Assembly (NCBI RefSeq): GCF_026151205.1
Contig: NC_087078.1
Location: forward strand, 9,440,675-9,504,674
Origin: Bolinopsis microptera
Lineage: Eukaryota; Ctenophora; Tentaculata; Lobata; Bolinopsidae
Direction of reading: 5' to 3'
Length of the DNA: 64,000 nucleotides
In this document: positions 1 through 64,000 of the stretch, piece after piece
Position numbering within the stretch: position 1 is the stretch's first letter
Layout: every line of letters starts with the position of its first letter
Notes under the pieces: model-generated
Told to the model about the DNA's origin: nothing
The model's database searches: none
Seen by the model: the letters and a program-made list of their open reading frames with translations, nothing else
Translations under genes and position numbers: made by a program

Positions 1-29
1 AAATACATATAATATATAGTTTAATTAAA

Positions 30-385
30 CACCCTACGCGCGTGGGGTGGACTCCTGGGGTGGACTTTTATTCAGCGCGTATTTTGTAGCCTGTTCAACT
101 TGACGTTTTGATTCGTTACTATCTCAATGTCACAGATACACAGAATGTGAGGTGATCATCTTAAAGAGAAACGTCTCAGCTTTCACCTGGTGTAAAGTTT
201 ATCTTTGTACTCAAAATATAGCTCGCTCAGTGTGCAATAGAAGTTGACAATACAATAACCACGTCTGCGACCGGTCGTCAGATACCGGAGTGTTGCACAA
301 AATTGGGTCCCTAAATTAAAATTCTATGACACAGTTACCATGCAGAAATGTCTAGGGAAACATTTGGTGAAAGTTTCAACTCTCT
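30..385 (+). repeat. Left terminal inverted repeat (~350 bp)
   Basis: It matches the reverse complement of 4825-5173 with only scattered differences. Examples of shared blocks are the region around the ACCGGTCG motif and the block reading TTGGGTCCCTAAATTAAAA. Arms this long suggest a recent insertion or recent gene conversion between the ends. Confidence 0.85.
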
Positions 386-1500
386 ACTATAAAAATAGCG
401 ATAGTTATTGAAGATAAACCGTGAGAAACTCCCTCTTGTCGAGATCAACGCTCTAGGAACCTCCCTTCTGTACCACGTGACAACGATTTGAGCGTCACGT
501 GGCCGTCACGTGACAAAAGTGCGCGCATCGGATCGAACAGTCTCGTGGGAAATCCTGATTGCCTGATCGATCTCGTGGGAAATCCTGATTGCTACGGAAA
601 GGGCTGACAACCACAGTTATTTCCCTTCCTCAATTTTCCAGTTCACTTGCTCAGTGCTGTCAGTTGTTTTTTGTTTGCCCTGCTATATAAACTTCACTCC
701 GTCATAATCCCCTACTCCCCTATCCAATGAACTGTTTCTGTTACAGCTGCCATTCTGTTGACTGGACCCTAACTTAGTCTTATCATTTTCACTTGATAAC
801 TTTATCCGTGTGCACTTTCTCGAAACTCAACTTATCTTTGTCAAGACTCAGCTAATCTCAGAACTAAATGTTGCCTTAACAGACTTACTTGTCACTGCAC
901 TGGGCCCTCCTTTAAATGCAAATATCATATGAGCAGCTGATCGATTTATTGCTTGAACTGTGCATCCTTTTTAAAAATATATAAGGTCAATTTTACTATC
1001 GTGAAACTTAGTCACTGAAGACAACGCAATCTGGCTGTGCCGGTTCCCCTCTGCCTAGATCACTTAGAATATCCATAGTTAGCAATACTTTTATCGTTTA
1101 ATGCAGCGATATAGCCAGTTATCAATGCTACATAGTAGATTTTAGCCTGTTCCAATCATGGACTTATATCGCGTTAATGGAATTTATGAAATTGCCTACC
1201 GTTCAAATCGCTCTCTGTTGTTAGCACCACACTGATTAACTACGATGTTCCAATTTTTTAGAATTATGTCCGACATAATTCTAATTTTTGCTGTTACAGC
1301 AGATAGTTATGGTGTAATGGCACGCAGGAATAAGTCATCCCTGTCCTCCAAAAAGCACATGAAAAGGTATTTGGTAAGCTATGTCTTTTCCAATATCAAA
1401 TCCAATGTATCACAATCTGTGGACTTTCTACTCAAAAACTAGATTGATTAATTGATAATTCATTGCTGATTGTTCACGCGCCCTGTATGGAAGTATATAA

Positions 1501-2037
1501 ATGGTAATCCGCATACTCCAGGAAGAATTGAAGCAATCTCAAAAGAAAAGAAGGGAATCTGGATCCTTCGTAGGATCGTCAAAGAGCTTAGAGGGGAGCT
1601 CTACGCTTCACTGGCCATGCAAAGCAGGGAGAGTGACGGAGGCGGAGGCACTGCTGGCTGCTGGAACGGACATTAACAAGCTGGACAGAACGCAGTTTAA
1701 CCCTTTCATGGACGCGATCAACTCAGGTAAATCATTTGACCGCCTTAACAATATGGGTTTATCTAACATTGGTAATAGTAGCAAGAGGTTTTAGTCATGC
1801 ATTTGATTACAGCACAGTGTGAAACCCTGAAGCATACGTCGAGCTCTAAACTCTGTTTTGTCTGATAATCAATTATTTGAATATTGAAGGATTAAATTTG
1901 GTAACTTGATGATCACACAATTAACAGGACAGGTCGACTGTGCTAGATGGCTGCTGAGGCAAGACGGTTTAAAGCTTCAGCCCGAGATATGGTCGTTTTG
2001 TAGGGAGAGGGTGCTAGAGTCATTGCTAACAGCTTAA
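1501..2037 (+). CDS. Ankyrin-like small protein, two exons, inside the TIR element
   Basis: Exon 1 runs 1501-1726 (donor G|GTAAAT, phase 1). Exon 2 runs 1928-2037 (acceptor TTAACAG), ending in TAA. The joined product is about 111 aa. Residues ~35-90 have ankyrin-type spacing: STLHWPCKAGRVTEAEALL, then a second helix pair crossing the junction (FMDAINSGQVDCARWLL). The N-terminus is basic. A stronger donor (AAG|GTAAAA, about 2042) lies just past the stop, so the stop could be a disabling change in a longer gene. Function unknown; it may be captured host sequence. Confidence 0.5.
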
Positions 2038-2194
2038 CAGAAGGTAAAATCCTGAACTTTTGTTCATTGATTAAAAATCACCATTCAGACATACAATCGT
2101 TCAGATGTAAAAATTATTTATTCACTATTTTGGATTACATTTAGTTACAGGACTAACATGCGACATCCGTCGTTGACCTTTGTCTTTATTTCAG

Positions 2195-3794
<1,600 letters not shown>

Positions 3795-4049
3795 GACGGT
3801 AATACATTAACTTGTTTAGATAATAAATTTAATAAGTAGATTTTGAGTGATGATTACTGAATACAGATATCGAGCCTCGAGGTACCATAAAAAGGGTATA
3901 TAAACTTATCACTTATGCTTATATGCTTATACTATCAATGAATATCAAATCGCCTTCTCTAGTTATCAAACCCAACATAAGTTAAATCTCTGCCTACAAG
4001 GACTATTTGATATTTACAACAGACCGAGTGAATGTCTCAATCTTTTCAG

Positions 4050-4245
4050 GAAGCTTTATACTCCGACATCCACAATTTACCACGCCCCTGAGATCGACAA
4101 AGGTCTTTCTGATAGATTGACTTCCAGCCAATTCGATCTATCGAAGCCGAGTGGGAAGAACAAAGAACTGAAACCCCATGGTCGCAACGATGCTCCTCGC
4201 GGACAAGGGAGAGTTAGGGCCATCGGTGGTCACAAGACTGGATAA
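4050..4245 (+). CDS. Possible orphan 3' exon inside the TIR element
   Basis: A polypyrimidine-AG acceptor (TCTTTTCAG, ending 4049) precedes an open frame to TAA at 4243-4245. It encodes about 65 residues, Lys/Arg/Gly-rich at the end (PRGQGRVRAIGGHKTG). Entry phase 2 does not match the preceding exon as modelled, so it may be an alternative or degenerate terminal exon. 3795-4049 and 4246-4824 contain nothing else I can identify. Confidence 0.3.
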
Positions 4246-4824
4246 TATTTATTTTTTAAGCGTTGAGGTTGTCACGAAAGCGTACTGTAACGGGACTATC
4301 AGATTTGAGTGATTTGATTTTGTGATTTGCAGTTCACGTGATTTTATTGTGATTTTAGACTGTAAAAACTATAAAGGTTCAAGTTGAACTATCGTCGCCA
4401 TGATTATGTATTTTGGAACTGTTCACGTTGAAATTGCTTCGTTAATCAGCAGTCTTCCTTGGTTACTTTCTACTGTGTAATGCAGCTACGATCAACGATA
4501 CTTAGCTAATACATTCATAGTAACACTAACTGCACTGAGAAGAGTAAAAAATTTGAGCTTTGACGGAATAACATTTCCTTGTTTTTAGATACGGTTACTA
4601 CTCTAGTGAGGGGTTCATAGCTGATCATTAAGGTCTTACTCACAATAATTTGTGCTCTGATATTGGCCGTACTGACTGCTGTTGAAAAAGCCACTCCATC
4701 AGATGCGCGCCGCAAGAGTCCACCCCTGTAGACCCCACTACGTACAAAATTTGAAATTTTCCCAAAAACTTCTGATTAAGCCAGTTTGTTTTCAATAACT
4801 TTTGCAATATTTACAGTAGACCCT

Positions 4825-5173
4825 TAAAATTTTCACCAAATGTTACTCCAGACATTTCTGCATGGTAACTGTGTCATAGAATTTTAATTTAGGGACCCAA
4901 TTTTGTGCAACACTCCGGTATCTAGCGACCGGTCGCAGACGTGGTTATTGTATTGTCAACTTCTATTGCACACTGGGCGAGCTATATTTTGAGTACAAAG
5001 ATAAACTTTACACCAGGTGAAAGCTGAGACGTTTCTCTTTAAGATGATCACCTCACATTCCGTGTATCTGTGACATTGAGATAGTAACGAATCAAAACGT
5101 CAAGTTGAACAGGCTACAAAATACGCGCGGAATAAAAGTCCACCCCAGGAGTCCACCCCACGCGCGTAGGGTG
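4825..5173 (-). repeat. Right terminal inverted repeat (~350 bp)
   Basis: Inverted partner of 30-385, ending in CGCGCGTAGGGTG followed by TTAAA. No gene is seen between the last internal exon (ending 4245) and this arm. Confidence 0.85.
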
Positions 5174-5248
5174 TTAAACCAAAGATCGGCTATTAAATTG
5201 CACGATCAAAAGTTTGTAACAAAACATTAAATCAATGAAAACTGAAAT

Positions 5249-6463
5249 TTATTCAACACTCAATTTATTCATCAATTTATTCATCAATCGTTCATGATTT
5301 TCAACATATAATACCAGTATGAAAATAAGAATAATTGATAGGAGGACAGTAACAACAAATTTCGAAATAGTTATCATAGCATCATGCAGTGACGAAAAAT
5401 AAGGTATCAACTGACTGAAAATGAAGAAAGATAGAGCCTCTTTAACTCGTAAAAAATAACTTTTTTTGCAAGGGATCATATCGAGGACTTTCTCAAATTC
5501 ACCATCGGCAAGTCGAGTAATATTATCACAGAATACCACTCTACCATTAAAGTAACGACCAAAGCATGCACTTAAATCGACCGAAGGGTCCCATAAGCTG
5601 ATTATGTCCAAGCAAAATATTCTTATCCGTGTATGATCATACTTGACTTCAACAGCAGACTCCCAATTTGTATTCGGATAAAGGAAATGCTTGGGTAATT
5701 CCTTATGAATTATAAAAATCTTTTGGAACACATTTTTAGTATGCCATCTGTCATTTAACATATTTAAAGCATAGAATACTTCAAGTGAAGCAGATGCATC
5801 AGCAGCAGCATATAACTTTTGATTTTCAGATAAAATATTTAGCTCCCAGTTGCTATTAAAACGAATGGACTGAGGTTTCTCCAATTTTTTTCTCAAGCAG
5901 TTCATAGCTAGTGTTTCTAATCCTAACTTTGGCATAAAGCCAGTACGCTTTTCATCGCCTTTCTTTGGCGAACCTCTCCAATAATTTTCATAGCATGGTT
6001 CCAACAGAAACTGTCCATAAAACATTTTCGTAACCAATAGGCAGCGAAGATCCAACCATCCACGAAAATATATTGCATTTCTACCAATAAAGATGGCACT
6101 GTCATAAAACTGACTCGTCAATCGCTCTATGTCCTTCTCAATATCGACTCCAACCTTGATGATATCTCTGTTAAGTAATACATCACGTAAACTATATGGT
6201 AAAGAGTTCGGACACTCAAATGTATTAGTCAGGAACAAGATAACACATTCATCGGTTGAAATTTGTATCACAGCTACATCAAAATGTTGCTCAAACATGT
6301 TACTAGAATTCCATTCACAGTCAAACCCGACCACAGTGACATTCTCTTTCTGGATGTATTTCTTAACAGCATTGTTAGCTTCATGTTCATTTGCAGGTAC
6401 AACAATAAGTCTTCTTTCTTCAACGTCATACTTCTTCATTATCCTATGGTATAAAGTAATCAT
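5249..6463 (-). CDS. EXD2-like DEDDy 3'-5' exonuclease with C-terminal membrane anchor (copy 1)
   Basis: Single-exon 404 aa protein of the ribonuclease-D/WRN/EXD2 exonuclease superfamily. The DEDDy motifs are visible: FDCEW (D48, E50), KVGVDIEKDIERL (D111) and YAAADA (Y218, D222), so the site looks intact. The family removes nucleotides from DNA or RNA 3' ends; EXD2 acts in end resection and at mitochondria. A hydrophobic segment near residues 367-387 (VVTVLLSIILIFILVLYV) suggests a tail anchor, whereas vertebrate EXD2 has its membrane segment at the N-terminus. It is followed ~360 bp away by a close paralogue in the same orientation. The start ATG is shared with the paralogue; MKKYDVEE nine codons on is an alternative. 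Confidence 0.85.
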   Translation of the reverse strand: MITLYHRIMKKYDVEERRLIVVPANEHEANNAVKKYIQKENVTVVGFDCEWNSSNMFEQHFDVAVIQISTDECVILFLTNTFECPNSLPYSLRDVLLNRDIIKVGVDIEKDIERLTSQFYDSAIFIGRNAIYFRGWLDLRCLLVTKMFYGQFLLEPCYENYWRGSPKKGDEKRTGFMPKLGLETLAMNCLRKKLEKPQSIRFNSNWELNILSENQKLYAAADASASLEVFYALNMLNDRWHTKNVFQKIFIIHKELPKHFLYPNTNWESAVEVKYDHTRIRIFCLDIISLWDPSVDLSACFGRYFNGRVVFCDNITRLADGEFEKVLDMIPCKKSYFLRVKEALSFFIFSQLIPYFSSLHDAMITISKFVVTVLLSIILIFILVLYVENHERLMNKLMNKLSVE

Positions 6464-6827
6464 TAATCACTGGATTAATCAAATATTTGAATTATCAGGT
6501 GAAATCACAGTTTTATCATTCAATTACAACAATTAATTGAGAATCGTTTTAAATCCTCCCTTTTACTATTCTAGTTATGACTATATGAAATACCATAAAG
6601 GAAATAAGGATCGCAATAATAAAATCAAATCAACATGAATAGTTACATAAAATTTAACATAGAAATTGAGGCATATTATATATATATAAACGTGTAAAAA
6701 CATTATGTTCTGAAAATTAATTATCAATTTATCAAAATGAATCAATTCATATATCGTACACCAATTACATCATAGGTCATTAATTTGAATGTGCACCTGG
6801 AATCAAAACGTTATAAATCATTACAAA

Positions 6828-8042
6828 TTATAGTCTTGTAGTCTTGCCACGAGCCACTCCTTTTTTGATAATTGGTAGTTTAAAATATCCAAGATATGAG
6901 ACCACCAACAATAAACAAAAAACCACAGCAAAAAAGCTCAAAACCTTTAAAAAAGTATCTATCAACCATTCAAAAACTCGTGCAAGGGTACTTTTCTTAT
7001 GAGGAATCATATCAAGAACTCGCTCAAATTCATCGTTTGAAATTGTTCTAAAACCGCTAGGCAACAGCGGTGTATTGAGCATCATACCCCCTAACCGTAG
7101 GAATACCCTATTTTTGAAGTAGCGTCCAAAGTATTTACGTAAATTGAGCGAAGGATCCCGTATGTCGATTATATTGAGGCAAAACATTCTTATCCGTGTA
7201 TGATCATACTTTACTTCGATAACAGGATCCCAACTTTCAAATTGACGAAGACGATGTTCAGGAAATTCTGCATGAGTTATAAAAACCCCTGGTAGTAAAT
7301 TCGGACAACAATACCAGCTGTCATTTAACATATTTAAAGCATGGAATACTTCGAGTGAAGCAGATGCATCAGCAGCAGCATATAACTTTTGATCTTCAGA
7401 TAAAGATTTTAGCTCCCAGTTGCTATTAAAACGAATGGACTGAGGTTTCTCTAATTTCTTTCTTAAGCAGTTCATAACCAGGGTCTCTAATCCTAACTTT
7501 GGCATAAAACTAGCACGCTTTTCATCCGCTTCTTCGAGCATCATGTGTTTTATTTTGAATTTATTTTTGTGATACTCATACAGCAGAAACTCTCCATAAA
7601 ATATTCTCGTTACTAAAAGGCATCGAAGATCCAGCCATTCCCTACAACATGACGTATTTCTACCATCATTGCTGATGCTGTTATAAAATTGACTCCCCAA
7701 GCGTTCTATGTCCTTCTCAATTCCAACTCCAACTTTGACGATATCTCTGTCAAGTAATACATCACGTAAGCTCTTTGGTAAAGTGTTCGGACATTCAAAT
7801 GTAGTAGTCAGGAACAAGATAACATATTCATCGGTTGAAATTTGTATCACAGCTACATCAAAATTTTGCTCAAGCATGTTACTAGAATTCCATTCACAGT
7901 CAAACCCGACCACAGTGATATTCGCTTTCTGGATGTATTTCTTAACTGCATTGTTAGCTTCATGTTCATTTGCAGGTACAACAATAAGTCTTCTTTCCTC
8001 AACGTCATACGTCTTCATTATCCTATGGTATAAAGTAATCAT
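6828..8042 (-). CDS. EXD2-like DEDDy 3'-5' exonuclease with C-terminal membrane anchor (copy 2)
   Basis: Tandem paralogue of the gene at 5249-6463. The N-terminal half is almost identical (VVGFDCEW, KVGVGIEKDIERL, YAAADASASLEVF). The middle (residues ~120-170) and C-terminal third diverge. All DEDDy catalytic positions are kept. The C-terminus has its own hydrophobic stretch (FAVVFCLLLVVSYLGYF) and a basic tail. I placed the start at 8042, matching the first copy; an in-frame ATG lies at 8051. No intron is needed. The pair indicates a recent local duplication, with the C-terminal half evolving faster. Confidence 0.84.
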   Translation of the reverse strand: MITLYHRIMKTYDVEERRLIVVPANEHEANNAVKKYIQKANITVVGFDCEWNSSNMLEQNFDVAVIQISTDEYVILFLTTTFECPNTLPKSLRDVLLDRDIVKVGVGIEKDIERLGSQFYNSISNDGRNTSCCREWLDLRCLLVTRIFYGEFLLYEYHKNKFKIKHMMLEEADEKRASFMPKLGLETLVMNCLRKKLEKPQSIRFNSNWELKSLSEDQKLYAAADASASLEVFHALNMLNDSWYCCPNLLPGVFITHAEFPEHRLRQFESWDPVIEVKYDHTRIRMFCLNIIDIRDPSLNLRKYFGRYFKNRVFLRLGGMMLNTPLLPSGFRTISNDEFERVLDMIPHKKSTLARVFEWLIDTFLKVLSFFAVVFCLLLVVSYLGYFKLPIIKKGVARGKTTRL

Positions 8043-8063
8043 TAAAATCATTGCAGTGATCAA

Positions 8064-8732
8064 ATATTGGATTTAATAAATGTATTACGTAATGGAATTA
8101 AATAAAATCGATATTTTACATCTGATTGAAATAAAATCTCTAAAATGTTCCTGCTGTTGAGATAACGGGTAACCTTGCGATACCAATGTCACACTGTCAA
8201 AGCACGATACCAAACTCTCTTAAAAGTTTAAACGTGATTATAATGCATTTACAATTTTCATATTGCATTTTCAATGCTTGATTAAATCAATGGCATGTGA
8301 ATTTACTTATAGCTAATACGATCGCCGCTTATTATGTTATTATTATATTCACACATGTCAGGATAATGGTATTATATACATAATATCGGGAGAGAGTAAT
8401 ACTCAAACACATCAACATCACAAGCATTATCAATAAATCACAATAAAACATGCTTTAAATAGTAATAAGTAAAACCCCTCACAGTAACAATAACATTGCA
8501 CCGTAAACAATAAAATTCTGTAAGTAGATTTATGCCCCTGCAGAACTTAATCGCAATTTAAAGAGCGATAGTATGAATAAAACATTTAAAAATAAAAATC
8601 TTCATGCATTGCAGAACTGTTAAGTAATCCAGTCATAACTTCATTGAGTTATAATATTAATTGTTTAGCTGCTGCTAAATCAAAATATCAAATTTATTCC
8701 CAAAATTATCGTAAATTGCTACACAAATTTCA
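8064..8732. other. AT-rich intergenic DNA
   Basis: Upstream side of the second exonuclease gene. AT-rich, with no ORF, RNA gene or obvious repeat until the minisatellite begins at 8733. Confidence 0.6.
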
Positions 8733-9325
8733 AAGCTTGAAGCACTGTTAGTATGAAGTAGGATAAGCTTGAAGCACTGTTAGTATGAAGTAGGATAAGC
8801 TTGAAGCACTGTTAGTATGAAGTAGGATAAGCTTGAAGCAATGTTAGTATGAAGTAGGATAAGCTTGAAGCTATGTTAGTATGAAGTAGGATAAGCTTGA
8901 AGTACTGTTAGTATGAAGTAGGATAAGCTTGAAGTACTGTTAGTATGAAGTAGGATAAGCTTAGAGCACTGAACTTAGTATGAAGTAGGATAAGCTTAAA
9001 GTACTGTTAGTATGAAGTAGGATAAGCTTGAAGCACTGTTAGTATGAAGTAGGATAAGCTTAGAGCACTGTTAGTATGAAGTAGGATAAGCTTAAAGCAC
9101 TGTTAGTAAGTTAGTATGAAGTAGGATAAGCTTAGAGCACTGTTAGTATGAAGTAGGATAAGCTTGAAGCACTGTTAGTAAGTTAGTATGAAGTAGGATA
9201 AGCTTGAAGCACTGTTAGTATGAAGTAGGATAAGCTTGAAGCACTGTTAGTATGAAGTAGGATAAGCTTGAAGCACTGTTAGTATGAAGTAGGATAAGCT
9301 TGAAGTTAGTATGAAGTAGGATAAG
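8733..9325. repeat. 32 bp minisatellite overlapping the ribokinase 3' end
   Basis: About 18 tandem copies of a 32 bp unit that starts AAGCTTGAAGCACTG and ends ATGAAGTAGGAT. Several copies carry a duplicated GTTAGTAA step. Read on the minus strand, the unit contains TATCCTACTTCATACTAA, which is the final Tyr-Pro-Thr-Ser-Tyr-stop of the ribokinase gene. The array therefore appears to have grown from the gene's stop-codon region into its 3' UTR. Confidence 0.95.
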
Positions 9326-10226
9326 AACTCTGAGTACCTAGCTTAGTGACACTCTGAGAAGCAACACTACAAGCAAAATCAACCTTCCTTTGAAATGACC
9401 TTCCTTTTAACGACTCGTCAGCCAACAGACAAGCAAGTGATCCGATAAAAGCATCCCCAGCACCAGTGGTATCAACAGCTTTAACCTTCGGACAGGGAAC
9501 ATGGACATTTTCACCAGAGCCGTCTTGATAAATCACACCATTGGCTCCAAGAGTTACCATTCCCATCTTGCAACCTTTCTTTCTTAACAGACCCGCTGCA
9601 TTAGAAGCCTCTTCCACTGAGTTAACAGAATCTAATCCAAGGAGCTTCTCTGCCTCAGATTCGTTAACACAGAAGATATCAACTAGCTTGTACAGTTCGT
9701 CAGGGAGGCTATCAGTTGCCGGGGCAGCGTTGTAGATAGTGGTAATGTCCTTGTTTAAACTCTTGATAAGCTTCAGAGCAGTCAAGTTGGTGGATAAAGG
9801 TATTTCCTGTTGGAACACCACAACTTTGCTGCTTGCCAGAAGACTCTTGGCTTGATTAACAGCCTCGTCATCAAGCTCGTTGTTTGCTCCTCCGACTATA
9901 ACAATACAGTTCTCAGCCTGATTGTCCACTGTAATGGTAGCCACACCAGAAGCTGCATACTCCACCCTCCCAACGTGGGTGATGTCTACTCCGACATTCT
10001 TCAAATTCTCTATGTAATTATCTCCGAATGTGTCTGTACCCAACTTGGCTACAAGAGCCGTCTTTGCACCTAGTTTTGCAGCCATTACAGCTTGGTTGGC
10101 TCCTTTCCCGCCAAAACCCACCATGAACTTAGTTCCATGGACAGTTTCTCCGCCCTTTGGTAGAACTGGGACGTAACTGATCAGATCAGTCATACAAGAT
10201 CCCACAACAACAACAGTTGCAGTCAT
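9306..10226 (-). CDS. RBKS: Ribokinase (PfkB family)
   Basis: 306 aa when started at ATG 10226. An acceptor-like GTTCTGCAG lies just upstream, so a 5' UTR intron is likely. Ribokinase phosphorylates D-ribose with ATP to ribose-5-phosphate in the cytosol. Seen: the N-terminal GGKGANQA sugar-binding motif (residues ~39-46), YNAAPA mid-protein, the PfkB signature DTTGAGDAF (~252-260) containing the catalytic Asp, and the family C-terminal GTQSSYP. Length is normal for the family. The last residues (TSY) and the stop lie inside the 32 bp minisatellite, so length variation in the array borders the reading frame. No coding introns. Confidence 0.95.
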   Translation of the reverse strand: MTATVVVVGSCMTDLISYVPVLPKGGETVHGTKFMVGFGGKGANQAVMAAKLGAKTALVAKLGTDTFGDNYIENLKNVGVDITHVGRVEYAASGVATITVDNQAENCIVIVGGANNELDDEAVNQAKSLLASSKVVVFQQEIPLSTNLTALKLIKSLNKDITTIYNAAPATDSLPDELYKLVDIFCVNESEAEKLLGLDSVNSVEEASNAAGLLRKKGCKMGMVTLGANGVIYQDGSGENVHVPCPKVKAVDTTGAGDAFIGSLACLLADESLKGRSFQRKVDFACSVASQSVTKLGTQSSYPTSY

Positions 10227-10250
10227 TCTCAGCTCTGGTCTGCAGAACAC

Positions 10251-11107
10251 CTTTTAAATAAATTATTTCAGTTTAATTTTGACTATAACTTTCATGCATT
10301 ATATTATAGTCGAAGTTTAGATAAAATCAGGGAACATGGTGGCTTATTAATTCCCAAATTCAATGTACTTTACATAAATAAGCAAATTACAATTTATGGC
10401 TTACATAGTTTGGAGAACTATAATTCAACAATTCAAATGACTACACATAGTTGCCTTCTTTAACAAAAAATAATAGCTTAATTGATAAATCAAAATGTTT
10501 CATATATAATAATTTAAAATCTGATACTCATCTCATAACGACTGTTCAGTGATGCAGCTTGTATTTTTTTTAAATTTTATGAAAAATTTATTAAAAATAA
10601 AGAATAGTTATAGGCTTTAAAATGAATGTATCACAACTTAATCCTCCATTGACAAAAAATCTTTAACTTATTGAAACTAGAAGACATAATACTGTTAAAT
10701 CTAATCAAAAACTTTTTATGAACGGTTTTTTTCATATGCAACATTACTGCTTCATTGGCCAAAGTTACAATTTATGTTTTGATGCGATGCGGAAGTTGTT
10801 TAGTTAAAAAAATGTTAAATTATCAGAGAGATCAATTAATGACAATAGTCTCTAGAACTTATCAATTAATAATTTTGTAATCTTAATAATCTTGCATGGC
10901 TGAAATGTAACGCTTGATTTATGTACTATGTAATAATTAACTGAATTTTCAAATAAGAAATTAAAAAATATGAAAAATAACGTAAATCGAATCAACAAAA
11001 TAATAAAGCATTTAATCAAACTATCTAATCTAAGGGTAGCTTCAAGGGGAGCTAAAAATATAAATATTTGCATTAAGGTCTGTCTTCTGAATATAATAAC
11101 AAAACAA
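10251..11107. other. AT-rich spacer between ribokinase and receptor gene
   Basis: Very AT-rich with short A/T runs. I see no supported gene. The part near 11107 would be the 3' UTR of the receptor gene on the minus strand. Confidence 0.55.
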
Positions 11108-12328
11108 TCAAGTAGAAGATGAGTTCCCCACAATAGCCACTCTATCCTGGAACTGAGGAAGACCTCCGTCTCTAGTTACTGAGTCTGTCATGGTGGTAGT
11201 GCCACTGACGATATCAGTGAACGATTTAGGCTCCACAACTCTAGCTGGCTCTGAATAACTCGGCTGAGCATCAGAATCTTCACCACAGCAGCAATCTGAG
11301 CAACCTTCCCGGAAAATATCACATTTGTACATCAGGAACCCGTAGATTATAGGATTAGTAACGATAGAAAGGTAGAAGAATATGTACACAAGTGCTTTGG
11401 GTCCAGAGGGAGTGTATCTTAAGATACCGTAGATGATCCCATAAGGTAACCAGGTTACCAGAGCAGTAGTTACAACCAGTGCTCCAGAAAGACGCTTACC
11501 ACGTGACATACGAGGTTCCTTACAGCAGAGAGAGATCCAGATACCAGAGTGGATGAAGAGAGGCAGGATGCTGAAGATGACCATGTTGAAGTAATCAACC
11601 AGTCCTTCCCAGTTAAAAGAGGTTTCTGCAGCATTGTGGATAGAACACTTACGGTACGTGTCAGTGTATCTAGAGTCGAGGTAGTGCTCCTCTATCCCTA
11701 CAATAAGAAGTATTGCCTCTATGATAGGGAGGACCCAGCAGATAGCAATGATCACTCTCAACACTCTGTTAGTAGGGAGGAAGACACAGATGCAGGATAT
11801 AGGTATGATAGCCAACATGTTCAGATCACTGAGGAGCCAGGAGGAGATGATACTGAGGACTTTGCACCTTACAGTACCCACATCAGACGAAGTAGCCTCA
11901 CCGTAGATAACACTTGGCCAGATGAAGCCAGGTCCTCTGATAGTAGCAGCAGCTAGGGAGAGGAGGATGTCAACAACACTCATGTTAACTAGAACTGTCT
12001 TGAACCTCTTACGGTGGGCCTCTCCTCTGTGGTTGTATTTGAGGAAGAAGGCTAGAGTGTTTGAGTTCAGGAACAACCCAACCACACCTGAAATCAAAAT
12101 CTTCTATATATTTCCAGTAAGAAGTAAACCTTACAGTTTCAACTAAAGATTAAGTTCTTAGTTAATACGGTCCATTTTGAGTTAACAATTTCCATAAAAT
12201 GTTCATTTTAGTATCTAGTTTGACTAGCAACTGAACTCACCAAGAAAGATGACACAAATCCCTGTGACAAGAGTATACAAGTCATGTTCTGCATCATTAT
12301 CTGGCTCTCCTACTACCACCACTACCAT
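11108..12328 (-). CDS. Rhodopsin-class 7TM receptor (orphan), intact, two exons
   Basis: CDS is complement of 12241-12328 plus 11108-12087 (intron 12088-12240; donor G|GTGAGT, acceptor TTTCAG; phase 1), about 355 aa. Exon 1 gives a short extracellular tail and the start of TM1. Exon 2 continues TM1 (VVGLFLNSNTLAFFL) through TM7 (NPIIYGFLMY, an NPxxY motif). Conserved Cys in TM3 (VRCKVL) and ECL2 (RKCSIH) could form the usual disulphide. The DRY motif after TM3 is absent (SCICVFLP). The C-tail has a Cys cluster (CSDCCCGE), a possible palmitoylation site. Ligand unknown. A paralogue lies at 16.3-17.7 kb. Confidence 0.85.
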
Positions 12329-12984
12329 CGCTGGTAAGAGAACGTGATTTTACAGTTGTTAACTGTATAAATATTATATTATATTTTTTAGCTGTATAAA
12401 TATAATATACCTATATAAATAAGTATAGTACTACCCCATATTATGGTATAAACAATAAACATAATATGATATGAGTGTAGTACAATGTATTCGATAAAAC
12501 TCAGTAAATCAAAGAAAAAATACACAATAAGTATTATATATATAACAGAGAAAACATTCAAGATAAATAAACTAACATACAATACTGGATACTGGGGGGG
12601 GGGGCCAATGGCATAAAATGGCATAAAATGACATAAAATGGCATAAAATGGAGACTTTTTCTATGGAGAAAATGGAAAAACCCATGAGTAATTCTCCATT
12701 TTCTCCATTTTATGCCATGAATTTTGTCTTCGAAATTTCATCTTTAACACCATTTAACACCTAAATTGGACATCCTAACATGTTTATTTACGATTACTAG
12801 GGGCGTAACAAGCTTATGAAAGCTCATAGTAGGCTACTTGATGCTTATACTAGGTTAGTAGAGGCACACTTCAGGCAAACTCCTAATTACTCAAGCCTAG
12901 TGTAAAGTTATTTCTACAGGCTTCAGCAGGAGTGAGTAATAGGGGAGAGTAATAGGCACTGAGAAGTGAGACCTACATCCTCGA

Positions 12985-13663
12985 CAGTCGAAACAAGCTC
13001 GCACTGCAAAGGGGAGGCCTGCCTTCCGAGATCGCATTACCAGGGGGAAGCCTCGAGTCCAAATTTGTGTATCGAGGGGTAGGTGCAGACTTCGATAAAC
13101 CGAAAAACCAAAAAAAAATATTTTCGGCTAATAATGAAGAGGGTAGCATGAAACGTGGAGAAAAGTGGTTTTTAGAAAAACTTTGAAAAATTTTGACTTG
13201 GAAAATTTTCGGCCCGAGTCATTCTCGATACGTACCTCTCGTATCGAGAGCTCCCGATTCCGAGCTCGTGTTGCAAAGGGGAGGCCTGCCTACCGAGATC
13301 GCATTACCAGGGGGAAGCCTCGAGTCCAAAATTGTGTACCGAGGGGTAATTTTCTAAGTCAAAATTTTTCAAAGTTTTTCTGAAAAACACTTTTCTCCAC
13401 GTTTCATGCTATCTTGTTCATTATAAGCCGAAAATATTTTTTCGGTCAAAATTTTTCAAATTTTGTCTGAAAACCGCTTTTCTCCACGTTTCATGCTACT
13501 CTGTTCATTATTTGCCGAAAATATTTGTTCGGTTTTTCGAAGTCCACACCTTCCCCTCGATACACAATTTTGGACTCGAAGTAATGCGATCTCGGAAGGC
13601 AGGCCTCCCCTTTGCAACACGAGCTCGGAATCGGGAGCTCTCGATACGGGAGGTACGTATCGA
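12985..13663. repeat. Inverted copies of the ~240 bp unit
   Basis: A unit containing GATACGTACC, GGGGAGGCCTGCCTTCCGAG and the ATACACAATTTTGGACTCGA block appears here first in one orientation (to ~13360), then in the other. It matches 15005-15845 and the units inside the elements at 37.5, 39.9 and 42.1 kb. Short ORFs here are shadows of the repeat. Confidence 0.8.
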
Positions 13664-15004
13664 TTGATTGATTGATTGGGAACTGGGTTTTACTACCCCA
13701 GTTAATGTTTACTAAAATAGATATTGAACAGCAATTTAATAAGATAAAAATCGTACCAGCGTACTTTAAAATCTGTATGATTCATGAAATTAAAAGTAGC
13801 TATGACCATTAAGAGTTAAATATATTGTTTATATTCCCCATCATGGACTAGTGGCTCAACAAAACTGCGTCGGAAATTAAAGCTCAGCTAAAGCCTGAAG
13901 ACTATTCAGTCTTGTATAGAAAATAACTACAGCTACCAATATGTCCCTCACAAACATGGTCCAAAACATATCAAAACAGCACACGAAACACACACTCAAA
14001 AAAAGTTGTCAACCGTTGCTCTCATCGGCACAATAAATTTGCCCGTCCTTTATGTAAAACTTTTTGGTCGGTTCTGCAAGTGCCCGCTTCTTCATGTCCT
14101 GTACCAGATCTTTCCTGAGCTTCCTCTGTTCGACAGACCGATCAGGGCTCAAGAAAACTGTCTTAAACTTCTCACTCTGCCGCAGGTTCCTGGCATTCCT
14201 CAGAATCTGATCAACGATGAGCGAGTTTGAGGTGATAACTTTAACTGGTCGCGTTGAGTCAACCGTTTTCTTTTTTCCTATTCTCTGAGCCTCTACTTTT
14301 GGCTTTATGCCAATAGTTTCCAGAACTTCACTGACTTGAGATTCGAGCTTCTCTTCTTTTTCCTCAGGCAGACCGAAGATAAGAAGGTTCCTGCTGCGGT
14401 CCTCCTCTGCAACAATAGTCTCGACTACAGACGTCAATGCTTCCGGGCTGATTACTGGAGACTGTGCTGGCCAACTTTGAACGACAGAGCTGTAAGATTG
14501 GAACTCCGCTTTCACTGAATCAGCAACTGAACTTGACACAGTTTTCTTCATCGCTTCAAGTTGCTTAGTCTTGCAGCTGATAGCTCGGCCTGAACACTGA
14601 TAACCTGCTCTTGCTTCACAATTAACTGACCCTGAAGTCTGGTCAACACATTCTTATACGTTTCAACGGTCTCCATAAGATAGTTCGTATACTCAAAAGA
14701 TCGACCACACACATTGACAATCTCCGGCTTATTCAGTCTGTTGAAGTTCTTAGCGTCCGCAATGTCCTTTAACTTTCCGTACGGCTTGCCAAATTTCTTC
14801 AGAGTCTCTTTGCTCCAGGTGAACATCTCATTCCACATGTAATTGATACTTTCCAAGTCCAAATCTGCCATCGTAAAGATCAGCACAACAAGCTAGCAGC
14901 GCAGTAGCGGTGCAATTATCAAGAGATAAGCAGTGCGATAACGAGAGCTAACAATTTTAAAACGGCAGTGAGAGTGTATTTCGACTGAGTGAGAGTGTAT
15001 TTCG
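13664..15004 (-). mobile_element. LINE-like element with ORF1 only, nested in the G-capped insertion
   Basis: It interrupts a ~240 bp unit: the block GTACGTATCGA before it resumes as TTCGAAAATGACTCGG after it. On the minus strand it has a 5' part, an ORF1-like frame, a short 3' part and a tail of (AATC)n at 13664-13679, typical of non-LTR retroelements. No reverse transcriptase is present, so it resembles an internally deleted, ORF1-only derivative. Confidence 0.6.
14009..14886 (-). pseudogene. LINE ORF1-like protein (coiled coil plus RRM-like), frameshifted
   Basis: Two frames overlap: 14548-14886 (start MADLDLESINYMWNEM) and 14009-14551. The first gives an N-terminal part and a Gln-rich coiled coil. 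The second contains RSRNLLIFGLPEE, RPVKVITSN and VFLSPDRSVEQRKLRK, typical of the RRM-like core of LINE ORF1 proteins. Just upstream of the second ATG its frame reads CKTKQLEAMKK, which continues the coiled coil, so a single-base indel near 14580 probably split one ORF of ~290 aa. ORF1 proteins bind RNA in the retrotransposition particle. Confidence 0.65.
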
Positions 15005-15845
15005 AAAATGACTCGGACCGAACATTTTCTAAGTCAACATTTTTCAAAGTTTTTCTGAAAACCACTTTTCTCCATGTTTCATGATACTCTGTTCATTATT
15101 GGCCGAAAATATTTTTTCGGTTTTTCGAAGTCCACACCTTCCCCTCGATACACAATTTTGGACTCGAAGTAATGCGATCTCGGAAGGCAGGCCTCCCCTT
15201 TGCAACACGAGCTCGGAATCGGGAGCTCTCGATACGGGAGGTACGTATCGAAAATGACTCGGACCGAACATTTTTCTAAGTCAGCATTTTTCAAATTTTT
15301 TCTGAATCCGCTTTTCTCCACGTTTCATGCTACCCTGTTCATTATTTGCCGAAAATATTTTTTCGGTTTTTCGAAGTTCACACCTTCCCCTCGATACACA
15401 ATTTTGGACTCGAGGTAATGCGATCTCGGAAGGCAGGCCTCCCCTTTGCAACACGAGCTCGGAATCGGGAGCTCTCGATACGGGAGGTACGTATCGAAAA
15501 TGACTCGGACCGAACATTTTTTAAGTCAGCATTTTTCAAATTTTTTCTGAAAACCGCTTTTCTCCACGTTTCATGCTACCCTGTTCATTATTTGCCGAAA
15601 ATATTTTTTCGGTTTTTCGAAGTCCACACCTTCCCCTCGATACACAATTTTGGACTCGAGGTAATGCGATCTCGGAAGGCAGGCCTGAGGCCTGCCTTCC
15701 GAGATCGCAATGGCCTCCCCTTTGCCTCCCCTTTTCTAAGTCAACATTTTTCAAAGTTTTTCTGAAAACCACTTTTCTCCATGTATCATAATGTTTCATG
15801 ATACTCTGTTCATTATTGGCCGAAAATATCTTTTTTTTAGATAAT
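15005..15845. repeat. Tandem ~240 bp units (3-4 copies)
   Basis: Successive copies start at about 15005, 15256 and 15505, each with ACTCGGACCGAACATTTT, TTTCATGCTACCCTG, CCGAAAATATTTTTTCGG and the GGGAGCTCTCGATACGGGAG block. The last copy is rearranged at about 15680 by a small inverted duplication (AGGCAGGCCTGAGGCCTGCC). Confidence 0.85.
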
Positions 15846-16326
15846 TTTTCTCGAAATTCTAAATTGTTCAGGTTTTCAATGGCATAAAATGGCATAAAAT
15901 GGAGACTATTTCTATGGAGAAAATGGAAAAACCTATGAGTAATTCTCCATTTTCTCCATTTAGGCCATTGCCCCCCCCCCCCCCCCCCCCCCCCCCTGGA
16001 TACTTTTTAAACCCCAACAAATTATCACTTAAAAGTTAGAATAGTAAGTAAAATGCAAACATTCAGTAATTAGAATAGATTACAAATAAAATATGAACAA
16101 ATTAATCACAGGAAATAAATGAAATTAAAATGTCTAAAATACGATAATATCCCCAAACTTGTAAAATATCTAGCTAATTAAGAACTTATTAACAGTTTAA
16201 AATTAGATAAAACTAAGTACAAGATTTATTTCATGCTAAAAAAGAGTTAATTATTTTAAATGTAAATTTAACAACTGGACCTTTTTATCTTCAGTTTTTC
16301 TTGCACATGGTTTATTTAATCTTTTG

Positions 16327-17708
16327 CTAAACATTTAGCTTATCAGGTTTCACCTTGGTGGTTGTTGCACTAGCTGTATTCGGAGGGGAGGAATTGTCAG
16401 CAACAACAGCAGAAGATGAGGATCCCATAATAGCAACTCTGCCCTGACACAGAGGGCTAGTAACAGTGTCCGTCATGGAGTGAGTCGCACTGACGATATC
16501 AGTGAATGATTTAGGCTCCACAACTCTAGCTGGCTCTGAATAACTCGGCTGAGCCTCAGAATCTTCACCACAGCAGCAATCTGAGCAACCTTCCCGGAAA
16601 ATATCACATTTGTACATCAGGAACCCGTAAATAATAGGATTAGTAACGATAGAAAGGTAGAAGAATATGTACACAAGTGACTTTTCTTCAGAAGTATCGT
16701 AGCGTAAGATACCATGGACTATCCCATAAGGTAACCAGGTTACCAGAGCAGTAGTCACAACCAGCGCTCCAGAAAGACGCTTACCACGTGTCATGCGAGG
16801 TTCCTTAAAACACAGCGCACTCCAGATACCAACATGTATAAGTAGAGGCAAGATATTGAAGATGATCATGTTGAAGTAGTCCACCAAGTTCTCCCAGTTG
16901 AACATCTTCCCATCAGCCAGATGAATAGAACACTTGTGGTAACTGGTGGTGTAGTGAGAGTTCAAGTACCCTCCCTCTATTCCTACGATGAGGAGGATAA
17001 GCTCAATCAGAGGAAGACACCAGACAGCTGCTATAATCCCTCTCATCTGCTTTTCAGAAGGGAGGAAGACACAGATGCAGGATATAGGGATGATAGCCAA
17101 GGTGTTGAGATCACTAAGGAGCCAGGAGGAGATGACACTGAAGAAAGTGCATCTGACAGTGCCTGTACCTAGGGTAGTAGCCTCCCCGTAGATAACACTG
17201 GGCCAGATGAAGCCAGGTCCTCTGATAGTAGCAGCAGCTAGGGAGAGGAGGATGTCAACTACACTCATGTTAACTAGAACGGTTTCTGAACCTCTTCCGG
17301 TGCTTCTCTCCTCGGTGGTTGTATTTGAGGAAGAAGAGGAGAGTACTGAGGTTGAGGACTAGTCCAGTGATACCCGGGAGGATATTGGTATTAAGAAGAG
17401 GAGAGTACTGAGGTTGAGGACTATTCCAGTGATACCTGGGAGGTTATTGGCATTAATAGTTGATATAACTTACATGGTGTTCACGAAACATTGGTACGGC
17501 TTTAGTTAATTCATAAAGGAGCAACCAGGTCCCTTTGCGCTTATAATTTTTTTCGTAAATCGGTCCAGATTTTAAAACGTTGACATAGTTCTATAAATTT
17601 TGTATATTTTACTCTGGTGGTTAGGTCGTAAATGGTCTTACCGAGGAAGATAACACACAGGCCTGTAACTAGAGCAAACTTTTCTGGATCTGTTGAATGC
17701 CATGTCAT
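16327..17708 (-). pseudogene. Second rhodopsin-class receptor, disrupted in TM1-ICL1
   Basis: Paralogue of 11108-12328. Exon 1 is 17642-17708 (MTWHSTDPEKFALVTGLCVIFLG, donor G|GTAAG). TM2 to TM7 and the C-tail read openly from MSVVDILL at 17268 down to 16327 and closely match the first gene (NPIIYGFLMYKC, CSDCCCGE). Between them the exon 2 start is duplicated in tandem (62 bp, 17331-17454). The inner copy has lost its acceptor (CCCGG for CCCAG). One extra base is present where the first gene reads TTCAAGACAG and this one TTCAGAAACCG. From the usable outer acceptor the frame hits TAG within the inner copy. Either a pseudogene or a receptor lacking TM1; an assembly error is possible. Confidence 0.75.
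17331..17454. repeat. 62 bp tandem duplication spanning a splice acceptor
   Basis: Copies at 17331-17392 and 17393-17454 differ at only a few bases. On the minus strand each holds the intron end and the first ~43 nt of exon 2 of the receptor. Because 62 is not a multiple of 3, the duplication shifts frame. Confidence 0.92.
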
Positions 17709-17988
17709 TCCTGACAAATAAAGCAACATAATTTGTGTGATTAGTATTTATAGTATTTAGTATTTATAGTATTTAGTATTAGTATTTATAAATAAATTAT
17801 TGCATCCTAAAAGTTATAAATTTAAACACAAAAATCACGTTTATCAAAAATTGTAAAAATTAATTAATTAATCGTGAGGATCTAAAAACGAATACTTAGG
17901 GGAATTGAAAGAAATTTAATCAACATTAATAATAATAATATAATATGATTGATGAATATGAAACAAAGTTTTGAAAGTGTAAATTACT

Positions 17989-19605
17989 CTATTTAAACCA
18001 GGATAGTGACCGGATCTGGTCACCAGATCCTACAACTTGGAGAAACTTTGGAGCAACTTCTTCGTAAAAAAGTGGATAATCTCTGGAACATGAGCAGTTT
18101 CGGTCATTCTTTTTGCAGGAGTTTCTGTGTAAAGAAAACAGTCCGTCCACAAACAACTTAATTGAGTATTCCCCTTTGTTAAGACCTTGACACTTTTCTA
18201 AAGCTTCCTCGATGAAATTGTGGAAGGAGTTGTTGAGTTCTTTACTGTCAGGAGATAAGGTGATATCACCGGCTAGAGTTGATATTCTCAGTTCTTTGAA
18301 GTTGGGACTGGTGTTCTTCATAAACAGCACAATATCGTCTGCAGGGAGAACGTTTCTTTTATCTGTCATGGACAGATACGCTAGTTTATCAAGGAGTGGC
18401 AACACTTGAGCAGCTATTATTTTGAAACAGCTAACTATATCGTAGTCATGGTTCATTCTTACGCACCCTGTACAGTCATTATTGTCAAGAATGAGCTTCT
18501 TGAGGTTGGTAAGCTTATTTAGCTTGATGAGGTGCTCTGAAGAAATCCTACATTCGGATAAATTCAGCTCTTCTAAGAAAAGGCAGTGAAGTGATAAAAC
18601 ATCAACGAACACGTCATCGTTCGTTTGAAAATTAAGTTGTCGGGAAAGATCTAGTTTTACAACATTAGGAGACAGCTTCAAAATAGAAATTAGCTGTTTG
18701 ATACATTTGAAAGGAAAGGGAGGATGATCCTCAGGATCATTCTTCCGAGCAACTAAAAATGTATTCATGTTCTCAAAAGGGGTTAATGAGTTCGTATTGA
18801 TGTTGAGAACATCAAGGTTTGCTTCAGAAACATTCAGATGTTGCAATGTGGAAGAAAAATTCCTCAAAATGTATTCGGTACAACAAGGTTGCAGGCTGGC
18901 GAATTCATGGCATGTAAATGAAGACAGCGGATTGATGGAGGAAAGAGATTCCCCGATGCATAAAGAAGGACCCCTGTTCGCATAATTAGCAGTAGCTGTG
19001 ATAACAAACGATTTCAGCTTCCTGGTAAAACTTAGCATGTATTGAACCTCTTTGCTCGTAAAATATTTGTTGGTAGCATCCCATGAGAGGCTTTCCAAGT
19101 TGGGACAAAATTTTTCTCCAATAACTTTAGCCAAACGTGGAGTAAGAGCAAAGGTCTTTCCAATGTATAACTTAGTCAAGTTAGGCATCAAATCTGCCAT
19201 AACAGAAAAGAGTGAAGCTGTCAAGTTTTTAATTCCGAACAGTGATAAAGAAGTCAAAGCTCCGTTGTTTAGGGATAACACTGACAGCATCCTCTCCACA
19301 CTGACTACTCTAATATTTTTTAAATATAACGGACTGTCACATAAGGCTGTGGTACGCAGCCGTTTAGTTCTTGATATTCTCGATAAGCAAAGATTGTACC
19401 ATCTTTTACAGGTAATGCTCATCCGAAAATATTCACGAATCCCGAAAAAGGAGAGAATGATATCCAAACATTCGTCATTCAAAGCAAGGATAGTGGGTAA
19501 TGTATCATCTGCAGCGGAAGAATCTGAAGTGTCGTAGTATGCTGAGTTATGAACAGGTAAACATCTTCGCTTGGCGGGGTGTTCTTCTTCAAGTGGAACA
19601 TCCAT
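17989..19605 (-). CDS. F-box / leucine-rich-repeat protein
   Basis: 538 aa from ATG 19605. The acceptor TTTTGCAG ends right before GATGGATG, so the start codon opens the second exon. An F-box lies near residues 38-80 (ALNDECLDIILSFF...CKRWYNLC). Irregular LRRs follow (NLTKLYIGK, NVVKLDLSR, FLEELNLSE, NLKKLILDNN). F-box/LRR proteins are substrate receptors of SCF ubiquitin ligases: the F-box binds SKP1 and the LRRs bind the target. The N-terminus is acidic/Ser-rich with a basic patch (AKRRC). The target is unknown, and I cannot assign a specific FBXL number. Confidence 0.88.
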   Translation of the reverse strand: MDVPLEEEHPAKRRCLPVHNSAYYDTSDSSAADDTLPTILALNDECLDIILSFFGIREYFRMSITCKRWYNLCLSRISRTKRLRTTALCDSPLYLKNIRVVSVERMLSVLSLNNGALTSLSLFGIKNLTASLFSVMADLMPNLTKLYIGKTFALTPRLAKVIGEKFCPNLESLSWDATNKYFTSKEVQYMLSFTRKLKSFVITATANYANRGPSLCIGESLSSINPLSSFTCHEFASLQPCCTEYILRNFSSTLQHLNVSEANLDVLNINTNSLTPFENMNTFLVARKNDPEDHPPFPFKCIKQLISILKLSPNVVKLDLSRQLNFQTNDDVFVDVLSLHCLFLEELNLSECRISSEHLIKLNKLTNLKKLILDNNDCTGCVRMNHDYDIVSCFKIIAAQVLPLLDKLAYLSMTDKRNVLPADDIVLFMKNTSPNFKELRISTLAGDITLSPDSKELNNSFHNFIEEALEKCQGLNKGEYSIKLFVDGLFSLHRNSCKKNDRNCSCSRDYPLFYEEVAPKFLQVVGSGDQIRSLSWFK

Positions 19606-19851
19606 CCTGCAAAATAATGTTACTTGAGATGATTGTATCAAAAGGAATATGCTCGTTAATCAACGATTTTGTATAATTTGAATTGTTGATTGTTTTTAAT
19701 TTATTTAATTTAATCAGGCTGCATTTCACTGGATCTGGATAGTATATGAAAAAGAGAAATATCGGATTAAAATTCATTACTGAATAGTTATTATACAAGG
19801 ATTTAAATAATGTGTTATCCGATGTCACATAAGGTCAGCACGCGAAGTAAT

Positions 19852-20714
19852 GGGGGGAATGCAACGTCAATTAATGTCAATTAATGTCAATTAATGTCAA
19901 TTAATGTCAATTAATGTCAATGTCAGTTTTGCAAAATTTTGGAATACTGACATTAATTGACACGATATTTTTCGACCAGAGATTATGTAGTTCTACCATA
20001 TTTTTAGCACTTTAGAACGTTTATATCATCAATTTATTCACTGTACTATCACATATGGAAATGTGAAATGTGAAAGAAATTCAGATCATTAAACAATAAA
20101 ACTAAAATAATACGGTTTTCCGAAATTTAATTTTCTTAAATGGGCGTGGCCATCCAAGGGCGTGGTTCTCAACATCATCAGAACTTAAAACCCACATTAA
20201 ACGAAATGCCTTCATGACATTTATATTTGAATAACGAATCTTAAACAGCTAACATTACTCCTTCATACTAAAAAAGCCGATTCTAGATATTTTAACTGTA
20301 TAAGAAACCAATAAAATATGGGTGTGGCCGGTGGGGACCGAAGATGGAAGAGTTGGAAGCTGAAATTTTTTTGGTACTCTTTAAACCTAAGGATCAACAG
20401 ATAAGAACATACTCATAATTATTCAAGGACATTTTGTTTTTTTGAACCGGTCTAACTTACATAGCCGTGAATATCTTGAATATTTATCGAATAATGATAA
20501 TCTCAAATTTCAAGACAAATTAATGTCAATTAATGTCAATTAATGTCAATTAATGTCAATTAATGTCAATTAATGTCAATTAATGTCAATTAATGTCAAT
20601 TAATGTCAATTAATGTCAATTAATGTCAATTAATGTCAATTAATGTCAATTAATGTCAATGTCAGTTTGGGGTTTTCATGGAATACTGACATTAATTGAC
20701 GTTGCATTCCCCCC
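19852..20714. mobile_element. G-capped insertion, 0.86 kb, 8 bp TSD GAAGTAAT
   Basis: Starts with GGGGGGAATGCAACGTCAA and ends with the exact inverse TTGACGTTGCATTCCCCCC. GAAGTAAT flanks it at 19844-19851 and 20715-20722. Two internal blocks (19866-19920 and 20519-20660) are tandem decamers TTAATGTCAA (about 5 and 14 copies). Each is followed by GTCAGTTT...GGAATACTGACATTAATTGAC, so the element can fold back. The middle (19970-20515) is unique AT-rich sequence without genes. Confidence 0.88.
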
Positions 20715-20722
20715 GAAGTAAT

Positions 20723-21516
20723 GGGCAATTTGGATCTAGTCAGAAAAGTATATAAGTTGCAGAAATTAAATAGAAACTACAAATTTAAATCTGAACTGAA
20801 GCTGAATTTAGATATTCCAGAACTTGAAATCATTGAACTTCAGGTATTGAAAGTTTATACTGATAATTAATTCCAGATCATCAGCAACTTCACACTCAAT
20901 AAATAAGAAGATGGGCATACCATACGCAGCAAAATGATAGAATATTGAAATTCAGTGAATTTAATGCCACTCGGGCTTCGATATAACATTATCTCTGATG
21001 GTGGTGGAGTATTTAAACACATCATAACATTCTTATGTTCTTTGTATAAGAGGATCAAATAAATTTTAAGTTTTAAACACTACATTGTTTATAAGTACAT
21101 AAGATCTTTGTCAATACGCACTTACCAGATGTGGGGGGTGTCCCATCACATTTGCCCATCCTTTCAAAAACGGAAGAATATAGCTAGAACGTCGCTATTC
21201 TTCGCCATGGCAAAATTGAAGAATTGTACATCTAGATTCTAGATGGTGAAAATAGCGAGAATTATCGAAATTTACAAACTTTTTGAAATGAAGGGCGAAT
21301 AGGTATTACGCCCCCATCTACACAGTTTGGACATTGGAATTGGCGCCATTGCATGAATGCAGGAACACGGGGGATCAGTGAGTCTGTGTCCACAGAAGTG
21401 TTACAATAACAAAAACCTTATTACTGTATTAGACAGTGAAACAATGACGTAACTAGCTGTGATTATTTGAAAATCTAAATAAACATTTATCAGAGGGTGA
21501 AGATGAGTTTTACTTA
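20723..21516. other. Unresolved region; one possible first exon
   Basis: On the + strand, ATGGGCAATTTGGATC at about 20721 opens 41 codons ending at a weak donor (CAG|GTATTG). That would be a first exon divergent from the F-box gene, but I found no second exon. Minus-strand donor-like signals at ~21120 are equally unsupported. Nothing else is evident. Confidence 0.25.
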
Positions 21517-21879
21517 TCATAAGTTAAATTTCAACCATTCAGAAGTACAATCTTTCATTAATACAGATATGAGCATGCTCTGTGCCCAAACTAGGTCGGC
21601 ACAGCTCTTGCCAGCTTTGTAGGCAGCTTGGAACGGTCCGGTGAAGTTGTCCACAGCTCTCTCTATTCTGTTTAGCACTATCAGTGACAGGATCTTGCTA
21701 GAAACATTCAGCAGGGTCAATGGTCGTATCGACTTAACTGGGCCGCGAGTTTTACCAGGCTTAGCCAGTGGTGTAAGAATGCCTGCTCTTATTGCTTCAA
21801 TGTGAATGTTTTTCTCGAAAGACTCGTTGAACACTTTAGCTAGCTCTTCATGAAGGAGGGGGTTGTTCAGGGCTTTCAT
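21517..21879 (-). pseudogene. Non-LTR retrotransposon reverse transcriptase fragment (N-terminal part)
   Basis: About 120 aa with LINE RT blocks: GILTPLAKPGKTRGP, IRPLTLLNVSSKILSLIVLNRI and FQAAYKAGKSCADLV (the 'Q.G.r.g.S' region). It stops before the catalytic YxDD block. Both ends are broken. It is a dead copy of an RNA-dependent DNA polymerase that once primed on nicked target DNA. Confidence 0.8.
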
Positions 21880-21998
21880 GACATCGCACGTTTACATGGT
21901 GATTGTTAATTTTATCAATTAACCTTTGTGTTAACGTGTTAACTTGTTAAATATTCACTTTATCTATCTACTTTTGTTATTTAGTTTATTTTACTTAC

Positions 21999-22070
21999 CG
22001 TGGAAGAAGCATCCCATCAATAACACTTGAGACAAGGTCTCTCATCTCACGTTTATTTTCAGGATCAACA
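21999..22070 (-). CDS. Possible internal exon of unknown gene
   Basis: 72 nt with a good acceptor (TTTTTTCAG) and donor (ACG|GTAAGT). It encodes VDPENKREMRDLVSSVIDG and a short Leu-rich end. It lies downstream of the SWIM zinc-finger exons on the same strand and could belong to that gene through an alternative splice, but no phase-compatible donor was found. Confidence 0.3.
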
Positions 22071-22195
22071 CTGAAAAAATTATGAGTTAATATACAGATA
22101 GTCGCAAATTTTGTTGTGTCACGGTATTGTTCATCAGGTTTGTGATTCGCACACTAGTAATGATTTGCAAGCCGCTTTGAACAATATTATTTCAA

Positions 22196-23343
22196 GGGGG
22201 GGGGGGGGGGGGGGGTTCACCCTCATTTTTTTGTGAAACTTGGTTTCGAGATGGCAGTTGACCAACAAACTAGGACTGGTGACCGAACTTTTGAGGGGGT
22301 CCCGGACCCCAACCGCCAAACGGTGCCCGCGGGGCAGCCACGCCCATATTTGGTCCAAATTAGACCCAATCTAGCCAAATACCCTGAAAATGCCCAAAAC
22401 CCAGATTTCAGGTGCTTTACTTGTAGCTAGTGGTCCCCTGAACTCGTATATGAATTTTCATCAAGATTGGACAAAAAATGACTGAGTTATGAGCCAAAAA
22501 CCATATGCCCATATTTGGGCATATGCACCAAATTTGGTCGATTTTGGCCCATAAATTGGTCAAATGTCAATATTTTTGAATGAATGAAGTTTTAATATGG
22601 AATTTTGAGTTAGGCCTTTAAAAAAATTTGGCGGCCAAATTCTGAAATTTGCCGGGCATTTTTCAGAATTTGGCTGCCAAATTTTTTTAAAGGCCTAACT
22701 CAAAATTCCATATTAAAACTTAAGGTTGAAATGCGATTCTACGTTGATTCTGAAAATTTCATGTAAAAATATTGAAACCCTATTGAGTTCTATTTTTTTG
22801 AACGAAATCAGTTTCGCAAATATCGCGAACTGAGATATGGGTGATTTTGTTCATTTTTTGCGATTAATTGAACACAGAATCCACAGTTAGGTAGATACTG
22901 AGCTGATAATCATAGAGAATGTGTTATATAGTAGTATAAGCTTATCTTCCATATAAAGTTGGTTTCATTCAAAAATATTGATATTTGACCAATTTATGGG
23001 CCAAAATCGACCAAATTTGGTGCATATGCCCAAATATGGGCATATGGTTTTTGGCTCATAACTCAGTCATTTTTGTCCAATCTTGATGAAAATTCATATA
23101 CGAGTTCAGGGGACCACTAGCTACAAGTAAAGCACCTGAAATCTGGGTTTTGGGCATTTTCAGGGTATTTGGCTAGATTGGGCCTAATTTGGACCAAATA
23201 TGGGCGTGGCTGCCCCGCGGGCACCGTTTGGCGGTTGGGGTCCGGGACCCCCTCAAAAGTTCGGTCACCGGTCCTAGTTTGTTGGTCAACTGCCATCTCG
23301 AAACCAAGTTTCACAAAAAAATGAGGGTGAACCCCCCCCCCCC
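22196..23343. mobile_element. G-capped fold-back element, 1.15 kb
   Basis: 20 G (22196-22215) at the left and 12 C (23332-23343) at the right enclose ~370 bp inverted arms. The arms are 22216-22585 and about 22960-23331, nearly perfect complements. The two identical 65-codon frames on opposite strands (MKLGFEMAVD...) are just the palindrome. The centre contains a second hairpin at 22588-22722 (GGCCTTTAAAAAAATTTGGC and its inverse). Unlike the related insertions no clean 8 bp duplication is visible (left flank ATTTCAA, right flank TTAAGGT). Confidence 0.8.
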
Positions 23344-23516
23344 TTAAGGTTTCTTGAAAGTTTGGATTTCCAGATGTTATTCTAGGTCACCCAATACTTC
23401 TACCTTTTACCCTATCTACCTATCTGTCCTTTCAATTTAGGAGCCTAACCATCGACATTTTTTATAACACTCGAATAACACCTTTTCAACTTAATACAAG
23501 ATATCTAAATTCTAAA

Positions 23517-24008
23517 CTATAGCGTAATAAAAACGAACTTATAGATCATGCTCCTAAGATCTGCAAGCTTTCCGAATGTTGTATTTAGGTCTCCCTCAGT
23601 GTTTTTATCTGTTTTCTTCGGGCTCTCGTCTTGTGGAAGACTATCGTGTACTGTTAGTGGAAGACTAACTTCTTGAGTCGAACAGCTAGCACCAGGATCC
23701 GTGCATAGGTGAGGATTGTGCCTGCGATACAGTGTCAATGAAATTATTTGTTATAGAATCCGTATCAAAATAGGCATAGCGTTCTTATCAGATACAAGAG
23801 GATGTAATGATCAAACAACTAGTTTTACGCTGAAATAGGTTATTCATAATTACTTAAATGGAGCAAGATCCGTTTCTTACCTGAATGAAAGCGGAAGATC
23901 GGTCCATTCAACGTTCGACTCACGAATAACCGCCAAATGTTTGCACGGTAATTCTGGGTAAGACCTGAAGTTCAGGCAATCACAATGGACACTCGGACTG
24001 ACGGTGAC
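23517..24008 (-). CDS. SWIM zinc-finger protein, last two exons (5' part not found)
   Basis: Exons 23881-24008 (acceptor TTTCCAG, donor CAG|GTAAG) and 23517-23721 (acceptor ATCGCAG, stop TAG) join in phase 2. The first encodes HCDCLNFRSYPELPCKHLAV, the CxC...CxH pattern of SWIM domains, which bind zinc and occur in ZSWIM proteins, MEKK1 and MULE transposase-derived proteins. WTDLPLSF downstream also recurs in SWIM proteins. The tail is Ser/Asp/Lys-rich. Upstream exons were not located, so identity within the family and completeness are open. Confidence 0.6.
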
Positions 24009-24710
24009 CTGGAAATGTGGGTAATTAGTTATTGATTAATCTGATTGTTATTTAATACTCAATTAATTGATAGTAAAGTAAATGTCCAAAATACAAGTAC
24101 AGGGAGCGTCGACGAGTGTTGTTAAGTAGGGGCGATTGTGCTCGTTATGGGACTACCAGTTATGTGCTAGTACTGAGAGTAAGGAACGCTGGTATGGCTA
24201 GGACCCTGGTATGGCTAGAACAGAGAAGGTACATAGACTGGGTGGTGTAGCCGGTGACTGAAACGGTTTAAGAAAACATGAGAAGAATGTTTAGGGCACC
24301 CTGGCTCTGATAAGCAATGCTGAGTAGTGTAGGTTTATTTGATGGCCTGGAAGTGCTAGGAATTGTTATTATATCATAATAGCCGTAAGGAATTAAAACA
24401 CAGAAGGCACAAACAAGTTTACTTTGTCGCATAATCTTGATGATATCTGAACATGTGTGAAATTGAACAAATAATGATATACCAGCTTAAACCCCTTATA
24501 TTATGTACTATTAGAAAACCCGTGGGTACAGTGAGCAAGCTAATATTGATAGATGGATCAAACAACACTGCTAGTACCACGCACCAGTCACATAAATCAT
24601 TATCGGGTGGTAATATGTTAACAGTGTCACAATTAAACTACCGCAGCATGGTCAAAAATAGGGTTATTTCGTCACAAAAAATTATTATAACTCTGTTAGC
24701 TCCTTGCTAT

Positions 24711-25410
24711 TCTAATAGAGTTATAGATCTTCAAAATAGAGGCAACTGGCAAGACATGTTTACTTTGCCACATCAGTTATTATAAGAGTTAGGTAATCGT
24801 CATCAGATTAACAGATCTTTTTTTCGTAGTTTGGATCGATTAATATAGGCAATTAAGCATCATATGTCAATTTTAACACACTATCTTGATATTGTTGGGG
24901 CAGGGAAAGTTAATTTTGTCACATTTTTAGTGACTTTGACAAATTTAACCTAAAATTGTTAAACTTGAGCTCTGATGTTCTAGACAATATTCTACCAATC
25001 GTTTCTGAAAGAATGCTGAATTCTAATAGAGTTATAGATCTTCAAAATAGGGCAAAACATGTTTACTTTGTCACATCAGTTATTATTAGACTTAGGTAAT
25101 CGTCATCAGATTAACAGATCTTTTTCGTAGTTTGGATTGATTTATATAGGCAATAAAGCAGCCTATGCTAATTTTTACACACTATCTTGAAATTGTTGGG
25201 GCAGGAAAAGTTAATTTTGTCACATTTTTAGTGACTTTGACAAATTTAACCTAAAATTGTTAAACTTGAGCTCTGATGTTCTGGACAATATTCTACCGAT
25301 TTTTTCTGGAAGAATGTTGAATTCTAATAGAGTCATAGAATATATAGATCTTCAAAATAGGGGCAAGACATGTTTACTTTGTCACATCGCATCAGTTATT
25401 ATAAGAGTTA
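24711..25410. repeat. ~305 bp tandem repeat, two and a half copies
   Basis: Copies begin at ~24711, ~25022 and ~25323 with TCTAATAGAGTTATAGATC. They share TTTGTCACATTTTTAGTGAC and CTGATGTTCT blocks. Copy-to-copy differences are small indels and substitutions. No coding potential. 24009-24710 and 25411-25800 hold no gene I can support. Confidence 0.85.
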
Positions 25411-25819
25411 TTATAAGAGACTATTTCATTTTATAATCATTGTTTTTAACCTATTTACGATTTTGTATCATTTTTTGTGACAATGTAAACATCAATTGAT
25501 CTTAACTTGCATCAACTACATTGTCATCATATGATAAAGTTTTCCCGCCTTTCAAACCAAAATCAGATATAAATAATTCGCCAAAAATTTAAAATTCCAT
25601 ATATTGTGACAGAATTAACCTCATTTCCCAATAACCAAGTGCCTGTATTAGCTAACTATTCGAAACAAAATATTTTAGGGCTATGATTGGTAGATCAACC
25701 ATCAACTAATGAGTTAAAAGGTTTTTGAGGACACCTCACAGTAGAATAGAGGTATGGTATTCTGAGTGTGACAAAGTTACCCAAATATTGCCTTGTAACC
25801 GTTCGATGTAAATGAGCTT

Positions 25820-26431
25820 TTGTCATCATTAAAGTCTTATATGAGAGCGAATAAGTTACATATAAACATGTCCAAGTGCTGCTACATACACTTCAAACCC
25901 ACCATGGCAGGTTCTAAGTTAGAGACTTTATCACACCCTGAAGTTGTATTAACTATAGACAACTTTCCAATCAAAAAGGTTTCATCCGCAAAATTTCTGG
26001 GTGTTATAATTGACGAGAACCTATCATGGGAAGATCACATTAAAGCTCTTAAGCGAACTCTAAATCATTCCACATCCACTTTATGTAGACTTCGCTGCTC
26101 CCTTCCAGAATTTCTACACCAACAATTATATTATACCCTGTTCGAATCACATCTTTCCTACTGTATATCTGTATGGGGTGGGGCAGCGAAACAACGTATA
26201 AGTTCATTATTTACTGCTCAGAAGTACTGTCTCAGAGTACTATTTGGTGACAGGCTGGCATACCTTGATAAGTTTAAGACTTGTGCACGTACTAGGCCTA
26301 TAGGACACCAGAAACTTGACCAAAAAGTTTTCATAAAAGAGCACACCAAACCGATATTTAAGCATAATAATATTCTAGCTATACAAAATCTCTATACATA
26401 CCACAGGGCACAGTTACCTCGAGCTCTATAA
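25820..26431 (+). pseudogene. LINE reverse transcriptase C-terminal fragment
   Basis: About 200 aa matching the region after the RT active site: LKSYMRANKLHINMSKC, KFLGVIIDENLSWEDHI, SHLSYCISVWGG and FTAQKYCLRVLFG. These are standard in Jockey/CR1-type LINE ORF2 proteins. 5' truncation is typical of incomplete reverse transcription. It lies in the opposite orientation to the RT fragment at 21.5 kb, so it is a separate insertion. Confidence 0.85.
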
Positions 26432-27072
26432 GATAATGAAATTCCGGGCTCCAATATCCTTACATGAGTTTTAATACTTTCAACACTACTATATAACAAA
26501 TAATTTGAGATCATGAATACGATGTAGTTACATTGAAACGTCGAGTAATCTCCTTTCCCTAATAAGAGCATTTTTACTTGTCGCAACAACCGGGATAAAG
26601 ATAATTTTACCCAGAATACATGAGGGTTACACATGTTCCTCGAGGAAACCCTGCCTTCTAATCTGTCAGGCAGACCCACCTGACAATCACAATACTAGAT
26701 CAACCAAAATTTTTAACATTTAACCCCAAAATTCAGAATGACTGACTTTACTACTAATGTAATGTGCTTGCGAGGTAAGCTAAAACGTGCGCTATTAACG
26801 AATCAACATAATCACGCCCTGCTTGATTGGACTGTCAAAGATTTTGACTGCGCAAATCTTATTTCCCAAACATTATAACTGGCTGGTCACACACATCTCA
26901 ATTAAAATTACCCTAGGCTACTGTTTTCCAAGTCTTGTCCTGTGAGTAAAGTATGTGTGAGGTGTGAGAAAGTTTTAATAAAATTATTGTATATTTACTT
27001 TTGAATTTTTAAAATCTAATTTGAGAATGAAGTTTAAAGAAATCTTAATTAGCACTGTATGGTTTAAGATAT
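26432..27072. other. Non-coding, probably LINE 3' flank and unique DNA
   Basis: Directly downstream of the LINE fragment. Short frames only. A 3' tail of the LINE could not be delimited. Confidence 0.4.
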
Positions 27073-27076
27073 TTAT

Positions 27077-29302
27077 GGACACCTTTTTTTTTAAGTGTGG
27101 TGAAAATGACTTTGAGTGCCATGACACTTTTGACAGTGAAAGTGAAATGACTAGTAACTAAAAAGTGTAGCACAGAAATGCCTTAAATCTTAACTGCCCC
27201 TGTAAGGAAAATCCTTCGGTTAGTTAATGTGTCATAATATAGTACCAAGGCCGTGCCAGTTTTCAGCATTTTTTGACTATAATGTTTGAAACTACCATAA
27301 AAACCTGAATTTTGCGACTTTTCTGTTCAAAATTCAGATTATGTCTCAGAATTATTCAAAGAATATTTGGATTTTGGTAGGAATACTTGAACTGTGCTCA
27401 AAATAAGCAAAAAGTCATTTGTTTGGTAAAATTTCTAGTTTGGTTGAAGGGGTTGTACAAGGCCCATACTTTTGATCAGCTTGTGAATGAACTGTAACAA
27501 CTTTCAAGAAAAGTTGGTCTGTAATAATGTAAACTAAGAAAAACCTATTGTGTGCCTGTATTCAGTAAAAATTCTCTTACAAAATTACAATCGAGTTTTT
27601 TTACATTGCAGTAGCTAGACAGCAACAAATTAGAACGTTTTTCATTCATACTGTCGAAATTAAGTCTGCTCAACAGCATTCTGTTCGAAAATCAAATTAA
27701 GAGTGTGTCAGTTTTCAGTAAAAAGTCATTTTTAGGTCAAATTCATTACGATTAAAAATTCAAAAGAAATGACTCTTTGCTGAATATTGGCACTATACAA
27801 TTGATGTCTGACAGCATAAGCAAGATGATTCTTTACAAAATCTAACGATATTGTGTGTTCTAATTCAGCAAAAAGTCACTTTATAAATAATATTTTTAGC
27901 TTAAAATCTTCATAGAAATGACTTTTTGCTGATTATTGGCACGATAAAGTAGATTTCTGACAACAATATCATGTTCATCATGGAAATTTGGTACATACTA
28001 TTGATGTTTGAAGTTCATTGTGCCAGTTTTAAGTCAGTTATAGCAGGTTATCACAACACTGCTTACAAAGCACAAATTTTATGTGATTTACCATTGGTAT
28101 ATGCCTAGAAAAAGAAGTCATTTTAAGCTGAATAATGGCACACAGTGCAACAAAATTGTACCACATTAAACAAAAAAGGCACACCGCTCCCTCAAACAAT
28201 ATTCTGAACTAAAAAGAGTGCCATTTAGCAGTAAGAATGACTATTTCTGTCAAATAAGTCACTTTTTACTGATTTTCAGGACACATATGCTGTTTCAATT
28301 TTCAGGATATAACTACACTAAGATTCGTATCTGCACCATAAATAATTCGGTGCTTTAAGGTGATTGATAATGCTGATATTGACTTACAATAGTTGGTAAT
28401 TCCCACGTTGGTTGCAACAGTCACTACAGCTGATTAGTGGCACTCTAATATTTTAATCTGTTTTTGACCCCTTTATGAACACATTACTGTTCGAAATAAA
28501 TGCTTAAACTAACAGTAACACTAGTGCACCCATGGATCAAGAAATAGCCAATTTTTGTCTTTTTACATCATTTATCTATATGACTGATATGCTGAATTTG
28601 GGCACTCGGGACATAATTGAGTGTAAGCAGTACAGAGTTCAAGCCTTCTTTTAACTGATTAATGGCACCTTCAATCTAAAAGTCAATAAGGTGACTGAAA
28701 AAGAGAACTGAAATTTCGATACTTATTTCATCAATTAAAAAAAGATAAATTTCAAGCTGATACATGTGTGACTTTTTGCTGATGGCTCGCACATAGACAT
28801 GTAAGAATAAGTTTAAAGACACAACCAAACATTATCTTATCCAGAAAATAGCACAGTCACGCCTTGATCTTTTTAATATTTTGACAAGAACCATCAATAG
28901 AGCAGTCGTATTCAGATATAAAAATGACTTTTTGATGGATTCTGTCACTTACTGGAATTGCTAATAATGACTAAAATGCTGAAAACAGTTACTCACTCCA
29001 ATCTACTAGTGTTATGTGAACAATATTTGAGCAAAATATGGCGAAATCAATGGAATTAGTCAATTGGAGGTTAAAATGGTTTGCTGATTTTTGGCACTCA
29101 GTTTAATTGCTCATAAGTCATATTCTGCTTGAGCCTGGCACTTCGTTTTTTCAAATCACAACTGCTGAATATTTTCACTTCATCCTATGTACAAATGTAT
29201 GGTTGCACTTTAAAAAGCATTGCGACTTTTTCCTCATTTTGTGCACTCTACTTTGAAAAAGGTGAAATCAGCAACTCACCACACTTAAAAAAAAACGTGT
29301 CC
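27077..29302. mobile_element. 2.2 kb TIR element full of a reiterated short motif
   Basis: The left end GGACACCTTTTTTTTTAAGTG and right end CACTTAAAAAAAAACGTGTCC are inverted (27 bp, extending through GTGGTGA). TTAT flanks both ends (27073-27076, 29303-29306), a possible 4 bp duplication. Inside, about 15 diverged copies of GACTTTTTGCTGATTATTGGCAC or its inverse are scattered at irregular spacing in both orientations, running right up to the ends. No ORF, so non-autonomous. Confidence 0.7.
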
Positions 29303-31556
29303 TTATAGCTTATTATAACCATTGATACAAAGGCCATAATCTTTCGCCAGCTCTCCAATATCCACCTTGAAAGCTTGAAGCTGCATTTTATATCCTTGAA
29401 CTACACAATATAAACTAAAGAATGTTTTAGTGTAGACTTTTTGTCACAACAAGACTGTAACCTATAATAACAACTATAAAAGTATAAACAGAACCCCTAA
29501 TGTCTGCTTACAATTTTTCTTCTAGTCCTAATCTGAGCCTTGTCTCTATAAACTTAACTGAACTAGCGTTTCGGTGTGTGCAAAAGCTTCCAGGCACGCG
29601 CATTCCTTGCCCCGTTAGTTACCTGTCCTTCCAAAACCAAACTAGCAGTCAAGGACAAAAAGTCATACACCAATTATGAATTGTTTTACATCTTTTTATT
29701 CTGTAAAAATGTGCTAAAATTAAATTTCTTGTTTCATTGAATTTCTTGTTTCATTGATCCGTGCCCTTTAACCAATGTTGTATCATAATTGTTAGATTGA
29801 TCTAATCTACTATATTTCAGACCAAGGAATGATAGTTAGACAACTGCAGTTAACTAAGTCACACAAAATGTGACATTTGAACCATTATAGTGCCTAACAA
29901 CAATAGATTTTCTATCTGAGCAGTGCATATGGGAGTATGGGTTACGTGGCTATAATGTTCAGAACTTCTGAACGTGCTAGGTTAATATATGTCAAAATTA
30001 AGCCACTATCGTCGAAAACGCTATCATTTTTGTTTACCAATATCCTCAAACTCAAATGAACGTGTCCATATACATTGTTTGTAGTATATTATTTGTAATT
30101 GTAGCGAGTTATCGGATGTTTTATCTTTGAGCGAGGCTATCTTTATAGGAGTAGTCAAGAAGCTTGAGTTTTGGTGCTATGACGTGCTCCAGATTTTAGA
30201 AGATCTAAATATAAAATCTTTTAATATAATGGGAATTGAGCAGTGAGATTGGTTTCCTTTCTACATGATAACTCATATTGCTGGTGCAGTGATGTTAGGC
30301 ATCTGAGTTTGGGTATTTTAAGGAGCACTCTCTTTGGGAGACCACTGTCCAATTATGCTTTCAAATGATATTATGTTAAAACAAGCTGCGGGGAAGGTTT
30401 TGATAGTCAGCTTAAATAAATTGCGACTACATAAAATCACTGAGACAAGAACAACCATAAATAAGGAATGACAACAAATAATTTGAGTGTTCACTAACAT
30501 TTACATTATTTATATTGCTGTCAATCGATATTATTACGTAAGCCACCTAATTTTACATACCAGCAAATTCATGGAAAAAACGACACTTCAAACCTCAAAA
30601 ATATGATTAACAATCGAAACCAGAAACAGCTGCTTATAATGAAGTTGCACTGCTGAAAGATGTATGAAACAGCGATAGTGAAAAATCGTGATTGATAGAA
30701 GCTGGAGTAGAGTTGAATGGTGAAGGTTTTCTAAGTGTACGTATATGTACCTTGTTTTTGATGAAGCTTTAGTGGGACACGAATGGATGGAGACATCCTG
30801 ATCCGGTAGATTTCCACAAAATGGTCAACCCAACAAAAACTCGGCAGTAAACCTGAAATTGTTAACGAAAGCACAAATTGACCATTGGCGATGAACTTTA
30901 AGTTTTAATCACTCGAAATTAGCATGCTATACCTTTGATCATGAATCACAGACTTTTAATCGAGTAAATAGTGTAGTCAAATATGAAGTATAGAATAACT
31001 GAATAAGGTGTTATTAAGGCTAGACGTTAACTAAGCTTGAAGCAAACTACTGAGGATATAGAACCAGCGCAGCACTCCTGACAAAACCAATTTTGCAATT
31101 TATCCAATGCGAAAATACGTATTAACAGTTAAATGAAAAAAGTTTGGGCGAGCGATTTAGTGAGCGCGTAATGGTCTGGCCCGGCGCGCGCTACTTCGTA
31201 GCACGTGCCAACACTTCGAGAAGAAAGCGGCGCGCGCTAATTCGGAGAAATTTAGACGAGTAACATCCGTCACGTTTTTTAAATTTGTGCGACCAGAAAT
31301 TTATACTAACTGAAACTGTCTTTGTTATTATTTCAGTGCGAACCAGCGCTCACACTCTCACAGAAAATCTTACATCACAGTTGACAGGATAATAATCTTA
31401 GTTATTAATTCTATCAACATTCTCTAATAAAGCGATGATTAAGAAATCCGCTTATTCTGATCTAAAATACCCAAATGATACAGAAATCATGCTTCGTCAC
31501 GTTTCTCCCAAAAAATCACATACTTTAAATTAAAATAAACACATATTGGTTTCTAA
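29303..31556. other. Repeat-derived and unique intergenic DNA
   Basis: 29851-30075 is a copy of a dispersed repeat that also occurs, split by an insertion, at 55690-57235. A GC-rich patch at 31150-31250 (GGCGCGCGC motifs) is of unknown meaning. The stretch just below 31557 would be the 3' UTR of the ZnT6-like gene. No other gene is supported. Confidence 0.5.
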
Positions 31557-34500
31557 CTAAAGCGTCCTCTCATTTCTGAAGCCAGAAGCGTTAAGTTTAG
31601 TAGCAGGTCTGAAGCCATGGGTAGCCGATGCTGACGTCACAGTTGGTCGTGATGACGTCATCAAGGGAGTATGAGCTATGTTGTTGAACAAGGCGGCGGT
31701 CTCTTCTTTTATCACTTGAACGTTGAGAAGTGTAACGTGTTGAGACAGCCTGTGTGTTACCTGTAATATAGTACAACGTCAGTGTAGTATTCTCAGTATG
31801 TTCCAACTTCCACTAAGGATGTCAATTATCATGTCGAAAAAGTGGATAAAACAATTATACTTCGAAGTTTTCTCCGGAATTTTTTTGAAAGGTCACACGA
31901 ATGAGCTTAAAATTATGTCTATTACCACCGCAACATTCCATTAAATATCTTACCTCAGCTAGAACAGTCTGCTATAGATATCTTACCTCAGCTAGAACAG
32001 TCTGCTCCATTAAATATCGTACCTCAGCTAGAACAGTCTGCTCCATTAAATATCTTACCTCAGCTAGAACAGTCTGCTCCATTAAATATCTTACCTCAGC
32101 TAGAACATAGAACAGTTTGCTCTATTACCACCGCAACATTCCATTAAATATCTTACCTCAGCTAGAACAGTCTGCTATAGATATCTTACCTCAGCTAGAA
32201 CAGTCTGCTCCATTGAATATCTTACCTCAGCTAGAACAGTCTGCTCCATTAAATATCTTACCTCAGCTAGAACAGTCTGCTCCATTAAATATCTTACCTC
32301 AGCTAGAACAGTTTGCTCCATTGAATATTTTACCTCAGCTAGAACAGTCTGCTCCATTAAATATCTTACCTCAGCTAGAACAGTCTGCTCCATTAAATAT
32401 CTTACCTCAGCTAGAACAGTCTGCTCCATTAAATATCTTACCTCAGCTAGAACAGTTTGCTCCATTGAATATCTCACCTCAGCTAGAACAGTTTGCTCCA
32501 TTGAATATCTCACCTCAGCTAGAACAGTTTGCTCCATTAAATATCTTACCTCAGCTAGAACAGTCTGCTCCATTAAATATCTCACCTCAGCTAGAACAGT
32601 TTGCTCCATTAAATATCTCACCTCAGCTAGAACAGTCTGCTCCATTAAATATCTCACCTCAGCTAGAACAGTTTGCTCCATTAAATATCTTACCTCAGCT
32701 AGAACAGTTTGCTCCATTAAATATCTCACCTCAGCTAGAACAGTTTGCTCCATTAAATATCTTACCTCAGCTAGAACAGTATGCTCCATTAAATATCGTA
32801 CCTCAGCTAGAACAGTTTGCTCCATTAAATATCTCACCTCAGCTAGAACAGTCTGCTCCATTAAATATCTTACCTCAGCTAGAACAGTTTGCTCCATTAA
32901 ATATCTCACCTCAGCTAGAACAGTCTGCTCCATTAAATATCTCACCTCAGCTAGAACAGTTTGCTCCATTAAATATCTTACATCAGCTAGAACAGTATGC
33001 TCTAAATATCTCACCTCAGCTAGAACAGTTTGCTCCATTAAATATCTTACCTCAGCTAGAACAGTCTGCTCCATTAAATATCTCACCTCAGCTAGAACAG
33101 TTTGCTCCATTAAATATCTTACCTCAGCTAGAACAGTTTGCTCCATTAAATATCTCACCTCAGCTAGAACAGTTTGCTCCATTAAATATCTTACCTCAGC
33201 TAGAACAGTATGCTCCATTAAATATCTTACATCAGCTAGAACAGTATGCTCTAAATATCTCACCTCAGCTAGAACAGTTTGCTCCATTAAATATCTCACC
33301 TCAGCTAGAACAGTCTGCTCCATTAAATATCTTACCTCAGCTAGAACAGTTTGCTCCATTAAATATCTCACCTCAGCTAGAACAGTTTGCTCCATTAAAT
33401 ATTTTACCTCAGCTAGAACAGTATGCTCTAAATATCTTACCTCAGCTAGAACAGTTTGCTCCATTAAATATCTCACCTCAGCTAGAACAGTCTGCTCCAT
33501 TAAATATTTTACCTCAGCTAGAACAGTATGCTCTAAATATCTTACCTCAGCTAGAACAGTTTGCTCCATTAAATATCTTACCTCAGCTAGAACAGTCTGC
33601 TCCATTAAATATCTTACCTCAGCTAGAACAGTTTGCTCCATTGAATATCTTACCTCAGCTAGAACAGTTTGCTCCATTAAATATCTCACCTCAGCTAGAA
33701 CAGTTTGCTCCATTAAATATCTTACCTCAGCTAGAACAGTTTGCTCCATTAAATATCGTACCTCAGCTAGAACAGTTTGCTCCATTAAATATCTTACCTC
33801 AGCTAGAACAGTTTGCTCCATTAAATATCTTACCTCAGCTAGAACAGTTTGCTCCATTAAATATCGTACCTCAGCTAGAACAGTTTGCTCCATTAAATAT
33901 CTTACCTCAGCTAGAACAGTTTGCTCCATTGAATATCTTACCTCAGCTAGAACAGTTTGCTCCATTAAATATCTTACATCAGCTAGAACAGTATGCTCTA
34001 AATATCTCACCTCAGCTAGAACAGTTTGCTCCATTAAATATCGTACCTCAGCTAGAACAGTTTGCTCCATTAAATATCTTACCTCAGCTAGAACAGTTTG
34101 CTCCATTAAATATCTCACCTCAGCTAGAACAGTCTGCTCCATTAAATATTTTACCTCAGCTAGAACAGTATGCTCTAAATATCTTACCTCAGCTAGAACA
34201 GTTTGCTCCATTAAATATCTCACCTCAGCTAGAACAGTCTGCTCCATTAAATATTTTACCTCAGCTAGAACAGTATGCTCTAAATATCTTACCTCAGCTA
34301 GAACAGTTTGCTCCATTAAATATCTTACCTCAGCTAGAACAGTCTGCTCCATTAAATATCTTACCTCAGCTAGAACAGTTTGCTCCATTGAATATCTTAC
34401 CTCAGCTAGAACAGTTTGCTCCATTAAATATCTCACCTCAGCTAGAACAGTTTGCTCTATTAAATATCTTACCTCAGCTAGAACAGTATGCTCCATTAAA

Positions 34501-37500
34501 TATCGTACCTCAGCTAGAACAGTCTGCTCCATTAAATATCTCACCTCAGCTAGAACAGTTTGCTCCATTAAATATTTTACCTCAGCTAGAACAGTATGCT
34601 CTAAATATCTTACCTCAGCTAGAACAGTTTGCTCCATTAAATATCTTACCTCAGCTAGAACAGTCTGCTCCATTAAATATCTTACCTCAGCTAGAACAGT
34701 TTGCTCCATTGAATATCTTACCTCAGCTAGAACAGTTTGCTCCATTAAATATCTCACCTCAGCTAGAACAGTTTGCTCCATTAAATATCTTACCTCAGCT
34801 AGAACAGTTTGCTCCATTAAATATCGTACCTCAGCTAGAACAGTTTGCTCCATTAAATATCTTACCTCAGCTAGAACAGTTTGCTCCATTAAATATCTTA
34901 CCTCAGCTAGAACAGTTTGCTCCATTAAATATCGTACCTCAGCTAGAACAGTTTGCTCCATTAAATATCTTACCTCAGCTAGAACAGTTTGCTCCATTGA
35001 ATATCTTACCTCAGCTAGAACAGTTTGCTCCATTAAATATCTTACATCAGCTAGAACAGTATGCTCTAAATATCTCACCTCAGCTAGAACAGTTTGCTCC
35101 ATTAAATATCGTACCTCAGCTAGAACAGTTTGCTCCATTAAATATCTTACCTCAGCTAGAACAGTTTGCTCCATTAAATATCTCACCTCAGCTAGAACAG
35201 TCTGCTCCATTAAATATTTTACCTCAGCTAGAACAGTATGCTCTAAATATCTTACCTCAGCTAGAACAGTTTGCTCCATTAAATATCTCACCTCAGCTAG
35301 AACAGTCTGCTCCATTAAATATTTTACCTCAGCTAGAACAGTATGCTCTAAATATCTTACCTCAGCTAGAACAGTTTGCTCCATTAAATATCTTACCTCA
35401 GCTAGAACAGTCTGCTCCATTAAATATCTTACCTCAGCTAGAACAGTTTGCTCCATTGAATATCTTACCTCAGCTAGAACAGTTTGCTCCATTAAATATC
35501 TCACCTCAGCTAGAACAGTTTGCTCTATTAAATATCTTACCTCAGCTAGAACAGTATGCTCCATTAAATATCGTACCTCAGCTAGAACAGTCTGCTCCAT
35601 TAAATATCTCACCTCAGCTAGAACAGTTTGCTCCATTAAATATCGTACCTCAGCTAGAACAGTTTGCTCCATTAAATATCTTACCTCAGCTAGAACAGTT
35701 TGCTCCATTAAATATCTCACCTCAGCTAGAACAGTTTGCTCCATTAAATATCGTACCTCAGCTAGAACAGTCTGCTCCATTAAATATCTTACCTCAGCTA
35801 GAACAGTTTGCTCCATTAAATATCGTACCTCAGCTAGAACAGTCTGCTCCATTAAATATCGTACCTCAGCTAGAACAGTCTGCTCCATTAAATATCTTAC
35901 CTCAGCTAGAACAGTTTGCTCCATTAAATATCGTACCTCAGCTAGAACAGTCTGCTCCATTAAATATCTTACCTCAGCTAGAACAGTCTGCTCCATTAAA
36001 TATCTTACCTCAGCTAGAACAGTTTGCTCCATTGAATATCTTACCTCAGCTAGAACAGTTTGCTCCATTAAATATCTCACCTCAGCTAGAACAGTTTGCT
36101 CCATTAAATATCTTACCTCAGCTAGAACAGTATGCTCCATTAAATATCGTACCTCAGCTAGAACAGTCTGCTCCATTAAATATCTCACCTCAGCTAGAAC
36201 AGTTTGCTCCATTAAATATCTTACCTCAGCTAGAACAGTTTGCTCCATTAAATATCTTACCTCAGCTAGAACAGTATGCTCCATTAAATATCGTACCTCA
36301 GCTAGAACAGTTTGCTCCATTAAATATCTTACCTCAGCTAGAACAGTTTGCTCCATTAAATATCTCACCTCAGCTAGAACAGTTTGCTCCATTAAATATC
36401 GTACCTCAGCTAGAACAGTCTGCTCCATTAAATATCTTACCTCAGCTAGAACAGTTTGCTCCATTAAATATCGTACCTCAGCTAGAACAGTCTGCTCCAT
36501 TAAATATCTTACCTCAGCTAGAACAGTTTGCTCCATTAAATATCTCACCTCAGCTAGAACAGTTTGCTCCATTAAATATCGTACCTCAGCTAGAACAGTC
36601 TGCTCCATTAAATATCTTACCTCAGCTAGAACAGTTTGCTCCATTAAATATCGTACCTCAGCTAGAACAGTCTGCTCCATTAAATATCGTACCTCAGCTA
36701 GAACAGTCTGCTCCATTAAATATCGTACCTCAGCTAGAACAGTCTGCTCCATTAAATATCGTACCTCAGCTAGAACAGTCTGCTCCATTAAATATCGTAC
36801 CTCAGCTAGAACAGTCTGCTCCATTAAATATCGTACCTCAGCTAGAACAGTCTGCTCCATTAAATATCTTACCTCAGCTAGAACAGTTTGCTCCATTAAA
36901 TATCGTACCTCAGCTAGAACAGTCTGCTCCATTAAATATCGTACCTCAGCTAGAACAGTCTGCTCCATTAAATATCGTACCTCAGCTAGAACAGTTTGCT
37001 CCATTAAATATCTCACCTCAGCTAGAACAGTCTGCTCCATTAAATATCTTACCTCAGCTAGAACAGTTTGCTCCATTAAATATTTACCTCAGCTAGAACA
37101 GTATGCTCTAAATATCTTACCTCAGCTAGAACAGTTTGCTCCATTAAATATCTTACCTCAGCTAGAACAGTCTGCTCCATTAAATATCTTACCTCAGCTA
37201 GAACAGTTTGCTCCATTGAATATCTTACCTCAGCTAGAACAGTTTGCTCCATTAAATATCTTACCTCAGCTAGAACAGTTTGCTCCATTAAATATCTCAC
37301 CTCAGCTAGAACAGTCTGCTCCATTAAATATCTTACCTCAGCTAGAACAGTTTGCAACATTAAATATCTTACCTCAGCTAGAACAGTTTGCTCCATTGAA
37401 TATTTTACCTCAGCTAGAACAGTATGCTCTAAATATCTTACCTCAGCTAGAACAGTCTGCTCCATTAAATATCTTACCTCAGCTAGAACGGGGGGGGGGG

Positions 37501-40500
37501 GGGGGGGGGGGGGGGCCAATGGCATAAAATGGCATAAAATGGAGACTTTTTCTATGGAGAAAATGGAAAAACCCATGAGTAATTCTCCATTTTCTCCATT
37601 TTATGCCATGAATTTTGTCTTCGAAATTTCATTTAACACCTAAATTGGACATCCTAACATGTTTATTGACGCCTTACTAGGGGCGTAACAAGCTTATGAA
37701 AGCTCATAATAGGAGGGTTAATTTTTTAAGTCAAAATTTTTCAAAGTTTTTCCGAAAAACACTTTTCTCCACGTTTCATGCTACCCTGTTCATTATTTGC
37801 CGAAAATATTTGTTCGGTTTTTCGAAGTTCACAACTTCCCCTCGATACACAATTTTGGACTCGAGGTAATGCGATCTCGGAAGGCAGACCTCCCCTTTGA
37901 AACACGAGCTCGGAATCGGGAGCTCTCGATACGGGAGGTACGTATCGAAAATGACTCGGACCGAACATTTTCTAAGTTAACATTTTTCAAAGTTTTTCTG
38001 AAAACCACTTTTCTCCATGTTTCATGATACCCTGTTCATTTTTGGCCGAAAATATCTTTTTTTAAAATAATTTTTCTCGAAATTCTAGATTTTTCAGGTT
38101 TTCAATGGCATAAAATGGCATAAAATGGCATAAAATGGAGACTATTTCTATGGAGAAAATGGAAAAACCTATGAGTAATTCTCCATTTTCTCCATTTATG
38201 CCATTGGCCCCCCCCCCCCCCCGCTAGAACAGTTTGCTCCATTGAATATCTTACCTCAGCTAGAACAGTCTGCTCCATTGAATATCTTACCTCAGCTAGA
38301 ACAGTTTGCTCTATTACCACCGCAACATTCCATTAAATATCTTACCTCAGCTAGAACAGTCTGCTCCATTAAATATATTACCTCAGCTAGAACAGTTTGC
38401 TCCATTAAATATCTTACCTCAGCTAGAACAGTCTGCTCCATTAAATATCTTACCTCAGCTAGAACAGTTTGCTCCATTAAATATCTTACCTCAGCTAGAA
38501 CAGTCTGCTCCATTAAATATCGTACCTCAGCTAGAACAGTCTGCTCCATTAAATATCTTACCTCAGCTAGAACAGTTTGCTCCATTAAATATCGTACCTC
38601 AGCTAGAACAGTCTGCTCCATTAAATATCGTACCTCAGCTAGAACAGTCTGCTCCATTAAATATCTTACCTCAGCTAGAACAGTTTGCTCCATTAAATAT
38701 CGTACCTCAGCTAGAACAGTCTGCTCCATTAAATATCTTACCTCAGCTAGAACAGTCTGCTCCATTAAATATCTTACCTCAGCTAGAACAGTTTGCTCCA
38801 TTGAATATCTTACCTCAGCTAGAACAGTTTGCTCCATTAAATATCTCACCTCAGCTAGAACAGTTTGCTCCATTAAATATCTTACCTCAGCTAGAACAGT
38901 ATGCTCCATTAAATATCGTACCTCAGCTAGAACAGTCTGCTCCATTAAATATCTCACCTCAGCTAGAACAGTTTGCTCCATTAAATATCGTACCTCAGCT
39001 AGAACAGTTTGCTCCATTAAATATCTTACCTCAGCTAGAACAGTTTGCTCCATTAAATATCTCACCTCAGCTAGAACAGTTTGCTCCATTAAATATCGTA
39101 CCTCAGCTAGAACAGTCTGCTCCATTAAATATCTTACCTCAGCTAGAACAGTTTGCTCCATTAAATATCGTACCTCAGCTAGAACAGTCTGCTCCATTAA
39201 ATATCTTACCTCAGCTAGAACAGTTTGCTCCATTAAATATCTCACCTCAGCTAGAACAGTTTGCTCCATTAAATATCGTACCTCAGCTAGAACAGTCTGC
39301 TCCATTAAATATCTTACCTCAGCTAGAACAGTTTGCTCCATTAAATATCGTACCTCAGCTAGAACAGTCTGCTCCATTAAATATCGTACCTCAGCTAGAA
39401 CAGTCTGCTCCATTAAATATCTCACCTCAGCTAGAACAGTCTGCTCCATTAAATATCTTACCTCAGCTAGAACAGTTTGCTCCATTAAATATTTTACCTC
39501 AGCTAGAACAGTATGCTCTAAATATCTTACCTCAGCTAGAACAGTTTGCTCCATTAAATATCTTACCTCAGCTAGAACAGTCTGCTCCATTAAATATCTT
39601 ACCTCAGCTAGAACAGTTTGCTCCATTGAATATCTTACCTCAGCTAGAACAGTTTGCTCCATTAAATATCTTACCTCAGCTAGAACAGTTTGCTCCATTA
39701 AATATCTCACCTCAGCTAGAACAGTCTGCTCCATTAAATATCTTACCTCAGCTAGAACAGTTTGCAACATTAAATATCTTACCTCAGCTAGAACAGTTTG
39801 CTCCATTGAATATTTTACCTCAGCTAGAACAGTATGCTCTAAATATCTTACCTCAGCTAGAACAGTCTGCTCCATTAAATATCTTACCTCAGCTAGAACG
39901 GGGGGGGGGGGGGGGGGGGGGGGGGGGCCAATGGCATAAAAATGGCATAAAATGGAGACTTTTTCTATGGAGAAAATGGAAAAAACCCATGAGTAATTCT
40001 CCATTTTCTCCATTTTATGCCATGAATTTTGTCTTCGAAATTTCATTTAACACCTAAATTGGACATCCTAACATGTTTATTGACGCTTACTAGGGGCGTA
40101 ACAAGCTTATGAAAGCTCATAATAGGAGGGTTAATTTTTTAAGTCAAAATTTTTCAAAGTTTTTCCGAAAAACACTTTTCTCCACGTTTCATGCTACCTT
40201 GTTCATTATAAGCCGAAAATATTTTTTCGGTCAAAATTTTTCAAATTTTTTCTGAAAACCGCTTTTCTCCACGTTTCATGCTACCCTGTTCATTATTTGC
40301 CGAAAATATTTGTTCGGTTTTTCGAAGTTCACACCTTCCCCTCGATACACAATTTTGGACTCGAGGTAATGCGATCTCGGAAGGCAGACCTCCCCTTTGA
40401 AACACGAGCTCGGAATCGGGAGCTCTCGATACGGGAGGTACGTATCGAAAATGACTCGGACCGAACATTTTCTAAGTTAACATTTTTCAAAGTTTTTCTG

Positions 40501-43500
40501 AAAACCACTTTTCTCCATGTTTCATGATACCCTGTTCATTTTTGGCCGAAAATATCTTTTTTTTAAATAATTTTTCTCGAAATTCTAGATTTTTCAGGTT
40601 TTCAATGGCATAAAATGGCATAAAATGGCATAAAATGGAGACTATTTCTATGGAGAAAATGGAAAAACCTATGAGTAATTCTCCATTTTCTCCATTTATG
40701 CCATTGGCCCCCCCCCCCCGCTAGAACAGTTTGCTCCATTGAATATCTTACCTCAGCTAGAACAGTCTGCTCCATTGAATATCTTACCTCAGCTAGAACA
40801 GTCTGCTCCATTAAATATCGTACCTCAGCTAGAACAGTCTGCTCCATTAAATATCTTACCTCAGCTAGAACAGTTTGCTCCATTAAATATCGTACCTCAG
40901 CTAGAACAGTCTGCTCCATTAAATATCTTACCTCAGCTAGAACAGTCTGCTCCATTAAATATCTTACCTCAGCTAGAACAGTTTGCTCCATTGAATATCT
41001 TACCTCAGCTAGAACAGTTTGCTCCATTAAATATCTCACCTCAGCTAGAACAGTTTGCTCCATTAAATATCTTACCTCAGCTAGAACAGTATGCTCCATT
41101 AAATATCGTACCTCAGCTAGAACAGTCTGCTCCATTAAATATCTCACCTCAGCTAGAACAGTTTGCTCCATTAAATATCGTACCTCAGCTAGAACAGTTT
41201 GCTCCATTAAATATCTTACCTCAGCTAGAACAGTTTGCTCCATTAAATATCTCACCTCAGCTAGAACAGTTTGCTCCATTAAATATCGTACCTCAGCTAG
41301 AACAGTCTGCTCCATTAAATATCTTACCTCAGCTAGAACAGTTTGCTCCATTAAATATCGTACCTCAGCTAGAACAGTCTGCTCCATTAAATATCTTACC
41401 TCAGCTAGAACAGTTTGCTCCATTAAATATCTCACCTCAGCTAGAACAGTTTGCTCCATTAAATATCGTACCTCAGCTAGAACAGTCTGCTCCATTAAAT
41501 ATCTTACCTCAGCTAGAACAGTTTGCTCCATTAAATATCGTACCTCAGCTAGAACAGTCTGCTCCATTAAATATCGTACCTCAGCTAGAACAGTCTGCTC
41601 CATTAAATATCTCACCTCAGCTAGAACAGTCTGCTCCATTAAATATCTTACCTCAGCTAGAACAGTTTGCTCCATTAAATATTTTACCTCAGCTAGAACA
41701 GTATGCTCTAAATATCTTACCTCAGCTAGAACAGTTTGCTCCATTAAATATCTTACCTCAGCTAGAACAGTCTGCTCCATTAAATATCTTACCTCAGCTA
41801 GAACAGTTTGCTCCATTGAATATCTTACCTCAGCTAGAACAGTTTGCTCCATTAAATATCTTACCTCAGCTAGAACAGTTTGCTCCATTAAATATCTCAC
41901 CTCAGCTAGAACAGTCTGCTCCATTAAATATCTTACCTCAGCTTGAACAGTTTGCAACATTAAATATCTTACCTCAGCTAGAACAGTTTGCTCCATTGAA
42001 TATTTTACCTCAGCTAGAACAGTATGCTCTAAATATCTTACCTCAGCTAGAACAGTCTGCTCCATTAAATATCTTACCTCAGCTAGAACGGGGGGGGGGG
42101 GGGGGGGGCCAATGGCATAAAATGGCATAAAATGGAGACTTTTTCTATGGAGAAAATGGAAAAACCCATGAGTAATTCTCCATTTTCTCCATTTTATGCC
42201 ATGAATTTTGTCTTCGAAATTTCATTTAACACCTAAATTGGACATCCTAACATGTTTATTGACGCTTACTAGGGGCGTAACAAGCTTATGAAAGCTCATA
42301 ATAGGAGGGTTAATTTTTAAGTCAAAATTTTTCAAAGTTTTTCCGAAAAACACTTTTCTCCACGTTTCATGCTACCTTGTTCATTATAAGCCGAAAATAT
42401 TTTTTCGGTCAAAATTTTTCAAATTTTTTCTGAAAACCGCTTTTCTCCACGTTTCATGCTACCCTGTTCATTATTTGCCGAAAATATTTTTTCGGTTTTT
42501 CGAAGTTCACACCTTCCCCTCGATACACAATTTTGGACTCGAGGTAATGCGATCTCGGAAGGCAGGCCTCCCCTTTGAAACACGAGCTCGGAATCGGGAG
42601 CTCTCGATACGGGAGGTACGTATCGAAAATGACTCGGACCGAACATTTTCTAAGTTAACATTTTTCAAAGTTTTTCTGAAAACCACTTTTCTCCATGTTT
42701 CATGATAACCTGTTCATTTTTGGCCGAAAATATCTTTTTTTAAAATAATTTTTCTCGAAATTCTAGATTTTTCAGGTTTTCAATGGCATAAAATGGCATA
42801 AAATGGCATAAAATGGAGACTATTTCTATGGAGAAAATGGAAAAACCTATGAGTAATTCTCCATTTTCTCCATTTATGCCATTGGCCCCCCCCCCCCCCC
42901 GCTAGAACAGTTTGCTCCATTGAATATCTTACCTCAGCTAGAACAGTCTGCTCCATTGAATATCTTACCTCAGCTAGAACAGTTTGCTCTATTACCACCG
43001 CAACATTCCATTAAATATCTTACCTCAGCTAGAACAGTCTGCTCCATTAAATATCTTACCTCAGCTAGAACAGTTTGCTCCATTAAATATCTTACCTCAG
43101 CTAGAACAGTCTGCTCCATTAAATATCTTAACTCAGCTAGAACAGTTTGCTCCATTAAATATCTTACCTCAGCTAGAACAGTCTGCTCTATTAAATATCT
43201 TACCTCAGCTAGAACAGTTTGCTCCATTGAATATTTTACCTCAGCTAGAACAGTATGCTCTAAATATCTTACCTCAGCTAGAACAGTTTGCTCCATTAAA
43301 TATCTTACCTCAGCTAGAACAGTTTGCTCCATTAAATATCTTACCTCAGCTAGAACAGTCTGCTCGTTGGCATCTCGTCTGACCCTTACGTCGAGGGTTC
43401 CCGCTAAAACACCCCAAGTTAACGTCCAGAAGTGCTCGTTCCTGTAAAAAGCAGTGATGTTCACATCTTCTAGCTTAGATATGTGAAATAAATCAAAATA

Positions 43501-46500
43501 TTTGTATGTTTATGTCACCAAATAAATGATAGACGAACAACACATTCATGATTGTAATTTCTTTAGTTTGGGGATATTCTTGTAGGTAAAAAGACACAGG
43601 AAACGGTCCAATTTCTTCAAATTTTCTTAAATTCAGCTACCTATACCCTTCTGTCGTAAGAGTTATAATACGGAGTTTTTTTTCGTGCTTGTCCATATGA
43701 TGACCGCTACAACAATTTAATATATTTTGATATCTATACAAAATTTGGGAAAAATAACCTTATTTTTTGTGTGCATGGAATGACCGAGCAAATGACATGT
43801 AATTTAGTATCTACAAGTATTATTCGACTGAATCGGCAAGATCAGATTTAGACAATTCGTAAAAAAATCATTAGGAATTTGCTGTTTGTAGTAAATGGGA
43901 ATATAAAGTACTAGTGGACTATACTACAAATTGTAGAACTGCGAAAAATATAATATTAAAAACTTCTGAAACGCTAAATGGAAGGGCTAGACACTAGTGA
44001 CCTCTGTCGTCAGCATCAATATTTTCAGGGGCGCACTAAAATTTTGGTTTTGCTTCGGTGCCTCGCCGATTTAATCGACCATTATCCCTTTTTGGATATA
44101 ATCTAGGAGTTATTTCGCCATCCAGCGCAAAAAAGGAGCAACGACTAACTTTGCCTAGTTCTGACCTAAAATGAAGAGCTATTATTTACTGGTCACTTTT
44201 AGTAAAAAATAAGGCTGTGAGACTGACTAATTCTTTGTTAGTGATATGCTAAATGATTTTATGTTTTATAATTTGGATTTATTAGTCGAGAACTGGATAA
44301 TTATCTTGTCCATCATCACTTTAAAACTCAACCGTTCGCCATTGCGATCACTTTGATATCTCTCGAATATTTGAAAAGCACGTTTTGAGTGCACGAAATA
44401 TATCATGATGCTTTTAATCACGACTATCTTCATAACTGGAATCTCCGCTTTTGACCAAACAGGTAGGCTGGTTTCGTACTATTGCATAATGCAGAATGCC
44501 TTTTCATTCTAAACTAATTAATATTAAATCGTTAATATATTAATATGAATCAGCACGAAAGATTTTTGAGACTTTCAGGTCAAATAGCATTTCCTTTGAC
44601 AATTTGAACACCTAGGCTGGAAAGCAGTACGAACTGGCGGTAGCATAAACTATGACCTGGAGGAGACACCACTAGAGATAAAATCAGACACCAACCTAGG
44701 GAGGAAACTCGACATTCTCTTCTATTCTAACGATCAATGGGCAGGAGGAATCTCAATTATTTCCCAATCCACTCCAAGATACTATCTCTACTACTGCGGC
44801 GGGTCATATTATGAAACCTCCTCAGCAAGCCTGCCATCTGCCACTATCGAGATATGGAGGATCACACTAACCAAGACCTCTGGTGTCCGAGTTGTGGTAC
44901 AGTGTAACGAAGTGGAAGTGGTCAACATCCTGATGTCGATCTCTACGTGTAGCGGTGCCTATTCGCGTGTTAGCTGGAGCAAAGACGTAGATCAGATACT
45001 GTTCACTATCAGGGACACCGGTTCACATTTCTACAGAAAAAGGATACCAGGTACGGTAATTTGAAGTTAGAAAAATAAAGTATGACAAATGAAAATCATT
45101 ATGAGCTGTCAATAAATTACGTAGTTGTTAAAGAGTGTGTAACGTGTATTCAAATTAAATTTATGATTCAAGTTAAATCAAAGTTTGTAGAGACTGAACG
45201 AGGTTGGGAAGTTTCAAAACTGGGATATGGGTGGGGTGATTAGTGCAATCTCTATTTATAACACAATTTTTATTCGACTGTTATTATTAACCAAGATATC
45301 TATTAACCAAGGTATAGGTATACTATACTACCGCCATGTTCCCATCTATCTGGATATTGGACAATATCAGAAAGATTAAAACGGGGGGGGGGGGGGGGGG
45401 GGGGAGATTTCCTCTAGGCTCCGTGTGTATTAAAGGACTTCTGTAAGACCTTTTGTTGAGAGGGATAATTTAATTTAATTGAATACTTGTCCTCCAGCAT
45501 TCTTTGTTAAACAAATCACTAGTACCATGTTAACGCACAACATAATTCTCCCGAGTAAAATATGCTCGCACAAAACTTGGTTACCATGAATATGGAGCAT
45601 AGTACTCAGCCTCCTAAGGGCCAATATGAATAACCGGCATGGAATCAAGTCACGTGGGTAGTCATGGGGTTTTATTGGCTAGATATTCTGAATAATTCAA
45701 GTGCGCGATAGACAACTTTACCCTGTCACAATTTATATCGAAAAAATCTACCACTTAAAATATCCTTGACGCCACCAATTGCTCATCTAAATTTGACATA
45801 TTTAATTAACAAAACATGTAAAGTCTTACTCCCCAGACGCTGGATTATCGCGTATTTAAGAGACACCGTATGATGGGTCCACTGCCCGTTACTCACTTTG
45901 ACTAAATTTCTGCTAATTCTCAGTTGTTTTTACCATTGTAACCCCTGTTTTACGCTAGTCATCGTTATTTTTAAGGTTTAGACACTGTCCAATGGATCGA
46001 CAGGTATGGTCTGTTAACTGTTTTATTTCCAAATACCCTTTACTTTTGTGATACAAAAACAGTATTCACTAAGACAACACTCTAAATTCTAATCTCTAAT
46101 AAATTCTGGACCTACGTAAAATACAAATCCAAGTCACCCAGATCTCTGAAAATACAATTTAAATCGTTGCCGAAGAGTCAAGCTGATCAAGCTGACCCCT
46201 TTAACGATTATTTTGTTCAAAGCCCAATTTTTGTTATGGATTAGTTTTTTAAAGTTTTTTAATGTATGTATCAGCACACAAAATGGCTATAACGTGGTTT
46301 TAACCTCATTTTGTGACGTTATCAAATGAAGATTCTAACCTGAACTCCAGTACTCCGTCAAGGGTTGCAGCCTCCCTCAAGCACTTGTCAAGAGAGGATA
46401 TCATGTGACCGGGGGTGGTCTGGAGCAGCACTTTGCTTGTATACACTGACAGATAATATCTATAAGATTTAGAGAATTAATGGGATAATTGAGATTCTGA

Positions 46501-46597
46501 TAATGAATAGTTCAATTATCATATTCATTTAAGAATGAGGTCTAGGAGAATTCAAACTACAAAATAGATCGACTAACGTACACATAATATATATAAA

Positions 46598-46676
<79 letters not shown>

Positions 46677-48397
46677 GGCAGACAGGCAGGCAGGCAGACA
46701 GACAGACAGACAGACAGACCGACAGACAGACAGACAGACAGATACCTGTCATTGGCAGTAAGGTAGCGATGGTAATAAAGCTGATAAGGATAGCTATAAG
46801 AGGATCTGCTCCTGGCAGATCATATGAAGTAACTAGGTAGTATGAAGCTGCAACCCCCAGAGAGGATAAACCTGAAACGGGAGGAGAGTTAAAAAGTTAG
46901 AGCGTCCATTTCTATCATGAATATCATAGATCATTTGCCGGTAAATAAAAATAAAAACAAAACAAAACTTACATGTTACAAGAGCTAACGGGTTGAGAGG
47001 TTTACCAGGCAGAAACAATCCTGCCAGAAGAGGCACATACCCGAACAAGCTGCTACCTAATCGGAAAACAAGCTTAAAGTGGCAAATCAGTAGTCACGTG
47101 ACATTTGGAGTTAATAAAATACCAGTTCTAAATAGTGAGAGGTGAAATGATACCATCGAGTGTTTTTTTCCATAAAAAATACTTAACTTAAATCAATATC
47201 CATACTTCATTCATTTTATCTTGTCACGAAGGCGGATTCCGTCGTAAAATAAAAAAGATTGAATTGCAAGAAGTTCCGAGTTTAGTTACCTAAATCGTTG
47301 ACTGAGTCCTGTACCCAGTTGCTGGGAGAGGAGCGAGCTAGGTGCTCGTAAGCTGGGTTCTTCACCAGAAAAGTAGCTCCGAAATGTAGTCCAAGACCTG
47401 GTATTGAGTATATTGATTAGTAGGGGGAGGCAGGACATATTATTTGCTTTGACACGTGATGATTGGTAAAATGCGACCATTTAAGTAAAGCGTAGTTTGC
47501 TGAAATCTGTTCAAACACTTGCTTAGTGTTTAGTGCTTATTTCATTAATAAATATAACTTCCAACTTTGACTCAAAAACAGCGCATAAAATCTCACAAAC
47601 CAAACACAGTAGCCGGGAGCATGGAATCAGGTCTGAAGTCCAGTCCCTCGAGGAGATGATGCACAGCTTCCTTTATGATAAAGAAGGAAATGAACTGGGT
47701 GAGTAGAGTAGCGGAGAACACAGCCAGAACCTCTACTCTGGAGTAACCGTATGTGAAGGTCAGGGAGGGAGCCTGTTTCTCTGACCATCTGAACAATAAA
47801 TAATTCAATATTCTCCTCACATAATGTTGCAGGTTGAGCTTCAACCCGCTAATTTGTTTCAATTTCTTTCCTAGCCCCAACCCTCTGATGTTTCGATCAA
47901 TTTTCAAAAATTTGTATTACAGCTATCAAAAATATCCAGTATTGGACTCTACCTGCAGCCGATAGGATTAAAGAAAGTAATTACCTGAAGATGAGAGCGG
48001 ATACGAGATTAGCAAAGTCAAATAGGGTGAGAAAGGTGAGGGCCCGCAAAGCTAGACTGTTTGTAGAGTAAACCCAGTAAAACATGAATAGTATACCTGG
48101 AGAATTAGAGTTATTAGAAATGTAATAAAATAAGCAAATATTTTCTATTATATAGGTGAATACTGAATAATTATATAACATTGACTTAACTTAGCATTAT
48201 GAATGGCCACCGAAAAATCATTTTACTGCTCTTTGACTGCAACTAAAATAAGTCGGATTTAGTTCCTTAATCCAAGTAAAATATCATTTTCAAAAATTCA
48301 GGTTCAACTGACCTAAGAATGTTCCAGATATGGCATAAATACATCTCCGAGATTGAGGGTCACCGGAGAGCGATCTCAACTCCTTTAGCAAACCCAT
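31557..48397 (-). CDS. SLC30A6: ZnT6-like cation-efflux transporter (SLC30A6 family), nine coding exons
   Basis: CDS is complement of 48313-48397, 47985-48096, 47601-47788, 47290-47397, 46973-47056, 46746-46871, 46340-46445, 43345-43441 and 31557-31760. All junctions are GT-AG with matching phases; total 1110 nt, 369 aa. ZnT6 pairs with ZnT5 to load zinc in the secretory pathway and itself lacks the zinc-binding residues. Seen: TM segments (FMFYWVYSTNSLALRAL, VEVLAVFSATLL), VLLQTTPGH, TLDGVLEFR and NEHFWTLTWGVLAG, RRDANEQTVLAE then VTHRLSQHVTLLNVQVIKE. All align with vertebrate ZnT6 in order. TM2 reads FDFANLV, without the HxxxD of active ZnTs. The penultimate intron is 11.6 kb and consists largely of a splice-donor repeat array. 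Start 48397 follows an acceptor-like TTATTAG, so a 5' UTR exon is likely. Confidence 0.93.
37490..38222. mobile_element. G-capped insertion in the array (copy 1, 733 bp), TSD GCTAGAAC
   Basis: 26 G at the left, ~15 C at the right, GCTAGAAC at 37482-37489 and 38223-38230. End sequences CCAATGGCATAAAATGG and the internal ~240 bp unit match the 12594-15996 element. It has about 80 bp less than the next two copies (one fewer partial repeat of the CCACGTTTCATGCTACC block). Confidence 0.9.
39900..40719. mobile_element. G-capped insertion in the array (copy 2, 820 bp), TSD GCTAGAAC
   Basis: 28 G left, 12 C right; the same GCTAGAAC at 39892-39899 and 40720-40727. The array immediately to its left is nearly identical to that left of copies 1 and 3 (including the rare TTTGCAACATT variant), so the copies arose by duplication of array plus element. 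Confidence 0.9.
42090..42900. mobile_element. G-capped insertion in the array (copy 3, 811 bp), TSD GCTAGAAC
   Basis: 19 G left, ~15 C right; GCTAGAAC at 42082-42089 and 42901-42908. Same internal sequence as copy 2. Homopolymer lengths differ between copies, as expected for unstable G-runs. Confidence 0.9.
44405..45064 (+). CDS. Small secreted protein, two exons, nested in a ZnT6-gene intron
   Basis: Exons 44405-44462 (donor G|GTAGG) and 44616-45064 (acceptor CACCTAG), phase 1, 168 aa. AATAAA at 45074-45079 lies directly after the TGA, supporting the 3' end. The N-terminus is a signal peptide (MMLLITTIFITGISAFDQ). The mature part is Tyr/Ser-rich with three Cys (YYCGG, VQCNEV, STCSG) and beta-rich blocks (LDILFYSND, YYLYYCGG, IEIWRITLTK). 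I do not recognise the family. It runs opposite to the host gene, within its intron 43442-46339. A GT at 45051 could allow a further exon. Confidence 0.65.
45383..45404. repeat. Isolated poly-G run (22 G)
   Basis: Flanked by TTAAAAC and AGATTTCC with no partner C-run nearby. It could be a remnant end of a G-capped element or an independent homopolymer. 45080-46339 otherwise holds no gene I can see. Confidence 0.9.
46601..46743. repeat. (GACA)n microsatellite abutting a splice donor
   Basis: About 35 tetranucleotides with a few GGCA variants. On the minus strand it starts at the fourth base of the intron following exon 46746-46871 (donor CAG|GTATCTGTCTG), so the repeat forms the donor's downstream context. 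Confidence 0.95.
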
Positions 48398-49384
48398 ATC
48401 TTCAGCAACACCTCCGAAGTTCTAATAACACCAAACTTTGAGTAAGTTAGTTTGCAGTTATAAGTAATTACTCGGTTGTAATCAATTATTTAATTGATTA
48501 ATTAATTGCTCTGCCACAGATGAGATGTTAAGGTAATGTTGTGATGTAGCTCCTTGATAGAGTAGAGTTCTTTCTCGCATGCTAAAAAAAGAATAGTTTC
48601 GTTAAAATTTATTTTAAAGATCGGTCCCGTTATTTGAAAAGCAAACCAAATATCAATTATATAAGATACCTTTGTAGCTTTGTAGGTAAACACAAACTAA
48701 ATATATATTATATATGTGGTAATAAGAATCTAAATAAAACAAAAAAGTTTTTGTTATAGATTTTAGCTAATTCGATTTATTTGATGAAGTATAATAAAAC
48801 AGTTCATTCAAAATGTGTACTGGTCTATATAATAATAGTCCAGCACAATAACTTTCTGATATATCATATCGCTACATTTATACCGGCGGAACCGTAAAGC
48901 GGTAAACAACGATGACAAATTATTATTTGCGTATACTAAACTAATACTTAATTGTGATTACTTAATATAATCATGAGCTTAACTTTTGTATTATATGCTT
49001 AATTAATATCGACTTTCTTTGTTTAATACAAGCACATTACACAAATCAAGTCGATATTAATTAAGTTAGATATAACAAATATAATAATAATATATAATAA
49101 TATAAGATATAACAAATTATCTAGTACACTCTCTGAATGATGGACGATATACAAATTTGATATCGAACGGTCAATACAAAACAAAGACACGACCCAAAGC
49201 AAAAAAAAACTGTCCAAACAAAACACTCTCTCTACATACTCCGGAGAGATCGATTAATCATCAAAAGATTTTCCACGTTTTAAAAACGATGTTGGGTTGA
49301 TAACACAGAAAGTGCTGTCATGTTTTTATTACGCCACTGAAAATTTAATTTATAGAAAAGTTCTATGGTAGCCAATAGAAGGTT
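48398..49384. other. AT-rich DNA upstream of the ZnT6-like gene
   Basis: Would contain its promoter and any 5' UTR exon. Long A/T stretches and dinucleotide runs; no coding exon or RNA gene recognised. Confidence 0.45.
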
Positions 49385-49900
49385 GTATGAAATGAAATGA
49401 AATGAGGTATTTATATCCCGCTCATATGATTAACCAACAACACAAGGAAGGTGGTTAACCATGTCAGAGCGGCTGACTGTGAGTGATGTGAGCAAATGTG
49501 TAAAAGTGAACTAAAGTATAACTCGTCATAAGGTAAAGACAAAATTAAAACATCTTTTATTGTAAACCACACTAAACTAAATAGAAGCAGAAACCATACA
49601 ATACATGTAGGTAAAATAAAGGTACAGTGACATAATCAGTCAAGAAAGAGACAGATCCTAGAAAGTTAGACATCAAGACATAAAATGGAGTGCGGTAAAA
49701 AATAGAAGCCAACGTGTCTTGCAAAGTGAAGACAATGGAAAGAAAAAACATCAGAACTGATTATATAAATGATTCTTTAACATTCGCTTGAAACAGTTGG
49801 TATCAGTAATACTTCTCAACATCAGCGGAAGAGAGTTCCATGCAACCGGTGCATGGCTTGAAAAACGTCTGTCATCAACTTTGGATCTTTTATTCTTTTA
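49385..49900 (-). mobile_element. LINE 3' end fragment
   Basis: On the minus strand 49751-~49895 encodes VDDRRFSSHAPVAWNSLP, then FKRMLKNHLYNQF and a stop, the usual C-terminus of LINE ORF2 proteins. A ~360 bp 3' UTR follows, ending in a short (TTCAT)n tail at ~49385-49405. The copy is strongly 5'-truncated. 49901-50069 is AT-rich spacer. Confidence 0.7.
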
Positions 49901-50069
49901 AAACAATTTAAAAAAATACCATCAGTGTATAATTACAGCGGGAGTTTTACAAGAGTTTTTTTTTCAGATCAACTATGCAGATAATCTATACTTGATATAG
50001 TACAAATATCGGCTTTCGAACAAGTAAAACCAAATTAAGAATATACCGCTGCTAGCAGCTCATTTTAAG

Positions 50070-53000
50070 TCAATCATCATCGTCGTTGTCAATATCGTTG
50101 TCATTTTCATCGTCATCATCATCATCTTTTTCGGATTCTTCACTTTCGCTTTCACTTTTCTCCTCTTCACTATTTTCACTTTCACTATCACTTTTATCTT
50201 CAGCTTGTTTATTTAATTGCTGGATAGCTCCGTCTTTTTTATCTTTGTTCTTGTCTTGGTCTTTGTTTTCCCCGTCAAGTTTATCTTTGTCCTTATTTTC
50301 GTCATCACTGCCTGCTTCGTCATCGAATATATCGTTGTCAAGCAATTCTCGTTCCAGCTGTTTGGCATCAAACCTAAAATCGCGTGTTTCAAATTAAATA
50401 TTCTGCGATATCATCACTCATCAGACTTATAAAAATCAAGCCTCAAAAGTTGACGAATTTTTACGGTTTATAAAAAAAAACCTTTAAAAAAATATTAATT
50501 AAGAGTCCATTATCAGCACTCTTACGTGGATTGAATGTTCTGGAGTTTTCGTCGGGCATCAGTTTTATTCCTCTTCAGTTGTTTCCGCAGCATAGGATCT
50601 TCTTTAGCGGGGTCTTTAGTAATGTCCACCTGGTCCATCAGATGAAACCCACCGTCCAACCTGAGTAAATGTGGAGTTATAGGACGTGAATCTTGACTAA
50701 TGATGGGTAGGCGATGTTAATTGTTTAACTAGCTATTAAAAGGAGCAGTTTGGACTTTGGAGCATATTAATATTATATTACTTTATAAGTATCTACGCCT
50801 GCAGTTAGTAGCCCAGTGATTATTTCAACAAGTACACATAAGGGGGACATAATTGTAATTCTGAGACTGATGTGCTGCATATTTTGTTAATATTACTCCA
50901 CTATCGTCAGTATTGTGCAATTCGTACAATAATTAAAATCTCTCACTCGATAATTGCTAAGGGTAAGGGTTACATAAGCTAAAGAATCGCACTCAACACC
51001 TGTTAAGGGGAGCGATTTTTATTATCATATTATACTTTTATTGTCCCGGTCATCAAAGCGTGATCTTTCTAAAATTTACGCAACATTTGTCAAGTTTATA
51101 CATGTGTTTTCGTCTTTCGCAAGAAAGTTGACCTTAAATGGCTTATTTTGCCACGATGCTAGGCCAGGTATTATCTAAAACAATAAGAAAATAAATAAAA
51201 GTTCGAATGTCAGGTGTAAACGTGAACAAATATTACTTCAGCTCAGTATTCTTTTAAGGTTGGGGCGAATGGGTGCCTTGAGAAAAATTGCTCTAAAAAG
51301 TTTCTCCCCGTCAGTTTCAGTCTGATAACTTTTTGGGTTGTTTGATTGACAACATATTCCTGAAGAGAAACCTACGTTAAGAATTTATTCACATAATATA
51401 TGTGTTATTAATTGGAATTCTTGCCCTTACTATCAACACTTGTTGAGAGGAGTGATATGTACTTAGTATTATATATCTTAGTATATTATATTATCGTATA
51501 ATCGTCCCGACGGTCGTCTAAGCTGGGTTTTCCGAAGAAAATGTACGTCGATCTCGCACTATTTTTCAATTCTATAATATCTTATTTGTTTTTGTCTTTC
51601 TGGCTCACGGAGAATTTACTTCGAATAACTTAATTACGACAATAATAGAGTATGAACAATCTAAGACAGAGAGATTAAATTTTTCTTAAATTTTCGGTAT
51701 AAACGTGAACAAATATTACTTCAGTTCCGTTTTTCTGTGTGACTGTATCTGAGATCCAGCGTCTAGGAACACTTGCTTGGCCAATGTTTTCACTTTTTTC
51801 TCCTTCATTGAAATTTTGCACTCTTTTAAACCCCGCTCGATCAGACGTCTGACATCCTGAATATCTGGAAATTTCTGAAAATATAATTAGGTTTAGGATT
51901 TATGCTATTAGTGGTAAATAAGCAGGATTTCATTTTACAATATTTAATTTCCAGCCAGATTAAACGGGTTTAATGGGTTAGGAAACCTGTCGTGCGTTGA
52001 GTCTTTCTTCAATATACTGGGATAAGACTGGAATGCCACAGTTAACTTTCACGTTGAAGTAGTAATGACAGTTTAGGTCACCTTGAACCTCTTCTAACTT
52101 TTGTAAAACCTTCCTATGTTTCTTCTTCAACTTTGCCTCCTGAAAACGTTGCCGGTTATTTAAATTAAATAATATAGGCTCAGTTGAACTATTTTGGGGG
52201 TGAAGAAAGTGAAAGCATTCTGGTTTCAGCACTGCACCTTGGTTCAAACACTATCAATTTTTAACATGCCATATAATATAGTGCGAAATTTGCTAATTTT
52301 CAGTATGTGAATTGTGATCGGTCCAACGGTCAATCCACGTGTTATGACATAACATCACGTATTAAACAATCATAACATGCAAACCTGTAGGTATAGATTA
52401 CCCCACTTGTCCATCTCTTCACAATCAATATCAGCCTCCTGGACAGCCTTGATCCGTCTGGCTAACCGGACTAGTTTCCGGCTCAGTTTCTCCACTTGTG
52501 CTACTTTCTGCTTGTACTCCTCCGACTCTTCGTCCACTTCCGGGTCAGGGTCATCTTGAAATATTTTGCTAGTCTCTCTTCAATCAATATTTAATTAATT
52601 TATTCAGCGCATTTAATTAATGTTTATATACATACTTGGAGATGTAGAGATAAGAAGAGAGAGCGACGCTGATTATAATTGTTCCTTAAATACTAACACA
52701 TATATTTAGAGATAAAATCATCAAAAGCATCTCACCTTCGCTCTCAGATTCCTTGTTCGGCTCACTATCGTCAGAGTCGCTAACCACGGTAATACGTGAG
52801 CTGCTAGGCTGTGCATCCATCTTAAAACAGGCTGGTATCTTAAATCCAGTCACTGCAGGTCCTGCAGGTTTCAAACTAACTCTCTTTTTCTCTGGCTCTT
52901 TGCTTTTATCCGGTTGGGGAGGGTTTAGAGATTGTACTGATAGCCTTTTAGGTTGTTCAGTATTTAGAGATTGTAATGATATCCTTTTAGGTTGTTCAGG

Positions 53001-54775
53001 ATTAAGAGATTGTAATGATATCCTTTTAGGTTGTTCAGTATTTAGAGATTGTAATGAAAGCCTTTTAGGTTGTTCAGGATTTAGAGATTGTAAATATGAT
53101 ATCCTTTTGGGTGGTTTAGGGAAGAAGATATTACTAACTGGATCAGTTGTTTTTGTTTTGTTTTCATCTTGTTTCATATCAGAAGGGGTTTCAGAAGGAG
53201 TTTCAGAAGGGGTTTCAGAAGGGGTTTCACATGGCATCACGTAATCTGGTCTCAAGGTAACTTCACGGGACTTGTTTTGAAGTGGACCAAGTTTAATCTC
53301 CACGTATTGCACATTCCCGGGTTTCACTGAGGTAATCATGCAGTCACGTGATGTCTCCTTAATAAACTCAATGCTTTTCTGGGATAACGAAATAGGAGTG
53401 TGCCGCTCGGGTCGTTCGTCACTCTCCATCTCGTAATTTGAGATATCCTCCTTTTCGACGAGACTCTGACTGGAGGGTATAGTCAAGTCATTAGGACCGA
53501 CTTCAGCACGTTCGTCCGTTTTTTGTTTTGCGGGGTTTGTATTTTGACCAACAACAAAAATAACAGAGTCAGATGATTCTTCTCCAGCTTCCATACGCGA
53601 TTCTTCAGTAGAAGTAGACACTTCGACATCATTAATGATAGTCAATGATTCGCCGCAATCAGGTTCGCTGTTAATTAGACCAACAATTTCTTCTCTTTGA
53701 TCTTCAACAGGAGGATCAATAATTTCTAACGAACCAGACACTGGAGTAGTTACGACCGTGTTCTGTTTTGTTGGGTTCGAATTCTGACCAACGATGAAAA
53801 TGACGGGGTCTGATGATTCTTCTTCAACTTCCCTCCTTGTTTCATCTTCAGAAGTAGACGCACCGGCTATAGTCAAGGATTCGCCACAATCAGTTTCCTT
53901 GTTGATAGGACTGACAACTGTATCTCCTTGATCGCCCTCATTTGGTTCAATTATCTCTAAAGAGTCAGACGTTGATGATTTGTGTCTCCTCTGTTTGATC
54001 TCCTGTTTCATTTCGGACAATTCACAAGAAACGTTTTCAGGAGCTGGCAGATTCTCGACAGCTTCCTCTGGTGGCGATGTTTCAGTCCCCAGCTCATGCA
54101 TGTTATCATTGAAAATTCTAACGGAATCCGATGTCGAACTCTTATCGCTGGAAGAATTGTCGGACTCTATCTCTGTAGCAGAGAGCAGTTCGGATGAGGT
54201 TGGGATATTTTGCTGAGTTTCAAGAGTTGCGATTATACAGGAGTATTTTAATAAGTCATCTCTGTTCAGAACATTTGTACTCAAGCTATTCCTTTCTTCC
54301 TCAGTATTCTCCTCATCGTGATCTTCTGTTTCTTCGCATTTTCCGGAATCTTTCTCCCTTTCAGTTTTATCTGATTTTCCTTCAGAAGAATTTTCTATAT
54401 TATCGGGATCAATTTCCTCCGCTTCTTCGGTGGTTGCATTCTTTTCCACTTTCCGTATTTTGTTCACTTTCATCTTCGTTCTTTTTATTAGAGGCAATAA
54501 TAGTGATATCTCCAATATTCCCAACACTCTCCGGAGAAGTTTCTTGAGCACACTTCGAAGGATCCATTTGTTTGCTTCCAACTTCACCGTAATCAGTGTC
54601 AGAAAGATCATTTGAGTCGCAGCCAGATTTAGAATTCTCGCTCTGATCGGTGGCGTCTATGTTTGTGGGGAAAGGAATTAAATCCTGGTCGATAAGAGGC
54701 GAGGACAAGTTGCTTGAAGACTTGGCTGCCGATGGAGAGGTCGCTTTCTCGTCACGTGGTATCGATATAGATGTC
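50070..54775 (-). CDS. DAXX: DAXX-like histone chaperone, C-terminal six exons
   Basis: Exons (complement): 52736-54775, 52385-52554, 51987-52139, 51720-51874, 50526-50660, 50070-50373, with consistent GT-AG sites and phases. DAXX deposits H3.3 with ATRX. The helical histone-binding region is clear across exons: EKLSRKLVRLARRIKAVQE, EAKLKKKHRKVLQKLEEVQG, IPVLSQYIEERLNARQ, KFPDIQDVRRLIERGLKE, QVFLDAGSQIQSHRK, DPMLRKQLKRNKTDARRKLQ. These align in order with the human HBD (RRIERLINK, FPDYGDVLRAV, DAFRDVGIRLQERR, DPVLARRLRENRS). The tail is Asp/Glu-rich. The large exon is Ser/Glu-rich with 13-residue repeats (QPKRISLQSLNPE) and SETP repeats. That exon needs one frame change near 54450: its 5' frame ends at TGA 54409, while the 3' frame fits the downstream exon. 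Indel or assembly error. Confidence 0.85.
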
Positions 54776-55115
54776 CTGGAACTGAAATAATACGATATTT
54801 AGTGAAATAGAGAAATTGACTTTTTATCGACCCCAAGTTTTCCGCCCGACAGAATTGTAGCCATGTTATTGATATTTTGATAACAATTGTGCAATGTTAT
54901 TAAACGAACTGGTACTACCATTTAACGTTTGTTATATGTTATACAATAGCGTTATGATCTTATGTTCAAACAATATCGTTACATGTAATACGATACAGCT
55001 AATTATACTTATTAGTCACACGAAAAGCCTCACAAGACCACTGTATGGTTATCACGGTGAAGTGACGAGGCTTTATTTAGCGCTATATAGAGAGTAAGAA
55101 TTCTTATAATAGTAT
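54776..55115. other. Intron DNA left of the tRNA gene
   Basis: Part of the large DAXX-like gene intron (54776-60380). No coding signal. Immediate 5' flank of tRNA-Leu. Confidence 0.5.
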
Positions 55116-55227
55116 GTCAGGATGGCCGAGTGGTCTAAGGCGCCAGACTCAAGAGTAATCTTGCATTCGTACGAATGAGCATTCTGGTCCACGAATGTGG
55201 GCGTGGGTTCAAATCCCACTTCTGACA
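55116..55227 (+). tRNA. tRNA-Leu(CAA) with intron
   Basis: The acceptor stem GTCAGGA pairs with TTCTGAC, discriminator A at 55227. The D-arm has TGGCCGAGTGGTCTAAGGC, the T-arm GGGTTCAAATCCC, and the anticodon stem-loop CCAGACTCAAG...TTCTGG with anticodon CAA at 55150-55152. A 28 nt intron (55154-55181) follows position 37, as in other animal tRNA-Leu(CAA) genes. A long variable arm fits Leu. A TTTT Pol III terminator lies at 55229-55232. It lies inside the DAXX-like gene's large intron, opposite strand. Confidence 0.96.
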
Positions 55228-55689
55228 CTTTTGCTGCACTGGTTAAGCACTCAAATTAAGTTAATCTGGAAATTTCAATACTTTCTGGGTGGAACCTCTT
55301 GTGGGTAATTTATAATTACAAATTATAATTACAATTATAATTACTAATTATCCCTGACAACAAGGAGCCTGTTGATGTCGTACAGACTTTTAGGATGCAC
55401 AAATTTTAAAATTTTTGTTATAACATAATATTATAATAATACATATAATATAAGTATTCATTCCATATTGTAAAAAATGTTCAAGAACTTACATAAAAAT
55501 TAAAACTGACTAGATTTCAGGATCTTGGTTTGGTTTGGTTGATTCGTTTCATACGTTTAGTCAAGAGCCGACGTTTCGAACACTTAAATTTGGGTACAGT
55601 TCTTTTTTAAATATTATTATATAATTATCAATCATGAAGACCATCGACACTGTCCGCGCAACCATAACAACGACATGCTAATTGGACAG

Positions 55690-57235
55690 CTACAAAGGAA
55701 TGCCAATTGAGCACTGAGCTGCAATAGTTAATTAAGTCACAGAAATGTGGCATTTTTAACATTATAGGGGGGGGGGGGGTGACATGTCTCCAATGTCTCC
55801 AATGTCTTTTGTCTTTTTTGAAAAGATAGGGTGCAGAGACAAGTCCTGGAGACATTGGAGACATTGGAGACACAGCTTTTGGAGACATTGGAGACATTGG
55901 AGACATTGGAGACAAAGCTTTTGGAGACATTGGAGACACTGGAGACGTAGATGTATGATTGGAGAAGGAGGAGGATCTAGGAGGAGGATGACCCAGGAGG
56001 AGGACTCAGGAGGAGAAGGAGGAGGATGAGGACTCAGGAAGAGGACTGAGGAGGACTGAGAAGGAGGAGGACTGAGGAGTACTGAGGAGGATGGCTGAGG
56101 AGGATGGCTGAGGAGGATGACTGAGAGGGAGGAGGAGGAGGAGGAAGAGGAAAAGGACTGAGGAGGAGGAGTAGGACTGAGGAGGAGAAGGAGGAGGACC
56201 TAGGAGGAGGACCCAGAAGGAGGACTCAGAAGGAGGAGGAGGAGAACTCAGGAAAAGGACTGAGAAGGAGGAGGACTCAGGAGTACTGAAGAGGATGACT
56301 GAGGAGGAGGAGGAGGAGGAGAAGGACTGAGGAGGAGAAGGAGAAGGTGGAGGAACTAGGAGGAGGATGAACCAGGAGGAGGACTCAGGAGGAAGAGGAG
56401 GAGGACTCAGGAGGAGGACTGAGAAGGAGGAGGACTGAGGAGAACTGAGGAGGAGGAGGATGAGGACTGAATAGGGGGGGGGACTGGGGGAGGACTGAGG
56501 AGGAGGGGGACTTGGGGAGGACTGAGGAGGAGGAGGAAGACTGACGAGAAAGATGAGGAGGAGGACTGAGGAGGAGGACTGATGATTGAGGAGGAAGAGG
56601 AGGAGGATGAAGAGGAGTAGGAGGACTCAGGAGGAGGAGGACTCAGGAGGAGGAGGACTCAGGAGGAGGAGGACTCAGGAGGAGGAGGAGAACGACTGAG
56701 GAGGACTGAGGAGGAAGAGGAGGAGGAGGAGGAGGAGGAGGAGGAGGAGGAGGAGGAGGCTGTGTCTCCAATGTCTCCAAAAGCTGTGTCTCTAATGTCC
56801 CCAATGTCCCAAATGTCCCCAATGTCTCCAATGTCTCCAAAAGCTGTGTCTCCAATGTCTCCAAAAGCTATGTCTCTAATGTCCCCAATGTCCCAAATGT
56901 CCCAAATGTCCCAAATGTCTCCAATGTCTCCAAAAGCTGTGTCTCCAATGTCTCCAATGTCTCCAATGTCTTTGTCTTTTTCGAAAAGATAAGGTGCGGG
57001 AGACATTGGAGACATGCCATTATAGTGCCTGACAACAATACATTTTATTTTGAGCAGTGCATTAGGGGGTATGTATATGGGTCACGTGGCTAATAGCCGG
57101 TACGTCTACGTCTGAGCATGCTCGGTTAATAGCTATACCAAAACTATGCCTGTAATGTCGAAAACGTTATTTTTTGTGTGTACCAATATGTTCGACTTCA
57201 AATGAACATGTCCAATGTCCATATACTTTTGAGGC
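55690..57235. repeat. Dispersed repeat copy split by the insertion
   Basis: 55690-55767 plus 57018-57235 together match 29840-30075: AAGTCACA, CATTATAGTGCCT, ACAACAATA, GAGCAGTGCAT, CACGTGGCTA, GTCGAAAACG and CAAATGAAC occur in the same order. The family is unidentified. Confidence 0.75.
55768..57017. mobile_element. G-capped insertion with purine-rich satellite, 1.25 kb, TSD CATTATAG
   Basis: Starts with 12 G, then TGACATGTCTCCAATGTC; ends with GACATTGGAGACATGC, the inverse but with the C-run reduced to one base. CATTATAG flanks at 55760-55767 and 57018-57025. Near both ends are tandem GGAGACATT units (opposite orientation left and right). The centre, 55950-56760, is a long GGA/GAGGACT purine tract. 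Short Met-Ser-Pro or poly-Pro frames are repeat artefacts. The uninterrupted target exists at 29883-29890. Confidence 0.88.
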
Positions 57236-57649
57236 GACATACTGCGTTTAAAGATACTTTTCAGCAGGATTACTGTAACTAAGACTTGGGCCAATGTTTA
57301 AACTTGGGCCAATGTTTAAACTTGGGCCGAAGTTACATCCTGGTTACGGTTACGATTCTCCAAAAACAATTCATATGAACATAACATTATTATGATGTAA
57401 TGTATCTAATATTCCCATTGTTAAGAACGATTATAAAGTCGAGGAATAGTAAACAACGGCATTCAACATGGCGCTCCAGGGTACCTCGTCATAATCGACA
57501 ATTACCCTCAATCTCATGCTCAAACAATGAAAATATGGAAATAAGCTCCGACTCTCATGCGCCTAGCACTAATTGCTGTGGAGAAATTATAAAAATAATA
57601 GGCCTGATCATCTCCTCTTCACATACCTGGACCAGTCAATCTCGTAATA

Positions 57650-57712
57650 GAACTCTCGTAATAGAACTCTCGTACTATAACTCTCGTAATATAACTCTCG
57701 TACTATAACTCT
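57650..57712. repeat. Short tandem repeat, ~15 bp unit
   Basis: About four to five copies of a unit reading CTCGTAATAGAACT or CTCGTACTATAACT in a row. A triplicated AACTTGGGCCAATGTTTA block lies nearby at 57285-57332. No gene in 57236-57918. Confidence 0.8.
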
Positions 57713-57918
57713 CAAGCTTAGTTTTATTTTCGTTACTCACACATACAGACATTTTGGAGACAGTATTTTCCTAAAGGGATAAGTATCAGTCGAATCTGTT
57801 AAATAAATCACACGAATCCGGGCCTCATGTGACTTTTTCATTACTTTTTCATTATATTCGATTAGTGGTAATCTTTCTTCGCTCTTATGAGTGGGTCGAT
57901 CATATAGTTTAATAGTTG

Positions 57919-58512
57919 GTGACGAAGTGTGAGTCTCCACTCAGTGTTTTAAAACAATTAGTTGTCGACGTTTCGGCAACATGCCTTTGTCATATGAAAC
58001 AAGCGCGTCACGGTCCATTGCGTGGTTAGATAAATTGATATATTATAATATATGTATAATTATATTGTTTTGTTGATATGTCGTGTAAGTCTGTGGAGTA
58101 GTAGCAAGAAGGTATCGTATACATTTTAATTTGTTCTCTTGATTATTTATTAATGATTCAAATTCTGTATTTTATGTAGGGTCGGCACCAATGTAATTAT
58201 GGTTTTACCACCGTGTTTTGGTTCAGCCGAAATTAATTTTACTATGATGTTTACATAATGTTTCTCACTCCAGCTGCAGTCTGGTAGTGTTGAGTCTCAG
58301 GAATATTTTTCTAGCTATCATTTTCCATGTTTTTGCCTCACAGGAGATATTGTGGTCTTTTCTAAATAAAACTGTAATGCATTTGTAACTGTAAAGTTTA
58401 TCTGAATTTTGAAATAATAGACAGGACCACAGGACGTTACAATAACTTACATTGCCGAAACGTCGATAACTAATTGTTTTGAAACACTGAGCGGAGACTC
58501 TCACTTCCTCAC
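57919..58512. mobile_element. 594 bp inverted-repeat element (MITE-like)
   Basis: 57919-57982 and 58450-58512 are inverted copies sharing GAGTCTCC, CTCAGTGTTT, AAAACAATTAGTT and CGACGTTTCGGCAA. The interior is AT-rich with no ORF. A flanking duplication is not evident. It lies just upstream of the receptor gene on the + strand. Confidence 0.65.
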
Positions 58513-58776
58513 TTAGGTTAAAATATAGTAGCGCCAGATCATATGACTTTTCCGTAGGTTTATTGTGAGTTCGTTATATTTGTTTAGTATATATGTTGAT
58601 AATAGAGTATAAGAGTAACGCAGACAAAAGTCGTGCGATTAAGTTTGCCTCTCTTATTTGCCACTGATGAATAAACGTGCAAAACGGGCATCATTTACAT
58701 CATGTCGGAATTATTCTATATCTTTAATTGTACCATGAAACTACTTGTTTGTTATTATCATCAAATTTCAGATAGG

Positions 58777-59937
58777 ATGGATAACTCATCCGCTCGGATT
58801 ACAACAAGTTGGAGTACAACAATTTCTGGATTCAACCCCGCTGTAGATGTGACCTACGGGTTCATCGTATGTCTGTGTTTCCTAATCGGAACAGTGGGCA
58901 ACATGGCCAGCTTCCTCTACTTCAAGGCACAGAAAAAAGACATTTCAAATTTTATCTATATGCTGATAACAGCCAACGACATACTGATCAGCATTACAGT
59001 ACTACCTGTAGGAATATCTCTTTGGTCAAGAAGACGGCCAGGTATTTTGTTTGGTAGCGAGATTGGTTGCGCGGCTTGGTGTTACGTGTGGAAGATAGGA
59101 GTTGATCTCAGTATATTCTTCGTGGTCTGCCTAGGAATAATGAGGACAACCGCACTGCTGAGACCTTTTAAACAGCAACAAAGAAAATATCTGATAATGG
59201 CAGTAATAACGTACTTAGCGATACGATTAACTATAGCAATAGTAATTCATATCAAACAAGAGGGTATGAGAGTAGTATTCAACCCCGTTTTTACACGCTG
59301 CGTTTTCAATACACCTATCACATACAACAGCACTCTTCTTCTTATATGGAATATCAGTGATTTCCTGTTCCACATAACTCCTCCAATCGTTGTCGCAACA
59401 AGTTGTGTAATATCAGCTGTGTTGCTGTTAAGAACCAATCAGCAAGTACGACAGACGGAGCTACAAAAGTCAAGAAACAGAGCAACATTAACCATTTTAC
59501 TGTTCGCTCTGCTCTATGGAGTGTGTAATGTCCCTGGTGCTGTTGTATTGGTGTTAGCAACATACGCTCATCACAGTGATAATAAGGAATGGCTCGTGAA
59601 TTTGAGCAGTTTTGATAAACAACAATACTTCATGTTTGCGATTTGTACTCTGCTGCTAGCAGCTAACTCTGCAGCTAACCCGATCCTTTATTTTTGGAGA
59701 ATGCCTGGGTTGAGAGATTTTATCAGAGGGACTTCGAGACTAAACAGAGTAATAAGGAGGCGTCCGAACAATGCTAATCAGCTTGAGTGGGGGCGTGAGA
59801 TCAGAGATGCCGGAATCAATGACAATCGATATTTACAAAGAGCTGCGACAATACTAGACCACTTATACAACTGTAGAAGAAACATTTTTGTAACAGAAGC
59901 TAACAAAATAAATAAATACTTGAAAGCATTGACCTGA
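58777..59937 (+). CDS. Rhodopsin-class 7TM receptor (orphan), nested in the DAXX-like gene intron
   Basis: About 386 aa from ATG 58777; an acceptor-like AAATTTCAG ends at 58771, so a 5' UTR intron is likely and the upstream in-frame ATG is less favoured. Seven hydrophobic segments run from FIVCLCFLIGTVGNMASFLYF (TM1, GN motif) to LLLAANSAANPILYFW (TM7, NPxxY-like). N-glycosylation site NSS is near the start. Cys in TM3 (GCAAWC) and ECL2 (TRCVFN) could pair. The DRY motif is replaced by GIMRTTA, which may alter G-protein coupling. The C-tail is basic. Ligand unknown. It is not closely related to the pair at 11-17 kb. Confidence 0.85.
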   Translation: MDNSSARITTSWSTTISGFNPAVDVTYGFIVCLCFLIGTVGNMASFLYFKAQKKDISNFIYMLITANDILISITVLPVGISLWSRRRPGILFGSEIGCAAWCYVWKIGVDLSIFFVVCLGIMRTTALLRPFKQQQRKYLIMAVITYLAIRLTIAIVIHIKQEGMRVVFNPVFTRCVFNTPITYNSTLLLIWNISDFLFHITPPIVVATSCVISAVLLLRTNQQVRQTELQKSRNRATLTILLFALLYGVCNVPGAVVLVLATYAHHSDNKEWLVNLSSFDKQQYFMFAICTLLLAANSAANPILYFWRMPGLRDFIRGTSRLNRVIRRRPNNANQLEWGREIRDAGINDNRYLQRAATILDHLYNCRRNIFVTEANKINKYLKALT

Positions 59938-59939
59938 TG

Positions 59940-60380
59940 TGACAAGCTTTTTGAGATGGGTATTATTTATCAGATGTTCATAGCATTGATTTATTATTAT
60001 TGAAAATATTACCTATCAATACCAATTAATTATTGTCTACTATATATTTTACTAAGTTTTGGATTGTTTTTGTCTAAACAGAGTTCCTTCGTATTCATAT
60101 CTTCATAAATTCCATTTAGGTATTTATGAAGATATTAAAGCGTTATATTTTTATACATTCAATGTTCGTACTATTTCTTTTTCAAAGTAAGTTTTAAGTA
60201 TTTACGTGATTCAGCGATTACGTGATTTTATGAGCCTATTATTCCAAGTTTTCGATCACAGACCCTCTTTTGCCGACACAGAATTCATAAAACGGAGCAT
60301 GATAATTTCAATTTGGTATTTTATGGGAAACTATCACTGCCTTAGATAGAAAATTAAAGATCACTAAAATCGAAATCTAC
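59940..60380. other. AT-rich intron / receptor 3' flank
   Basis: Likely 3' UTR of the receptor gene and remainder of the DAXX-like gene intron. Nothing else seen. Confidence 0.5.
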
Positions 60381-62140
60381 CTGGACTCACTAAGGTTCTC
60401 AGAAACCAAATCAATGACCACAGTGCTTGTCCCCAGAGACGATTCCTTGACGACTGGGCTGGTTCCCCGGGACGTTTCCTTGACGACGGGGCTGGTTCCC
60501 CGGGACGTTTCCTTGACGACGGGGCTGGTTCCCCGGGACGTTTCCTTGACGACGGGGCTGGTTCCCCGGGATGTTTCCTTAGAGGGTGCTGTAATCTTCG
60601 ATTTTATGAATAATTCCATGCAGTCCCCAAGACAACACAGAATCCTTGCAGCGTAGGACTTTTTGTTCAATGTCAACTCGTTTTCTGTGAGCTCAACCTT
60701 CTTTATTCTGTCCAGAGCAGTTCGTTTTACTCCGTGCAGTGCACTGAAAAAGGAGTAGATATTGGTCACCAGTGCAGAGATACGAGACATTATCATTTAA
60801 AACAAAAGAATTAATCCTAGCATTAAATAGTTATAACTCTGACGCTGCCAAACGTTTGCGCAGGTTCAGTTCGCTCCTAAGTTCAGTTTGCAAAGCAAAC
60901 CTGCACAAAAGTTCAAAACAGTGACCCAAGTTATTATTAAACGAATTCGTAGTTCTAACCTTCGGAATTTCTGTTGAAATAGTTTAATCATCTTTACTTT
61001 AGTCTCAGGCAGCACTTTCGTCAGCAACCGTATGAAAATAGCGAACATGACATACTCTGACAAGTGGTAGGGTACAATCTGGTAGTGAGCAGAGAACCAG
61101 TCCCCAGGTTTGATCTCCACTGGGTTTATATCCATGAAATATTTCATCATTAGCAGCCTCCGGAGGTGGTAGAGCAGCGACAAGGGTGACTGAACATTCA
61201 GCAACATTGAACAGTACGTGTTTACGGAAGCTAGAGAAACATTCTTCTTGTCCAGGTGTAGTGAGAGAATGTGGTTGATAAATATCCTCATAACCTCCTG
61301 CACATCGGCCTCATCAGAAAATTTTGTTTGGATTGAGGTGAGGTTATCTACAATCTTTTCGAAGTGACTAGAGTTATCCTGTGAAGGAGTGAGTGGTGAA
61401 CTTGAGCTCCTTTCTGAGACTGAAGGAATATTCGAGATAATCTGCGCGGGTATTACATTGCAGGCAGTCTGGAGCTGAGGTCTTGAGTGAGTAGCGTGAG
61501 AAGCACTAGAATTAGAGGAACCTTGCCGTACGAGCATTACGGGAGGGAGCATTCCGGGAGGGAGCATTCCGGGAGGGAGGCTGACTGCAGGGAGGCTGTA
61601 TTTCGTCATTTCCTCAATTATCTCCGCTCGGGAAGGATCTAACCTCCGCCCCTCAAAATCCAAATCAATGACCACTGGGCTTGTCTTCCTGGACGTTTCC
61701 ATAACGACTGTGCTGGCTCCCCGGGAGGGTGCCGATTTATGGGAGGGAGGCTGTCTGTAGGGAGGCTGTATTATTGTATGCCCTTCCTCAATTATCTCAG
61801 CTCGGGGAGGGTCTAACCTCCGCCTCTTCTGCGGACGCTCACTCTGCAGACGCTGACTCGCAGCATTTGTCTCGGACACCATGTCATGCGCAAACCCTTT
61901 GAGTCTTCTAACTACGTTCTCTTGGTTGAGACCTCGTGTGCAGTTTTCAATGTGCTGTTTGAACTTGGAACTAAGGAGGTAACTGTTGGGGCACGTGTGT
62001 TTAACTGCGTCAAGATTAGCAAAGAATTGACTGAAGAGTGCGCTCCTAGGAACAAGTTGTCGGACATCTTCAACCATTGAGATGTAGAGTGAGTGGTTGT
62101 CAGGTTCCTCGTCGGAGTCGAGGTTCACAACTTCGACCAT
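60381..62140 (-). CDS. DAXX: DAXX-like gene, N-terminal two exons
   Basis: Exons 60960-62140 (ATG at 62140; donor CGAAG|GTTAG) and 60381-60743 (acceptor CCTTTTTCAG, donor CAG|GTAGAT) join in phase 2. The second exits in phase 2, matching the exon at 54775, so I infer one gene of ~1500 codons spanning 50070-62140. The start VVNLDSDEE resembles a SUMO-interacting motif like DAXX's N-terminal IIVLDDDDE. LFSQFFANL...LLSSKFKQHIENC fits the DAXX helical bundle. Further SIM-like motifs: SPVVIDLDFEG, STVVIDLVSE. An unidentified helical region (residues ~270-440, with LSLLYHLRRLLMMKYF) has no counterpart I know in vertebrate DAXX. Four tandem 11-residue repeats (ETSRGTSPVVK) follow. If the join is wrong this is a separate gene. 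Confidence 0.65.
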
Positions 62141-62852
62141 TGCTACAAGATATTGTTATATTGAGTAAAGCTGAAGTAGGTTTGATGTCGGCCCCCAGAG
62201 GGCTGGATCGCAAGATCCTTTTACAAGATATGATTAATATTAGGTAGTCAAGAATTAAGATCGTATATTTTTTGACAGCTAGATGTGTTTTTGGAATCAT
62301 ACTATACTTTGAGATCCTTGAGAAATCGAAAGGGAAGTATGAATATTGTTTAACATTATATTATAGCAGATTCTGCTGGTTTTGGGTAATGCAAGTTAAT
62401 GAAGATGTAGGGTTAACGTAATAAATCAATTTTCATTACCATAATTCAAAATTTATACATGCAATTCAAGTTTAGTGAAACATAAAACATTCCCTCAAAT
62501 CTATTCATTTTAATATTAACTGTGGTTAAAATTCTCTCTTGACCTAAAACTCATACTGACTAATATAAGGAAGCAATTATTTACTAACACACGGGCAGAG
62601 GCTGAAATGTTTAGCAAAACTTGTCTCAAATTGAATAACGTTCGAACAATGAAGCAGTGGACATCAGATCTACTATATATATTGTTAACTCGTCATGATT
62701 ATATCATTATATAACCCAAATGTACAACAATTGAAAGCAAGCAATATATTTTACTACATAATTTTAGAACTCCACTGTCTACAAAGTCTCTAAAGTAATA
62801 GACGAAGAAGGTCAAAAAGGGGCTGATCAGATAAGTTACATTGAGCTTTACC
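62141..62852. other. Spacer between DAXX-like gene and COPE
   Basis: AT-rich. It should contain the DAXX-like promoter (right of 62140) and the COPE 3' UTR (left of 62853). No ORF or RNA gene supported. Confidence 0.55.
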
Positions 62853-63960
62853 TTAACGGTTAGACAACAAAGCTGAGGAAAATTCGTCAAAAAGCTTCTC
62901 CTTCTCCTGAAGCCTCAAAACATACGGATGATCAGGATGTGAATCCTTAACTTGGGAAATGTATCGTTTAGCAGAGTCTTTAGCTCCCAAAAACTGTGAA
63001 ACTATCGACAGGTTGATCAAAGTTTCCGGATGACCGCTATCCTTATCCAAAGCCTTTTGTAACACATCCTCCGCTTGTTCAGACTTACCTTGCAGCAAGA
63101 AACAGACTGCCTGACCGTTGAGAAGTATTGGGGTGGGCCCAAACTTATCTGCAAGCTCTTGATACACGTAGTATGCTGTCTGTATGCTCTTTGTGTCTGC
63201 CATTGCGATATTGAGGGCAGCGAGAGAAAGCTGGGATACTGTCGTGTCCTCATCAATCTCCTGCATTTTCTTCACCTCTTTAGTGGCGATATCCACTCGG
63301 TTCATCTGAAGCAGGGTCTGGACTGCTAGAGCGTGACATTCCAGCGAAGAGGCGGAATTTGTGACACGGAGAGTTGACTCAAAGTCTCCAGCTAGCAGAT
63401 AAACGTTGGCACACAAAAGGGCGACGACATTCGGGCAAAGACTTGCTGCTCCTTCGTTCAACACGTTTCCTACCTGAGGGATAAGAGTCATGTTAGTACT
63501 GTAGGAAAACGTACTTTGTTAGGAGTTAACAGATGCTGTGATGCAATAAATTGGCAATATGCACAGTGCATAGGTAAGGTTGAAGGGCAGCCAATCTGCA
63601 GTTATCAATATCTTGAAATAAGAGTAGTAATAATTGAATCCCCTGCTTGCATTTGTATGTGTCACAACATCCTTCAGATAACTTACAAAACAAATGGAAG
63701 CATTTATTGCGTGCATGATAAAATAAGCCATGAACCTAAAAAGTTCTGAAACATTACGGCATCATATGCCAATAGATATACAACGGGGATTGAAAGGGGT
63801 GAGAATGATCAAACTAACCTCTGAAATAACAGCGTCTTTGTTACTAGGATTCTGCATGATCTTAGCAAGAAGTACCAGCGCTAGAAACTCTGGTCCGGAC
63901 CTTGTCTCCACCTCTCCCAACACCAAGTTATATTTACCTGCAAGGACAAACTCTAGTTTC
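62853..63960 (-). CDS. COPE: Coatomer subunit epsilon, 3' two exons (gene continues past window)
   Basis: Exons 63819-63960 (acceptor GATTCAG, donor GAG|GTTAG) and 62853-63473 (acceptor ATCCCTCAG, stop TAG) join in phase 0; ~254 residues seen. Epsilon-COP is a TPR-like subunit of the COPI coat that stabilises alpha-COP in Golgi-to-ER transport. Diagnostic blocks: SLECHALAVQTLLQMNR, EIDEDTTVSQLSLAALN, TAYYVYQELADKFGPTP, LLNGQAVCFLLQGK and ALDKDSGHPETLINLSI. The C-terminus is complete. The N-terminal exons lie beyond 64000. 63474-63818 is an ordinary intron. Confidence 0.95.
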
Positions 63961-64000
63961 CTGAATCAAAAATGTAAACAAACAGATCATTATCAGTGTT

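Follow-up and report, generated by a model that had tools for sequence, protein, structure and literature searches.

The question raised by this locus of Bolinopsis microptera is how an intron comes to be filled with copies of its own 5' splice site, and whether such a structure belongs to a kind already described. We find that the array in this putative zinc transporter (ZnT-like) gene is a real and very large case of a known kind, namely minisatellites built of a unit that straddles a boundary between exon and intron of the gene in which they lie. All coordinates refer to the 64-kb stretch of DNA that was analysed, positions 9440675-9504674 of contig C7 (the window), unless a contig is named.

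Structure of the host gene and its array

The host is assigned to the ZnT/SLC30 cation efflux genes on the basis of a predicted protein domain. An open reading frame upstream of the array (47593..47916, minus strand; the coordinates are those of the frame, within which exon edges are not delimited) holds one or more exons of the gene and matches the Pfam family Cation_efflux (PF01545) at 1.4e-11 (45 bits). A further exon is predicted in the frame at 46573..46896 (minus strand), whose first 52 amino acids match the same family at 3.2e-4, with a score of 21 bits that lies below the Pfam cut-off of 26.6 bits. The array is preceded by a 97-nt exon (43345..43441, minus strand; RNEHFWT to RRDANEQTVLAE), with the acceptor TTTTTACAG before 43441 and the first donor GT at 43344, directly after the exon. 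Beyond the array, a unique intron 3' end (31761..31938, minus strand) carries the acceptor AG at 31762-31761, and the last coding exon (VTHRLSQHVTLLNVQ through the stop codon) occupies 31557..31760 on the minus strand, as delimited by an open frame at 31557-31778 together with the acceptor. Between these two exons lies the last coding intron of the gene, 11,584 nt long; the final donor of the array is at 31953, 193 nt ahead of the next exon. The exons beside the array resemble vertebrate ZnT6 and may belong to a ZnT6. When joined, they match no Pfam family and align across the junction with Zinc transporter 7 (PDB 8j7t), weakly, at an E-value of 0.2. The initial annotation had proposed a ZnT6-like gene, an exon at 43441-43345 that resumes at 31760, and an intron of 11.6 kb with its last donor some 193 bp from the acceptor; these results support the positions and a gene of the cation efflux family.

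The array itself is a minisatellite on the minus strand (31939..43365), delimited by Tandem Repeats Finder (TRF), which reports a 36-bp period at 31937-43365 with three interruptions, and by a scan with a 22-nt core, which counts 251 units within 31939-43365 (130 exact, 120 with one mismatch and one with four mismatches). The spacing of the units is 36 bp in 223 cases, 33 bp in 20, 55 bp in two and 35 and 62 bp in one each; the remaining gaps of 777, 855 and 864 bp reflect three inserted elements. The unit GAGCAGACTGTTCTAGCTGAG|GTAAGATATTTAATG consists of the last 21 nt of the exon (encoding EQTVLAE) and the first 15 nt of the intron. It spans the exon-intron boundary of the host gene, and the array adjoins the exon itself; 21 of the 251 units copy the real junction letter for letter. 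Both the unit and the roughly 250 tandem copies had been described correctly from the outset. Since the 251 units are nearly identical, a chance origin is excluded.

Splice signals are retained throughout. The donor words are GAGGTAAGA (134 units), GAGGTACGA (49), GAGGTGAGA (47), GAGGTAAAA (14) and GATGTAAGA (4), with three single variants, and GT is kept in 250 of 251 units. The initial annotation had ascribed the donor GAG|GTAAGATATT to nearly every unit. This holds for the GT but overstates the uniformity: the full form is found in 132 of the 251 units, as is the 13-mer GAGGTAAGATATT, and strong pairing with U1 (-9.6 or -9.7 kcal/mol, calculated for the 5' end of U1) is predicted for 181 units, compared to about 0.2% of the remaining 6031 GT sites in the window. 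The first donor is in the strongest class (-9.6 kcal/mol), and each full bin of 25 units contains at least 10 units with GTAAGA. An in-frame exon extension without stop codons is possible from donors 1-10 only, as the frame is lost at a 55-bp unit after donor 10. The array was also considered as a coding repeat, and this was rejected: in addition to the short reach of the frame, the plus strand is open as well (1807 and 1661 codons), so that a long frame on the minus strand proves nothing.

Descent and growth of the array

The array descends from the exon-intron junction, because three units (two of 55 bp and one of 62 bp) keep 19 further bases of true intron, which also continue past the far end of the array. 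The 36-bp and 55-bp units differ by 19 bp that lie between two GA dinucleotides and are absent from the shorter one. The array also grew by amplification in blocks. Its 31 unit types are arranged as an ordered series, in which a run of 31 units recurs without change after 2190 bp, and one of 30 units after 1068 bp; in 200 shuffles the longest such run did not exceed 9 units. The proposal of an intron enlarged by amplification of its own junction, probably from a short ancestor, is supported by the composition of the unit and by the additional intron bases in three of its copies.

The interruptions have a related history. An inserted element with a G-run and a C-run at its ends lies at 42090..42900, as delimited by its edges and by identity to two further copies. 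The second copy (39900..40719) is 98.8% identical to the first, and the third (37490..38222), which has one inner repeat fewer, about 98%. All three (97-99% mutual identity) occupy the same position in the unit and are flanked on both sides by GCTAGAAC, which points to a single insertion that was amplified together with its block. Two further regions of the window, at approximately 12.6-13.7 and 15.0-16.0 kb, contain sequence related to the element.

A plausible course of events would begin with a short tandem duplication of the last 21 nt of the exon and the first 34 nt of the intron, giving a 55-bp unit. The loss of 19 bp between the two GA dinucleotides may then have produced the 36-bp unit, this order being the one we infer. 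Unequal exchange or slippage could subsequently have amplified the 36-bp unit, in part as blocks of some 30 units, with the inserted element copied as part of its block. The spliceosome most likely takes the first, exon-proximal donor, in which case later copies would be intronic, the protein would be unaltered and growth of the array would be nearly neutral; this could explain how the array was able to reach 11.4 kb. The strong donors found throughout the array speak against this reading; we infer the use of the first donor, and with it near-neutral growth, partly by analogy to arrays in lancelets (see below).

We note that part of the array has a copy elsewhere. A segment of 936 bp, about 210 kb away, is 99.5% identical to the far edge of the array (window 31169-32104); it includes the adjoining last exon together with four units and a fragment of a fifth. 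The 13-mer GAGGTAAGATATT has 160 matches in the genome (264.65 Mb, 232 contigs), and 83 of the 100 places listed are within the array. Two matches on contig C7 (9261808 and 9261913) were considered as an independent array and rejected, as both fall in the 936-bp duplicate. Among these 100 of 160 places, no array of the 36-bp unit was found that lacks the adjacent exon, the duplicate being the sole other locus. The initial annotation had named the same array without an adjacent ZnT6 exon, in a related species, as evidence against the proposed origin; in the organism's own genome, no such array is among the places listed.

Arrays at splice junctions of other genes

Junction arrays are present in at least four more genes of the genome, encoding NOG2, a dynein heavy chain, a Sushi protein and a Cep192-like protein. 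For NOG2, the array begins behind an exon ending in SNADMMCK and extends for about 6.2 kb; its 38-bp units combine 24 nt of exon with 14 nt of intron. Two pieces of it contain 12 and 72 units, the middle being known by pattern matches only. The upstream frame matches NGP1NT (4.3e-45), and joining the exons across the array gives a sequence that aligns with residues 313-406 of NOG2 in PDB 6lss without a gap at the junction (a 3-residue gap is located at an earlier join, where residues were omitted from the query). Seven copies of an acceptor-side repeat are found ahead of the exon ending in SNADMMCK. The dynein array consists of five irregular units. A search with its joined exons gives 14 PDB matches of 1e-6 or better, 13 of them named dynein; the best match (3.5e-9, with a five-residue gap at the junction) is a chain of 4730 residues labelled CFAP57, and the Pfam match to AAA_9 is weak (0.0038). 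The Sushi protein array is built of 54-bp units, with at least 44 donor words among the matches listed; the Sushi domain is matched in two stretches (6.1e-9), the better one lying in the downstream exon. The Cep192-like array comprises 45 units of 43 bp within a random 10-kb stretch; the upstream frame matches Cep192_D1 (1.7e-8), and the joined exons match Cep192_D3 at 0.006, below the cut-off.

Three further loci are probable junction arrays, judged from their sequence. In locus L010 (25 bp, 70 copies) each unit has a donor and at most a small amount of exon sequence, and its exon matched no family; at L043 (47 bp, 8 copies) and L047 (49 bp, 32 copies) the exons are predicted from open frames. 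Four arrays that were found by means of AGGTAAGTA have no clear exon at their edge, which indicates that some donor-bearing arrays of this genome are not junction arrays.

To what extent such arrays favour donors can be estimated from word counts. Three consecutive donor words have 3430 (AGGTAAG) and 3936 (AGGTGAG) matches in the genome, while six control words arranged in the same way have 96 (reversed AGGTAAG), 1671 (the control of AGGTGAG) and 1458, 1424, 832 and 2845 (two more words and their reversals). Both donor words exceed each of the six controls, at 2.7 times the control mean of 1388, with counts dominated by large arrays. The 36-fold excess suggested by 3430 versus 96 matches was discarded, as it depends on a poor control. 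As single words, AGGTAAG is found 35,435 times and its reversed control 27,862 times. The word AGGTAAGTA has 493 matches versus none for its control, and the acceptor-like TTTTCAGG has 204 versus 85. Counted as distinct loci in the listed stretches, the donor words yield five in about 2.5 Mb and two on one strand of about 1.1 Mb; for two control words, roughly 72 Mb hold 12. This larger excess is a hint only, as every donor-word stretch comes from the beginning of contig 1 and it is undocumented how the listing was ordered. Four plus-strand AGGTAAG arrays were noted in approximately the first 1.1 Mb of contig C1 (428574, 885211, 980853 and 1105104), three of them at exon ends backed by homology, the fourth at an exon end backed by an open frame. 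One strong-donor array was found in a random sample of eight 10-kb stretches, which is too small to yield a rate. A true excess of arrays at donors is likely. It is conceivable, albeit with some doubt on our part, that minisatellites arise preferentially at 5' splice sites in this ctenophore, and that amplification of junctions behind the first donor routinely lengthens introns throughout the genome.

Alternative readings and known minisatellites

The arrays in other genes also bear on how the donors of the ZnT-like gene are used. Several early donors might be in real use, with the protein gaining steps of 12 residues (VRYLMEQTVLAE) as in human IFI6, where two downstream repeat units serve as donors (PMC4526556). 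The first ten donors would permit such steps, being in frame and without stops, but the loss of frame after donor 10 argues against it, and as most units measure 36 bp, the in-frame start is explained by unit length alone. Furthermore, the seven regular arrays in the genome have units of 36 and 54 bp, which are divisible by three, and of 25, 38, 43, 47 and 49 bp, which are not; that only two of seven are divisible by three fits copies that are not translated. Early-donor use is hence unlikely. A function of the array itself is considerably less probable; one example would be a reservoir of U1 sites by which splicing or mRNA release is retarded or premature polyadenylation prevented. Such a function would suit the strong U1 pairing of 181 donors, but the commonest variable positions of the unit include donor +3, +4 and +5, and the donors therefore give no sign of being kept.

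An artefact of assembly, affecting the array or its length, likewise has very little probability. Identical runs of 30 units are places where assemblies collapse or expand, and the near-identical copy of one edge at a distance of about 210 kb might point in the same direction; against this, the window contains no N, the unit types form an ordered series, the copies of the element are not mutually identical and similarly built arrays occur at other loci. Hardly credible at all is a satellite that arose elsewhere, inserted next to the exon and is similar to a donor only by coincidence. Minisatellites are frequent in the sampled stretches, but each unit includes 21 nt of coding exon, three units include further true intron, and no independent array of the 36-bp unit is among the 100 of 160 places listed. 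The reading we prefer, and consider likely, is that of a mirage-type minisatellite in a ctenophore ZnT-like gene, which grew from a copy of the junction, with the first donor in use and growth close to neutral.

The term mirage was introduced for lancelets. The two reports describe minisatellite-like tandem repeats over 5' or 3' exon-intron boundaries, with many copies that carry AG/GT signals, in the genes for Adh3, troponin C, the globins BflGb6 and BflGb9, and PGBD5 (PMC3087553, PMC3902484). In Adh3 the units measure 10-72 bp; those of BflGb6 are 150-160 bp long and number 6 and 3 in two haplotypes. According to the authors, regular splicing is apparently undisturbed (PMC3087553). Mirages are further marked by a length that is unstable between haplotypes or in somatic cells, on which the block duplications within the ctenophore array, taken from one assembly, bear indirectly. 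The ctenophore array resembles these repeats in that its unit also spans a boundary of the host gene and its copies carry splice signals. It differs in its 251 units of mostly 36 bp, in an inserted element that was copied in blocks and in its host, a ctenophore and not a cephalochordate, the group so far reported for mirages; the latter is no structural trait. Of two glutamate receptors in this genome, one has the Mnemiopsis receptor ML032222a as its best PDB match and the other is matched best by kainate receptors; a pattern for Hox-type homeoboxes had no match, and no COX1 was found.

The minisatellite of human IFI6 (also known as 6-16 or G1P3) has a 12-bp unit in about 26 copies. Its units act as alternative splice donors (PMC4526556). 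Both repeats have a donor in their units; IFI6 makes use of downstream units, while the donors of the ZnT-like array are known from sequence. A statement of the initial annotation, that no minisatellite of this type was known at this scale, is not supported as regards the type, since the lancelet mirages and the IFI6 repeat are of this type (PMC3087553, PMC3902484, PMC4526556). A tandem duplication that spans a boundary and passes on its splice signals is further described as a source of intron gain for potato RdRp and for internal tandem repeats in human genes (PMC4974935, PMC2812944). There a new intron is born, whereas in the ctenophore an existing intron was lengthened by many copies. The literature searched, with most subscription papers outside its range, yielded no junction minisatellite of such size or from a ctenophore, and the ctenophore genome papers examined for tandem repeats or introns had nothing on boundary-spanning arrays. 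Ctenophores are probably a new phylum for boundary-spanning minisatellites.

The array extends such minisatellites, so far found in lancelets and in one human gene, to a ctenophore, with 251 copies over 11 kb. Provided that the spliceosome takes the first donor, all further copies would be hidden from the protein and growth would be nearly free. Arrays of this kind would then be natural experiments on the choice of the spliceosome among evenly spaced, near-identical donors, and amplification of junctions would offer a simple possible route of intron growth.

Coding exons elsewhere in the genome

Some exons of other B. microptera genes are followed by donor arrays of their own. The NOG2 exon is amplified at both edges: seven copies of an acceptor-side repeat (positions 2522-2806 of L044, a stretch of G000:C1:1102000-1105400) lie directly before the same exon that has the donor array behind it. 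The dynein heavy chain exon that stands before its own donor array contains an in-frame tandem duplication of ~57 codons (positions 784-1317 of L064, from G000:C1:883900-886900). Genes of the glutamate-receptor ligand-binding family, with 32 matches listed in the genome, appear to be intron-free, because many of these matches each fall within one open reading frame, 400-989 codons long.

Sequences inserted into or copied from the ZnT array

The element inserted into the array of the ZnT-like gene (window 37490-38222, 39900-40719 and 42090-42900) has G-run/C-run ends, AATGGCATAA repeats and an internal 87-bp repeat; related sequence is found at 12617-13663 and 15002-15986. An 8-bp direct repeat on both flanks is reminiscent of the target repeat of hAT-type elements. 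Window 31169-32104 is duplicated on the same contig with 99.5% identity (L009:4034-4966, from G000:C7:9257000-9266999). The duplicate comprises the last ZnT exon with its acceptor and four units plus a partial fifth one, and ends in an irregular repeat of ~42 bp.

An array containing a stop codon

On the minus strand, a gene for a carbohydrate kinase of the PfkB family (ORF 9306-10253; PfkB, 8.3e-65) runs in its final codons into 18 copies of a 32-bp unit (window 8733-9325). The unit contains the stop codon, and the repeat is hidden behind the first stop, much as the first donor may conceal the ZnT array.
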